From Dentipellis sp. KUC8613 (Eukaryota; Basidiomycota; Agaricomycetes; Russulales; Hericiaceae): a DNA stretch of 64,000 nucleotides. Under the pieces are notes generated by a model. The model did no database searches, was not told the origin of the DNA, and was given only the letters and a program-made list of their open reading frames with translations. Positions 1 to 64,000 of the stretch are shown piece after piece; positions within the stretch are counted from its first letter, which is position 1, and every line of letters starts with the position of its first letter. The position numbers and the translations under genes were made by a program. Where the stretch lies: NCBI GenBank assembly GCA_002286715.1, contig NSJX01000009.1, positions 63,966 to 127,965 on the forward strand. The letters run 5' to 3'.

Positions 1-1625
<1,625 letters not shown>

Positions 1626-1700
1626 GTCTGCGACTTGGAAGTGACCAGAGGCGAGAGAGATACTCAGACAGACCTGCCGATTAATGGCCGCGCCTTTCAT

Positions 1701-1708
1701 CTTTTATA
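1701..1708 (-). promoter_or_regulatory. TATA box of the peroxidase gene
   Basis: TATAAAAG on the minus strand, 76 bp upstream of the peroxidase start codon at 1625; spacing fits a fungal core promoter. Confidence 0.55.
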
Positions 1709-3902
1709 CGAAACGACAAGGTAGGTCGGGCGTATACGTTCGAGCTCAAAGGGCCTGCCAAGAGATGGGTACCTGGCGGATGGCGAGAGGCTCGTTCTTC
1801 CAGTCCAATGGAGAGGATGACTTTGGGAAAATATGCCACATTGTGTCGACAGTGTGAACTGGTGCTTAGGACGGACGAGAGGGACCTTCAAATGCATGCC
1901 ATATGGAGGACAGAGGAAAGGCACCAGAGGCACGAGACATACGGTGCGAGGATGCGAGCCAAACGCATGGGGAACAAAGTTGAATAAACTGCAGCGGTGT
2001 TCGCTGAATTACTCGTACTGTCGGTCCCGAATCTGACAAGAGCTTGGCAAGGTAAAGTCCGTATAAATTACGTCCTCTGTACTATCGACACCAAGTGTTA
2101 ACATCCGCAGCACTGATAAAACATGAAAACGCACCATGCAGACATCACTTCCTCAAACTCTCCGAACGAGCGTCACCCAAGGACACCGGGCCCGGCAACT
2201 GAAGCGAGACCTTCATTATTTCCCATCAGATGAATATAGCCGTCGAAGTATCCGCCCGGTCACTGCATTATGGGAAGCTACTTGCCAATTTGAGGGACGA
2301 GCTAGCGTCATTGCGTGCTCTCGAGTCCCATGCGGTATTTTGCTGAGGCATTGGTATGCTGAGAAGCGGTCCCACAACCTCGGGAAAGGATTCGAGGCGA
2401 TGTGAGAGATTCTCGGATCTCCAGTCATATACTCATACGGCGACTAAGCAGTCAGAACAAGGGAGGCTTTAGTCGTGCAGAACCATGCCCCGGTGCCACT
2501 CGTGACGAACTCCTTAGACTCCGAGCTCGTAGCGCGTTTCAGGAGTGGAGCACGATCATTGGCCAGGTTCTGAATCAAGTAGCTAGTCAGGGTGTGAGCC
2601 ACCAGAAAATGTAAGAGATAGCTACCTCAACGCCGGCAATGTCATTTGCAATAGCCAGCCATCTTTCCATGGCATGCGGGCCCGAGAGGATATGTTCCAC
2701 GAGCATACAGCCGAGAAAAGGAGTCTTCTAAAGCAACAGTATGAGATAGCCAACTGCGACCCGCGAATCAGCTCTTCGCTAAAGGCGAACAGAATACGAG
2801 AAGACAGACCCACCGCTATAGAGGAACCGTGGTGCGAGAATGATCAGCACCGGCTACTGGCAAGCTCGACACCACCTATCCCTCCCGCCATGGCGCACAT
2901 GGTCACCTGAGCGCCCGCCGTGCACAACGCCCAAATAGCGTAAAGCGTTCATTGCGCATCGACATCGAAGACGACGCAGCGCGGTACAACGAGCACCCCA
3001 TCGCTTCCGAGCATGAGAACCTGAGAAGCGCACTATCACCGTCGAGGACGGTCGTCCACACCTCCGCTCCCTGGGAGCGCCTTCGTACCAGAAAGGCACC
3101 CCGGCTGCGACCAGCGCGACACCCCACATGCCGCGCGTCGAATTGCTGTGAAAATGATGACCGAAACGCCCCCGCGCGTGGATTTCCTCCCACTTCGCTG
3201 GGCGCGCCCCGAGTCCCGACGGGCACAGGCGGGCAGACACATCAGGAACGCGGACGTGATGTCGAGAACGTCTGCTGAGAAGCAGGGCTAGGGAAATGCC
3301 CCTGTCGGACCAAGGTGGTCGGTCACCGGAATGCTGCCTGCAGAGAACCCGGTATTTCCAAAACGTCTGTACAGTCAGACGTATGGCGCACTCACTTGGC
3401 ACTTTACTGTATGTTGAGGACCTGCCAATGGAGAGCATTCAGTAGGTAAGGCGCGCGAAAGACACGTCAAAGAGGTTGCGACTCGACAAGTTCGATCTCA
3501 CGAACGTAGGCGGCAATTGCCGCGTTCATATGGTCACTACATGGACATACAGATATCGTCTAGAGCACTTCACACTTTCAGTTCAGTCGGGTTTGAGAAA
3601 CACACAACAAGCATTCATCTTCCAAATCGTGGGTGCAATAAGCGGAACATGCATGTAAATGTGTGGGGAGCGTAAGGGGGTGAGTGGGGAGGTGGGGGGT
3701 GGGTGTGGCCGTGGTGATATGAAAAACTAAATGTGAATACAGTAAGAGTAGCGGTCATAGCGATGCAAGCGGTGCAGAGTACTTTTAAAACTCTAGATGA
3801 TCATGGCGTGGTGCGTGGTGCGGACGACGTAAGGAGGTAATAAGGTATGCGATAGCGAGACAGTGCAAAGGGAGAGAACGACAGAAAGAAAAGACGAGGA
3901 AC
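1709..3902. other. Unresolved interval, possible unrecognised split gene
   Basis: No family was recognised here. On the plus strand a TATAAAT-like site near 2062 is followed by ATG codons at 2124, 2136 and 2232, then coding-like stretches: a Leu/Glu-rich piece at 2232-2336, one containing TRDELLRLRARSAFQEW at about 2494-2610, and one at 2674-2910 (AEKRSLLKQQYEIANCDPR). Frames are open but I could not join them with convincing splice sites. The part 2880-3290 is CpG-rich and open on both strands, including a 194-codon minus frame with NSTRGMWGVALVAAGVPFW. The last part holds the 3' region of the Hsp70 gene and a G-run tract at 3664-3704. Confidence 0.25.
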
Positions 3903-6266
3903 TTAATCCTTCTTCTCCTCCTTCTTCTCCTCAGTGCTCTCCGAGGACGCTGCGTTCTCCGCGTTGCGCTTCTCGTAGACCTTCTGGAAGAGGCCGAGCG
4001 ACGCCTGCTGCGCCTCGTTGATCTTCTCGCGGATCTGGTCAGCGGTGACGGAGTCATCACCAGCCTGGCCCTTGGCAGAGAGCTCGCGGAGCTCAGCGAG
4101 GTGCTTCGAGACCTTGTCCTTCTCGCTAGCATCGAGCTGGTCCTTGAACTCGTTCATGGCTAGAGAACATCGAAGGTTAATTACTACGGATGATGACAGA
4201 GCGCAAACAGCGACTTACCCTTCTCGGTATCGGCGCAGACAGACTCAGCCTTGTTCGCCTCCTCAATGAGCTCACGGCGGGCCTTGTCGGACTCAGCGAA
4301 CTGCTCAGCGTCGGAAACCATGCGCTCAATGTCCTTGTCGCTAAGGCCAGACGAGGACGCGATGGTCATGGACTGGTCCTTGTTGGTGGCCTTGTCCTTG
4401 GCGTTGACGTGGACGATACCATCTAAACCGAAGGATGAGTCACGTAGCGAGAAACCCAGGGCGAAGACGTACCAGCATCGATGTCGAAGGTGATCTCGAT
4501 CTGGGGAACACCCTTGGGCGCGGGGGGGATACCGACAAGGTTGAAGTTGCCGAGGAGCTTGTTGTCGCGGACGAGCTCACGCTCACCCTGGTAGATCTTG
4601 ACCTCAATCGCGGTCTGGCCGTCAGCGGCGGTGGAGAAGACCTGCGACTTCTTGGTGGGGATCGTGGTGTTGCGGGAGATGAGCTTGGTCATGATACCAC
4701 CGAGGGTCTCAATACCGAGGGAAAGGGGAGTGACATCGAGGAGGAGGATGTCGGTGACGTTGCCAGCGAGGACACCGCCCTGGATCGAGGCACCGATGGC
4801 GACGGCCTCATCGGGGTTGACACCCTTCGAGGGCTCGCGGCCGAAGATGGTCTTGACGGTCTCGACGACACGGGGCATACGGGTCATACCACCGACGAGG
4901 ATGACCTCGTTGATATCAGACGCCTTGACACCGGCGTCAGCAAGCGCCTTCTTGCAGGGGTCGACGGTGCGCTGGATGAGGGGACCGGTCAAGCTCTCGA
5001 ACTGCGAACGGTTGAGCTTCGTGTTGATGTGCTTGGGGCCGGAAGCGTCCGCGGTGATGAAAGGAAGGTTGATCTCGGTCTGCGACGTCGACGAGAGCTC
5101 GATCTTGGCCTTCTCGGCCGCCTCACGGATACGCTGGATAGCCATGCGGTCGCCGCTGAGGTCGATGCCGGACTCCTTCTTGAACTCGCCAAGGATGTGG
5201 TTGAGGAGAACAATATCGAAGTCCTCACCACCGAGATGCGTGTCACCGTTGGTGGACTTCACTTCAAAGACACCCTTCTGCATCTCCAGGATGGAGATAT
5301 CGAAGGTTCCACCACCGAGATCGTAGACGGCAATGACGGAGTTGTCGTTGCGGTCAAGGCCGTAAGCGAGGGCAGCAGCGGTGGGCTCGTTGATGACACG
5401 AAGGACCTCCAGGCCAGCGATCTGACCGGCGTCCTTCGTCGCCTGACGCTGGGCATCGTTGAAGTAGGCAGGGACGGTGATGACGGCGTGGCTGGAGACG
5501 AGGTCAGACACCGCGCAGAAGGACCCCTTCGGAAACACTTACTTGACTTTCTTGTTCAAGAACTGCTCAGCAGTCTCCCGCATCTTCCCGAGAACCATTG
5601 ATGACAGCTCCTCGGCCGACTACAGAAACGGCTTAGTGTCGCGTAACTCTGAGAACACACGAAAGCCACGTACAAAAGTCTGCTCCTTGTTGTTGAACTC
5701 GACTTGAACAGCAGGTCGGCCATCAGGCTTCTTCACGATCTTGAAAGGCCTGGCGAAGGAATGAGACGGTGGAGACCGGAAGAAGACGGATGACGTACCA
5801 GTGCTTCGTGTCCTCCTTGACCTCCTTGTCCTCGAAACTACGACCAATCAACCGCTTGAAAGCGAAGACTGTGTTCTGGGGGTTGACAACCGCCTGACGC
5901 TTGGCCGGAAGACCGACCAGGCGCTCTCCGTGCTTGGTGAATGCAACCACGGACGGCGTCGTCCTTGCACCCTCCGCGTTCTCAATCACACGCGACGTCT
6001 TGCCCTCCATGACGGAGACGCACGAGTTCGTCGTACCCAAGTCAATACCGACGACGGGGCCTAGACGTGGCAGAACATGAGTATACGAGTAACAGCACAT
6101 AGGAGCTGTATGGGACGTACCGGAGACTTTCGAGTTCATGTTCCTGGCGATCATCGACCTCGGGAGGCCCTGTGCATTCGTTAGCATACCTAAAACATTG
6201 CCAACAACAACGACGAAAACATACAGCATATCTGCCAGTGCGCATAAGACGAGTAGCGGCGAGCAT
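3903..6266 (-). CDS. SSC1: Mitochondrial Hsp70 chaperone (Ssc1 type)
   Basis: Matrix Hsp70 that pulls precursors through the TIM23 channel and folds them, ATP-driven. Seven or more exons: 6225-6266 and 6121-6169 give an Arg-rich presequence ([14 protein letters not shown], then [11 protein letters not shown]), exon 3 from 6060 starts the ATPase domain with [20 protein letters not shown]. Further motifs: [67 protein letters not shown], then the linker [19 protein letters not shown] and substrate-binding domain. The C-terminus is a helical lid ending in a Lys/Glu-rich tail. Introns have GTACGT/GTAAGT donors. The gene is divergent from the kinase gene at 6534, and the shared 267 bp carries a heat-shock element. 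Family membership is certain; the DnaK-like, EEVD-free tail plus presequence support the mitochondrial call. Confidence 0.96.
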
Positions 6267-6368
6267 GATGAATGAGGTGGAAGGATGGAGAGACTCGCGT
6301 TGCGTGTCCGCGCCGAAATTTTGTCCTCACGCAGTCTCACGTAAGCACATCACGTGGAGTCTGATGTG

Positions 6369-6381
6369 GAATGTTCCAGAG
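6369..6381. promoter_or_regulatory. Heat-shock element upstream of mitochondrial Hsp70
   Basis: GAATGTTCCAGAG reads as three alternating 5-bp units (GAA, TTC, GAG) with one mismatch to the nGAAnnTTCnnGAAn consensus. It lies 103-115 bp upstream of the Hsp70 start, inside the divergent promoter. HSF1 binding is inferred. Confidence 0.5.
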
Positions 6382-6533
6382 GCGTGCCGGCGCGGCTTCC
6401 CCGCACTCCCGGCGTCTCCCGGCGTTAACGCTCGCCGACTTCACATGTCTTTCTATAACACCAAGCAGCTGCTGGCAAGGCAAATGTCATGATAAACCCG
6501 GGGTCTGCTGTTACCACCTTACCCTGAGCACCC

Positions 6534-8079
6534 ATGTCGTCGCCCCCCAAGAAAATCGGAGGAGAGGTAGGCGAGGTGCGCGCCAACATTGACGTCGACA
6601 AGCTCAACCAGTATTTGGCGGATAAAGTTCCGTCCGTAAGAACTCCCGTCGGTGTAAAGCAGTTCAAGGTATGCACACGTTGCGCTCGTCCAGCTTGCGT
6701 GCATTGGACCTAACAGGACTGCTAGTTTGGACAGGTTAGAAGAGATATCTTCATTTATACTGTGGTGAATAACACAAGTTACCGCAGTCGAATCCAACGT
6801 ACTTCCTGACAGATGCTTCGTGCGTTGCTCTCCCTGATTTATGACGTAGCATTGGTTGATTGTGTTCTGCAGAGGCACGAAGTTCGTGTTGCGGAAGAAG
6901 CCCGCTGGACAGCTTCTGTCAAAGACAGCACACCAAATAGAACGCGAATTCCGCATTCTGAATGCCATTCACCAACATAACACGAAACCGGATACCCCAC
7001 AGGACAAGCGCGTGCCTGTTCCGGAGCCCATCGTGCTCTGCGAAGATACGAGTATCATCGGGACACCGTTCTACATCATGGAGTTCCTGGAGGGACGCAT
7101 CTTCACCGACGTGCGGACGCCTGAAATCTCGGACAAGGACAAGAGAGAATGGTACGCCCTGTTCGCTGTCACGCGACAACACAATGCTCATGATACCCAA
7201 AATCCCCAGCTGGCTCGCCGCAATCCGCGCTCTCACCTCCCTCTCCTCGCTGGACCCCTTCGCGCTCGGCCTCGGCAACTTTGGACCCAATACGGCCTAC
7301 TACCCTCGCCAGATCAAGTCCCTCACGCGCGTGTCCGTTGCGCAGTCAGAAGCCGTCGACGTCGAGACGGGCAAGACGACAGGCATGATACCCCAGTTCC
7401 ACGAGCTCGTCGATTGGTACAAGAAGAACCTGCCCGATGAGAGCAAAATCGGCCTGCGCATCGTCCACGGCGACTACAAGCTCGACAACCTGATCTTCCA
7501 CCCGACGGAGAACCGCGTCATCGGGATCTTGGACTGGGAGCTGTGCACGTTGGGCAGTCCCGTGAGTGCATCTTTACCGCTACCACCCAGGGAGCAAGCT
7601 GACGTGTTTGTGTGTGTGTGCTTTGGTGATGGCAGCTCGCGGACCTCGCGAACCTGACGATGCCTTGGTCCATCGACTCAGCTCAGGTCAAAGCCTCGCT
7701 CGGCGACATCCAGCCGCAGACCGCGCTGCTGCTCAGCTTCAAGAACAGCCCCGATATTGCGCCCATCGCGCTGGAGGACCTCGAGCGCGAGTACTGCCGC
7801 CTCATGCACATCTCGTATCCCATCAACGAAATGAAGTTTGTGCGCAGCTGGATGGTATTCCGTGTACGTTCTCCCACTCCTTCTCGGGTTCCAGCATGCT
7901 TACCGTGGCTCGTGCAGCTCGCAATCATCTCGCAGGGCATCGCTGCGCGCTATGCGCGCCGCCAGGCCAGCTCGGAGCAGGCTGCTATCAACGTCTATAT
8001 ATACCCGATATTTGGACAGTGTGCGAAGGCCATCTTGGAGGACGAGGGCGTGCGGATCGGCGCTGCTGCGAAATTGTGA
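6534..8079 (+). CDS. APH-family kinase-like protein (ACAD10/ACAD11 N-terminal type)
   Basis: Small-molecule phosphotransferase of the aminoglycoside-phosphotransferase fold; ACAD10/11 kinase domains phosphorylate 4-hydroxy acyl-CoA substrates, and stand-alone fungal homologues lack the dehydrogenase domain, as here. Start 6534 gives an N-terminal segment ending KQFK, a 9-nt exon at 6726-6734 (FGQ), an exon from 6788 ([10 protein letters not shown]) and the nucleotide-binding stretch [10 protein letters not shown]. Further on: [11 protein letters not shown] (hinge), the catalytic loop [15 protein letters not shown], the metal-binding [19 protein letters not shown], and a helical C-terminus ending at 8079. 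About six introns, all GT-AG. All catalytic residues (HGD, DN, DWE) are present. Substrate is inferred only from the family. Confidence 0.88.
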
Positions 8080-8513
8080 GGCTCTGCCAGGAGGCGGCGG
8101 TCGGAATTTTGTTCGTATCTTACGCTTGCGATTTTTACTTGTACGCATTATCGAAGGATGGATCGAGGATATCGTTGATGGTATGATCGTCTTGAGTGTG
8201 GCTCGTTAGTCGAGTGCGAGAAATAAATAAGCATTTCGTGTTGAAACAAAATATTGGCGGCGACGCGTTTTGCCTGGAGCGACGCGACTTGTCAACTGCT
8301 TCGATCGCGCCGCGACGCGCTCCTGCATGAGTCTCGTCTTCAGTCGATGCTACAGCGGATCGCTTTCAGTCCTTTCTCATAGGGTCATAAGCAAAAGAGG
8401 TAAGCCAATTGCAACTGAAGACGAGATTCACTTCTCGATTTTACGCGTCAATGGAATTTCATTATTTTTTTTTGACAGCACTATACTGCCCCACAGGTAC
8501 CAGAAGGTCAATC

Positions 8514-9273
8514 ATGACAGATACTCCCGAAACATCGAAGAGTACAGATGACCAGAGCAGTAAGTATTTGCTACTTTCCTGCTAGACTGATCCACCAGAC
8601 ATGAATCATCGTAGATGTCGCTGCGAAGGACGATCCTGCTGCAGAGAAGCAGCCTCTTGTCATGCAGCTAATTGTCCGCAGAGATCTCCTAGACGTAAGC
8701 TCAAGCTGCCTCCGGAAATAACGTCTCGGCTAGACAGAGCTGAAGTATCAATTTTCTAGGCTGAAGGCTGGGGCGTAGGCCCGCTCATGGCGCAGGCCGC
8801 TCATGCAACAGCCGCCGTACGGAACGTCCTTGCTACCCAGTCACTATCTTACTGAGAGGGCGCTCAGGTCCTTCATGAGACTAGAGACCGTCCAGAGACG
8901 GTCGAATACCTACAGGACCTTCTGACCATGCGCAAGGTCAGTGCGTCCAACGCTCTGACACCCGGCGACCCAAATTCTGCTCACAAATAACATTCAATCT
9001 CGTTGATTTATATTTACAGGCTGTTCTCCAGGTCAGACTCTCTCTGAGCTTCCACTTCACAGTACATCCATAACTCGATGCCCGCAGACGCCCTCCTCAA
9101 CGACACTCGAAAAGCTCTCCACCCTGCTCAAAGCCGCCGACCCGCCGATCCCGCACCACCTCTGGATCGAGCAGCCCGAGAACGTGCCGACGTGCCTCGC
9201 GCTCGCGCCGAATCGCAGGGAGAAGCCGATCAGGAAGGCGCTGGACAAGTGCAGCTGTAGGTTGTGGAAGTGA
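8514..9273 (+). CDS. Peptidyl-tRNA hydrolase, PTRHD1-like
   Basis: Member of the PTH2-fold PTRHD1 group, proposed to release peptides from peptidyl-tRNA. Exons after the ATG at 8514 read: MTDTPETSKSTDDQS, then an exon with PLVMQLIVRRDLLD, one with AEGWGVGPLMAQAAHAT, one with LHETRDRPETVEYLQDLL and MRK, and the last giving LSTLLKAADPPIPHHLWIEQ and PENVPTCLALAPNR. The Q-x-x-x-R-x-DL, AQAAHA and HHLWIEQPEN blocks are the PTRHD1 hallmarks; length (about 150 residues) is normal. An upstream ATG at 8327 joins in frame by an intron at 8400-8496 and would add an Arg/Ser-rich, acid-free leader, so a mitochondrial isoform is possible. Five exons or more. Confidence 0.85.
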
Positions 9274-9870
9274 CGAACGACGATGGCACTGTTGCCGACT
9301 CGGATTCGGACTCGGACTCGGAGCATTGGCGAAGGTGCCTCCGGAGAAGTCGAGGTCGAGGACTGGGGTACTAGGTGTGTTTGTCATGCCCACGGTCGAG
9401 CTCAGAGTCACTGTTCACACCGGATCATGGATGGGGTAAGGCGCGAATTTGAATGGCGAGATGGTACGATACATTGTACAGCCCCGAGCGATCAGCTATG
9501 TTCATATGTACATGTTGCAGAGACCCGGAGGCCCTGCGTATCTGAATAGAGGGATATTGAGGGCTGATCGGAAAATTGCACTCGGAGCAGTGATACGGGC
9601 AGCCCTACAGCATACAGTGATGGTACATCTGTACATCCTGCTGTGCGCATCTGCGTCCGGATTCCGGAGCATCATGGTGGACTCCGAGTCTAAATCCAGC
9701 TGCAGACGTACAGCACTGCCCACATGCACTGGCAGACCTCGAACCGCAAACCAACGATATTTGATACATCCATTACAAGTTAGCTGACAAATGACAACAA
9801 GAGACTACACCAGGAGAAACCGAGACCATCGTGCATCATGGCCGAGAACGAGTACAAGGTGAAGGAGGGC
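9274..9870. other. Convergent 3' intergenic region
   Basis: Lies between the 3' ends of the PTRHD1-like gene (plus) and Hub1 (minus). It should hold both 3' UTRs. I see no further coding or repeat signal. Confidence 0.5.
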
Positions 9871-10282
9871 TTAGTACATCTCCAGACTCATGCCGTCGTG
9901 GATCTCGTAGTCCGCGAGCGTGATATGGTCCTTGTAGATGTTATACCTGCAAATTCAGAAAAACGACGAGGTGATCAGTAAGATCGGTGGGAGAGGAAAG
10001 GGAGAGGGGCGTACCATTTCTTGAGCTGGATCTTGGAGGGGTCGGTTCCGGTCTGGGCAGCAATGAGCTTCTTCAGGTCGCCTACTGTGTCATCTGGGCT
10101 GCACTTCACTCGGACTTTGGAGACATCGCGTATTGATCAGCGGGGGTTCGAGACTCGAAGACGAAGATGAGGAAACTGACCTTTACGGCCCAGACGATCA
10201 TTCGCGATAACCTAGTTGCGCCGAGCGTTAAAGAAGTGACAACGAGAGAATGAAAAGCGGGACATACCTCGATCAAAGCCAT
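9871..10282 (-). CDS. HUB1: Ubiquitin-like modifier Hub1/UBL5
   Basis: Splicing-associated ubiquitin-like protein that binds Snu66 and acts without classical conjugation. Four exons join to [63 protein letters not shown] and [11 protein letters not shown]. Length about 73 residues is typical. The first exon (10268-10282) has only 15 coding bases. The conserved KKWY and DYEIHDGM blocks are intact, but the protein stops after one Tyr where animal and yeast members I recall have a double Tyr plus one residue. Confidence 0.93.
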
Positions 10283-10713
10283 TATCTGAGATGCTGAGAG
10301 TTAGTGGAAGGAAGGACGGACGGCGAGCTTGGAGGTTTGTCGAAAGGAAGGCAAGAGAAGGGAATAGTTATGACGCGGCTAGATCTCAGATAACAAGTTG
10401 ATAAGATAAGATTCAGAAGCGCCCACATGACCCGTTCGCGTCTTAGTTCGGGTTGGAGACGGAGATTCAGAGCTTCCTTTCCCTCGCGACCCGAAGCTGA
10501 AGTCCTTCCGAGCACTCGGGAAGCAAAATAATAAGTTCATCATCATGGTCAGCGCGTCGTAAAACATTACAAATACAAAACACAGGCAATGTTCAACGTT
10601 CAGAAGTCGAATCGTACGGGTAACAGGTATCGCGGGGAATAGTTACGAAGGGTCATCTCGGTTTCGGTATAAACGATAAGGGTTCTCTGGGCTCCAAGCG
10701 CCACGTCAGAAGG
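10283..10713. other. Intergenic: Hub1 promoter and 3' end of PalI-like gene
   Basis: Both neighbours are on the minus strand. Nothing beyond the Hub1 5' region and the 3' UTR of the PalI-like gene is visible. Confidence 0.5.
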
Positions 10714-11685
10714 TTAGTATCCATAATACGGGTCGTAATAGTCGTCATATTTCCTGTAACGCAACCGACAGTTAATAGAGATTCAGGAATATTGGGGGGT
10801 TAGAGCAACGCACCTTCCGTAACCACAGCATCTGCACACTCTCGCGGAGAGCAGAATCACACACAGCCAGGTCACGGCGACGCCAGCCAGCACCATCCAC
10901 ACCCCATTCCCAAAGTCCACGCCCAAATTTGCGAACTCGGTGCCCTTCAGGCGGTCGCGCGCGATGATCACGAGTGCCAGATCCGCGGCGAGGACGACGG
11001 AGGAAACTATCGCGGTTACGATGCACGAGACGAGCGAGAGGATCCAGGTGAGGTTGTGGTATATGCAGCATGTGAGGAGGATGGGGAGGAGGGTGAGGAG
11101 GGATAGGCCGGCTGCGACGGGGTGCAGGACGAGGAGGACGGTGATGCCTTTCTCGACGATGTTCACCAGCTCTTGTTGGTTGTTTGTGAGGAAGGAGAGG
11201 ATCGACGGATCGAGGGTGTAGCCCAGCATTGGGCCGAGGCAATCGCCATTATTCGTAAATGCCGTCGGAGGATTTAGAGGACTATCGAGGGAACGTAAAT
11301 GTGCTGCTTCTCCCGCTGGTCAATTGACGCGCACGTACCTGGTTATACAAACTCCCCACACACCAAACCTCAACAAATCCCCAGTGCTCGTCGCGGGCTG
11401 CACACCAACAGGTGTCGCCTCAATTTGCAACAAGTATATAGGCTTGATAATCGGCAAGGATATTGCTACAAGAAGGAAGAGAACGAATGCAGAAAAGAGC
11501 AGGAATCCGGTGAATCCCGCATGGCGGCGACTGCTGCGCGAGTGGTGGTGATGGTGGTGCCGATGGTGGTAGCGCTCGTCCTCGTAGTACCGGCGACGGA
11601 AGCAGCGCATCGTGTATGGCAGCGCGGGAGTAAAGCTCGTCAAGCCTCTCTGCGGGGACCAGGAGGCAGCAGTGTCGTCTCCCAC
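10714..11685 (-). CDS. PalI/SUR7-family four-TM membrane protein
   Basis: Plasma-membrane protein of the claudin-like SUR7/Rim9/PalI group, members of which act in ambient-pH sensing or eisosome structure. A His-rich basic N-terminal segment (HHRHHHHHHSRSS) precedes TM1 (GFLLFSAFVLFLLVAISLPI), then the family signature LLRFGVWGVC in the loop. An intron (acceptor about 11279) joins to NGDCLGPMLGY, followed by TM2 (TVLLVLHPVAAGLSLLTLLP), TM3 (LSLVSCIVTAIVSSVVLAAD) and TM4 (GVWMVLAGVAVTWLCVILLS), Cys residues after TM4 and a short last exon ending YDPYYGY. The start could instead be the Met at about 11610, which lies directly before the basic stretch. The role in pH signalling is inference from the family. 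Confidence 0.85.
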
Positions 11686-12284
11686 CCATCGCGCTGCTAG
11701 ATATCAACTCGAACTCAAACTTCACCTAATTTGGAAGCATAGCCGCACGCTCGAGCTAGCCTACCACGGGATGCTGCGCACAGCAGACAGTGGCGTCAAT
11801 AGACGGCGATCTGCTCGGATCCTGTGTTCATGTACGTGCCAAGAGGTGGCCCTCTGAATAGTCGGGCGGAAGAAGAGAGACGAGTCTGCGGACGACCCGA
11901 TGTCCGACGTCGTTTGTCAAGCACATCCTCGAGTCGGAGTCCGGCGGGCAGAACGCGTCGACGCGCCGCGCCGCGACCCTGAAATTGTCCCCTTTTGGTT
12001 GTTTTTACGTACAAAAATCGAGCTGGATTGTCTTCAAGAACGTCGAGTACGATGAAAGGATCGCTGAGTTCAGATGATACGTTTGCTTCAGTGAATTCAG
12101 AAAATGAATTGAAGCAGGTAGTGGATCGACATATGAGAACTGAATAGTGATAAGGCTACAAATTTGTATGAGATGCCAGTGACCATGAGTAAAATGATAG
12201 ATATCCAGACTTCAGCTACATATAGTTTCATACAGAGCCCCAGAACTGCACCGCATCATCGAGAGGCGCGCACATCAGCCTTAC
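11686..12284. other. Intergenic region
   Basis: Upstream of the PalI-like gene and downstream of the small GPI protein gene, both on the minus strand. No gene, repeat or RNA recognised. Confidence 0.45.
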
Positions 12285-12660
12285 CTATAGGCCTATTAAC
12301 ACCACCATCATGACGGCGGCAAGAAAGGGAATTGAGTCGACGCGTACGCCAGACGCGTTATTGAGGTACCCGGAAGACCACCCAGTGCCATTGGTCTGAC
12401 ATGCAACAAGCATTCAATACCATCATTCTCAAAGACAGATATGCAACTTGGTACCCACCGGCTGAGCCTCTGCAACGACGAGATTACTCGCATTATTTGT
12501 GGTGGTGTAGACACCTGCAGTCGTGTCAACCGGCGTCGCCAGCGCTGGATTCGAGTCGGTAAGTCAAGCTTAATTTGAGAAGGGGAGAAGAAGACACACC
12601 GCCTGACGTCAATAAGACCACGATAAATATGAATAGCGGGAAAAGAAGCCGGAGATACAT
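12285..12660 (-). CDS. Small predicted GPI-anchored surface protein
   Basis: Not recognised as a named family. Three exons (12600-12660, 12459-12544, 12395-12285; introns 55 and 63 nt) join in frame to 85 residues. The N-terminus is a strong signal peptide, LRLLFPLFIFIVVLLTSG, ending in an ideal ALA-TP cleavage site that is created exactly by the first splice. The mature part is short and Thr/Asn/Ser-rich with N-glycosylation sequons (NAS, NGT, NAS). The C-terminus has small residues (NNASG) followed by a spacer and a hydrophobic tail, FLAAVMMVVLIGL, the layout of a GPI-addition signal. That two independent secretory signals appear only after splicing is good support. Mature protein would be about 40 residues, very small for a GPI protein. 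Confidence 0.6.
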
Positions 12661-13459
12661 GTGTGTTCGTGAACGGAGCCAAGCAGCAATGTAGAGAGGA
12701 TCGCGGGAGCAGCAGGTATAGCGGAATCGTCTCAAGGCGCAGCCTGTAAGGCGTTGGTCTGTTCTTAGGGAGCTGGTGGATGCAGCGAGCTGAGGGCGCG
12801 CCCATTCTAGAAGACCAGGCCTTATGTATAGAGCACCGGCCGACAAAGGGGATACCGTTGTCTACAGAGGACAAAGTTGCTATGATCTGAAATGGGTCTC
12901 TTTGTTCCAAGATCCTTTTCATTGTACCCGCAGTACGGATTGCATCTTCATAAATGCTACCGACCCTTGCGGTTCGTCGAAGGTCGGCCTATGTGTAAAC
13001 GACATTGTATTAGCCGTCGCCTGATAGCGGTGCCGATACTACCTTATCACGACAAGCATCAGCCGCATCGGCCCAACCGCATGCCTCATGTTCTTCGTGC
13101 AGGACAGCTTGACGTACATGCTGCTGCTCGACTGACCTTTTGGAGGACAAGGACACCAGCGCCGAATGGAAGGGAGGAGCGTGGGAAGGATTTGCCGCGT
13201 GACTTTATGGCGCCCTCACGTGCAGCGCGACCGTGACGGATTTTCGGCGCTTGCCAGCTTTTCTGCACCGCGATTTGACCGCGATCGTCTACTTGTCCAC
13301 TTCTTGCTGTTCTTGAGGACCCAACCACTAACCACACAGGTAGAATTCATCTATCTACGGATCATGCCTCCACGAGCCTGACCTATGGAATGCTTTTGGC
13401 TCGTAGGACAAGATAATCAAGAACTCGACGTCCCGTGCGGCCCGGCCTCAGAGTCCCAT
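12661..13459. other. Divergent promoter region
   Basis: Lies between the small GPI gene (minus) and Misato (plus). Open frames here have no recognisable products. CACGTG is seen at about 13217. Confidence 0.4.
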
Positions 13460-15756
13460 ATGAAGGAGATCTTGTATATCCAGGCCGGACAGTTGTCCAA
13501 CCACATTGGAACGCACTTTTGGAACGCACAGCAGAGCTACTTCACATACGATGAAGACGAAGAGGTAGTCGTTGACCACGATGTCTCGTTCCGCGAGGGC
13601 ATTTCTCCACAGGTGGGGCAATTTCCGAGCCCTGTACCATTGTCGTTCCTAGGATCAGGAAATCTGATCCTTTCCACTTCAGGGGGAGGTGACGTTCTGT
13701 CCTAGGCTGTTAGTGTTTGACAGAAAAGGTACGTGATTAAATGATTGCGAAGGCGAGGCCTGGTATGACCTGCTTCCAGCGAACTTCGGAACGCTTGGAC
13801 GGACGAATGACTTGTACACGGAGGAATCTACCGACGAGCCCAGTGCGCTATGGTAAGGCATTCTTCCACTATCTTCGCCGCTATTCCAAACACCGTGATC
13901 GTGCCTCGTGTAGGTCAGGTGCAGTCGAAGACTTCCGGCGAGACCCCATCCCCAAAAGCACCTACCAGTCCCACCTGAACGAGGAAGTCGCTGAGGATCC
14001 TGCGGCGCTTCGCAAAGCTCAAGACGAGAAGGCCGAACACGTGCCCGCTCTACGGGCCACGCAGGTCCGCTACTGGTCTGACTACAACCGCGTCTACTAC
14101 GCGCCCAGGACTATCCAGGCCTTGCCAGATGCACTAACGTGGGAGAACCTGGATTCAGACTGGCAATCTGGAAGAGAGCTGTTCCAGCGCTACAACGCCG
14201 TATGCTTCTTCCGCTCTTTGCCTTTGAGGCGTTTCAGGGCCAGGGCTGAGCTGCGTATGGAGTAGGAAACGTCGCTGATGGAGGAGCCGTTCCGATCATT
14301 CGTGGAGGAATGTGATACCCCCCAAGTACGCCAGCTGCTGTACTCGGGTGGTTGCCAATCTTGCTGATGTCGGAATGCTCGCACTGCGCAGGGTATACAA
14401 CTGACCGTCGACAACGACACCTTCGGCTCGTTCGCGGATGCGCTGCTGAGCACCTTCCGCGACGAGTACCCCAAGCTGCCCGCGCTGACGTTCTCCATCC
14501 TGTCAAACGCCGTGCCAGGACACATCGATGCCGACGACGTGCGTGCGTTTGGCTTTTTGTCGGCAGAGACTTCTTATGCCCATGTAGCCGCTTGGAATCA
14601 GGCGAGCGGTGAATGACGCGACGTGTTTGAGGGGGCTCCAAGACCTGTCGACGATCGCAGTGCCCATCCAGAACCCATACACGTGGAGCGCCGGCAAATG
14701 GCTGGACCACCTAACTGCGGATGTAAGCCCTTAATGTCTCCCATATCTCTTCACATAGGGATTTAGTCGGAACATTGTATTTTCATCACAGCTGAGGAGC
14801 CCCTACGAAGTCGGCGCGATCCTCTCTGCGCACGCCGAAACAGCAACACTGCCCCTGCGGTGCGTCTATATATATTTCCGCCGACGCCTGTAGACTGATT
14901 TATCCTTGCTTGGACAACGACCATTGGGTATTGGGCAACGGACAACGGACGACAGACTCAAGCGGGGAACCTTGCTCTCGGAGCTGTGCGTGCAAATGAA
15001 CCCCTACTCCAATCCGCCCTTTGCCGAGCTGTGGGGCGCGTTTCCGGTGCTCACAGCCGCGGACTTTGATACGAGAATGCAAAACTTCACGTGCGTCCCG
15101 TCTACGCAGGTACGCGGCTCACTTCGGTTCAAACAGCGGCCTCCGACGCTGCGGACCGTATCAGAAATTTACCCTGTCTGAGCAGGAACGCGAGCTTCTG
15201 TGCCGCAGCGACGTGCTTCGCGGAGTCTCCGACGAGGTGCAGCGCCGAGCCGAGGAGTGGCAGGATTCCGACGCGGTCCAGGGCGCGCTCATCCGAAGGT
15301 CCGTCCCCGCCCTCCTGATCTCAGCCGGGAAATCCCCCGCTCGATGTGCGATCAACGATCCTGCACCGCATGCACTGACCCCCATCCCGCAGCACGCTCG
15401 CCGAGCTCGCGTACCCGATGCCGACGTCCTTTCCGTCCTTCTTCCGCGCACCGCATCTCAACGCGGACCTTCGGCGCACCCCGCGCGGCATCGTGGCCCC
15501 TCCGCGCGCGGCGCCGATGGTCTCGTCCTTCGCGCTCAGCGCGGGCACGCCCGACCTGTTCTCGCGCTACGCGACGTTCGTGGAGCGCTGCGTGCGGACG
15601 AAGGTCGACTGGCAGCTCGTCGGCGCTGATGTGGACGACGTGCGGGACCTGGTCAACGACCTGTGGACATTGTCCGATTCGTTTGGAGAGAGAGGATCGG
15701 GGCTGGGCGGTGGCGGCGCGGGCTCGGGTGCAGACGACGACGATGGGATGCAGTAA
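13460..15756 (+). CDS. DML1: Misato/DML1 tubulin-like mitochondrial distribution protein
   Basis: Tubulin/FtsZ-like protein needed for mitochondrial DNA inheritance and morphology. Start at 13460 gives the diagnostic MKEILYIQAGQLSNHIGTHF followed by FWNAQQSYFTYDEDEEVVVD. Later exons carry STYQSHLNEEVAED, WSDYNRVYYAPRTIQAL, the misato segment II-like FVEECDTPQ joined to GIQLTVDNDTFGSFADALL, DEYPKLPALTFSILSN, IQNPYTWSAGKWL, LLSELCVQMNPYSNPPFAELW and ELAYPMPTSFPSFFR. The C-terminus is Gly-rich then acidic (GADDDDGMQ). Roughly ten introns, several very short. An alternative in-frame ATG 25 codons upstream (13385) would precede the conserved MKEI start and is less likely. Confidence 0.92.
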
Positions 15757-16691
15757 TATTAGGATTGCGCCTGGATTGAGGCTTTGGTAGCACGAGTGGC
15801 ACCGCTTTGGGCTGATTGGTAAGTCAGGAACCGAGGACTCTGGACTGTAGCGGTCACTAATTAACTTGCCAGGACGTGCAGGACGTCCGAGTCCGAGACG
15901 GCAGGAACAGTGCTGAATACACCTGGACAGGTCCCGCGTCCCACATACACTTACTCATGCTTGCCATTCAATAGACCCGCTGAGGGATATGGAATAATTC
16001 GCCTCTGCTGTACTTCTGCAAAGGTGCATATCAAATTCTTACGCGCACGACACGACACACGACACGCGACACCCCGTCATTCCCAGTCCTGATCTGCCCA
16101 CAGGGGGCCATATGATATCACCAATCTGAGCCATCGTGGCCATAGACGGGTGGGTATCCTCCGAGAGCAGACGCGGCCTTCGATCATGATTTAGATGTGT
16201 CCGACAACAAGTAGCGCTGAGGCTACGTTCATTTCCTCGCTGCTGCAGAGGCGCGCACGATGTCATGGGTCTAGACAGTAGCATGCGTGGGCAGCAGTGC
16301 TGTTATATTCGAGTACAGTGGCAGATACATTTGTGAGGGGATGCCGGCTGATGAGATGCGCTCAAGCTGTACTTTCGGGAGACTCACGCGCACTGCACGG
16401 CGGGTGGAGGGCCCGGCGCGCCGGCGCTGTGATGAGAGCACACTGCCACCCGACTCATAATTTGGACGTCGGTGTCATGGACACTGCTGCGCGCCCGCGT
16501 GGAATGGCGTCCAAGGGCGCGTCTGCATCGCCCGTCGTGGTCTGCTTGCTCCTTCCATACACATGCTCGCTCCCCCGCCAATTAGTCTCGCTATTATCGC
16601 CCTGGCTTCCTGTACACGTACCCTGCACTGGATTGCGTTCGTGCGCGCTCTCTGCGTCTTCCGGTCTTCCAGCATTCTCGGCTCCCGAGCG
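15757..16691. other. Intergenic region
   Basis: 3' UTR of Misato and upstream region of the DUF6699 gene. A short ACGACAC/ACGCGAC-type simple repeat lies at about 16041-16075. No gene recognised. Confidence 0.4.
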
Positions 16692-16699
16692 TATATAAA
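16692..16699 (+). promoter_or_regulatory. TATA box of the DUF6699 gene
   Basis: TATATAAA, 88-95 bp upstream of the start at 16787. Confidence 0.5.
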
Positions 16700-16786
16700 G
16701 GCGGGTGAGTCCTCCTAGGGCAAGTTCCCCAACAACATCTCGCCCCCTCCCCACATCAGCTGCCCCCGTACACCGTCGCCAGCAAG

Positions 16787-17713
16787 ATGTCAAACCAATA
16801 CCTATCCCCACACTACTACCCTCCCAACTTTTACCAGTTCCCGCCCGCCCCGTCCGGTGCGCCCTACACCCATCGACCAGCCCGCTCCTGGCACGCACCA
16901 GGCAGCCCTGGATATGCCCCTGTGCCTCTCCCAGGCGGCGGAGCTTACGCCGGGCCGTCGTACGCCCAGCCGCCCCCGCAGCCCGTCTACCCGCGCTCGC
17001 GCCGGCACTCCTTCGACAACTCGTACCTGCACCCCGCCCAGGCGTACCCATGGAACCCCGCCGCATACGGCTCCGGCGCGACCCCGCCCTTCGCCGCAGG
17101 CCCCGCATCCGCATACGCCTCCTACTCCTACCTCTACCCACCACCCCTCCCGCATCCGCACATGCACAACCTCCTGCAAGGCGTGCCCGCGGCGCCCGCC
17201 CCCGCAATCGTCGCGGACCTGTCCCTGCCCGCGCTCAGCCCGCAGCGGCAGCACCCGCGCGCGCCGCTCACCGCGTACGACCTCGCGCAGGCGGCGACGA
17301 ACCCGGAGATGGTGCGCCTCGAGCTCGTGTGCGACGCGCTGCCGCAGTGGCCCGTGCTCGTGCAGCTGCGCGTGACGGGCACCGCGCTGCACCCGCGCGT
17401 CGCGGACCGCCCGCCGATCCCGTACATCACCGTCGGCGACGTGCTGCAGGTGCTGCACCAGGCGCTGCACACGCAGATCACGCACGACGAGTGGGGCCGG
17501 CTGAGCGCGGCGGAGGAGACGGACGTCGCGCGCGCGTACACGCGCCGCTACAAGGCGTCCGCGAGCGCGCCCGTGCAGAGCCGCGAGGCGCGCGACGGCG
17601 TGAAGCGCGTCGACTATCTGCTCGGGAACTACCACTTCAAGGGCCTCGCGTGGATGGCGCCCGAGGCGAATGGCGTCGAGCGCATGCGGCTGCTCGTCGG
17701 GCCCCCGTCGTGA
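16787..17713 (+). CDS. DUF6699 domain protein with Pro/Tyr-rich N-terminus
   Basis: Single-exon gene, 308 residues. The first half is low complexity, rich in Pro, Tyr, Ala and His (for example YLYPPPLPHPHMHN). The second half is the folded DUF6699 domain: VRLELVCDALPQWPVLVQLR, RPPIPYITVGDVLQVLHQAL, then ARAYTRRYKA, RVDYLLGNYHFKGLAWM and an ending of MRLLVGPPS. This domain is known to me from many paralogues in mushroom-forming fungi with unknown function. The coding part is strikingly GC-rich (G or C at most third positions), unlike the flanks; all frames are therefore open for long distances and are shadows. Confidence 0.85.
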   Translation: MSNQYLSPHYYPPNFYQFPPAPSGAPYTHRPARSWHAPGSPGYAPVPLPGGGAYAGPSYAQPPPQPVYPRSRRHSFDNSYLHPAQAYPWNPAAYGSGATPPFAAGPASAYASYSYLYPPPLPHPHMHNLLQGVPAAPAPAIVADLSLPALSPQRQHPRAPLTAYDLAQAATNPEMVRLELVCDALPQWPVLVQLRVTGTALHPRVADRPPIPYITVGDVLQVLHQALHTQITHDEWGRLSAAEETDVARAYTRRYKASASAPVQSREARDGVKRVDYLLGNYHFKGLAWMAPEANGVERMRLLVGPPS

Positions 17714-18413
17714 GCGCGCGCACGTCCCCGCCGCCCGTGATACCCGTATACCCCGATACCCCTCGACCGTGGACTGTGGTTGGATGGACAGTTCTCTTTT
17801 CTTTCCATATTCTTATTCTCATGGGCGGATTTGTTTGCTGATGCGTTGCTTCGAGCTTCATTTCTCTGGGGGCGGACTTGGTGTTGGCGTTTACTTGTGC
17901 CCATGATATTTGGATTCTCACATCCACTACTCAAAAAAAATTGGCCTTGCGCGATCGCTAGGCTTTTCTTTGCATTTCTAGATTAGCCTCTTCCTTCTGG
18001 GGCCTCGTGTTTCTTGTTGCGTTGCTAGTGTAGCATATGCTTCTTGTAATGTTCGTGTTGTATCATAGTTGGGGTTTGATCTAATGGAGGAATATATACG
18101 ATATGTTTCTATGTAATGCAGACTTCGTGCGCGGCTGTGATTGCTATGAATGTCGAAGGGCGAGCGTGGGTGGCTGAAGATGGACTCGGAGACAAGCGGC
18201 GACGACTATCTTCCTTACAGACTCTGGGGAACCCAACGATTGCTAAAAGAGACGATACTGAAGTGCGATGGCTGCATGTTGCTCACACGGCCGCGCGGTG
18301 CTGTCCTTTCAAATGAATGATAGATCATACAATTGCAACATATCAATACACGACGACGACGCTCGCTAATGTACACATATCATATCGAAGCAGACGGCAT
18401 TCAGTCTATGCGC
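17714..18413. other. Convergent 3' intergenic region
   Basis: T-rich 3' UTR of the DUF6699 gene and 3' side of the metallothionein gene. No other feature seen. Confidence 0.5.
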
Positions 18414-18725
18414 TTAGCAGCTGCAGGGCTTGCCAGCCTTGTCGCAGGTGCAGTCGTTGCCCGAGGACTTGCACTCGCACTGTCAACATCAAGCCGTCAG
18501 CAAAGGGTCGACGATGGCAGGTAGGTAAGGATGACGACGCACGTCCTTGCTGTGGGCCTTGTTGGCGCAGTTCGCGCACTTGCACTCGCCCTTGGCGCAG
18601 TTGCAGGTGTTGCTGGTGGCAGGGCCGCACGAGCTATACGACACAACGACGATACGTTAGGGGCGACGCCGACGTGAGATGAGAAGTATCACGTACGCGC
18701 AGTTCTGGGTGCAGGAGCAGGCCAT
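18414..18725 (-). CDS. Metallothionein, 61 residues, 15 Cys
   Basis: Cytosolic metal-binding protein for copper, zinc or cadmium detoxification and storage. Three exons (18697-18725, 18543-18633, 18414-18479) with 63-nt introns join in frame. The product starts MACSCTQNCASCGP and continues with CNCAKGECKCANCANK, DCECKSSGNDCTC and ends DKAGKPCSC. Fifteen of 61 residues are Cys, almost all in C-x-C or C-x-x-C spacing, with no aromatic residues and many Lys, the composition expected of a metallothionein. Exon borders divide Cys clusters cleanly. The upstream region has a perfect TGACGTCA site but I see no clear ACE1-type copper element. Metal preference cannot be told. Confidence 0.88.
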
Positions 18726-18854
18726 TGTGATGTTGGGTGGTGAAGATAGATGAGAGCGAAGGTAGATAGCGGTAGTGGTAGTTCAGAGGAGAACCGAGAG
18801 AATGCTGAATTACCTCCCCCTCTCCTGCCCGACCTTAAGTAGCCCAGGCGAGGC

Positions 18855-18862
18855 TGACGTCA
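18855..18862. promoter_or_regulatory. CRE/ATF-type palindrome in the metallothionein promoter
   Basis: TGACGTCA, 130 bp upstream of the metallothionein start. It is the binding site of ATF/CREB bZIP factors, which handle stress responses in fungi; function here is inferred. Confidence 0.4.
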
Positions 18863-20862
18863 TGGCCCCCAAGCGGAAGAGATTTGGGGCAGCATCCACA
18901 AATGAATCCAGATTGCCCGGGCTGGTGCACCGTGATTGTCGATAGGAGTCGTCTCCGTGCGGCGGAAGCGATCGGCGTCCAGTAAATGCCTCAGACGGCG
19001 ACGGAACCCTCGGCGCACGTTGAGGCATTTTCTGGACGCGGTTTGCTGCGCCCGGCCCGCACAGATCCCCGCCCTACGAGGAAAGCGGCATGCCTTTCTG
19101 GGCCGCGTTGCGTTCTGCGCGCACGGCACAAATCCCTCCTGCGCGTGCCTCGGTTCTGAGCAGAGGTATCGGATGGCCGCGTTGGACAGAGAGGTGCCGT
19201 GATGCTGATAACGAGCTGGCATGTTTCTTCAGAATAGGAGCTCCTGATGGCAGGCGCATGTAGGGTGCTGTTGGAGAATGGGCGTGTCATGTCCAATTCC
19301 GAATTCTAGATATCAGATCCGGCCGCCAAGTTCCAACGTGTGGTATACGCGTACGCGTACTCAGGAGACGTGTCCGCATCGACCAAGCCTGGCATTTGCG
19401 TTTTGGGGTCGAGCTGCAGCTACGTACGTACAACTGAAGGTCATATATGATCCTCGCTGCCGAAGAGAGGTGCACGTAAACGACCCAGCAGGAAACCATA
19501 TAGTGGTGTGTGCGTGGTTTGGGCGATGCAGACCGCGTCAAGTCTGACTCCACTGTGAGCGCCACGCCGCCAAGCCGCCGCTGCAAACGGGCCAGAGCCG
19601 CATGAAGGTCGGTGCGATTCGGATCGTGCCCGAATAAAAACTGCTGGGGCGCGAGGAGGGTCTGCAAGTCTAGAGGTATTTCATCGACGCACCGAGAATG
19701 GTCAAAGGCCATCGCCACATCCCACCAGCCGGACATCGATGTTCTTTTGGATGCCTACCATCTTCCAGAGGAATCGGATGGACAAGACTGCACGAGGAGT
19801 AACAATCAGTCAACTTGTTGTCATCGTACCGTTGGTTGCACTGATACCAATGGGTCCAAAAACAAGTCTTTTGGTTACTGTAGGTACTTGAGACACGTAC
19901 GACGATCAGGGGATACGATGTCCGTCATCGTCAACTGTGGGCGTCAGGGCAGCTCGGGCTTGTCCGAGTCTCACGGGCTTTGCCGGACGGTAAGGAGACT
20001 GCTGTCGGGCGCTTACCACAACTCCTCTCTTTCGCTCTTGCAACGCCTCAACACCGTGCAAACGACAACTCCGAGGATCACAGGCGCATCGTACCCTCTT
20101 ACCGCATCTTTCAAGGGCCAACAGTCCCTTCCAAGTCCTGCCGAGCGTGCCGCGCAGACGCACTTGTTCCCAAACAGGACAATGTGCACCCCCCGAAAAG
20201 GCAGGTCTTGCAGTTCGCCCATTCGCACTGGCAGGCTTGAGAAAACTCCGTCTCGGGGCACAAGAGACGCATCGTAAATGATTTGTTTGGGCCTCAGGCA
20301 CACGGTAAGTCCCCGCTCGACCCGCTTTTCCAGCGTCCATGACGACATCCCGGGGGCGGGCCAGCGCGCAGAGAACAAAGCCGCACCCATGTTTGGACGG
20401 GTGTTTCTGCCCTTCACAGCCGAACCGTCCCTGGCCCGCACTCCCTCTGCTCCCATCGAACGACCCTCTCTACTACGCTCTGCCCTTTCTCGCGTCGCGT
20501 CTTAATATAACTACACGAGCGCAACGATGCACTTCGGATCCCTGCCCAGGCGCGGAGGCACGCTGTGCTGCGGGCTTCCCAAGCTGGTTGGCAGGATGGA
20601 GAACAAGGCGCACGCCCACAAGGGTACATCACCCGGTCCTCCGTTTCCTAAATAGCGAACAAGACAGTATAAGACCCGCGCGCGCTGGACACACAAGACC
20701 AATTCCTCTTCTGCCCCGCGCCCCTTGCCTTGCCTTTGCTTCGCGCATCAGCTAGCTCGCTTGCTCCACTCTTCGGGATCGGACTTGCGATCTCGCGTAC
20801 CCGAGCTAGCGCCCGTCCCGCTGTAGCCCCTCGTGCAGTCGCCTTTCATTTCGGTTTCTCTT
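18863..20862. other. Long intergenic region with one Cys-rich short frame
   Basis: Two kilobases between the divergent metallothionein and GPI-protein genes. The only notable item is a 53-codon minus frame from 20275 whose product has seven Cys, including QACQCEWANCKTC, reminiscent of a metallothionein but with atypical Trp, Phe and Leu. Elsewhere no gene is recognised. Confidence 0.3.
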
Positions 20863-21657
20863 ATGGCTTTCGTCGTCCGAGGTTTTCTCTTCCTCTCTGT
20901 CGCTCTTTTCTTCGTTCTGTCCTTCCTTCGTGAGTCTCCCCTTACCACCGCATCCACCCCATGTGCTGACCTCCGATCTCACCTTCAGCCCTCCCAGCCT
21001 CGGCCATGCCCACCGCGAACGTCGCCAGCCCCGCCGCGAACTGGGCCATCCACCGCCAGGGCTCGCACATCCCGGTGCTCGCCGGCCACGGCGCGCTAGC
21101 CAAGCGAATCTGTTATGGTGACTGTCGGGCCGTCCACGTCGATGCCGTTCGTCGCTCCACTGCCACCCCTGACGCGCCTGTAGTAATGCTCCTCTTCTTT
21201 GCCGTGCTTCATCTAGAATGCTACCGCTGTCACTACCCCTACGTCGGAGCCGGACGTGGTGGATCCTCCGTCCGAGGGCGCGCCTGCTGCTGAACCGCCA
21301 GATCCGGGTCCGGATCCGGATTCGGGGGGTTTGGCAGCAGATGTGCCGGAGGAGGAGGCGGGAGTCGGTGGTGCGAGTGCGGGCGTCGCGGTGTCTGCTG
21401 AGCCTGCAACGACTCTGCTGTTCCCATCCAACGCGTTCGCGTCGACACCACTACCCGCGTCTTCGTCTCCGTCTGTGCAACCATCCGCATCACCACCATC
21501 TGTCTCACCCTCGCCCTCACCCTCGCCCTCGTCTTCGGAATCAGAGGACGCGCAAAGCCGGATCGGCGCGAGCACGAGCGGGGCGCGTGCCTCGTCGTCT
21601 GCTGCACTACTACCTCTGATCCTGCTCGCCTCGAGCACAGTACTTTATGTGCTGTAA
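20863..21657 (+). CDS. Ser/Pro-rich secreted protein with predicted GPI anchor
   Basis: Unknown surface protein. Exon 1 encodes a signal peptide (MAFVVRGFLFLSVALFFVLS); a phase-1 intron with GTGAGT donor leads to LPASA and the mature start MPTANVASPAANW. The last exon is acidic then Ser/Pro/Ala-rich (SVSPSPSPSPSSSESED), a likely O-mannosylated stalk, followed by SGARASS and a hydrophobic end LLPLILLASSTVLYVL typical of a GPI-addition signal. The intron between the second and third exon is uncertain: the acceptor before NATAVTTPTS (about 21218) is clear, while the in-frame donor is probably GTTCGT near 21149 (70-nt intron); the better-looking GTGACT donor breaks the frame. Confidence 0.6.
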
Positions 21658-22335
21658 TCGCCATTCTTGCGTTCTCCCCGAGTCCTCTTCATTAATTCGC
21701 CGCTTTGTGTACTTAATTATCGTCTCATAGCTTAGTCCCGTTGCTGTCGATACCTTCTGCTGCCCCCCCGTCCCGGAATTGGACTGATCAGTCTACTTCT
21801 GCATTCCCTGGACTGGTTACTCGTTATTTGCCACCTGTTACTTGTTACTTGCTCTGCCCATTAGTCGCTTCTTCACTTTTTCTTGACTTATCCCGTCGTG
21901 GGATATCCCGTCTCACATACTATACACGTGCGCTGCGTGTTCCACTTGGAATCGCGCTGACAGACTATGGCTGTGGCTGGTCTACACCCTACACCCTACA
22001 CACACTATCGCATCTTCGAACTGTAGATACACATGTAGAACATCTTATATCGTGTCTAAGTACTCTCTACTAGCTTTAGCTCTAGCACCCCGATGTATCC
22101 CTAGCTTCTTCTCGCATTTTTCTTGTAGATTGCATATGCGTTTGCGCGTGTGCGACTTTTGCTTACCTCGAGCTCTCAGAGCGGATCGCGATGGACACTG
22201 AGGTGCGGGCGAGTAAGATAGAGCGGGGTGACGGGGCTTCGTATATTCGAACATGTCTTCCTAACTTACAGTGCTAGTTTACAATTCTCTTCACCTTTCG
22301 TTCCTCCTGCAAACGTCTCATTCGGATGTCAATCT
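21658..22335. other. Convergent 3' intergenic region
   Basis: 3' ends of the GPI-type gene and the glutathione transferase face each other here. The stretch is T/C-rich; nothing else seen. Confidence 0.45.
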
Positions 22336-23293
22336 TCAAGAGAATGACCTCCCGGCCCGAGTCGCCTTCGCAGCCTCGCTCTGCGCCTCATCGCGGAGGT
22401 ACCGCCCATAAATCGGCTCGAGGTGCTTCCTATCCTGTATCCCCAATGCCCATACCTCATCAGCCACCCACTCACATACGCACAAGACACCCCAAACAAA
22501 CACTCACACTCTGCGTCTTCAGCACGCTCGGCCGCGTCTCGAGCGCATGCGCATACTGCACCCACTCCTCGCCCACATCCTCCCTCCTAAACCCCCTATT
22601 CTCGCGGACCACATAGTCCCTTACCACCCACGGCGCAAGCGCCGTATCCACCAGGCTCCACTCCTCGCCCAGAAAGTACGGCCCCGGCGCCTTCGCCTTC
22701 TCCGCGGCGACCGTCTTCAAAGCGCCAATGAGCTCCTGCAGCGCGGCCGCGCGCCGCTCGGGCTCTTGCGCCTGCACCAGGCGCTGGTTCGCGGGCACGA
22801 CATTCTTGGCGACATAGTCCGTCCAGAGGCGCGCGTGCGCGCGCGCGAAGGGGTCCGTGGGGAGGAGGTGCGGCGTGTAGGACGGGTAGGCGTCCTCGAG
22901 GAACTCGGAGATGATGAGCGATTCGTAGAGCGGCTTGCCTTTGTAGACGAGGGCCGGGACGAGGCCTTTCGGGTTTATGTCTGTGTGAAGTGAGGAAGGG
23001 TGAGAAGGTGGGAGGAGGGAGGGTGGGATGGGCGTGCCGAGGAATTCTTTCTCCTTGTGGTAGGGGTTGACCTCTTTGTATTGGTACGGGATGCCCTTCT
23101 CCTCGAGCGCAATCCACGAGCGCTGCACGAAGGGGCAGAACTGAACAGCAAAATAAGCGCGAGTACTTGGGAGCGAGTGCAGGCGTACCCATCCCGCGTA
23201 GAACACAAGGTCCTGCGGCTCCTGGTGCTGCGCGACGGTCTTCTCCGCCTCGGCGGTCGCGTGCGGGAAGATATCAGCGTCTGGAACGGCCAT
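22336..23293 (-). CDS. Glutathione transferase, omega-like
   Basis: Cytosolic GST of the omega/GTO type, acting as thiol transferase or reductase with glutathione. Start at 23293 (MAVPDADIFPHATAEAEK). An intron falls just before FCPFVQRSWIALEEKGIPY, which carries the active-site Cys-Pro-Phe-Val of the omega class. The thioredoxin fold continues with NPKGLVPALVYKGKPLYESL (cis-Pro and the ES glutathione-binding pair), and the helical C-terminal domain with ARLWTDYVAKNVVPANQRL and FLGEEWSLVDTALAPWVVRD. The last short exon after a GTGAGT intron gives DRKHLEPIYGRYLRDEAQ. About four exons and 270 residues. Substrate unknown. Confidence 0.9.
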
Positions 23294-24479
23294 GGTTGTG
23301 ATTATGGGTGTTCGTGTCAAGCTACAGTAGTCAGAATGTGAGATCCTAGTCGATCGCGTTCAGTGGAGAGTGGGAGCTGGAGACGTCGACGCAAATAGGT
23401 TCCGTTCGGGGCTACTCTTATATATGTTCGTGGACGCGCATAGTTTCCGATGTCATGGGATTAGTGCCGTTCCTGGGAAAGAATGGTTTGTCATGGCATA
23501 CGCACCTGCGCAATTCGCGATGCTCACACTGTTGCAACCGATGGCGAGATGCGTTGAGGGTCCCGTGACGTCATGGTCGTGGCTTCCAACTCACACTAGT
23601 ACTCGAGGCGCCTAGGATCGTCGGTAGGACCTTGCAGGGACTTGTGTCGAGTCAGGCTGTCATACTGTTGTGTTTCAGTGGACGAGTGGAATGATGATGT
23701 CCTAGGAAGTAACGGATGCGTGCTGCGGAATGGTATGATTTATGGAACAACAAAGTTGCATGGCCTTAGGTCAATGTCAGCGGTACGCCGGTAACAGCAC
23801 GATGACTCGCCTTCACGTGCATGAACCACATAAGTCGTAGAGCATCTCACAGTCGTCGCGGTCGTGCCGGTAGAAGGCGATAAGTAGACCCTAAGGCATA
23901 AGATCTTAAGAGCTCATCACGAAGCAAGTTCCAGTGCCATCGGGGATGCATAGGCCACGAATATCAGGCGAAAGGGGAAGCAAGCTTCATCATGCCGCTG
24001 CCTTCTATCGCCGTATCGGAGCCGCAACAGAAATCGTCTGAGAATGACACTCACTGATGTAGGTGACATATTTCTCCGAGGCAAGCGTTCCCCATATTGG
24101 GCGCTCATCGTTGCGGACTTCAGTTCGGCATGCTTCGGCAGCGTGACATTTCGTGACAATCCCGCGGAGAAACTGACGAACACTGGTACCCTCTCTTGAA
24201 TCCTCTATTGCGAAGCATACACTTCACATTTCAGCGTCAAAGCACCTGGAAGTGCTAGCTGGGAAGGTATACTATCTACGTGTCTTGGTTTTAGAAGACA
24301 GCACTGATTACTTGTCTCGCTATGATTTTTTTACTCGAAAATTAACGAAGTGGTGTCCACTGATAGTAGCGGCCTCGCTGAAGCTGAATTGATTGGAGCC
24401 CGACCCTGACAGCCCGGCATCTTATTCGCCATGGTTCAACTCGACAGCTGACACAGTGGTAACCTGGCACGGCTGACGA
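23294..24479. other. Intergenic region containing the left copy of a diverged repeat
   Basis: Promoter side of both the GST and protease genes. The part 23913-24055 is a diverged copy of sequence found again at 26152-26297 (see repeat entries). No other feature recognised. Confidence 0.45.
23913..24055 (+). repeat. Diverged direct repeat, left copy
   Basis: Shares with 26152-26297 blocks in the same order and orientation: ATCACGAAGCAA, CATCGGGGATG, GGCCACGAA, GGGAAGCAAG, TTCATCATG, ATGCCGCTGCCTTCT and GTCACTCAC-like ends. About 140 bp, with small indels. The copies flank the aspartic protease gene. Confidence 0.7.
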
Positions 24480-24486
24480 TATAAAC
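24480..24486 (+). promoter_or_regulatory. TATA box of the aspartic protease gene
   Basis: TATAAAC, 97-103 bp upstream of the start at 24583. Confidence 0.45.
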
Positions 24487-24582
24487 AACATAAAAGGCCT
24501 CAACCATTGACGTCTTCCAGCCAGGCTGGTTCCTTCCTACAATTCTTCCCCTCGAGCTGGTCTCCGCTGTTCCCTGCCTATC

Positions 24583-25943
24583 ATGCGGTATACACTCACA
24601 TTCGATGCCTTCTTAGTAGCTGCTTGTCTTGGACTTTCGGCCCCTGCGTCAGTTTGGGGCATTCCGTTTTCTCGTGGCCATGAGCTTCCCGCAACTCATA
24701 TTGACTCAAGGGAGGCTTCGCACCACTCTGCGTCAGTTATCCCTGAATTTCATTCTTATAAACAAGGATATTGAAGTTATGCATGATTCTAGAAATGTAT
24801 CCCCACAAGTGGCTTCTCCTTTCACGCTCCCTCTGACACCCATAGATGACGATCTTGATATGGGCTATACCGCCTTGGTGAAGGTCGGCACGAATCCCAC
24901 TCCATACACCGTGCTCATGGACTGCGGGTCATCCGAGTTTTGGCTCGTTAGCGAGACATGCCCACAGCGTGTAAGCCCTCAGATCGGATTCAGTTTCCCA
25001 TCGACTTCTCGGTTATTTACGTTTCATTCGCAGGGTCGCCGTGTTCCCATCGGCTTTTCGACTTCGCAGACTTTCCAATCTTTAGGCGATAAATGGAAGG
25101 CCAGATATGCAGATGGTGCTGTTGTGACTGGTTCTTTCGCTACGGATGATGTCGCTATCGACGGCCGGATTCTTTCTGAACTCCCGTTTGGAACCGGCAA
25201 CACGTTGAAAGGTACTCTGACCACCGACACTTATGATGGGATCATGGGATTCGGTTTCACTGTAAGCTTGTATACTATACTTCATCCGTGAGGGGCTCTG
25301 AATATCCATATCTTGCGAACAGGAATCCTCGAAAACTGGTGCACCGACCATTCTAGATGCTCTTGCAACCACAAAGAAAATACCCCGTGCCATATCCGGC
25401 TGGAAATTGTCGCGCAACGCTGACGGTCGAAATGACGGCGAAATCATGTTCGGCGGGGAGAATGATGCCGTATTCTTCCAGGACAAACAAGTGGTCGTGC
25501 AGAACCTCTCCGGCGAATCGAACAAAAACTGGAAGTTCAACATCGACGGGATTTCCATGGATGGGTTCCAGATCATCCCGGCGCGCGTCGGCATCGTCGA
25601 CACTGGCACCAGCGTGCTGTACGTGCACCCCCGCGATGCACTCGCAGTAAACAATGAGATTCCGGGGGTCGTGGAGCTGAGGGACGGCACGTATGCGATT
25701 CCGTGTGTTTCCCAGTCGAAGCTATCGATCACCATCAACGGTCGCCAATTCGACATTGATCCGCGCGACATCGTTGCGAATCCCGTTTCAACTAAGGCAA
25801 CTACTGACATCTGCTATTCCAATATCGTTCCGGACCCGATGAGGCAGCCAGGGGAGTGGCTCATAGGAATCCCGTTCTTGAAGAATGTATACCTTACTCT
25901 CGATGTCACTGGCAACCAAATAGGATTCGCGAAGTTGCGTTAG
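24583..25943 (+). CDS. Secreted pepsin-type aspartic protease (A1), atypical DCGSS motif
   Basis: Extracellular or vacuolar endopeptidase. The start at 24583 gives a signal peptide (FDAFLVAACLGLSAPASVWG). The catalytic region follows in exons joined by introns at about 24970-25033 and 25262-25322. First active-site motif is TVLMDCGSSEFWLVS (24905-24950), with Cys in place of the usual Thr of DTGSS; the flap region follows with WKARYADGAVVTGSFATDDV. The second motif IVDTGTSVLYVHP (from about 25595) is normal, and the end is GIPFLKNVYLTLDVTGNQIG. Both catalytic Asp are present. The join between the leader and the propeptide (24640-24850) is unclear because the frame changes and several splice choices are weak; a 5' defect cannot be excluded. 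A diverged repeat lies on both sides. Confidence 0.82.
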
Positions 25944-26554
25944 ATTTGCTTCAATGATCACGAACAGTGTTTGGTCAGTGGCCTTCGAATCCCCCTCAAG
26001 ATTCTTCTCTCACCTCTTAGGCTCTTTCCTATGAGTAAGTAATCCACTGATCATTGCTCGTCTGAAAGCTTGAAGCACCAAGTCTCGAGTCGCTCTCGCT
26101 CCTTGGTTTTCTGGCCTATCATCTTGTTGCGTCTGCACGCCCTCCTACATGTTCCATCACGAAGCAACTTCCGGCGTCATCGGGGATGGGTGGGCCACGA
26201 AGTTGAGGTGAAAAGGGAAGCAAGTTTCATCATGATCATGCCGCTGCCTTCTTCTACCGTAACGGAGCTGCAACAAAAATCTTTAGAATGTCACTCACCG
26301 ATAACGAAGTGCGGACAAGTAATCAAACAGCATTGTGAATGACACCATATTGTCGAACAGATAGGGTAGTCAGATGCAAAGTACTGCCGCACTCAAGCTT
26401 GCAGGCTGTCTGAGCCTAGAAGAACTAGGGACATTAGTTCACGCAGCCGTCCACACCTTGTCAAACGGGGGCAGCCCAAGACCATGACCGCCTCGAAGTC
26501 AAACAGATGATGAAAAACAATATATATCAACGCACGCACAATCCACGACACCGC
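25944..26554. other. Convergent 3' region with right copy of the diverged repeat
   Basis: Holds the protease 3' UTR, the repeat copy at 26152-26297 and the 3' side of TRAPPC11. Nothing else seen. Confidence 0.5.
26152..26297 (+). repeat. Diverged direct repeat, right copy
   Basis: Partner of 23913-24055, same orientation. It has an extra ATCATG duplication inside. On its minus strand a GTGAGT and a TTGTTGCAG border 30-odd bases, suggesting the unit may derive from transcribed, intron-bearing sequence. Confidence 0.7.
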
Positions 26555-29500
26555 TCACGGCAGCACCAGAATCGGGCCAATCACACTCCTCTCCTCCCCC
26601 TCTGCACCCGCACCCGCGCCCACATCCTCGCCCTTCTCATCCCGGCCCTCCCTCCTCACATCGACAATCCGCATCTCCACGCCCTCCTCCGACGGCTTGC
26701 CCTCCACCGCATCCGGCGCGGTCCTCCGGCGATCCACAACCCTGATCTTCGGCACTCGCGCCCAGCCACACTCCACCGGAATCAGCATCCAGCACACGCT
26801 CTCCTCCGCGCCGGGCAGCAGCAGCGGCACGCGCGCGCTGCGCAGGCCCGCGGCGAAGAACGCGTCGGCAGCGTCCGTATCGAGATGCACCGCGAGGTCG
26901 GCAGTGAGGCTTGAGGAGTGGTTGCGCAAAGTGAGCGTGACTTGGAAGGGTGTGTGTAAGTGCGCAGTGGATGGAAGGGAGATGAGCGCGGTAAGATTGT
27001 TCTTGGGTGGTCGGAGAAGCGGGAGCGGGAGGAATGTTTTGCAGAGGGGGCCGTGCGAGTCGTCTGGGAGTGTTCTGAGTCACGGGGATGGTTAGACTCG
27101 AGATGCTGTTGCAAGGAAAGAGGGCTCACCGTCGCCATGTCAGCTCATATTCCCCAGGTCCGGTTATCGCATCGCCCTCCTCCAGATCGTCTTCAGGCGT
27201 CATGCTGATGCGGCAATGCGCCGCAAACTTGTCTCCAGGAAGCCATTCTTCTACAACGGTCAGCACACTCAGCGCACTAAAAGGGTCAAATCAATATCCC
27301 ACCCGACGCGATATCATCCTCGTCCTCGTCCAACGAACAATCCATCACCTTCGCATGCGACCCATTCTAAACCCGACCCATGCAGCGTCAATGCCGCTCC
27401 AGCCAACCAACAATCACACAAAAGAACATACCTTCCGCACCAACCGCACCTTCTCCACACTCACGCTCCACGGGCCCACACACTCCCACACGACCTTTAC
27501 CTCCGCTTCCCCACCCTCCCACTCGTCCCACCACTCACCCTCCGCGCCATACGTCCGCAGATCCAGCAGCCCCTTCGCCCCCTCCCTCGCATGCCGATAC
27601 CTCACATCATACGCCGCCTTCATCGCACCCACGGTCGGGATCACGAGCGTCTGCAGCCGCTCGCTCGTGTCCCCCGCGTGCCCCTCCGGCGCGGTCGGCG
27701 ACAGCGGGGAGATGGGGGGCGCGAGGGAGCCGGGCGCGCGCGACTGGATCGATACGTCGAGGATGCGGTCGCCGCCTGCGCCGGTGTTCGTCAGGTACAG
27801 CGTTTTGAGCACGGTTGCGCCGGGCGCGACTGACCCGAGGTCGACGCCTTTGATGAGCCCTGTCGAGCGCTCATCGTCGATGCGGATGTCGTTGACTGAA
27901 CGGCGAGTTTATGTGGGTCAGGCACGTTTGGGAAGAGAAGGAGAAGGGAGCGCGTGCGTACTGGCTTCGTCGATTTCGGTCGGCTGCAGCAGTACGTCCA
28001 GAACGACCTCTAGCGGCCGGTCGTCGAGGTTCGTGACGTCGATCACGATGGGGTATTCCTCGTCCAGGAGCGCGGGCGCGTGGTGCGAGAAGGAAATTTC
28101 GATTTGGTGAGGTTTGTAGTTGACGCTGTCACCACGGGTTAGTATTGAATTCTGTCTTGCGGTAAGGAACGAGGGTGGGGTGAGGTACTCACACAACCTC
28201 GGAGTAATCGGTGCGGCGGATGGGCACGAATGTGACGGGCTCGGTCGACGTGAGCCAGCGCGGTGCGCGCACGATGCCCTCTCGCGCGTTCGAGAAGTCG
28301 ATGGGGATCTCGATGGCCCATCTTGCTTCTGTCAGCGTCAAGACGGCGCGAGTAATCTGACGATGGTCGTGTCAATGAATATTCGAAATAGGCAGGGAGT
28401 TAAAGCTCACCTGCAGTGTTGTTGGGACTTCGCTCGCAACCGTTCCCGTAAACACGACCGTTGAACCCTTCCCCCATCGCAGGTTAGCCACCAATCCCTC
28501 GTCCTTTTCGCTCTCTTCTCCTTCCTCAGATCCCGACGCCGAACTCGATCCTGATTCTGCATCGGCCAACACTTCACCCAAATCTAGGCACTGGACGCCG
28601 CCCTCGATTTCCGCAGAAGGCGCATCGGTGGATTGATATATCATTACCGGCTCCGTGCGGTGAGAAAAGTATATTGCGAGAGAAGAGAAGGGCAGGGACG
28701 AGAGAGAGACGTCTGGAGGAACGGAGATAGATATTTGGAAGGCGATTCGCTCGTTGACGGAGGCTGTGGATTTCCAGAAGATGACGGATGTGTCGACTAA
28801 GCGTGTTTTGTGTCAGCGAAGAATAGAGAAAAGGGGGGGAGATAGGGCGGACAAATGGGTTCTGATTCGGACAAGTCGACCGCGAGCGGCTCATCAGAGG
28901 TGGAAGGAACGGTGCTCTACACTCAATCGTTAATCTTGCGAAACAGCAGATGACACAGGCAGCATACATACCCTCAGCACCGCAAGCAGATCCTCTTCGA
29001 TGCTACCATCCTCGTCAGTCCCCGTCGCAGAGCCTTGAAAACTGATCAGTGGTCTTGCAAACATAGCGACTGTCGCGACGACATACCATACGCAAGCATC
29101 TCGACCAGCAGCTTCACACTGAGCTCCATATCACCAAGCTTCTGCGCACACGAGTACCACGTCGACAACAGCGGCTGGAGCATCGAGCGCCATTTCTCGC
29201 GCCGGTACGTGCGCGCTATGCGTTCAAAGAAACTGTCACAACAGACAGTTCAATCACATTGAGCCGTCGAGCAAGCGGAAAGAGACATACCGCACAGCCA
29301 TGTCGAACTTCCCCGATTCAGAATACGTCTGCGCAATACGGTCGGCAATGCGTAGTGTCAGCCTCCCTTGGCCATTCGCGGAAGTGCTATATTTACGGAA
29401 CAGCTCGTAGGATTTAGTGTACAGCTGGGACCATGATAAAAATTGAATGCTGTACAGTGGAAAGAGAGATGAAAGACGCACCTCGAGAATGATAGTCAGA

Positions 29501-31564
29501 TGATCGACCTTTTTCTCATTCACAAAGCCGGGCGAATTATTCGACTGGGCCGACTAGCACGTACGCAGTCATCATCAGCACCACTCCCTTTCGTGCACCA
29601 CGAGATGAAGGGGGCAAGGGACGTACATTCTCCAGCATCGCCAAGAACCGCGCCCGCCTCTTCTCCGTCGCCCGCGCCCCCATATAATAATAAAATCCAG
29701 GATGCTGCAGCGCATGCGCGGGGTTGAGCCCCAGCAGCCTCAGCGCGTCCACCTCGAGGTTGCCCATCCCGACGCCCACAGCCCCGCGCTGCATCGCCTG
29801 CAGCTGCATCTGGGACGCGGCAAGTGCGGCGGTGGAGGGCGTCTTGACGGGCGTGTTGGATGGGAGCTTGAGCGATGCGCGCGTGCCCTGTTCGAGCAGT
29901 TCCGCAAAGACGCGGTGTCTGGTGGGCGGTGGTCAGGGTGTGAGAAAGGACCTGGGAGAAGGAGGGGAAGGGGAGGGGGTACGGACTGCCGCGCGATCCA
30001 GCTCCAGAACTCGAACGTCTCCTCGCCGATCCCCCAGCCGCGCGAGAAATCGCTGAACTTGCGCATGTGGATGTTGTGCTGCGAGAGCGCGAGCGAGTGC
30101 TCGTTGTTGTACAGGTACAGCTTACATATCTGCGTCCCATCGCAGCTCCTCAGCATCATACAGAAACAACGCACAGCGCACGACGCAGAACGCACCTTGA
30201 TATTGATACAATCCGCGAGCACCTTCGCCTCGGCCCAGCGCTTCGTGCGGGGCGGCAATATCGCCGTCGACCCGAACATGTTGTTGAGCGTTGAGTACGC
30301 ATCCTGGTAGTGTCTCACGGTTCATTCAACTCGGACCCCTCGCGCACATCACATCGGAGCGCAAAGACTCACTTGAGCGCGACCTCGTCCTCGCCGCGGA
30401 ACTCGGCAAAACAGGCCATCTTGAACTCGTAGCGCACGGTCCAGCCCTCTGGCCGCAGCGGCCGCACGACGCTCGGCGTGCCGACGGGCGAGAGCGGGTT
30501 GATGTATGAGGTCGAAGTTTGGGTGTGCCGATTGCGTTTTCGCCGGACGCGCTTGGAGTGCGAGGTGTAGTACTCTACGGCAGGTTCGTAGAGCGCTTGT
30601 TGGAGACTTATAGACGGTATTAAATGAGCGCCGAAATGATACGCTGGTCCCGTAAGGTGCTTACCTCTTGACGAACTCATTCAACTCGGCGGGGCTTACC
30701 GGACTCAAGACGAACAACGCCGCCCTCGAATCCAGTCCACTCTGCCTCCTAATAAACGTCAATCTCGTATCCAGCGCCGGATCGTCTATCCATCCACCGT
30801 CAACGCCTGTCGCTCACTACCCCCCGTTACGTAATCGGAAAGTACGAACCTAGCATCTTCCTGCTTGCGATGAGCACGACAGTGAGCTTGATCCCGCGCT
30901 CGTTCGTGGTGCGTTTGCGCTTCGCGACCTCAGCAGAAAGCTCCGCGTCGCGCCGGCGCTCGTCCTCCTCGCGCTCGCGGATGCGCTCGGGGTCGAACGC
31001 GTCGAGCGGCGAACGCGAGGCGATGGGCGGGGACTCGTACAGGCGCATGAAGAGGACGAACACGGAGGGGACTAGCGCGGTGTGCTTGCGCACCCAGATG
31101 GGCGCGATGATGCCGTCGGGGTGCAAAGGCGAGGAGTGCGTGAGCGGGGATAAGGGCGAGTGCGCGTTCGCGTAGTTCGTGTCGTCGGCGGGCAGCAGTT
31201 TGCGTGGGGGAAAGCGGGCTTCCTGCATCGGGTCAGCGTGTCCGTAAAGGAGATCGCCGTAGATGATGGTATGGGGACGTACCTTGTCGACGAGGACGAC
31301 TTGGAAGGTCTTGGATTTCTCGGGCTGCCATATCGCCGGCTTGCGCTGGGAGAGGAGCGCGTCGCGCAGTCTGAGCATCAGGACGGTGAAGGGGTCTTGT
31401 GCGGGCTTTGGTGTGCCCGGTGGGATCTGCGCAGACGAGGGTGTGGAAGGCGTGGAAGGCGTCGGAGGTGCATCTGGGGGATTCGTTGGTGGGGGGATGT
31501 CGAGGCCGGCCACGAACATCAATGGGGCCAGCTGCGCCAGCAATTCCGGGGGATATGAATTCAT
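26555..31564 (-). CDS. TRAPPC11: TRAPP complex subunit TRAPPC11 (Foie gras / Gryzun)
   Basis: Subunit of the TRAPP tethering complex in ER-Golgi traffic. Start at 31564 (MNSYPPELLAQLAPLMFVAG), then a Pro-rich linker. The Foie gras domain is spread over several exons: VRYEFKMACFAEFRGEDEVA, HYQDAYSTLNNM, RWAEAKVLADCINIKICKLY, FSRGWGIGEETFEFWSWIAR, HPGFYYYMGARATEKRRARF, LYTKSYELFRKYSTSANGQG, then RIADRIAQTYSESGKFDMAV and WRSMLQPLLSTWYSCAQKLG. The C-terminal Gryzun part is rich in beta-strand sequence and ends at 26555 after an acidic segment and SVIGPILVLP. More than ten introns. Length of about 1300-1400 codons fits fungal members. Confidence 0.88.
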
Positions 31565-32664
31565 GATAGAGCTCTACAGGGTGATATCGTGTTGTTTCTG
31601 TTACACCTGTAAGTTATGGCAACTGCTCTGGATGTAGCAGCACACGCGAAGTTGATCACTCACGAAGAAACGCGTCAGAATGTTTGGAACAGGAAAAATG
31701 CTTGATATTGTTGCTCCTAAGCCGAGTTCATGAGGTCGCCGGGTGAAATGAGGACTGCTCGTCGCGTCTGTCCGCCTAAGTCAGGCCGTGGTTAGTACGA
31801 TTGTCACGGTCGGTGTCCAGCAGCACGGAGATGACGTGCGTCACCTCCGTTACGCTTCGTGACGTTAGGGTTCATGACCGTGACATCCACTTTTATTCCA
31901 ATCCTCCATCATCTGGATTTTATCTTACTCCTGAATTCTGTGGGCAAAAGCGATTGCTACCCGCATGCCTCCATCTGATCAGGCGGTTCGTGAATAGTCC
32001 CGAGTCTGCAGATTTCGGGCGTGCATGGTGCGGCGTTTGCACATTTATATTATGTACGCACACACAACAGGCCGTAGTAATAGCCTCCAATAGGTACGCC
32101 CTCGCACCTTTTGCTACCCCTCCTCAGGGTCCCATAGAGAGGGCTTACGGCCTACTGACGGTTTAGGTTCACAGCGCGTCTCTTGATCTCATGGTGTTGT
32201 CTCCGAAAAGGTATCCCGAGGATTCCTCTCAGCTGCCGTTTTCATTTCACGTGCCTCATCAACGTCAGTGCCACTACGCGTGTACGAACAGAGGCGTGGA
32301 TATGGAAGCCATTTTCCCTTCTATGCTTTATTTCGTCTCGATGCCATACGGTTCCGGCGCGATCAGTCTATTGGAAGAATGTCTTCGATGCATCGACTAT
32401 CGTAATGATGACTTGCATACGCGATGGTCATATCCGCTCGGTGATGTCGATGTCAGGATTCCTAGCCAGGTTTCTGTCACCATTGCTCCTTTCTCCTTGA
32501 GGCCTACGTCCCCCACACGCCACAGTTCGTTGTCATTGACGGGGTGTGTTCCTAATTACCTCTTTCGGAGCTTTCTAATGATCCTGCTGGGAACCCGCAG
32601 GACGACTTTCTCGTCCTCCTCTCTAGGCGAACCCAACCAGGATGGCCGATCTACCCACGTGCGC
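31565..32664. other. Intergenic region upstream of TRAPPC11
   Basis: Contains an open plus frame of 178 codons from 32191 with no recognisable features and poor protein-like composition. Otherwise nothing seen. Confidence 0.35.
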
Positions 32665-32672
32665 TATAAAAG
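32656..32672 (+). promoter_or_regulatory. CACGTG box and TATA box
   Basis: CACGTG at 32656-32661 directly followed by TATAAAAG at 32665-32672, a strong core promoter pointing right. The transcript it serves is probably the small frame starting at 32890. Confidence 0.45.
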
Positions 32673-32889
32673 GCGACAAATCTCCCTGTCTTCCCTTATC
32701 GCAGGTACGGACGTTCGTTCATTTTAACTTGCCCTTCCATAAGCTCTTTCTGCACGTTTTCTATGACATTCTTACTGAAGAGGCAACTTCGATCCATCTG
32801 CAGCTCGCATAAAGTCCACTTGATGAGCTGTGTATAAGTGGTCGCTGACAACATCCCCCTGTTCCCGACGCCCGCCTTTGAGGCACACG

Positions 32890-33146
32890 ATGATGAATCG
32901 CTCGGGTGTCCTCACTTGCGCTTCTTTGCTCATATTGCTATTTCTCTTCTCGATTCTAATGACAGTACCTGTATATCACGACGCGTCGCAGGTAAGTCGC
33001 CGTATCCGTCAATTCCGCTGGAAGCTATAGTATTTATCTCGGATTCCTAGATCCTATCCGATTCATCACAAGATACACGACATCGATTTATTCCTGTCTA
33101 CATAAGGCGTCCTGGAAGTCTTCTATCTGGACAAGTCGCGACATAA
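32890..33146 (+). CDS. Possible small secreted protein
   Basis: Unrecognised. ATG at 32890 gives a signal-peptide-like start with hydrophobic core ASLLILLFLFSILMTVPV. After 34 codons a GTAAGT donor (32992) and an acceptor ending at 33050 join in frame to a second exon of 31 codons containing RHRFIPVYIRRPG and a TAA stop. Product 65 residues, no Cys in the mature part. A TATA box lies about 220 bp upstream. Another acceptor at 33030 is possible. Evidence is only the signal-like leader, the good donor and the promoter. Confidence 0.3.
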
Positions 33147-33778
33147 CAAGATACCAGAAGGTGAGACCTTGTCGCGTGATGTCGAAATCAACAGCTCACG
33201 ACAGTTTCACAAGCTCTTGCAACGGGTCTGATGATGTGGGACGTGGTGTAAGAATAAGACCACAGTGGAGTCTTTGTGTCAGATGTACAGTATGTACAGT
33301 GTGATACCCGTGGTTCGACAGAGAGCACACCGTGTCTCTTGATTTTGGCACGCGATCAGTTGACGCGACAGTCGTCAGATGACCTTGTGAGAAACTCACG
33401 TGAAAATGACACAAGTGGTATGACTGAGGCACCCGCCGGCACGACGCCGCGTCCGAGTGCGCGCCTGAGTTTCCGTCAACCGCGTTGGCTTATAGACTGC
33501 GCGGCGGCAGGAAATCTTGGCTGTCGTCCGCATCCTCCGTGCCATACTCTCGACATCCCCAAGGATACGAGTAGCTGATAGGCCCGCATCTCCAGGAATC
33601 TGTAACGTTTTCGAGACCGTGATAACCGACTAGTGCGTGCCGAGCTTCCTTCATCCCTGCAGGCTTGGCCCTAACGTCCATACAAATCGTCAGCCTTCCT
33701 TAGCAGTGCACCCTCCGCGTATGCCTCTTTTAGTGCCTTGATCTGACGTGAGGAACACACGCCCCACTGCCCCCGTCC
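33147..33778. other. Intergenic region
   Basis: Upstream of the alpha/beta hydrolase gene. No gene or repeat recognised. Confidence 0.4.
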
Positions 33779-33785
33779 TATAAAC
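33779..33785 (+). promoter_or_regulatory. TATA box of the alpha/beta hydrolase gene
   Basis: TATAAAC, 87-93 bp upstream of the start at 33872. Confidence 0.45.
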
Positions 33786-33871
33786 GCTCCTGACATCAAA
33801 CATAGAACGCACCTGACGGCTGGCCCGAGCCCAACCAACCCTTCGCCCATCTGCTCACCCGCACATCCACC

Positions 33872-36800
33872 ATGTCCAACTCGTTGACCCGGAATGCCGG
33901 GTTCAAGGTCGGCCCTATATTCCTGGAGACGCTCGTGCGCCACTATTTCGACCGGCTGAAGCGCGACGCGCCGAAAGCGGTGGCCTTGAGGCAGGACGAG
34001 TTTCTGTATGATGAGGCGTTCAATATTGTCAAGGTGCGTCGTGACGTCGAAATCTGTATATCCGAGTCGGCTAACAACTGTCGACCGCGTAGAAATTCCT
34101 TCAAGCTTCGACCAGGTCAGTTGTGGCCGGTCCGAGTCTACATGTAACTGACGTCAGAGCCAGGCACACAGTCGAGGAACTGCAAGCCTTCTCGAATACG
34201 CGCACACCATCTCCGCCCTGGGTACATGTCGTCAGGCTCCGAATACCCATGTCATGTTGCGATGACGCGGCGGCGTTGATGATCAAAGCCTTTGGAGGGG
34301 AGGAGGTCATGAAGCGCATCGTGGGTGGGGTCAAGTGGTGGCAAGTCCGTGGTGTCAAAGGGTGCGTGACACTACTCCATCTTCAATGCTCAAACTCATC
34401 TCTGCTTTGAATACAGGGTCGATGCAGAGTGGATCACAGCCCGGAAGGACTGGCAGGAGGCGAAGAAACGCGCAAAGGAAGGGCGAGAGCGCACCACCTC
34501 AGATGCGAAGACGCAGAGTCGCTTCCGCGCTCCGTTCTTGCAGACTCCACCCTCGCATCGCAACACCAACAAGGATGAGCAGCCCAGTGAGAGTGCGAAT
34601 GCAACACCATCTGACAAAGGCAAGGAGAAAGAGAAGGAAACGGACACTCCGGAAGATACTGGTGCTTACCAGCCCGAGATGGATGAGATGAGGTGTATTT
34701 TATACTCACATGGCGGTACGTTAGTTGCCCGGTGGTGTGAAATCAATATACTGATCGGGTGCATCGCTTAGGTGGATACTATTTCGGGAGCGTGGACCAA
34801 GAGCGGTACGTACATACCTTGGTCTACTACTGTTTTATCCGAGGCTGATTTTTCTATGTGTCCACTATAGATATAGTATTCAGCGTTACGCGCGGAAGAT
34901 CCATGGCCGTGTCTTGGGTAAGCCCCAGTTCTATCTCAATCTGATTCATCCATTCACGTAGCTTCTAGCTATCAACTATCGTTTGGCCCCCCAATATCCA
35001 TTCCCTTGTGCCATCCAGGATCTACTTGCCGCATGTGTGTTGAATTCACGTTCATCGCTAGTGTTCCGTTCTGACTCCTCATTTGGACTTTGGACTGTAG
35101 ATCTCTACCTCATCCGCCCTCCTCCCGACGCAGCACATACTCCAGTCAAACCCGGCCACATCATCATCGCCGGAGACTCCGCTGGCGGCGGCCTCTCGCT
35201 TGCTTTGCTACAAGTAATCCGTGACACCGGTCTGCCACCACCAGCAGGCGCCGTGCTAATCTCACCGTGGTGTGACTTCACACACTCATTTCCTAGCATC
35301 TACACCAACACGGATACCGTGCGTAAACTGACGACGTCACACAAAATGGCTCCGGTTGATTATATTTCTTATAGGACGTCATACCTTCGACCGGTCTCTC
35401 CTTGCACAAACCGAGCCCCCTGTGGCCCCCTCCTTCCGACGAAGTCATTCATAGCGTCCGTGACCGCCTGCGCAAGACCGTGCGCGAGGCCATCTGGCCG
35501 CGTCTCAAGCACCCTCGCGCCTCGAAGTCTGACACAGACCTCGCTGCTTCACATTCCAACCTCCCACGAGCTTCATCTTCAGTGCCGGATGTCGACCTCG
35601 ACCTCAGTTCCCCCGCTGTGATCTCCAAGTCCGTCCCCTCTGCAGATGGTCCCATCGAAGTCGGCTCCACTGTCGATCTTCCGACCCCTGGTTCACCGGG
35701 CGGCTCTATCCTTCTCCGTACGCAATCGGGCGAATCGCTCGAGATCAACCAGCAGATACAGTTGTATGCACCGAATACGCTGCTGAAGCATCCCTTGGTG
35801 AGCCCGGCTTTGAGCTACCTGGGCGGACTGCCGCCTTTGTTGGTCATTGCGAGCGACAAGGAGGTACTGCGAGACGAGATCATTTACGCGTGAGTGATAT
35901 TCATCTTGTGATCCCTCGGGAGCTGAACCTCAGGTTTCTCTGTGCGAAGTGCGCACAAGGCTGCATATCCCGAGAAATTCCCCATCGGCGAGGAGGCCAA
36001 GAGATTGTACCCCTGCCTCGAGGGAATCGAGCAGCGCTACGGGCCCACACCGGTGCATCTGCAGGTCTACGACGGTACGTGTCGGGTTCATCTGACTAGA
36101 AACATAGTGCGCACTCAACCACCTAACCACCGCACAGACGCAGCGCATGTGCTCCCCGTGCTCTTCGCATTCACGACCCCCGCCAAGTACTGCTACCGCG
36201 CGATCGCCAGCTTCTGCAAGCACGTCACGAACATGCTGCCGACGCCGCAGAGCCCCATCACGGCCGTGCCCGTGTTCACGTTCTCCCCGGAGACGCTGTC
36301 GCTCGCGTCGCACGCGGAGGAGGGGGGCGACGCGCCGCAGCCGATGAACCGCGCGAGCTCGCTGCGGCTGAACGTAGAAATTGAAGCGAGCTTCTCGTCG
36401 TCGTCGTCGCTGTCGGTCAAGTCGGACGACAGCCCACTGAAGCGCAAGTCCAAGACCATCAATTCGGGCTCGGTCAGGCGCTCGTGGTCGAAGCGGGCCT
36501 CGCTGCGCACGCACTCGCTGCTGCGCAGCACGCGGTCCGAGGACGGGGGGGACTCGGCGCAGCGGAAGGGGCAGCAGCAGCACGAGAAGCAGCGGCAGGA
36601 TTCGGGGTCGAACGACTCGGGCGACGTGGCCGGGCCGCGGTTCAAAGAAGGCTCGGACCCACATGCGAAGGGGGACATCCTCGCCGGCGATCCTGCCGTG
36701 TATGACGGGACATGGGTGCGTTTTTTTCTTACTGCACGCTGCCCAATTCATTCTGGCCCTGACGTTGACGTTCGTGAAACACAGGGCCTTTCCGTGACGC

Positions 36801-37576
36801 ACCAGAACATGATCCGCGAGCGCGTGTCGACACAGGGCGCGCTGCGCCCGCTCGAGGCGGAGGGCGTGCTCCCCGCGCTGCAGCTGCCGCCCGAGGTCAT
36901 CGGGCACCTCTCCGAGCGCGCGGTGCGGCGGTACGTGACGGGCAAGGCGAAGCTCGACAAGAAGTTCGCGTCGACGATCAAGCGCATCGAGAAGCGCCGC
37001 CAGCACAACCTCAAGATCGCGAGCAAGGACGCGATCGACCACATCTCGCGCCTGCAGCACTACCTCGACAAGGAGACCGAGGCGGAGGCGGAGGCGGGCC
37101 GCGCGAAGGGGAAGCAGCATACGCTCAGAGAGGGCCTCAATGCGTCGGCGAATTGGAGCCTCGCGTGGGCGCTCGATGCGGACGAGCGCCCGCCGCCGAG
37201 CAGCATCGTCGCGAGGCGCGACACGGAGGAGGCGATCCAGCTCGCGCGCATCGTGGACCGCGCGGTCATTGCGGAGGAGAGCTCGTTCACGGCGAATAGC
37301 CTGTGGTCGCTGGTGAACAACTTTTTGACCGTCGCGCCGGACAAGTCGAAGCATGAGCACCATCTGTTCCACCATGAAGGGAAGTCGGAAGGGGAGGGAA
37401 GTGGACACCCCTCGCCGGAGAGGAAGCGGCGGAGGGATACGTTCATGCCGTGGTTGAAACATCGGAAGGATAGACCTGCGCAGGGCGATCGCCATGCGCA
37501 GGATTCGGAACATAGGGACGAGTCGTCAGATTCAATGTCGGCGTCGGCGTCGGCGTCGGCGTCAGCGGCAGCATAG
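33872..37576 (+). CDS. Alpha/beta hydrolase of the hormone-sensitive-lipase type, with long extensions
   Basis: Likely carboxylesterase or lipase. N-terminal exons (MSNSLTRNAGFKVGPIFLET) precede CILYSHGG joined across an intron to GYYFGSVDQER, the HGGG oxyanion motif. Then AINYRLAPQYPFPCAIQDLL, and the nucleophile elbow HIIIAGDSAGGGLSLALLQV with catalytic Ser. LISPWCDFTHSFPS follows. A Ser/Pro-rich insertion of about 100 residues separates this from LPPLLVIASDKEVLRDEI (catalytic Asp) and VYDDAAHVLPVLFAF (catalytic His). The C-terminal third after about 36240 is Ser-, Lys- and Arg-rich low complexity, then a helical domain ending in Ser/Ala repeats at the stop. About 900-1000 residues, far longer than bacterial members; such extended forms exist in basidiomycetes. 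The catalytic triad is complete. Around ten introns. Confidence 0.85.
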
Positions 37577-38068
37577 ACAGCGCAGCGGCAGGTGGCATAG
37601 ACATCGTGAGTCGCATCAGTGCGAAATCCTGATTCAACCAACTGACTCACCATGCGCCAAGCACCAGAGTGTCTCATGGCCTTGTGATGTCGGCTCCTCC
37701 GAGCTACCGGATGGCCATACCACCTGCCAGCTGTATCTCTTGTTTGCCATGGATTTACACTATAGACAACTAATAGATTTTACAGTACGCTTCATGTGGA
37801 TCTCACGAGAGATATATTACAGATCACCTTCTAGATTCCGTGTTTCATATGCTCGGTGTATCTTGCATTGAGTAGCGGGCGTCGTCGCATGTGGCCAAGG
37901 CGAATAGAAGGTGAAAGCTCGTACGGGTGTCTTGAGATGCCCCAGTTGTCGTAGCCCGTGTGTTGCGCTGGACGCGAGAGCATGCTGCGTCGTTGTCGAC
38001 ATGCCACCTCACCTCTATGCGTTCCTAGTCTCTCAATTCTCGGAGGAAGTGTCTCAAGGTCGAATGCG
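37577..38068. other. Intergenic region
   Basis: 3' UTR of the hydrolase gene and upstream region of the GH12 pseudogene. Nothing else seen. Confidence 0.4.
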
Positions 38069-38075
38069 TATAAAG
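38069..38075 (+). promoter_or_regulatory. TATA box still present before the GH12 pseudogene
   Basis: TATAAAG, about 65 bp upstream of the expected start position of the dead GH12 copy. Confidence 0.35.
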
Positions 38076-38136
38076 AGGAGTGGTCTGGACAACGTTTTGC
38101 TCATCGTTCTCTTTCAGTTCGACCAGCTCCAGCTCC

Positions 38137-39340
38137 GTGGTATTCCTCGCACTTCTTCTGACCAGTCTCGTTGTGGCGGCATCGGCCCAGACCATCACCG
38201 GCAGTTCCGACTGTGCTCCTGCTGGCGGCTTCACGCTCTGTTAGAACACCTACGCAGCGAGTACGCTTTTCTGCATTATTTCCGACTTTTATGGTGCTGA
38301 CACGGAGATGTCAGGCGATGCAAATGGTCACCAGAGCAGCACTGTCCATCCCGTTACATACGATGCCGTGTCCTGGACGACCAACTTCACCTGGAGCGAT
38401 TCGCCCACTGTTGCCAAGAGTCATTCTACTTGTCGTACCACGGAAAATCTTTAAAATAATTTAAGTGACCGCTATCCAGTTCCGAACGTCGAGCTCGTTG
38501 CGGTGAAGGGCAGGACGGTAAGGGTCTAACAAGATGGCCTAGGCTACGCTCTGCCCACTCAACTTCCTCCTGTTTTGCAGTTGGAGAATTTTCAAGTTGC
38601 TCTCACCCAGTGAAACTGGACTCGGTCCGATCTATCGGCAGACGCACGGGCTGATGTTTCGTATGCGGTACACTGTCGGACGTCTAGCATTCTACAGAGA
38701 TGAATTTTTGGGTTTGCAGGTATCACTTCTGGCTTGGCTCCAGTGCCACTGGGGCGCCGGCATCGTCAACTACGTCGCACGAAGTGTGAGTTCTTGTGCC
38801 ACCGCTATTTGTTTGGCTCTCGCTAACGCACAGGGCATGGATGCAGAATCATCAACGTCGGTAATGTCGGAGGGTAGGTCTCATTCCAATCTGAAGTCCA
38901 TCTTCAACACTGAACGTGCGGGATATTTCAGTGCCAAGCCTTCTGGGTCACTGGTGGCCAACGGTTGGTCCTTCTTCGGCAACTTCTGGGACGTCTATAA
39001 AGGTGCCGGCTCGAACTGGGACACCTTCACATTCACACCCAGCGATGGCAAGGCATTCTCCGGTAGTGTCGGAGATATGTATGGCTTTTTCAGTGCGTAC
39101 CAATTTGATCACGGATTTGGATGGAATATATTACTCAATGGTGTTTACTGCAGCGTACTTGACCAACGAGCACGACATCTCACGCACTTCGGTATGTCTC
39201 TTCGGATTCGATTTCAAGTCACGTATGCAGTCCGGCTGATAACCGCCATTTATAGTGCATCCAAGCTGCCCAAGGCGGCGTTGAAGTTTTCGTCGGGTCT
39301 GGAAGCCTTTCTTCCGTCTTCTTCCTCAATATGTATGAGG
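38137..39340 (+). pseudogene. GH12 endoglucanase pseudogene
   Basis: Paralogue of the intact GH12 gene 0.7 kb downstream, aligned exon by exon. The leader VFLALLLTSLVVAASAQTI is intact, but the position of the start codon reads GTG (38137). In the same frame the LCQN of the live copy is LC-stop-N, a TAG at 38242-38244. Later exons are still recognisable: TYDAVSWTTNFTWSDSPTVA, RADVSYAVH, FWLGSSATGAPASSTTSHEV (with the nucleophile Glu), a frame-disrupted WLSGLGG exon, FFGNFWDVYKGAGSNWDTFT, AYLTNEHDISRTS and AAQGGVEVFVGSGSL. A further TGA interrupts the fourth exon (ALTQ-stop-NW) near 38612, and the last exon lacks the terminal stop. Intron positions match the live gene. Confidence 0.8.
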
Positions 39341-39943
39341 AGTCTGTACCTTCTCTCGAATGCCGTCACAATGTCGAAATCTTCGTCCATTTGAATGCTG
39401 GCGGCGATTCTGAAGTAGCTTCGACAGGCACCCCCGTCGCAAAGATTGAGTTGCCCGTCAAACGCGCAATCCTGCATCGCTCGGGCGTCGAACGTCTGAA
39501 CCTTCTCGGCACTATTAGGTGCATATTCGCCACAATCCCCCGACGATCATGCGCCTCCCTGCTCACGCTGCCCCGACGGCATCACTAGGACCATGCACAA
39601 GGCTTCGCGAAGGATCGCACCAGCGGCCCGTGACCAAGTCCGGCACCAGCCGAGGGCGCGCCCTAATTTCCTCCCGACCTTTCTTTGGACATTCGTCGGC
39701 GTGAGTCTGAGGCGCCGTTGTTCGAAGATGTCACTCTCCATTTCTCCCTCCGCGCGAGCGAACGAACGGGGTAATACCCGGCATCCCGTGCTTAAAGGAT
39801 ATATCTTGAGAAGCTCGCGGTACCATCGTGACCGCCTTCTCACGTTGACCTTCCGACCCACGTTGTGTTCTTTCGTCGTTACTCCACCGCAACGCGGAGA
39901 ACGGTGCACCTGATTTTTCCGAAGAATCGTATGGTCGCGTCGA
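39341..39943. other. Intergenic region between the GH12 copies
   Basis: Separates dead and live GH12 copies. No gene recognised. Confidence 0.4.
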
Positions 39944-39951
39944 TATAAATA
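39944..39951 (+). promoter_or_regulatory. TATA box of GH12
   Basis: TATAAATA, 62-69 bp upstream of the start at 40013. Confidence 0.5.
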
Positions 39952-40012
39952 CGACCATGGTGCAGCTGCTGCCAGTGATCACCCCAGCTCCGGATCTCAA
40001 CAACCTCGAACT

Positions 40013-41198
40013 ATGTTCTTCGCCGCGTCGCTTTTCGCTGGGCTTGTGGCCTCTGCTGCAGCCCAGACAACCATCACTGGTGCATTTGACTGCCTTCCGG
40101 CGGGCCAGTTCACCCTGTGCCAGAACCTCTGGGGCGCGAGTACGTTGTTTTTCGCTGTTGTCTTGTATTGGCATGTATGAAGTCGACCTATTAAACCAGG
40201 CGCTGGCGTTGGTGGTCAGAACTCCACATTGATCAGCACATCTGGCGACAGCATCTCGTGGGCGACCAACTGGACGTGGGCCAACGGACCCAACAACGTC
40301 AAAAGCTGTAAGTGTGGGTCACGGGATTGAGAACCGAAATTCACGATTTTTGTCACAGACGCCAACGTCGAGTCGAGCACCGCTAAGGGCGTTCAAGTCA
40401 GTGCCATGATACGATGTATCATATCGTCCCAATGCTGATTTGTGCATTTGTAGCTGTCTGCGATCACGAGCGCTCCTTCTGCATGGAGCTGGACCTACCT
40501 TTCGCAGTCGTCTGGCATCCGTGCTGACGTTTCGTGAGTAGTTCAAACCATCGACGCTGGTGAACATGGCTCACGCGCCTTCTTGTGGTGTAGGTACGAC
40601 ATCTGGTTCGGCAACGCCCCCACTGGCACGCCCGCGACGTCTGCTTCGTCGTACGAGATGTAAGTGACCATCGGTATATTCCAGGTACTGGCTAATCATC
40701 CGCTGTTCTCTCCAGCATGATCTGGCTCTCCGGCCTGGGCGGGTAAGTTTGGGAGTCCAAATATTTGCTGTCAAATCGTGACAGGTTTCCTTCAGCATTC
40801 AGCCCGTCGGCTCGCAGATCACGACCGCCACCTCGGTTGCGGGCCACACCTGGAACCTGTGGAAGGGCCCCAATGCTAACTGGGAGGTCTTCTCCTTCGT
40901 CTCGTCCACCGGCAACATCAACGACTTCAACGTGGACCTGAACGACTTCTTCAGTGCGTCATTCTTATAACCTCTCTTTCTTAGGAATTTTCTCACTGGA
41001 TAATTTGCAGAGTACCTCATCTCCGAGCAAGGTGTCTCCAGCAGCCAGGTATGCTATATATTCCGTATATTCAGGCATGGAGGTGGCTGATAGAGGCATC
41101 TCTTCCAGTACCTGCAAGCCATCCAGACTGGTACAGAGCCCTTCACGGGTTCCGCGGACCTCTTGATCAACAGCTTCAGCGTCACCGTCAACTCCTAG
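40013..41198 (+). CDS. GH12 endoglucanase (xyloglucanase type)
   Basis: Secreted retaining glycoside hydrolase cutting beta-1,4-glucan or xyloglucan. Start at 40013 gives signal peptide MFFAASLFAGLVASAAA and mature QTTITGAFDCLPAGQFTLCQ with the family's N-terminal Cys pair and NLWGA. About nine exons follow: STLISTSGDSISWATNWTW, SAWSWTYLSQSSGIRADVSY, DIWFGNAPTGTPATSASSY joined to EIMIWLSGLGG (nucleophile Glu in YEIMIWL), HTWNLWKGPNANWEVFSFV, YLISEQGVSSSQ, YLQAIQTGTEPFTGSADL (acid/base Glu in GTEPF) and the end SFSVTVNS. Mature length of roughly 220 residues is standard for GH12. No carbohydrate-binding module. The decayed paralogue upstream shows a local tandem duplication. Confidence 0.93.
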
Positions 41199-41886
41199 AG
41201 TAGAGGGAGTACGATCAGTTTTCTTGGGCATTGTATGTCTAAATGTGGATCATATGGGTCTTGAATTATATAAAGTTGGCCTCGGAAGTCTGAGAGAATG
41301 GTTTCAAGAATTTGAGATGAGAGCGGAACCCGCGAAGGCGACGGATGTACCCACTTCGGTGTTGGATGTTTGAATTGGGTAAGGCCATGTCGTACACGAT
41401 GCTATCATGTGTGCTTCCATTTGAATGTCGTAACACACACACTCTCTCTTCAAATTCGTGAGAACCATGTCCACGTTGTTGGTTTTGTCGTGAGAACAGC
41501 ATGTCTTCGAATAGCCACGTTTCATAGAGCACAGAGATGCAGATTTGAACATTAGTACGTCTAGTTATAACTGAGGGAAAACCACAAGAGTCTATGGACG
41601 TGGGTGGCGCTTCTGTCGAAGTCAAGAAAATTTCTTCCGAACCACTAGCTACTTAGCTGTCAGTCAACTATCGCAGGAGCAAAGCGGCGTTAGAGCGGAA
41701 CTGAACGTCACTGCCGTCTGAAGTGGAGTGCGGGGGTCCACCCTGCCTCTTGTCTTTCCACCATGTCACATACACGACAGCGCACAAACAGTCCAGCCCA
41801 GCAGTTATCCAAGGTGAGGATCATGGTGTCGGTCCTGATTCTTCGCTACATTGGTAAGAAATCGTACACAGCACTGGCCCAGGACG
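41199..41886. other. Convergent 3' intergenic region
   Basis: GH12 3' UTR and 3' side of the minus-strand membrane protein gene. Nothing else recognised. Confidence 0.4.
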
Positions 41887-43342
41887 TCATCGAGAGAGTC
41901 GACGTTGTCGACGATGGGATAAGGAGAAGGGTAGGTAGACTGGCTTCCACCAGTTCTTCGGCGCGTTGCGTCCTCCACCCTCAGCATCTGCGTCCACGCC
42001 AGATCTGCCACATATTCAACATGAGTGCCATCAAAACACAGGGATATCTCGAGATCGAATATGACAATACCTTCGACGTGCTCTAGTATTCGGACTTTCC
42101 CCTTCACTCGATCGCTCATTTCTCTCATTTTGGTCTTTCTTCAGGCGCCGTCGCTTTCGAGTGCGGTCGCGATCCACGCCGACGCCAGACCTAACCCACC
42201 ACCACCAACCCAGGTAGCTCTGCCACAGAATGACGGCAAGTACGAGTCCGGGAAGCCAGACGCACCGACTATCCGTCGGAGCGCCGGGCACTTGCGATGC
42301 GGCATCGAGGCTAACACCAGGGACGCAGACGAAGCCGAGCGCGGTGCCTAGAGCGGCGAGCCCCACTGCGCCAACGCCGAATGCGGCGGTCCCGCCTTCG
42401 GCACGCCATGCCTGCTTCGGGTGGAGCCATATCCCCCAGAACAGGAACAAGACGGTGAATAGAAGAGATAGTGTGGTATTGATGGTTTGACGGGCGACGA
42501 GGGCGAGCGTTGGTAGTGGTAGGAGTCTGAGAGATGGTAAGGGTAGATTGGAGGCGAGGGTCTTGAAGGTGGTCGGTGTCGGGGCCGAGGTCGTGATTGC
42601 CGATGCTTGGGGCCGGGAGAGGGGTATGAACTGGGTAATGGCGGATATGACGGCCAAAGGTGCTGTGTGGCGTCGCATGAGACCGGATGAGGCTGCTGAG
42701 ACTGATGAACTCACACAGAAGACTATAGATAAGCCGCGATTCCAGTGGGGAAGGGTATAGAATTGTAAGGAATTGAATATGGGTGGTCTTCAGAGTGAAG
42801 TGAGTACGACTCAGTGGCAAGTTGCATTCGACTCACCTGTATGAGCATTGTAGTGATTGCCCTCATGACACACCATGCTATCAGCGCGCCCTTCGTCCAG
42901 GGCTCGACTACTCCGACATCCGACGTGCCTCCCAGCTGTCCAGGCGGCACTTGGATTGCCATGTAATTCAGCATGTACGGCCACGTCTTGCTCATCTTCA
43001 AGACTCCCCTCACTATCTCTGCCAGTTCCGCGAGGTGAGAAACCATCAGCATGAGCACTGCAGCAAGCTGCAGGCCGAAGTTGAGGGGAGCGAGTCTTGC
43101 ATGATGTTGGGCCGTGAACAGAAGGTGCAGCGAAAGGATCGTGAGAAGCGTCAGAACCACGGATGTCAGGAGAATCTGGATGGGTAGCGAGTGCACGAAT
43201 GGTGGACGACAGGCAAGGATCTGTTCAGTCCTGGCAAGACGTCAGTTTCATAGAACCAGTCTCTCAGTCAATTGATTACTCACAGGGTCGGCTCGGGATC
43301 TGAGTGGGCGCGGGAGATGCCCTGCATCATAGCTGCAGACAT
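41887..43342 (-). CDS. Unknown multi-pass membrane protein
   Basis: Not recognised. Start at 43342 (MSAAMMQGISRAHSDPEPTL); introns with GTGAGT donors join TEQILACRPPF and a long exon. Hydrophobic segments: ILLTSVVLTLLTILSLHLLF, FGLQLAAVLMLMVSHLAELA, ALIAWCVMRAITTMLIQ, ILYPSPLESRLIYSLL, PLAVISAITQFIPLS, LSLLFTVLFLFWGIWL, AAFGVGAVGLAALGTALGFV and VWLPGLVLAVILWQSYLG, so about six to eight membrane passes. A 53-nt intron at about 42651-42703 is needed to keep the frame. The C-terminal tail is basic (RKRRRLKKDQNERNERS). Reading straight on, the frame stops at 42031; using a GTATTG-to-GCAG intron it continues to NWWKPVYLPFSL and stops at 41887. Topology and function are open. Confidence 0.6.
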
Positions 43343-44525
43343 ATTGTTTAACCTAGCATCGATTCAATGCTGGCAACTGCGAGCGAGCAGATATCATAGT
43401 CTGATGAAGCACTAGAGATGACACGGAGCATGCCAAGGCAACGGGCTTTTTGCTTTGGAGTTTGAGCGCGCTTGCCAACGGGCGCTTACCATCCGTGAGA
43501 ACCATGCCGTTCCTTGCCAAGGATGCCTCCTGGATACATGGAATATTGTTGGGATTGGATCTTCTGAGACTCCTTCTGGTTCGTATCTGGCTCGTTCAAT
43601 GCACGGTGGAAATTATCTTGAGACTTCCGTTGTTTTTGTGTATTCGTGGTCAGAATCGACGAGAAAGACAAGAAAGATGGTTGGGGGGGTATGTTCCATA
43701 ATAGGAAGGTGACGTGGACGGAAAAGGCAAGAGGAAAAGGTCGGAGAACCAAGGCAGGAACATCGGCCATTTCTCGGCTGCAGCCTCGGGCCCTCGACGT
43801 CTGCTACAAGCCTCCTCAGCCTGAGGCTCTCCAACTCAGTCACTTTCCCCGTTCCGTATGCGTTAGGTCAGATGCTCCAGGTCTTACTTTGAATGGTGTG
43901 AACGACGAAAATGATTCGTAGCACCCTCCGCAAGGGTGAAATGCATGTTGACATCTTGAATACGCCCCTGATCGCGTTCGGACGATCCGTCGTACTCGCT
44001 CACCTCGAGCCAAATGCAGGCTCAATCAGGGGCTCCCAGCAAGGTTCTGCACCTCCTCGATGACGGCCTAGTCAACGCTCGCCGGCACCTACGTCCTACG
44101 CCACTACTTGACGATCCACCCGAGGAGCAGGTGAATGGCTACATTGTGATCCTCCAGGTATGATACAGCTCGGCGCAACTTCGCATGTCGCGTCCGAATG
44201 GTGCTTCCGGACGCCTCGCGCGTACCGCATCATCCGGATATGCGTGTTTTCGCTTTTGCTTGATGGATCCGCGTGAACATCTTGCTCCAATCGACCAGGA
44301 TGTTCGTTCTTCATCCCTCTGCATACGGTCAAATTCTCTATTAGGAGGATTCGCAGTCAGGTCTCCGAGAAATACGCATGTCATATCTTTATCCTATGAC
44401 ATGAGCATGCTGATATGGACTGTTGCAGGACATTCTCTGACAGTCAGGTCTATACAAGCATGCATTTCCAACTCGCAGGGTGGCTCCACGCGACTCGATA
44501 TCGATAACGCACGACTGAGGAGAGT
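43343..44525. other. Intergenic region
   Basis: Upstream of the membrane protein (minus) and of the repeat-peptide cluster (plus). No gene recognised; the distal part is the promoter of the first cluster gene. Confidence 0.4.
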
Positions 44526-44533
44526 GTATAAAT
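44526..44533 (+). promoter_or_regulatory. TATA box, repeat-peptide gene 1
   Basis: TATAAATA, followed by a 5'-UTR intron (GTGAGT at about 44620 to GATTAG at 44674) that ends exactly at the ATG at 44675. Confidence 0.5.
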
Positions 44534-44674
44534 ACAATCATCCTTGCAGCAAGAACATGCACAAGCGTAGGGACACACCTTGCGGTTTCCCATCCACAGG
44601 TATAAACTCACAGTGCCAGTGAGTGTTACTGACTTGACCTCATCGAACGTCTATTCACTAACATCTCTGATTAG

Positions 44675-44980
44675 ATGCTCGCTCAGCTGCTTACCATCGT
44701 GACACTTCTTGTCACTGTGCCTCTGGGCACCGCGGCTCCTCTAGAAGCTCGCCACCAAACCTTCGACGCTCGCCACCAGACTTTCGCTGCGCGCCACCAG
44801 ACATTTTCCCCTTCGCATCAAACATTCAACGCTCGCCACCAGACGTTTGACACCCGTCATCAAACATTCGCTCCTTTGCACCAGACTTTCGACGTTCGCC
44901 ACCAGACGGTCAGCCCGGACGCCGTGATTCCCCTTCATCAGACCGTCAGCCCTGATGCTGCGGTCCCTACTCCCTTCTAA
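44675..44980 (+). CDS. Secreted HQTF-repeat precursor (cluster gene 1)
   Basis: Unknown family. 101 residues, single coding exon. Signal peptide MLAQLLTIVTLLVTVPLGTA is followed by APLEAR and then a run of 7-residue repeats HQTF-x-[A/T/P/V]-[R/S/L]: seven HQTF units (linkers DAR, AAR, SPS, NAR, DTR, APL, DVR) and two HQTV units spaced by SPDAVIPL, ending SPDAAVPTPF. No Cys. Most units are preceded by a single Arg (ARHQTF), a possible processing point. The array is 21 bp per unit at DNA level. It is the first of four tandem relatives that share leader, promoter and 5'-UTR intron. It could be a multi-copy peptide precursor or a repeat cell-surface protein; no enzyme nearby decides this. Confidence 0.72.
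   Translation: MLAQLLTIVTLLVTVPLGTAAPLEARHQTFDARHQTFAARHQTFSPSHQTFNARHQTFDTRHQTFAPLHQTFDVRHQTVSPDAVIPLHQTVSPDAAVPTPF
44759..44950 (+). repeat. 21-bp tandem repeat encoding HQTF heptads
   Basis: In-frame array in cluster gene 1, seven diverged 21-bp units then two longer units. Synonymous differences between units show age and constraint at protein level. Confidence 0.8.
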
Positions 44981-46268
44981 GAAGCCTTGAACATCGCGTA
45001 CGTCGCTCTCTCACTTCTTTGCCGTCCGAGCCATTAATCCAAATCACGTATGCATAGATCATCGTGCTCCAATGACAGCGGCTCATGTGTCTCAAGACGG
45101 GGCTTTACGCGTCTGTAGACGGCTTCTGGGGGGTGGCGAGACGGCATCTGAATTGTCTCTACGAAGTTCAATCAAACAAGTGGAAATGTACTTATAGTTT
45201 TAGGAGATATTGTTGTCAAATAGGATAAGATGTGAGATTTATTCCTCGGGCATCCAAAGGAAATACTCAACGTATCATCATGCTGTCGAAGTGCGGAAGA
45301 ACTCCAACGCTTTCATATATGTCTACAAGCCATGCCATACCCAAGTACGAGAATTGGATGGCAGACACGCGTGTTTCGTTTGCCACGCCGAATCAACAAC
45401 AATCAGATCGTCAATCATCGCAGCACATGTCGGTGTCTGATATCTTTGATGGGCGCGTGTGCTTCACCCGCCCTGAGAGAAAAAGATGAATCCTGTACAG
45501 TAGAGTTTTGTAGACCCTGAATAGCATCAGTAGATAAACGGGAGTATAGCGGGCGAGAACGTTACGGCAGCTGACTTGAGTACGGTGACTAAGGATAATA
45601 CCATGTAACTTCAGTTGACGAGAAGGATCCTGAAGTCGCCGATATAATCCGAACGTCTTAGCTGGAGCAAGGAATTCTGGAACTAGAAAAGCAAACACGG
45701 AGGCAGTCTATTCTTGAACTCCGTAACAGAAGGATGAGATCAGGTTCGCATCTCGAATGCACGCGGTCTTTAGCCCCAGATATCCGCTATGTTCCTGAGA
45801 GAATGAAACGTTAATAGATTCCCGCGGGATGATGACGAATGAATGAATGTACCATCTGCTTATCTCGAGTGAAGACGCAGGGTCTCGTCAAAGTGGATCT
45901 TTTCCGCCAGGGCGCTGTGAGGACATAAGTGGATTTACGGAGCTCAACATGGCGCTTGTTTATCCCGTGAAGCACAGCCACACCGCTCGTCGTTCCTACT
46001 CACATGGATAGACCCCATCAACACAGCGATGACATCTTCGTGACCGTCCGTGGCTCTCGCCATCCCGAGTCCCCGTAAGTGAGCACTGTGTATTCGGCAT
46101 ACGGATCTCATAAACTCACTATTCTTAGACCATGACGCAAGGCCCCCTGAACTACTGTGTATCGTCAGCACGCGGTGCATGCCTGCATCTCCTTCCATGC
46201 CCGGCCTCCTTCAGACCTTCCCCTGAAGTGATGTCCTGAGTGGATGACACAGGGTAAACATCGAGGAG
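44981..46268. other. Intergenic region inside the repeat-peptide cluster
   Basis: Spacer between cluster genes 1 and 2. Short open frames only; no recognisable gene. Confidence 0.4.
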
Positions 46269-46276
46269 TATAAATA
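46269..46276 (+). promoter_or_regulatory. TATA box, repeat-peptide gene 2
   Basis: TATAAATA, followed by a 5'-UTR intron (GTAAGT at about 46350 to GCCGCAG at 46401) two bases before the ATG. Confidence 0.5.
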
Positions 46277-46403
46277 GGGCCGGGTATGAACGAAGTCGAC
46301 GTACCAAGAAGCCTCGAGCGTCTGGTGTATCAAAGAACTTGAACTCAGTAAGTTGCCATTGCGTCGTTTCATTGAGTTAAAGCTTACTTTCTGAGCCGCA
46401 GAG

Positions 46404-47042
46404 ATGTTCACCCGACTTCTCGCAATTGTTTCTCTCATCGCGATCCTCCCATTGGCGAGCACTGCACCCGCTATGGGTGCACGTAAGGCCATCCCGAGGC
46501 GAGCGGCCATCGCGACGGTAGACGACCTCCCTACGCCTGCGTATGTAACGCTTGTCGCAGATGATCTCTCTGCTCGTCATCAAACTGTCGAGGACCCGCC
46601 TTTTGCCCGGCACCAGACGGTTGAAGACCCTCCGTTTGCCAGGCACCAAACAGTAGAAGACCCGCCCTTCGCTCGTCATCAGACCGTCGAAGACCCTCCG
46701 CTGGCACGCCACCAGACCGTCGAGGACCCTCCCAGGCTCGCTCGCCACCAGACAGTCGAAGACCCTCCCATCGCTAGGCACCAGACGGTGGAGAACCCTC
46801 CCTTCGCTCGTCACCAGACCGTCGAGGATCCACCCCTCGCCCGTCACCAGACGGTTGTCGACCCTCCGCGGGCCCGCCACCAAACCGTCGAGAACCCGCC
46901 CCTCGCTCGTCACCAGACGATCGTTGATCCTCCCCAGGCTCGTCATCAGACGGTCGAGGACCCGCCTCTTGCTCGCCACCAGACGATTGTCGATCCGCCC
47001 CGTGCCCGCGGAGCTGCCTTCCCGGAGGCGACTCCTGCCTGA
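46404..47042 (+). CDS. Secreted RHQT-repeat precursor with 13 copies (cluster gene 2)
   Basis: Unknown family. 212 residues, single coding exon. Signal peptide MFTRLLAIVSLIAILPLAS, then a propeptide-like region with a dibasic site (KAIPRR) and DDLPTPAYVTLVADDLS. The rest is 13 tandem copies of an 11-residue unit, consensus ARHQTVEDPPF, with variants VENPP, IVDPP and VVDPP and the last position F, L, I, R or Q. It ends in ARGAAFPEATPA. No Cys, no Lys inside the array. Each unit has a single Arg before HQT. The 33-bp units differ mostly at silent sites or at the hypervariable last residue. Shares leader and gene architecture with cluster genes 1, 3 and 4. Confidence 0.75.
   Translation: MFTRLLAIVSLIAILPLASTAPAMGARKAIPRRAAIATVDDLPTPAYVTLVADDLSARHQTVEDPPFARHQTVEDPPFARHQTVEDPPFARHQTVEDPPLARHQTVEDPPRLARHQTVEDPPIARHQTVENPPFARHQTVEDPPLARHQTVVDPPRARHQTVENPPLARHQTIVDPPQARHQTVEDPPLARHQTIVDPPRARGAAFPEATPA
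46572..47009 (+). repeat. 33-bp in-frame minisatellite, 13 units
   Basis: Tandem array encoding A-R-H-Q-T-[V/I]-[E/V]-[D/N]-P-P-x. One unit carries an extra codon (DPPRLARHQ). Copy number is likely polymorphic; this is inference. Confidence 0.85.
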
Positions 47043-48049
47043 TTACGAGTGCGTGCACCGGCTTACTTTTGTGTTTGCTCTGAGGCTGATTTTTGGCATG
47101 TCAGTTGTTTATCGGTGCATACTGTTTGTCGTAGGAAGATAGAGGGAATCGGTCATCAATGAAGGAGATAAGAATGTAACAAGTGCTGTATAGGATTTGG
47201 TGTCAACTAGAGTTGGAATTGTGACAAGCATGAGGTCTTACCGAAAGCATTTTAGTGCAAATTCTTGCAGGAGATAGCTAGCATGGGTGACCCCCGAGGC
47301 TTCGAACCGCCCACGGAGTGATGTGGACGATTGCATTTGTATGCATGGCCTGTTATTTTCATGCATACGGTCAGTGTGCGGAAGAAATTCGAAGACTGAC
47401 CTGCAACCTTGAATCAACATATACCTAGAGCTAAGGCGGGTCAATCACAGATTTTCGGTTCCATTTTCTGCAGAGTGCGAAGGGATTCTCGGAGACCGCC
47501 CATACGTGTATATCGCGATGCAGGCCGACTCACATCAAGTACGTAGACCCTGGCAGGTGCGCGTTGTCGCTAAGACTATAATCGTGGGAGTTCACTTCCG
47601 GTTTAAGGGAGTCATAATCGGCTTCGCGATCGAACTGCGAATTCGACCCGTCGCCCAACAGCGCGCACCCTTGAGGTTGATCTCCTCCTGACCATAGCAT
47701 TCTGTCTTTTCAATCTAGTGGACGCTGATAATATGCATGGCTCCGAAACGATGAAGATGATGGTCAGACCCTCATTCCCGCTCTGAATGTTCCGGACGAA
47801 GTCCACGTTCAGGGTATCTATGTACGTTGAATCCTTCTTAATCTTCCAAAACCCTTTGTCGCATCTCCATCTTCTGTGTATGCTCCTGTACACGGCGGCT
47901 GTCCTCGCGTCGCTTATCATCAGTGACCGCCCATCTAAGGTCATCAAGGGTCTCTTTCCCGAGCGCAAAGGGTCTCCTGTGATCTGTCGCCATCGCAAGG
48001 CTATCCGAATTCACGGTCAGAACACATGGCAACATTCTGGCTCGCAAGG
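47043..48049. other. Intergenic region inside the repeat-peptide cluster
   Basis: Spacer between cluster genes 2 and 3. Two opposite open frames around 47612-48050 have no recognisable content. Confidence 0.35.
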
Positions 48050-48057
48050 TATATAAA
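48050..48057 (+). promoter_or_regulatory. TATA box, repeat-peptide gene 3
   Basis: TATATAAA, followed by a 5'-UTR intron (GGTGAGCG near 48117 to TACAG at 48170) shortly before the ATG at 48187. Confidence 0.5.
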
Positions 48058-48186
48058 GGAGACTTCGTGCAGGTCAGACGGGCCAGGATACCCAGTGCTG
48101 ATCTCATTAGGACCAGGTGAGCGCCTCGACAATTGCTTCGTCCCCAGTTTACTCGCTAAATACGTACAGGTCTCGCAATAACAACC

Positions 48187-48456
48187 ATGCTCGCCCGTAT
48201 CTACGCCCTCGTGTCCTTGCTCGTCGTCTTGCCGTTCGCCAGCGCCCTTCCCGCCGAAGCCCGCTACAATGCTAGGCACCTTACCGGGCTTCCACCCGCA
48301 GCGATAGAAGAGCGGTATTACACGACGCTGCCAGCTACGTTTGGAGTCCGTGAACCCACTCCGGTTCGAGGCGGCCCGGGTAACATCGGCGGTCTCTGTG
48401 AGTACCACTTCCTATAACACTTCCTCTAAGTAACGACTAATTATTCCCTGGCAGAA
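48187..48456 (+). CDS. Secreted RHLT-type small precursor (cluster gene 3)
   Basis: 70 residues. Signal peptide MLARIYALVSLLVVLPFASA is close to those of the neighbours. The mature part has one RHLTGLPPAAIEER unit and a degenerate second (YYTTLPATFGVREP), then GGPGNIGGL. A 57-nt intron (48398-48454; GTGAGT donor, ACGACTAAT branch-like site) splits the stop codon: T before the intron, AA after it. Without splicing the frame would add six residues. The bases just before the ATG (CAATAACAACC) match those of gene 4 (CAATAGCAAAC). Confidence 0.68.
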
Positions 48457-48715
48457 TGGTTCATCTCGAAAGGTGTTAGACGTGCAAACACTGGCAGGGG
48501 AGTCGTTCTTGCGTAATCACTTGTAAACCTTGGCTGTGATGAGTTTAATGAGTGGCAAAACATAGGATTGCGCAGGTTTTATCGAATCGCCCGATGAGTC
48601 CACCCGTGCTTGACGGTGAGGGTATCTTCGAAGATATATGAGACAAACCACTTGATTTCCTTCGCCGTCGTGATGTTCATTGACCGACGTACTCGTAGTT
48701 CTTGCAATAGCAAAC

Positions 48716-49033
48716 ATGTTCTCCCGCCTCTGTGCTCTCGTATCCCTGCTCGTCATCTTGCCGCTTGCTAGCGCTCTTCCCGCAGAAGTCTGCCACGACG
48801 CCGGGCGACTCGAACAGCGGCACCTCACTGCACGTCGGCCTGCTATCAACGAGCGCCACCTCACCGCTTTTCCGCCCACAATTCATGAGCGACATCTCTC
48901 CGCACTGCCGCCTGCGAAGGGCAAGCGCCTCCCGACCGCGCTTTCTCCTGTTCCTGCTGGCGGCATCTGTGAGTCCTCCTTCCTGACAGCATTTTTCGGC
49001 CGATTATTGGTTCAAAGGCGTGACTTGTCAGAA
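48716..49033 (+). CDS. Secreted RHLT-repeat small precursor (cluster gene 4)
   Basis: 84 residues. Signal peptide MFSRLCALVSLLVILPLASA differs from gene 3 at few positions. The mature part has three 12-residue units, RHLTARRPAINE, RHLTAFPPTIHE and RHLSALPPAKGK, a degenerate fourth (RLPTALSP), and PVPAGGI. It holds dibasic RR and KR, possible Kex2-type sites. A 63-nt intron (48969-49031, GTGAGT donor) again lies between T and AA of the stop codon, exactly as in gene 3, so the two are recent duplicates. Only 260 bp separate them. Confidence 0.68.
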
Positions 49034-50687
49034 CAATAGGGTATAGATTTTGGACATTAGTGCTAGCCTTAGGCTACCCTAGTGGATTTGACGAGTCGTA
49101 GTGCTTAGGGTTCAAGTGTTCGAGAGATTTATTAGTGTTCGATGGTGAAGGTTTTCTCGAAGATATCTGGAAGACAACGGTTGCCTCGCATTACTTTCTT
49201 CGTTTCTTCTGAATCCTCACGTCACGTCAAACCACCCAAGTTAGCCGCTAGACTGTTTGTCCATGTTACCCGCCTGGCGAACAACTGGACGCGGTCTGCT
49301 CAAAGCCGACAGCCGGCTTCAGCTCCCCGCCATGTCATCTACTTATCGTCCGTCCCCAGGCCCGACTGTGCCTACGATCGCAAATTCGAAGGATCGTCTG
49401 GCTATCATGACATCACAACATCGTGGACGATGGTCTGATGCCGCACAGCTTGCAGATGGCCGACCCGTCGGCTTTCTAAGTTATAAGCGAGCGCCAGTAT
49501 CTTCATTTTGTTCGCCTATACCGCCGTGAGTCTTGCCAACACCTCTTGGACCCAATTCTGCTCCTGGGCTGATGATATACATGGCGATTGCGCAGACTAA
49601 AATTCGGAATCTCCGTATGCCCCTGTCCATTCAATGAGTACCCTCTGCGTCACCGTCCAACTTGAATCTCCGCGAGCCCGCATCTACAGACCCAGACCCC
49701 TATGCACCTATGCACGTCTGCGCGTAAGCCCCAAAACCAGCTCGAGCTTTCCTTCTCGGCCTCGACAGACCGCATGCCAAGACGAACCCGGACTCTACCC
49801 CAGCAGCCGATCGCAGGGATTCGGAATGTGCCACAGTGCACAGCGGTCGTCCAGCTGCCCTGTTGGAGGAGTTTTCCCGAGCGTGGTGTGCGCTGCTCTC
49901 ACAGTGCCAGCACGATCCCGGCGCGCGTCCGCCTCACTGCTCGTCCCGCCTTCAGCCCGATCATATTGTCCTGATCCCTCGCTGCACCGCATTCGACAAT
50001 CGGAAGCGGGTAATCTGCAAGTCGCCGAAGGCATAAACTGAACTTGCCGGGGCACTGCGAGTGTACGTCCTTTTCTCAAAAATTTCGCTGCGAGGATGTC
50101 ACTGTCTTTTGGGCACGGTGGTAGACCGCATGCGCAGAATATTCCCTCGTGTCGACGACAGCCGGGGGAAATTGCCTTGAGGAGTTGCAGAACGTCGGTG
50201 TCCAGCGGCACTGATATCAAGACAGCGGGACCGCGTTATCAGTATGTCCCCGTGCGCGCGCATATCCAGGATGCCCGCGTACGGCCAACACTGTCCCGCA
50301 GCTGTCTGCACCCGCGCATGTTTCCCCGCACCCTGTGCCATTACACATTCACATTCCAGCCCTTGCGAGATGGGTTCCTGATACTAATACTGATCCCGTT
50401 TTTCTTTGCAGGCCGGCCCCCCGCGTGCAGGTCAGCAGCTTGAGCACATAAAGGTGCCCCGGCACCGAAGTGACATCCATTCGCTCCCGGCTGGGAGGAT
50501 TGGCGCTCGCGCACGGTAGTCGGACTTGGGCTCGAGGTTCGGTGTCGATATCGGTAGGCGTTCATATAATGCTCGCGTCTTTGTGATTGAATCTTGATTC
50601 CCTTCCTTCCCACTCCCATCTAGGATTTGACTCGCACTCGGCTTTGGCCCTCACTGTCATTTCTGCCCGCCGGCCAGAGACACCACG
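49034..50687. other. Intergenic region downstream of the repeat-peptide cluster
   Basis: At 49137-49205 the sequence partly matches the spacer before gene 4 (GGTGA-GG, TCGAAGATAT, GACAA), a trace of the tandem duplication without a following gene. Open frames elsewhere are unrecognised. Confidence 0.4.
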
Positions 50688-50946
50688 ATGCTCGCTCTCA
50701 ACCGTGTTCATGTCGCTGTGGTCGTGCTCCTCGCCACGCTCAGGCTCGCAGGTGCCACCTCGTCCGAGACGGGCCACTTCTTTACGGAGCCGTTCACGGG
50801 TTTTCCGGACGGGGTGACTGCGACCGCGCCGCGGCATACGTCGGCGTGCGTATGCTCTAGCAATAAGTCGTCGTAGGGACGGTACTGACGTTGAGATTTT
50901 TTTGTGTTATAGGCCGCAGAAGGCTCACGACGCGGGGGAGTTTTGA
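50688..50946 (+). CDS. Small secreted protein
   Basis: Unrecognised. ATG at 50688 gives signal peptide RVHVAVVVLLATLRLAGATS, then mature SETGHFFTEPFTGFPDGVTA. A phase-2 intron (GTGCGT at about 50847 to TTATAG at 50911, branch-like ACTGAC) joins to PQKAHDAGEF and a TGA. Product about 63 residues, no Cys in the mature part after splicing. Read through, it would end after about 62 residues with two Cys. Leader quality and the clean intron support a gene, but no homologue is known to me. Confidence 0.45.
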
Positions 50947-53083
50947 GATCCCACCGCGGTCAGTCGCTGTGTGGACGCGAGATGGACGAGGTGTGAGCCG
51001 CGCGAATGTGTTCGATAGGTCGCGGTGAGGTTGCGCGGTGAGGTGGTGGGGCGGATGGGTTGGAGGACTAGCGCGGCTGCGGTGGTTATTTTTCGGAGCG
51101 GGGTGGCAGGGAGGGGGAGGGGGACTGGGCGGCCTGGAGGGGGTGGCGGTCTTGACTCTTGTGCGGTCGTCTCGCGGTGCGCGAGCTGGCATCGAGGGAG
51201 GGGGGAATCTGGGTCGGCCGGATCATAGGTTTGAGAGCCCACAGGAGAGCTGTTGGGTAGGCACGCCGCAAGAGTGGAACTGGCGTGAGCGGCAGCCCAG
51301 GTGCGTGTTGAGCTTCTGTGACATGGTGGCGAGAGGCAAGCGGTGCTGACTGAGCCGCCTGATCCCAGACGCCACTGCCTTCCTTCATATTGCCACCACC
51401 TCATTCATCATGCTTTCCCTCGCTGCCACTTGCCCGCTTCGCAACCGTCCGTTCTCGGTACCGCAGCTGTCGGAGTATTTCAGTGTATTATTGGAATTCC
51501 CCTTCGCCCCCAGTACCCAGATTCCCCTCACATTTTATACGCTCGACGCGATCGATACGGACAAGGACTCTTAGATACAGACTTTTTTCTCCCTGGTTTT
51601 CATGGACTGGCGGTTTACGGACTCCTCGATGTATTGCTACTGCTGCTGTTAATCCTTATCCTCCCCTCCCCCATTCCATGGACGATCTTCTGGATATATC
51701 GCATGTCCCTCTATTTTTCGCTTCTATATTCTACAACGATGTCCCGCGATGAGCCGCCACCGACAGCCGATGGCCAACCACCGGCCAACCAACATTACTG
51801 ACCCGTTCTTGTCGTCGTCGCACGCGATCTGCGGCTCACGCTTCCTCTGCCGTTCGAAACCTCCCCTACCGTTCGCGCCCCCTGCCATTCGTACTTCCTC
51901 GCCGCTCGCACCTCCCCCGCCGTGCGATTCCCCGCTGCTTTGTCGTCAGAACTGGATCATTCGTGTTACTCCACGGCACCCGCTTTTCTGTAATTTACCG
52001 CCTCTGCGGTCTAGATGCCGCGCCTGCAGTGAGTCGAATGACCGGCAAGTATATATCATCCCATTTTTATTTGCCGCCGTGCGCCGTCGATGACCGCTCG
52101 ATTCACAGCTTTCCCCCTTCCCGGACGCTATGCCAGTGACTGCCCGCCTCCCTGCTTATATCTTGACGTCGCCTCTTTCCCCGCTGTCGACTCGGAGACC
52201 TGCCTCCCCCTCCTCAAAAAATGCTACCATCGCCTGCCCTACGAATACCCTTCACCCATGAGTACCAGCATCCAGTGTGTTCCCGTCAGGCGTGTCGTGC
52301 AATGGTTTCACCGGTAAATAAAAAAGAGCACGAAGGGAGATGATCAACGTCAAGAGCAGCGTGGGTTGGTCACTGCCGCCGGCACGCGGATGGCCTGGGC
52401 GCTCCCCCTGAAAGCAGCCTTGGCAGTGCCTACTGTACGCCAGCATCGAGCGGACTACAGTACTTACAGGCGAATGCCCCTCCCCTTTCATATGAAAGCC
52501 AACGAGGCGACGTCGACGTTTTTGGGATGACGGGCTCGGAAATCGGAGTCCAATGTGGACGCCGAAGTCGACACGTACCGCGCGACACAGCGAGTACTGC
52601 CACCTCAGTGTCAGGAGGACATATAAAGCAGCGTGGGGGGATTAGACATGCGCCGTGCGCAGCGGCGGAGCGTTATGCAGGCACGGTGGTGAGTGCTGCC
52701 CGCGGCGCGTGGTTGGTGCATTGCTGCGTTAGGCAAAGAAAGCGTCGATGTGGATATATGGATGGTTCTTCTCTGTGGTGCGGCTTACGGGAAGGCGGGG
52801 TTCTCGCCGTGGATGGGACGTCCGTAGGATCAGTTGAAGTAATATATTCGTATAGCATAGTTGTTCATACTCGTATTACATTTCGTGTCGTCGCTCGAGT
52901 CGGCCGATGTCTAGTTGTCTGCTTGGTCAGATGGGACTTTTATGTACCCCGCTGCTGCATACGAGCAATGAGAAAATGATACCTCCGAGCGAGGACGTTA
53001 CGGTGGCGTTACTGCGCAGTCGAGTGTACGGCCTTGAATAAGAGGTCAATCCACGAGGTATGAAAGAAGATGACAAACTTACT
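50947..53083. other. Long intergenic region, strand-asymmetric
   Basis: G-rich at 51020-51250, then C/T-rich on the plus strand over about 51380-52250. Long open frames here have low-complexity products and no leader or motif; I do not call a gene. Confidence 0.35.
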
Positions 53084-53380
53084 TCACATACGGCGACTCC
53101 GTCTCTTGAAAGGTTTCGTATATCCTCTTGACTCTGACGGGTCTGGAGCGGGCGACTTCGGATACACTTTATGAGGGCTGTCGAGGGGCTCCCCCAGTCT
53201 GGGATCTGGCTGTTCATTAATCTCTCCGTAACTCAGCAAGGGAGATCGCTGGGAGTGATACCAGTATCGAGGCTGAGGGGAGGCTATCGGGATGAGGGCC
53301 TGAATGGGCTTATTGGGCTTGGGTGGCTGCGGCGATGGACCGCGGGGCTTGGTAGATGGGCGTTGTAGGGCGTTGCTCAT
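53084..53380 (-). CDS. Hypothetical Pro-rich basic protein
   Basis: Unrecognised 98-codon frame starting MSNALQRPSTKPRGPSPQPP and ending KPFKRRSRRM. Pro-, Arg- and Lys-rich, with no membrane segment. A TATAAAC on the minus strand (53439-53445) lies about 60 bp upstream. A GTATGT donor inside the last codons could extend it into a further short exon. Weak call. Confidence 0.3.
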   Translation of the reverse strand: MSNALQRPSTKPRGPSPQPPKPNKPIQALIPIASPQPRYWYHSQRSPLLSYGEINEQPDPRLGEPLDSPHKVYPKSPAPDPSESRGYTKPFKRRSRRM

Positions 53381-53522
53381 TCAGAAGAGAGGGGGATTAT
53401 GAGGAGGTGCGCTTACCGGAAAGGTCAAGGGCTATTCGGTTTATATGCTCTACTGGTAACTGTACGTTTGTGTTGCTGAGTGTTCATCTGTCCCTAGACT
53501 AGACAACGTCCTGACAGCAACG

Positions 53523-53842
53523 TCAGTAGAGCCGAGACACCATCGCCACTGCGATATGGAGAGACACATAGGGAGGAAAGAAAGTTATAATACGTTTGTA
53601 CTCGTACATACTCGTCGGCCTTACATACCGCACGTTTGCTGTCCTACGCGTTCAGCGGTCTCGAACAACGCTAGCATAGTGTCCCTGTAGCGACGATGAT
53701 GGCCGGGCCTAGAAAGCCGGAGCTGTGTTATTGAAGGAACGCCTTGATACATACGTTTGTTCACGACGACAACGTTGAACTGGCCAACGTCTGACGAGAT
53801 GAAGAGAAGAAGGGCCACCACGCGCAGTGGCTGTGCCTCCAT
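53523..53842 (-). CDS. Hypothetical small protein, head to head with the ABC transporter gene
   Basis: Unrecognised. Start at 53842 (MEAQPLRVVALLLFISSDVG). Two introns with GTATGT donors and CTAG / CGCAG acceptors join in frame to PLFETAERVGQQTC and GVAMVSRLY, giving about 52 residues with one hydrophobic N-terminal segment. The alternative is a non-spliced 73-codon frame. Only 195 bp separate its start from that of the ABC transporter. Confidence 0.3.
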
Positions 53843-54036
53843 GACTGACGTTGGGGGTGTGCGCTGACGTGAGAATGTTTACGTCCGCGTTTTCGGGGAG
53901 GCGCGCGGGAGACGAGCGTCATCGCCCGCTGCAGCCCCGACTCTCAGCCCGACTCTTGCATGCCGCCCGCCTCCCGCCCCCGCCCTCCCCGCCCGACATA
54001 GACTAACAACGCCGCCCTCTTTTTGATACCGCCACC

Positions 54037-57000
54037 ATGCTCCGGACGGCGGCGACGACCTTCATGCCGCTTCCGGGTCTCCGCATCCCGCTCGGTGTCG
54101 CCCACGGCGTGCACCTGCGCCCCCTCTCGCGGGCCCTGCACACCTCCCCCATCATCGCACGGACTGCTCGCCAACATTCACCACTCCCTTTCTCGAAGCA
54201 TTTTACACCTTCCCTTTTCCTCCGCTTTGCGTCAACTACACCGACACCGACACCGGCACCAGCATCTTCGCCGACACCACCTCCCGCGCCAGCGCCAACA
54301 CCACCAGCGAAGGATCCATCACCACCATCGAAACCCGCAAAGTCGAAAACTGGCTCATTGTCTTCTCGCATCACTTCTCTCATCGTTGGTTCCAATGAAG
54401 ACAAAGCGTCCACGGCCTCGCTCCGCATGCTCGTGTCCCTTGCACGTGCCGAGCGCAAGCCCATTACTTTGGCTATGAGCCTGCTTCTCATCTCATCGGC
54501 GGTGTCTCTCTCTATTCCCTTCACGGTCGGTCGATTAATCGACTTCTTTACCTCGCCCAACCCGGTGCGTTTGCCGTGTCTTCCGCTTGAATAATGGTAT
54601 TCTGAATTGGTCAGCGAATAGCAAATCCCATACGGCCTCTCTCTCGCTTCGGCGTCTGCCATTCTGCTGCTCGTGTTTTCCATCGGTGGTGCAGCGAATG
54701 CCGGGCGCTCATACCTCATGCGCATGTCAGGTGCGTCCCAAGTTTATTTATTGCGGTAATAATATCTCAAGGCTCGTACAGGCGAGCGTATCATCGCTCG
54801 CCTGCGGGATCGGACCTTCAGCTCAGCATTGCGTCAGGAGATAGACTACATTGAGCGTAATCCTGGAGAAGGAGATGTACTCAGTCGGTTGAGCTCGGAT
54901 ACTGGAATTGTCGGTAACAGGTGCGGTCGGCTTTGCTTTTGTCATTTCAGATCGTGGTGTTTCTTGACAATCCGGCCTACGCGAGATGTGCCGCAAAGAA
55001 TGGATATACGCATAAGAGCGGACATCTCCCAACTTTGTCGCCGTGGTCGCGTTTTCACCGCTGACTTTCTGACTTGTGATGTAGCGTTACTCAAAACCTC
55101 TCCGACGGTCTTCGTGCGGTCGTCATGTCTTTCGCTGGTCGTACGTGACATTCTGCCTTTTAATACTGTATTCGCTCACCCAAAGGACTCAATCCCGTGC
55201 GCATATACTCACCCGTTTCTGGTATACGCTGTGGTGGCCGCCTTTATTAGTTGGCGCCATGTTTTACCTCAGCCCGCAACTCACGCTTCTCATGCTCTCT
55301 GTCGTTCCACCTATCTCACTTGGTGCTGTGAGTGCTTGCTTCTCTGTACATTCTGATGTCCCCATATTGACTTCGTTGGCACCCCTCGGCACGCATATAT
55401 TTACCTATATTGTGAACCGCGTATCATTGTCACACTTGGTATATGCGTCCATCTAGGTCATATACGGTCGCTACATCAAAAGGCTCTCCACGAGAACGCA
55501 AGAAGCTCTCGGTGAGATGACAAAGGTGCGCATATATCTTGATACCGCGCTTTCATTACTCTTGTCCTCATGTTCTATGCTAGGTGGCACAAGAGTCGTT
55601 GTCCGCGCTGCGCACCGTTCAGGCTTCGAATGCGCAAGCGAACCAAATGGCACTCTTCTCGACTCGCGTACGCGAGGTCATCGAGCTCTGCCGGAAGGAG
55701 GCCGTCGCTAGCGCGGTGTTTTTCGGCAGTACCGGATGGAGTGGCAATGTCGTTTTGTTGGCCCTTCTGGGGTACGGTAAGTGTGCTCATTCATTCCACC
55801 TCGTTATTTCCGCTTCGTCTAATTCCAACTTCGTTCCTCTGTCCAGGCGGCTCGCTCGTCAGCAGAGGCGTAATCTCCGTCGGCGACCTTACCAGCCTCC
55901 TGATGTACACCGTCTACGTCGGCAGCGGCCTCCAAATGCTCACGTTCGTCACCCCACTCTGCACGTCCTCCCCACACACTAATCTGTGCCTTCCCCACAC
56001 CACAGCGGGTTCTTCGTAAGCACCCCCTATCAGATCCAGATTCCCGCCGCCCTTTCCTGACGTGCCCGCAGAGCGGCCTCATGCGGGGCCTCGGCGCGTC
56101 CACGCGCCTCTTCTCGCTGCTCGAGCGCCAGCCCGCCATCCCGCCGGACATGGGCGTGCCCCTCGCGCCGACGCGGACCGGCCCCGTCCGGTTCGACCAC
56201 GTGCGCTTCTCGTACCCCAGCCGCGCGGGCGTGGGCATTTTGGATGGATTTGATCTGACGGTCGGCGTTGGGGAGAGTGTGGTCATTGTGTGAGTTGTTG
56301 TTTTGATTGCGAGATCGGCGTGTGGGCGCGGGTTTTGGATGGAGTGCTGATGCTCTGGTGGGCGTGTAGGGGAAAGAGTGGCAGTGGCAAGTCGTCGTTG
56401 CTGTCGCTACTTTTGAGGTATTATGATCCGGTTGAGGGGAAGGTGACGTTTGATGGTCAAGGTGTGTTCGGTTTTCAGCACTGTCTTGTCCGATGATTGA
56501 CTTGTGTTGTCAGACATTCGCGAATTCACTCCTGCGTCGTGGCGAAATGCTATCGGGATCGTACCCCAGGTGCGTTCCCCATTCTATCAGCGTGGCACGG
56601 AAGGACGCTGAGCATCTTGCGACTATAGGACCCAGTCCTCTTCACAGGAACGATTGCGTCGAACATTGCTGTAGGAAGCCCGAATGCAACACGCGAGGAG
56701 ATCGAGGCTGCTGCCAGGGAGGCGAACTGCGAATTCGTCTGGGGCCTGCCGAATGGATTCGATACCGAGAGTACGTCTCTAATCCTTTTTCCCGTTTATA
56801 TTCCTTCCTCCGTTTTATCTTCAGTCTCCTACCGCCTTCTTTGTCGCCTGCTTTCATGATTTAAATCGTGTGCTGACAATCAATGCAGTCGGCAGACTCA
56901 GCCTGAGCGGTGGCCAGCGCCAGCGCCTCGCAATCGCGCGTGCGCTCCTGAAGAAGCCGAAGATCTTGGCTATGGACGAGGCGACGAGCTCGTTGGACGC

Positions 57001-57592
57001 TGCGTCTGAACGCCGGGTGCGTCTGCCCTTTCCCCCTTCTGCTTGGTGGAGCAAAAGACGACTGACAGGTGGTGCTGCGTGCAGGTGAACGACGCGATTG
57101 ATAAGGTCCTCGAGTCGCGCGAGACGACGTGCATTTTCGTCGCGCATCGGCTGTCGACGATCGCTAGGGCGGAGAAGATCGTTGTTCTCGAAGGTACGTG
57201 TTATATTTCATCGTCTATTCCAGGCGCTAATGTCATCCTCAATTGTAGATGGTCGCGTAACCGAGACTGGGTCCTATAGAGAACTCGTACGTCTCCACTC
57301 CCCCGTCCCATAGTTTTTCAAAGTACTGACCCATGATGTGATGTAGCTCCACAAGAAAGACTCGCGCTTCCGCCTGCTCATGGCCGCCCAGCTCAGCGCG
57401 ATGGACGTCGACGGCGTGCCCGAGCACGTGAAAGAGTCCGAGTCTGCGGACGAGGATGACGACTTTGCCGACGAGGTCGAGATCAAGGCCGAGGACGCGG
57501 AGGCGGACAAGGGCAAGGGAGAGAAGCCCACGCCCGTCCCGGTCCCGGAGGCGAAGCCGAGCTCGGGCTCCTCGCCGCAGGCAACGCTGTAA
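54037..57592 (+). CDS. Mitochondrial ABC half-transporter, MDL1/ABCB10 type
   Basis: Homodimeric exporter of the mitochondrial inner membrane. The first 80 residues are an Arg/Ser-rich presequence ([20 protein letters not shown]) and a Pro/Thr linker. The membrane domain follows in many exons: [131 protein letters not shown]. Nucleotide-binding domain: Walker [22 protein letters not shown]-loop [14 protein letters not shown], signature [18 protein letters not shown], Walker [14 protein letters not shown], His switch [12 protein letters not shown]. It ends with a Glu/Asp/Pro-rich tail of about 60 residues. About fifteen introns. Peptide or heme-related transport is known for relatives; substrate here is open. 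Confidence 0.93.
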
Positions 57593-58338
57593 TGAGGGGG
57601 TGGATCTGGATCATGAGATACTTGACGCTAATCACTGTTCACTGTTCGCTGCTCACTACATACTCACTGGCTGGTGCAAACGCAAATCGGATACTGTTAC
57701 CATTGGTTGGTGCGAAGGAAGAGGAGGAGGCGGAGAAATTTAGAGTAGGTAGGTAGGTATGGTTATGGTATTGTAGGTTAAGTAAATTAGGGGAACTTTG
57801 GGGGAGGGGGGTAATTATGCATTGCATTTGGACACGGTTCGAACTTCGAAGGGATGGGTTTGTGAGGGCGGGGTGGGAGAGCCGGCCGGCGGTGTCGGTC
57901 GCGTGCGAAATGGTAAGGTACGTACGTATGCAAGGTTTCTAGGGTTGGATATGCGTGAGTGCGTGGATTACATAGAAAGATGTCAGGGTTGGCTTAGGCA
58001 CTGAACGGTGTGTTGAGGGTTGAATAGTGATGGTTGAACGTTGAACATTGATAGCCGGAAAGCCAATGCGGATCTCACAAAACAGATTTTTCCCGGAAAT
58101 TCTGACTTCGTGCTGTCTCAGCACGTTCTACGGTGGTAAAAGATGGTGTTGCATTGACAATTCTCAGCCGTGCCGTGACATTCCGGTACACATACATACG
58201 AAGCAGCTAGAATGTACTCATTGGTTGCTCAAGATCGATATCCTAGTCCCATGCTGCAGATCAACAAATTCAGCGTCGGCGGGAAAATAGACGGGGATTC
58301 ACGGCACATACCGCAACGGCTTGAAATTCTGTACTAGC
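57593..58338. other. Convergent 3' intergenic region
   Basis: 3' sides of the ABC transporter and the ECFG miniprotein gene. G-rich runs at 57730-57900; nothing else recognised. Confidence 0.45.
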
Positions 58339-58793
58339 TTAGATCTCGGCGCGCTTGGACTGCCTGGGTCCGCCTGTAAGTTAAGGTAATGTATTGGTAG
58401 ACGAATCATGGAACAAGGAATTTTTGGAAAGGTCTTACAGGCTTCGCCAAAGCACTCGGGGTCCGGGAGACTGGGAGGGGGTAAGCTCGTTGGACAGGTT
58501 CGGGCAATAGAGGAAAGAACGTAGGCGCTTGAAGCCGATGCTTACATGGCCGGGGTCGGAGCAGGCTCCCTGTAACAAACGAAATTTAAAACTGAGTTGA
58601 ATGGCATGACACGGAAGTCACGTACTCAATCGCATCAGACAAAGGTCCACCTATATCACAGAAATACGTCAGTTATTACAAACACGACGCCATGAAGGAG
58701 GTAATACTGACAGCCAAGCCCGAAGCACTCGTCCGCAGGGGCGGCGAACACGACCGAAGCCGCGAAGAGAGTGATGAGAGCGAGGAACTTCAT
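58339..58793 (-). CDS. Secreted Cys miniprotein with two ECFG-x-x-CGP repeats
   Basis: Unknown family. Five exons (58712-58793, 58626-58650, 58546-58569, 58439-58470, 58339-58373) join in frame to 65 residues. Signal peptide MKFLALITLFAASVVFA is followed by APAD and ECFGLGCGP, a linker (LSDAIEEPAPTPAILPDP), then ECFGEACGP and QSKRAEI with a dibasic KR near the end. In both repeats an intron sits after the first base of the second Cys codon (T|GT and T|GC), so the repeat arose by duplication of an exon-intron unit. A TATAAAAG lies 77 bp upstream on the minus strand. Four Cys in two C-x4-C pairs suggest two small disulfide loops. The 75-nt third intron is the least certain join. Confidence 0.62.
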
Positions 58794-59579
58794 TGTCGTG
58801 ATAGGTAGTGCGTCGAGGGGGTAGAAACAAGTCGAGTTGTTGCTGCCCTTCCGCTCCTTGCACCGAGACCTTTTATATGCTCTCTGCTCGAGGCCATGCA
58901 CATGCAGCACATGGCCCCGACACCCGCTGCTCGACATGTTGCAAAATGAAATCCGGAGTACCCGGGCCCAGGGGCGGCCACCCTGCCCGGAGCTCTTATC
59001 TGCACCCTCAGTATGTACGTGAGGGCTGCATTGAAATCTTGGGCACTGTGTACGCTCGCGCGCTTGCTGAGCAGGCACGATCACCAGGCCGGGTTTGCGC
59101 TACGTGACATACGGAGACTCGGTGTGAACATGAGTGGTGGGGCTGTGGCGAACCGCGTGGGTGAGTGTAAGGGGTGAAAATGTGAGGGTTATCGATTATC
59201 GGGGATGGGGATAGTGAAGGGTCGAGTGCGTACCATGAATGTTGGTGCATGTACTTGCACGTCTGATCCTCAAGATAGCTGGAAAACGTCAGATGAGCGG
59301 GCCGAATCTGATACGTACGGCAAAGGAGGACAATCAAGCGGACAAGAGAAGTCAGGGAAAAGTCGAACGACACATCAATATGCAACGTTCCGGAGGCAGC
59401 GAAGCATGTACATGTGGCCGGAAGTGGATCTCAACGTTCCTAAGAACAGCTGTTAGATATACAAGACGCATACGCTAGGAGGGGGATTAATCTTCAAGAA
59501 GTAGAGTACACCAAAAATTAACCGCCGAACAAGAACGACGTAAGTAAGATACTCGTTTATAGCAACCGTCAGGTTTTGG
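58794..59579. other. Intergenic region upstream of the ECFG miniprotein gene
   Basis: Contains its TATA box (58870-58877). Remaining sequence holds the 3' side of the DUF7918 gene; nothing else seen. Confidence 0.4.
58870..58877 (-). promoter_or_regulatory. TATA box of the ECFG miniprotein gene
   Basis: TATAAAAG on the minus strand, 77 bp upstream of the start codon at 58793. Confidence 0.5.
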
Positions 59580-60865
59580 TCAGTCGTCTGTAAGGTCGAT
59601 GACATCGTCGTTCAAGGAAGGAGGCACGCGGATAGGCGAGCCTGGCCGTTCGACTTTGCAGGGCTCATCGGTCAGGTCAATGACATCGTCATCTGCGGAG
59701 TTTGCTATGCGTCGCCTGGAGCTTGACCGGGTCGTCGTATTGCTCTGCGTGAGATCGATGAAGTCCACAGACGGCTCGGAGGAAGATACACGACTGGGAG
59801 AGTGAAGTCTCTCGGCTTTGATCGCCTTTTTGTTGTGCAAAAATTGTGAGCGAAGTGGAGGATATGGTAGAGAATGATGTAGGCTTGCCTTGGTCGACGA
59901 CGATGCCTGGCGCTTTGATGAATGCGAGGTATCATTGGATCCTTCAGCATGTGACCTCTTTCGCTTCTGGCCCGATATTCCGAGTTCTTCCTGGCATTTC
60001 TCCTTTGCGGACATCTCGATGATCCCCCGAGCCTTGAGCATATCTACGCACATACATACGGAAATGATGAGTGGTATGTTCACTTGCGCGAAGTAGTAGG
60101 GATGTGCCTTCTGACTGATACTGGACTCGGAATTTCATGAAAGGGGCATGTTTAGGGTCCAGGTATTCAACGTTGCAATGATATGTAGTCTGATGAATTT
60201 GACTTTCTCCAAGCCTATCGAAAAGAATAAAATGGAATCAAGCCCATTCGGCACCTATCATGAATCACAGGACGTACGTTACACTGTGACTGCCCAATTT
60301 CTTGCTTCTTTCCGGGACTCCATTTATTTCGGCAATTTGCCGGGGCTTCACGTCTTCCGCTTTGGTCATATAGGGCGAAATTCGAAACATCTTCACCTCC
60401 AACAAACCGATCTGGTTAACGTCGATGGCCGAGCTTTGCACGACATCGTCATTGTCTAAAAACATCGTGAGTGACTTGCCATAAACTCGCAGAAAGATGC
60501 GGACACACCGGTCAATTTCAAGGCTGAGAATTGAAATGGCCTGCAGTGCTGAGAAGAGATGGGTACTCCTTTCATCTCCCCACGGGTGCCCGGTCTGACA
60601 ACCACCCCGGACATAAAACGGCCATCCATGTAGACCCAAGCAGCTAGCGGGAGGCCGGTATTGTTCTGAAGGGTGAGCGAGAATTGCTAGGTACCACAAA
60701 TTTTAGTTAACGTATGTAGGGAACAGAGCAGAAACTCACCTTGCCAACACTGCTCGCAACATACGCGCTCACAGTCCCGTCAACCTGCGACTGCACGCCA
60801 TGAGGGACAAGAGGTTCCCCATCCACTAGAACCGCAAACTCTAATCCCAATTGATTGAGAGACAT
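59580..60865 (-). CDS. DUF7918 protein with three SUMO-interaction-like motifs
   Basis: Start at 60865 gives LEFAVLVDGEPLVPHGVQSQ and VDGTVSAYVASSVGK, the opening of the DUF7918 fold common in Agaricomycetes. Next exons: NNTGLPLAAWVYMDGRFMSG, CRPFQFSALKLT, then SSAIDVNQIGLLEVKMFRIS and one with DPKHAPFMKFRVQYQSE. The helical end LKARGIIEMSAKEK closes the domain. The remaining tail of about 130 residues is Ser/Lys/Arg-rich (GQKRKRSHAEGS, nuclear-signal-like) and holds VDFIDLTQS, DDVIDLTDEP and DDVIDLTDD, three hydrophobic-acidic cores typical of SUMO-interacting motifs. Function of the domain is unknown; the tail suggests nuclear work with SUMOylated partners, which is inference. Confidence 0.78.
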
Positions 60866-61535
60866 AAGCCTTTTCAGATCTAGCGATACGAGTTTGACGA
60901 TATTTGACTACAGTAAACGAGAGGTTCAAAGTTACGTGAAGGCTTGTTTCAACTTCAACTTCTTGGCCGCGACGGTCAGACCCCTGACGTCACGGTCGTG
61001 ACAGATATTGCATAATATTACGTAATTTGTCACACTGTCATACTCCTGCGTGACCGACGTTGAGACTCTCTGACTTCGGCCGCCGTCGTACTCTTGAAGC
61101 ATTTTGAATTACCTTCGACAGCGAAGATCCCCGTTTCTCCAGACGCTTCAGCTGCAAGGCAGCTCTGTTTCTTATCAGCGCATTGTACTGGCTACAATGT
61201 GGCAAAGCGTCTACTCAAGGCGGAAGGTGTGGAATCCGATCCCGACATGAGAAGTCTTCGTACAGTCAACCTGTCGCAACTTCACGCCTCAAAACCGCAG
61301 GTACGTCGTCATATGCGCAATTGGGAAGTTCGATGGATCCAAATTGTAAGCTTCTTTGCGCCTGATTCAAGGTGCTCGGATTCCGGAACTCATGCGGAAT
61401 GTTCACGAAGGGGGTTCAAGTCTGCTAGTTTTCAGAATGCTCAATCCTTATCTACCATCTCAATTTTGCGAAAAGCTCATCGAGAGCCTGATTCTGATCC
61501 TCCTCTACTCATCCTCGTGCCTAACCTGAGCCAAC
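60866..61535. other. Divergent promoter region
   Basis: Between the DUF7918 gene (minus) and the lectin-like gene (plus). A 161-codon plus frame from 61094 has no recognisable features. TGACGTCACGGTCGTGACA at about 60984 is a partial palindrome. Confidence 0.4.
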
Positions 61536-62988
61536 ATGGCCACCGTCACAGGCAGCACCATTGCAGTCGTCGCCAATAGACCTGGAGTGACCGTTTTCTA
61601 CCGTGTTGGAGACGTCATCCAAATCTACCGAAAGATTGTGGATGGACAATCTAGCTACGACCAAGAAAAGAGCCTGTCCACCCATTTTCTCAAAGGATCG
61701 GATTCGAATATTGCCGCCACGAGGGTTCGTTTCATCTTTCAAGCTGCATCTCAATTCACTGACATGCGAATTACTCGTGTGCTAGCGTTCTGCGGGGGTC
61801 GACGACAGACAGACTCGCGTATTCTACCAAGGCTCGGACGGGTTTCTGCGCGAATTGACCGTCTCTAGTGACGGCCATGCCAAAGATCAGGCCATCTCGG
61901 CTGTTAAGGATGCGCGCACCAAGACGTCGTTGGCCGCCATTGTCCAGAACGATCTCGACCGGCCCTCGTCTCAATCGACTAAGATGCCCGATGTTCTGTT
62001 CTATCAAGGAGCGGACGTGAGTGCTGCGATACTCGCTTACACATCACATGTCAATTCATTCCACGCAGAATCTTATATGTGCGTCTCCTCAAGGTTAGTT
62101 ACAATTCGCACTCACGATTTTTAGATTTCGTGAAGTCTGATAGACCTGGGTCTTGGTCGGATCCCATGCCAATTGCCGATGTTGCCGGGGAGAAAGGCAC
62201 GACGATCCAAGCTTTCCTTGGCAGTGGTGAGCGCTTCCCATCTTGAATCTTGAAAGCAGTCTAATTCTGAATATCTGCAGCGCCAAACTCTGACTGCATG
62301 GGTATCGTTTATGTATCATTCCTTCGCCCTGGATCGAACTACATATACCGATATTCGGCGACCGTGGACGAGATTTGCAAAAGCGATTCGCCTTTTTCTG
62401 CTGCTACTCCTGACCTTTACTTCAATGGCAAGAGCAGTAAAGGTCGTTTTGCTGCGATATGCGTACCTCGGATTTACTGTCGCTGCAAGAAGGATTTCCG
62501 TTTCTATTCCCAGTTCGCGGACGCCGGCGGCGTTATCTCAGAGGGCATTGGCCAGGACGGGATTGTAGCAACTCAATCTTTGAACGAGGGAAAGTTTGAA
62601 CAGGAAGCTCGGGACTACGGTGAGCTGCTGCTCTACTGCTTCTGAATTTCCACGATCGCTCACGTATTTCCACAGCACAGATGGGAGCTGTGTATCAACG
62701 AACAGACAAAGTCCATTACGGTACGTTCGCGGTAAATTCAGAAGCGAAATCAGAGCTAGATTTTCCTCGTTTCCAGCGATTACAGTCGTCTTCGAAGACG
62801 CTCCAAGGAGCATCTGCTCGGTCACGCTAGAGGGGTCATGGAACCCTGTGGTCATCATAGGCGACGACTCGGCTATGCAGTTTCGCGATGGGAAGTGGGA
62901 GGTCGTACACATTACCGATCAGGAGCAGGAACAGCTCAAGAGTCACGGGTATATGGAGGCATGGGACTCACCTGTCAGGCTCTGTTAA
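61536..62988 (+). CDS. Fucose-specific-lectin-like beta-propeller protein
   Basis: Resembles the six-bladed fucose lectins of fungi (AAL/AFL type) that bind L-fucose glycans. Start at 61536 (MATVTGSTIAVVANRPGVTV) with no signal peptide, as in known fungal lectins. Blade-like units each bear an aromatic strand: VFYRVGDVIQIYRKIVDG, VFYQGSDGFLRELTVSSDG, DVLFYQGADSYMCV, SYMCVSPQ-DF with SDRPGSWSDPMPIADVAG, YVSFLRPGSNYIYRYSATV, DFRFYSQFADAGGVI and AVYQRTDKVHYAITVVFED. The exons from 62310 on diverge from the classic pattern and the C-terminus has a separate Trp-rich part (LEGSWNPVVIIGDDSAMQF). Typical Arg/Glu/Trp fucose-site sets could not be matched in every blade, so binding ability is uncertain. 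About six introns. Confidence 0.7.
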
Positions 62989-64000
62989 GAGGACAACATG
63001 TAGGCGCTGACGCTCGACTGTCGTCGCAAAAGTCTCGCGTTATGCCAGCTTCAATCTACGGTATTGTTTTCATCATGCATGATCTCTCCCTCGGAGACGC
63101 CGTTAGTCCTCAGTAGCAACAATGATGTTCAACGGAATTTTCTCCCATAAAAGTTCGCGGATATTTTTAGAGACATGCACTGACTCATATTTTCTTCAGC
63201 AGGAATCAATGCCTGACCGTGTAAAATTGTCCTGTTGCGCATCGATCTGTTTCATCACGAGTAGACGCCACGTTGCACGCCTCACCCTATTCGGTTTCTA
63301 TCAGAGGAACTTGTGCGGGCACGCACGCGTACCATTCTGCAAGGTCCGCTCCGAGACGTATTCCAGCCCAGGCTTACGCTCATGATCTGAATCGCCTCGC
63401 TGCTACACCGGCTTTCGAGTTCTCCGGATGCATGCTTCAATTCTACGACATTCGCCGCTCGAATTCCGAAACTGCGCACCCTCTTCTGTGACTGGGACAC
63501 CTTGTACTTTCCTAATAGCGGAATTTCCCAAATACGCCCTGTTTTTATGGGCGGTGCAGGTCAACTCGTGTCTGTATCCTCGCAACTCGTTTCCTAGGTT
63601 GGGATTGGGGTGACAACGCACGATGGCGCAGCGTGTATAATGGAAGCAGTGGATGTATCGGCCGCAGTTTCTCATCCGCATATGCTCTCCGGCCATCTGC
63701 TTGCGCCTGACTCGAAGTACATGGAATTGTGACGTGGTGAATGTGCAAGACTAGCTGTTGATAGCTGAGACGCATCCCATAGTTCTCATTATGTAGGTCG
63801 GTAGCACACCGGTGGCAATTTTCATTTGCGGACGATCTTATAATCCTCGAGTGGTAAGGCTTACAAGTCTCCCGTCCTACCTCATGAAGCTGACCGCCTC
63901 TTATATTTATAGCTTGGTTAATTGCGTGTGTGGGTCCAAGGCACCGGTCTTGATGACCTCGGAATCGTGATCCGCATGCGTAGTTAACTGACAGCTTCAA
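62989..64000 (+). other. Right-edge region with a possible decayed F-box-like fragment
   Basis: From 63386 to 63600 a plus frame without Met is open and protein-like (ATTFAARIPKLRT-type segment, LFCDWDTLYFPNSG, ISQIRPVFMGGAGQ), recalling leucine-rich F-box relatives of basidiomycetes. After a TAG the same frame stays open to about 63731. No start, F-box or clean splice frame was found. The rest shows nothing. Confidence 0.25.

Follow-up and report, generated by a model that had tools for sequence, protein, structure and literature searches.

Four neighbouring genes of Dentipellis sp. KUC8613 encode a family of predicted secreted repeat-peptide precursors with single-arginine borders

Our study examined a 64,000-nucleotide stretch of DNA (the window) from the wood-decay mushroom Dentipellis sp. 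KUC8613 (Russulales), whose 34.1-Mb assembly was also searched. Four neighbouring genes, named here g1 to g4, were located on the plus strand where the initial annotation had placed them, with their ATGs at positions 44675, 46404, 48187 and 48716. The 101-aa product of g1 (44675..44980) consists of a leader and nine HQT[F/V] units, and the 212-aa product of g2 (46404..47042) of a leader, a pro-region and 13 ARHQT[V/I] units. Each of the other two genes is predicted to have two exons: g3 (48187..48456; exons 48187-48397 and 48455-48456) encodes 70 aa, comprising a leader followed by a single RHLT unit and a decayed one, and g4 (48716..49033; exons 48716-48968 and 49032-49033) encodes 84 aa, comprising a leader, three RHL[T/S] units and the segment KRLPTALSP. 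In both cases a predicted GT..AG intron (48398-48454 in g3, 48969-49031 in g4) divides the stop codon into T and AA. A 71-aa public protein model (P0003) agrees with g3 over 70 residues and ends in GGLC, one residue longer than our predicted splice product; no acceptor yielding Cys followed by a stop was found within 4 kb after the g3 donor.

Three of the genes possess the TATA box and a predicted 5'UTR intron, as had been claimed for them. The TATA boxes, all on the plus strand, lie at 44527..44533 for g1 (148 nt before the ATG), 46269..46275 for g2 (135 nt) and 48050..48059 for g3 (135-137 nt). The predicted introns span 44619..44674 in g1 (GT donor 56 nt before the ATG; AG acceptor, abutting the ATG), 46348..46401 in g2 (GTAAGT donor 56 nt before the ATG; CAG acceptor) and 48117..48169 in g3 (GTGAGC donor 70 nt before the ATG; CAG acceptor). 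No TATAWA was found within 200 nt upstream of g4, and a possible splice acceptor ahead of this gene (48697..48698) is in register with that of g3.

The leaders of the four proteins are identical at 10 to 16 of 22 residues across the six pairs, and in every pair their likeness exceeds that expected from a shared signal-peptide layout (P ≤ 1.5e-4; 20,000 region-wise shuffles), in agreement with the earlier description of leaders of one style. All of them display an n-h-c layout, and in four of four the most hydrophobic stretch of the protein falls within residues 2-18, which suggests that they may direct the proteins into the secretory pathway. A hydrophobic C-terminal tail of the GPI or membrane-anchor type is absent from the g1-g4 proteins, and their four mature parts contain one Cys in total.

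The R-H-[Q/L]-[T/S] repeats attributed to the family are present in all four genes, although the motif is incomplete in two of them: Arg precedes six of the nine g1 units, with S or L before the other three, and g3 has a single clear RHLT unit together with the decayed ERYYTTLP. All 13 HQT units of g2, on the other hand, are preceded by AR and are spaced 11 aa apart, with one gap of 12, and the three units of g4 read RHL[T/S]. The pipeline of Le Marquer for Kex2-processed repeat proteins (KEPs) uses a threshold of at least three internal repeats; g1 (9), g2 (13) and g4 (3) reach this number, and g3 falls below it. Synonymous change among the units approaches saturation, yet H, Q and T are invariant; pN/pS is 0.038-0.040 for the HQTx core and 0.085 for the g2 unit ARHQTVEDPP, and in a neutral simulation of two cores, none of the 2000 runs made for each yielded so few replacements. 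The repeats, constrained as protein, thus go beyond mere duplication at the DNA level, and these constrained repeats and the related leaders at four neighbouring genes sustain the proposal of one tandem family. The constrained head is HQT[V/F] within g1 and g2, and its place is taken by HL[T/S] in g3 and g4. Since the HQT[V/F] head is under selection, it is probably the part that a target recognises.

In nucleotide comparisons, a tandem duplication of 529 bp, beginning at the 5'UTR splice acceptor, appears to underlie g3 and g4; its first copy (48168..48696, plus strand) comprises the acceptor, g3 and its 3' flank. Their leader blocks match at 78% over 100 nt at an offset of 529, and a weaker match of the 3' flanks (77% over 43 nt, E 6.5e-4) occurs at the same offset. 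For g4, the missing TATA box would fit an alternative second exon, a gene that is only weakly driven, or a copy that is silent. It is conceivable, if doubtful, that both g3 and g4 are duplicates in decay or silent, leaving g1 and g2 as the only working genes. The presence in g3 of one clear and one decayed unit, and the position of g4 directly behind the duplicated g3 flank with no TATA match, speak for such decay; however, each gene has an open frame, the predicted intron divides the stop codon at the identical place, most changes in the leader are synonymous when counted per site (pS 0.44, pN 0.13), and the public 71-aa model matches g3. This possibility is compatible with any other reading of the family.

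Protein searches of the organism's own genome, in which four first-look candidates were scored per query, found no convincing relatives outside the locus in the assembly. The g4 query returned g3 (E 7.5e-7), g2 (0.125) and g1 (0.27); the g1 query returned g4 (0.09), g3 (0.14) and a background match in C15 (0.475), without g2; and with g2 as query, the search recovered g2 and a weak match in C97 (0.10), without g1, g3 or g4. That g1 and g2 are homologous to the other genes is suggested by leader, core and position more than by E-values. Our search of a set of 5.8 billion proteins, which unannotated small genes would escape, produced no convincing homologue. For g2, the 7997 candidates with the most shared words were scored and two proteins were obtained at E ≤ 10. 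The first, P0001 (E 2.4e-4; 51% identity over 33% of g2), is a 336-aa metagenome protein from a 3.9-kb contig and the sole outside match to the core; its RHQTV/ARHQTV-like N-terminal repeats lie ahead of a Met at which an unrelated protein may in truth begin, and we judged them to be an upstream extension or a chance resemblance. The second, P0002 (E 2.6), looks unrelated. A profile of g4, g3 and g1 returned one protein among 303 candidates, P0003, which is g3 itself. It is important to note that a control query, a GST ORF from the window, retrieved 652 proteins at E ≤ 1e-20, with Heterobasidion, Auriscalpium, Stereum and Trametes among the matches listed, so many mushroom proteins are present in the set. 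Of g1-g4, g3 alone came back from it as a protein record, and ordinary annotation therefore seems to miss such genes. In the literature searched, HQTVEDPP, RHQTV, RHQTF and ARHQT were absent, and RHLTG occurred in six papers, all unrelated by title. Within these searches, which gave neither a convincing homologue nor a published description, the initial annotation's view that no described family is known to have this core is supported.

On balance, we favour the explanation that g1-g4 encode secreted precursors, and that cutting after single Arg by Kex2, or by an enzyme like it, yields short linear peptides with an N-terminal His. The leader would take the protein into the secretory pathway, and an Arg-specific protease would cut between Arg and His, after which the Arg left on the peptides may be removed by a carboxypeptidase. 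The simplest candidate for the protease would be the fungus's own Kex2-type convertase acting on an extended motif, and the predicted products are of the HQTF type (g1), the HQTVEDPPxA type (g2) and the HLTxxPP type (g3 and g4). Several observations are consistent with this scheme. First, P4 is aliphatic or Pro at 16 of the 23 Arg-His junctions in g1-g4 (1 of 6 in g1, 12 of 13 in g2, 0 of 1 in g3 and 3 of 3 in g4), and these residues, with Arg at P1, make up the extended Kex2 motif described in PMC8528282. Second, all six Arg beyond residue 22 of g1 directly precede HQT, and no Lys is present there. Third, the assembly encodes a proprotein-convertase P domain, and PMC9769878 reports products cut at single Arg from Coprinopsis KEPs that were made in Pichia. 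The related leaders, the cores constrained as protein, the lack of an anchor-like tail and the scarcity of Cys fit the scheme as well.

Other observations count against this scheme. None of the 23 junctions is dibasic, dibasic pairs being confined to the g2 pro-region, the inside of one g4 unit and before KR|LPTA of g4; P4 is Phe at five of the six g1 sites; and P2 is Ala at 18 of the 23, a residue missing from the next-best P2 choices for Kex2 given in PMC8528282. The claimed likeness to Kex2-processed precursors is therefore weakened, since it needs cutting at single Arg. Three extra Arg in the g2 units (DPPR) would also be cut, and no orthologue displaying conservation of the Arg across species was found in the protein set. 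By analogy with proposals for other mushroom KEP peptides, the peptides would most likely signal outside the cell or interact with other organisms; this role is the weakest step of the proposal. Two further genes were considered as partners and set aside: nothing links an aspartyl protease about 19 kb upstream, a candidate yapsin-like processor, to g1-g4, and an ABC transporter at 54-57 kb was dropped as exporter, its first exon resembling a mitochondrial presequence.

Rather unlikely, in our assessment, is an uncut secreted chain that works as a whole in the wall or matrix, its repeats extended or beta-stacked, with RHQT/RHLT as a binding or modification motif. The lack of dibasic sites favours such a chain, as does g1, in which all nine units keep HQT and three have lost the Arg, so that the core is retained where the cut site is not. 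It is also favoured by a single-sequence AlphaFold2 model of g2, which shows approximately one short strand per unit at low confidence (pLDDT 58.5, pTM 0.46), but models of near-identical repeats made without an alignment are known to be unreliable. However, Arg is present in 13 of 13 g2 units, the Arg of g1 after the leader are found solely before HQT, an uncut wall protein would sit poorly with a C-terminus of no anchor character and almost no Cys, and the g3 and g4 units appear too few and too irregular for a regular solenoid.

That the four genes encode dikaritin-type (ustiloxin-like) precursors of a cyclic, modified RiPP, a kinship suggested initially, is very improbable: leader and repeated cores do reproduce the dikaritin layout (PMC9769878), and tailoring genes could in principle be unlinked among the 16 UstYa matches scored in the assembly, but none of these lies in the 64-kb window, the nearest found being about 242 kb from g4 (no UstYa gene had been noted beside the cluster, correctly), Pfam scans of 114 of the 117 ORFs of at least 130 aa gave no UstYa or tyrosinase, the cores lack dibasic borders, and the g1 and g2 units contain no Tyr, the crosslinked residue in the named dikaritin examples (PMC7329392).

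Among known systems, single-Arg precursors of the kind we favour would resemble KEPs (Le Marquer 2019, PMC6339444; Umemura 2020, PMC7329392; Vogt 2022, PMC9769878) in being short proteins with a secretion leader, tandem short cores and a predicted cut site between cores. They differ in that their borders are a single Arg rather than KR, RR or, less often, KK, their core starts with His, and related precursors of differing core spacing stand in tandem. Because they would work like KEPs but fail the dibasic-site definition, we call them a monobasic variant. Orphan cores are common, since 2560 of 7878 KEPs have no homologue (PMC7329392). The leader and repeated cores are also shared with the dikaritins ustiloxin, phomopsin, asperipin-2a and victorin, and ascomycete alpha-pheromone precursors and basidiomycete alpha-like KEPs have in common with this family the leader, the pro-region (g2) and repeated short linear cores. 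Unlike the alpha-pheromone type, g1-g4 have neither KR borders nor XA/XP (STE13) dipeptides after the cut site, and 23 of 23 junctions continue with HQ or HL. By description, the genes can also be likened to Ustilago maydis Rep1, a secreted repeat protein from which Kex2 produces several peptides (PMC8528282); since the cores of g1-g4 are polar and rich in Pro, fibrils of the amyloid kind look less likely.

In two published surveys of KEPs, as in the Coprinopsis study, the targets are described by KEX2 sites, which are named as dibasic. A broader and quite speculative proposal is that g1-g4 represent a class of single-Arg-border multi-peptide precursors lying outside such surveys, each giving many copies of a peptide with a free N-terminal His, and that g3 and g4 are alternative second exons of one promoter. 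If this were true, the N-terminal His could be a metal-binding or receptor-binding head, and with alternative second exons one locus could switch peptide sets through splicing. If single-Arg arrays are matured, fungal peptide families would be undercounted and a survey with the extended Kex2 motif would be justified. The locus offers a clean test case, with a strongly constrained core of 3-4 residues common to two precursors of different spacing in a 34 Mb genome.

Of the genes g1 to g4, each encoding a leader followed by repeat units, g1 and g2 show conservation concentrated in the short peptide core of those units. Among the units, pN/pS of HQTx was 0.038 in g1 (n = 9) and 0.040 in g2 (n = 13), and that of the 10-codon ARHQTVEDPP segment was 0.085. 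The second codon positions of HQTx do not differ at all, about one comparison in two shows a difference at third positions, and the H, Q and T codons are each variable in both genes. In a neutral simulation matched for the number of base changes, 12.4 and 41.0 replacements were obtained on average against the 2 and 7 observed, and none of the 2000 runs for either of the two cores gave so few. The low ratios, the varying codons and the simulation therefore establish that conservation acts on the peptide and not on the DNA. The whole 7-residue unit of g1 is looser than HQTx (pN/pS 0.273) because its linker residues vary, as does the Arg in three of nine units; the leaders are looser as well (pN 0.13–0.36, pS 0.44–0.97).

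The starts that the initial annotation had assigned to the four plus-strand genes (ATGs at 44675, 46404, 48187 and 48716) proved correct on inspection of the sequence, and all four frames are open. The nine HQT units of g1 follow one another at a spacing of 7 residues in seven cases and 12 in one; for the 13 AR-HQT units of g2 the spacing is 11 residues in eleven cases and 12 in one. As had been claimed, three genes (g1, g2 and g3) have a TATA box and a predicted 5'UTR intron, in a common layout: the TATA lies 135–148 nt before the ATG and the donor of the GT..AG intron 56–70 nt upstream of it. Since the plus strand of the 64-kb window has 29 TATAWA sites (about 0.09 per 200 nt), we estimate that a chance origin of nearly equal TATA distances in three of four genes is unlikely. 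A predicted intron interrupts the stop codon of both g3 and g4, and its position is the same in the two genes. A public 71-aa model of g3 is identical to our prediction across 70 residues; its C-terminal Cys lies one residue past our predicted end (48398–48399), and no acceptor accounting for it was found within 4 kb.

The leaders share 10–16 of 22 residues and outscore shuffles that kept the n-, h- and c-regions separate in all six pairs (P at most 1.5e-4). In searches of the assembly (171 contigs, 34.1 Mb), the non-self matches of g4 were g3, g2 and g1, and the best matches of g1 were g4 and g3; apart from g3–g4 (E 7.5e-7), E-values among the four were weak (0.09–0.27), although all match sites fall inside 4.4 kb of the 34 Mb genome. 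With g2 as query, none of g1, g3 and g4 was recovered in this search, which counts against easy homology. DNA likeness between g3 and g4 sets in with the AG acceptor of the 5'UTR intron of g3 (48168 versus 48697, 78% over 100 nt); a second, weaker block lies in the 3' flank (48606 versus 49135; E 6.5e-4, 77% over 43 nt), and the offset is 529 bp for each. We infer that the duplicated unit spans acceptor to acceptor and does not include the promoter or the first exon. Transcripts of g4 may arise by splicing from the first exon of g3 or from a weak promoter of its own, or the gene may be silent. Decay of g3 and g4, a tentative suggestion on the less probable side, is compatible with any reading of maturation.

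We lean towards g1 to g4 encoding secreted multi-peptide precursors that would be cleaved after single Arg. None of the 23 R|H junctions (6, 13, 1 and 3 in g1 to g4) is dibasic. P4 fits the extended Kex2 motif (Leu, another aliphatic residue or Pro) in 16 (1/6, 12/13, 0/1 and 3/3, respectively), and P2 is Ala in 18, a residue absent from the P2 list given with that motif in the excerpted text of PMC8528282. Coprinopsis Kex2-processed repeat proteins (KEPs) made in Pichia gave products ending at single Arg, according to the portion of Vogt et al. consulted (PMC9769878), and the assembly holds at least one proprotein-convertase P domain. That the four are uncut repeat proteins is unlikely. All six Arg past residue 22 of g1 immediately precede HQT, and Lys is absent there; this placement fits a processing site, and it would suit a binding motif too. 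The proteins have no convincing Pfam family (best E 0.048), and a low-confidence single-sequence AlphaFold2 model of g2 (mean pLDDT 58.5, pTM 0.46) places short strands in most units and speaks neither for nor against an uncut repeat protein. Precursors of a cyclised RiPP are highly improbable: the assembly has at least 16 matches to UstYa, the marker family of dikaritin-type clusters, but none of those scored lies in the window, and Pfam scans of its ORFs of at least 130 aa show no modifying cluster around the genes, in agreement with the earlier remark that none lies beside them. Other fates take the remaining probability.

Likewise, the core matched no described family in the open-licence literature searched by core strings, KEPs and Dentipellis KUC8613, as initially noted. 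An orphan core is by itself ordinary, because Umemura's count comprises 838 types with 7878 KEPs and a further 2560 that stand alone (PMC7329392, in part). Le Marquer et al. (PMC6339444, in part) describe a screen for KEX2 sites between repeats, KR or RR and more rarely KK. Less ordinary at this locus are the consistent single-Arg borders, the one H-core common to precursors of differing spacing, and the apparent exon-level duplication of g3/g4.

Among the UstYa matches scored, the one closest to g4 is C161:355417, at a distance of about 242 kb. Paired matches occur within a few kb at C161:355417-357436, C111:200700-202635, C126:125019-129164, C86:18902-21741 and C89:364426-369564; these are candidate RiPP or other UstYa-containing clusters, unrelated to the g1 to g4 locus.

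Pfam scans (four batches, E up to 0.001) covered 114 of the 117 stop-to-stop ORFs that reach at least 130 aa in the window; the other three overlap g2, itself scanned separately. The families were HSP70, APH, NAD-GH, MreB_Mbl, SUR7, Tubulin_3, peroxidase and TgpA_N at 1–16 kb; Asp, Foie-gras_1, DUF6699, GST domains, TAXi_N and TRAPPC13_C at 16–33 kb; Abhydrolase_3 and Say1_Mug180 at 33–45 kb; and ABC_membrane at 47–63 kb, with a GH12 match below threshold at 38546–39391 (E 0.0015). Long ORFs overlap on both strands at 4408–5601, in the part of the window that gave both the HSP70 and the NAD-GH matches, the latter probably being antisense of HSP70. A secreted-type aspartyl protease (PF00026; two exons, 24623–25940) lies about 19 kb upstream of g1. 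The multi-exon plus-strand ABC transporter at 54007–57279 has the ABC_membrane domain, a visible signature and a first exon resembling a mitochondrial presequence; it is probably a half transporter of the MDL1 type. Frames at 61530–62990 contain recurring motifs, among them VRFIFQAAS and TRVFYQGSDGFLRELT, that are reminiscent of a fungal bladed lectin; no ORF there that reaches at least 130 aa had a Pfam match. On the minus strand, 58656–59099 has a short signal-peptide-like start, MKFLALITLFAASVVFAAPADECFGLGCQ, contains Cys and differs from g1 to g4.
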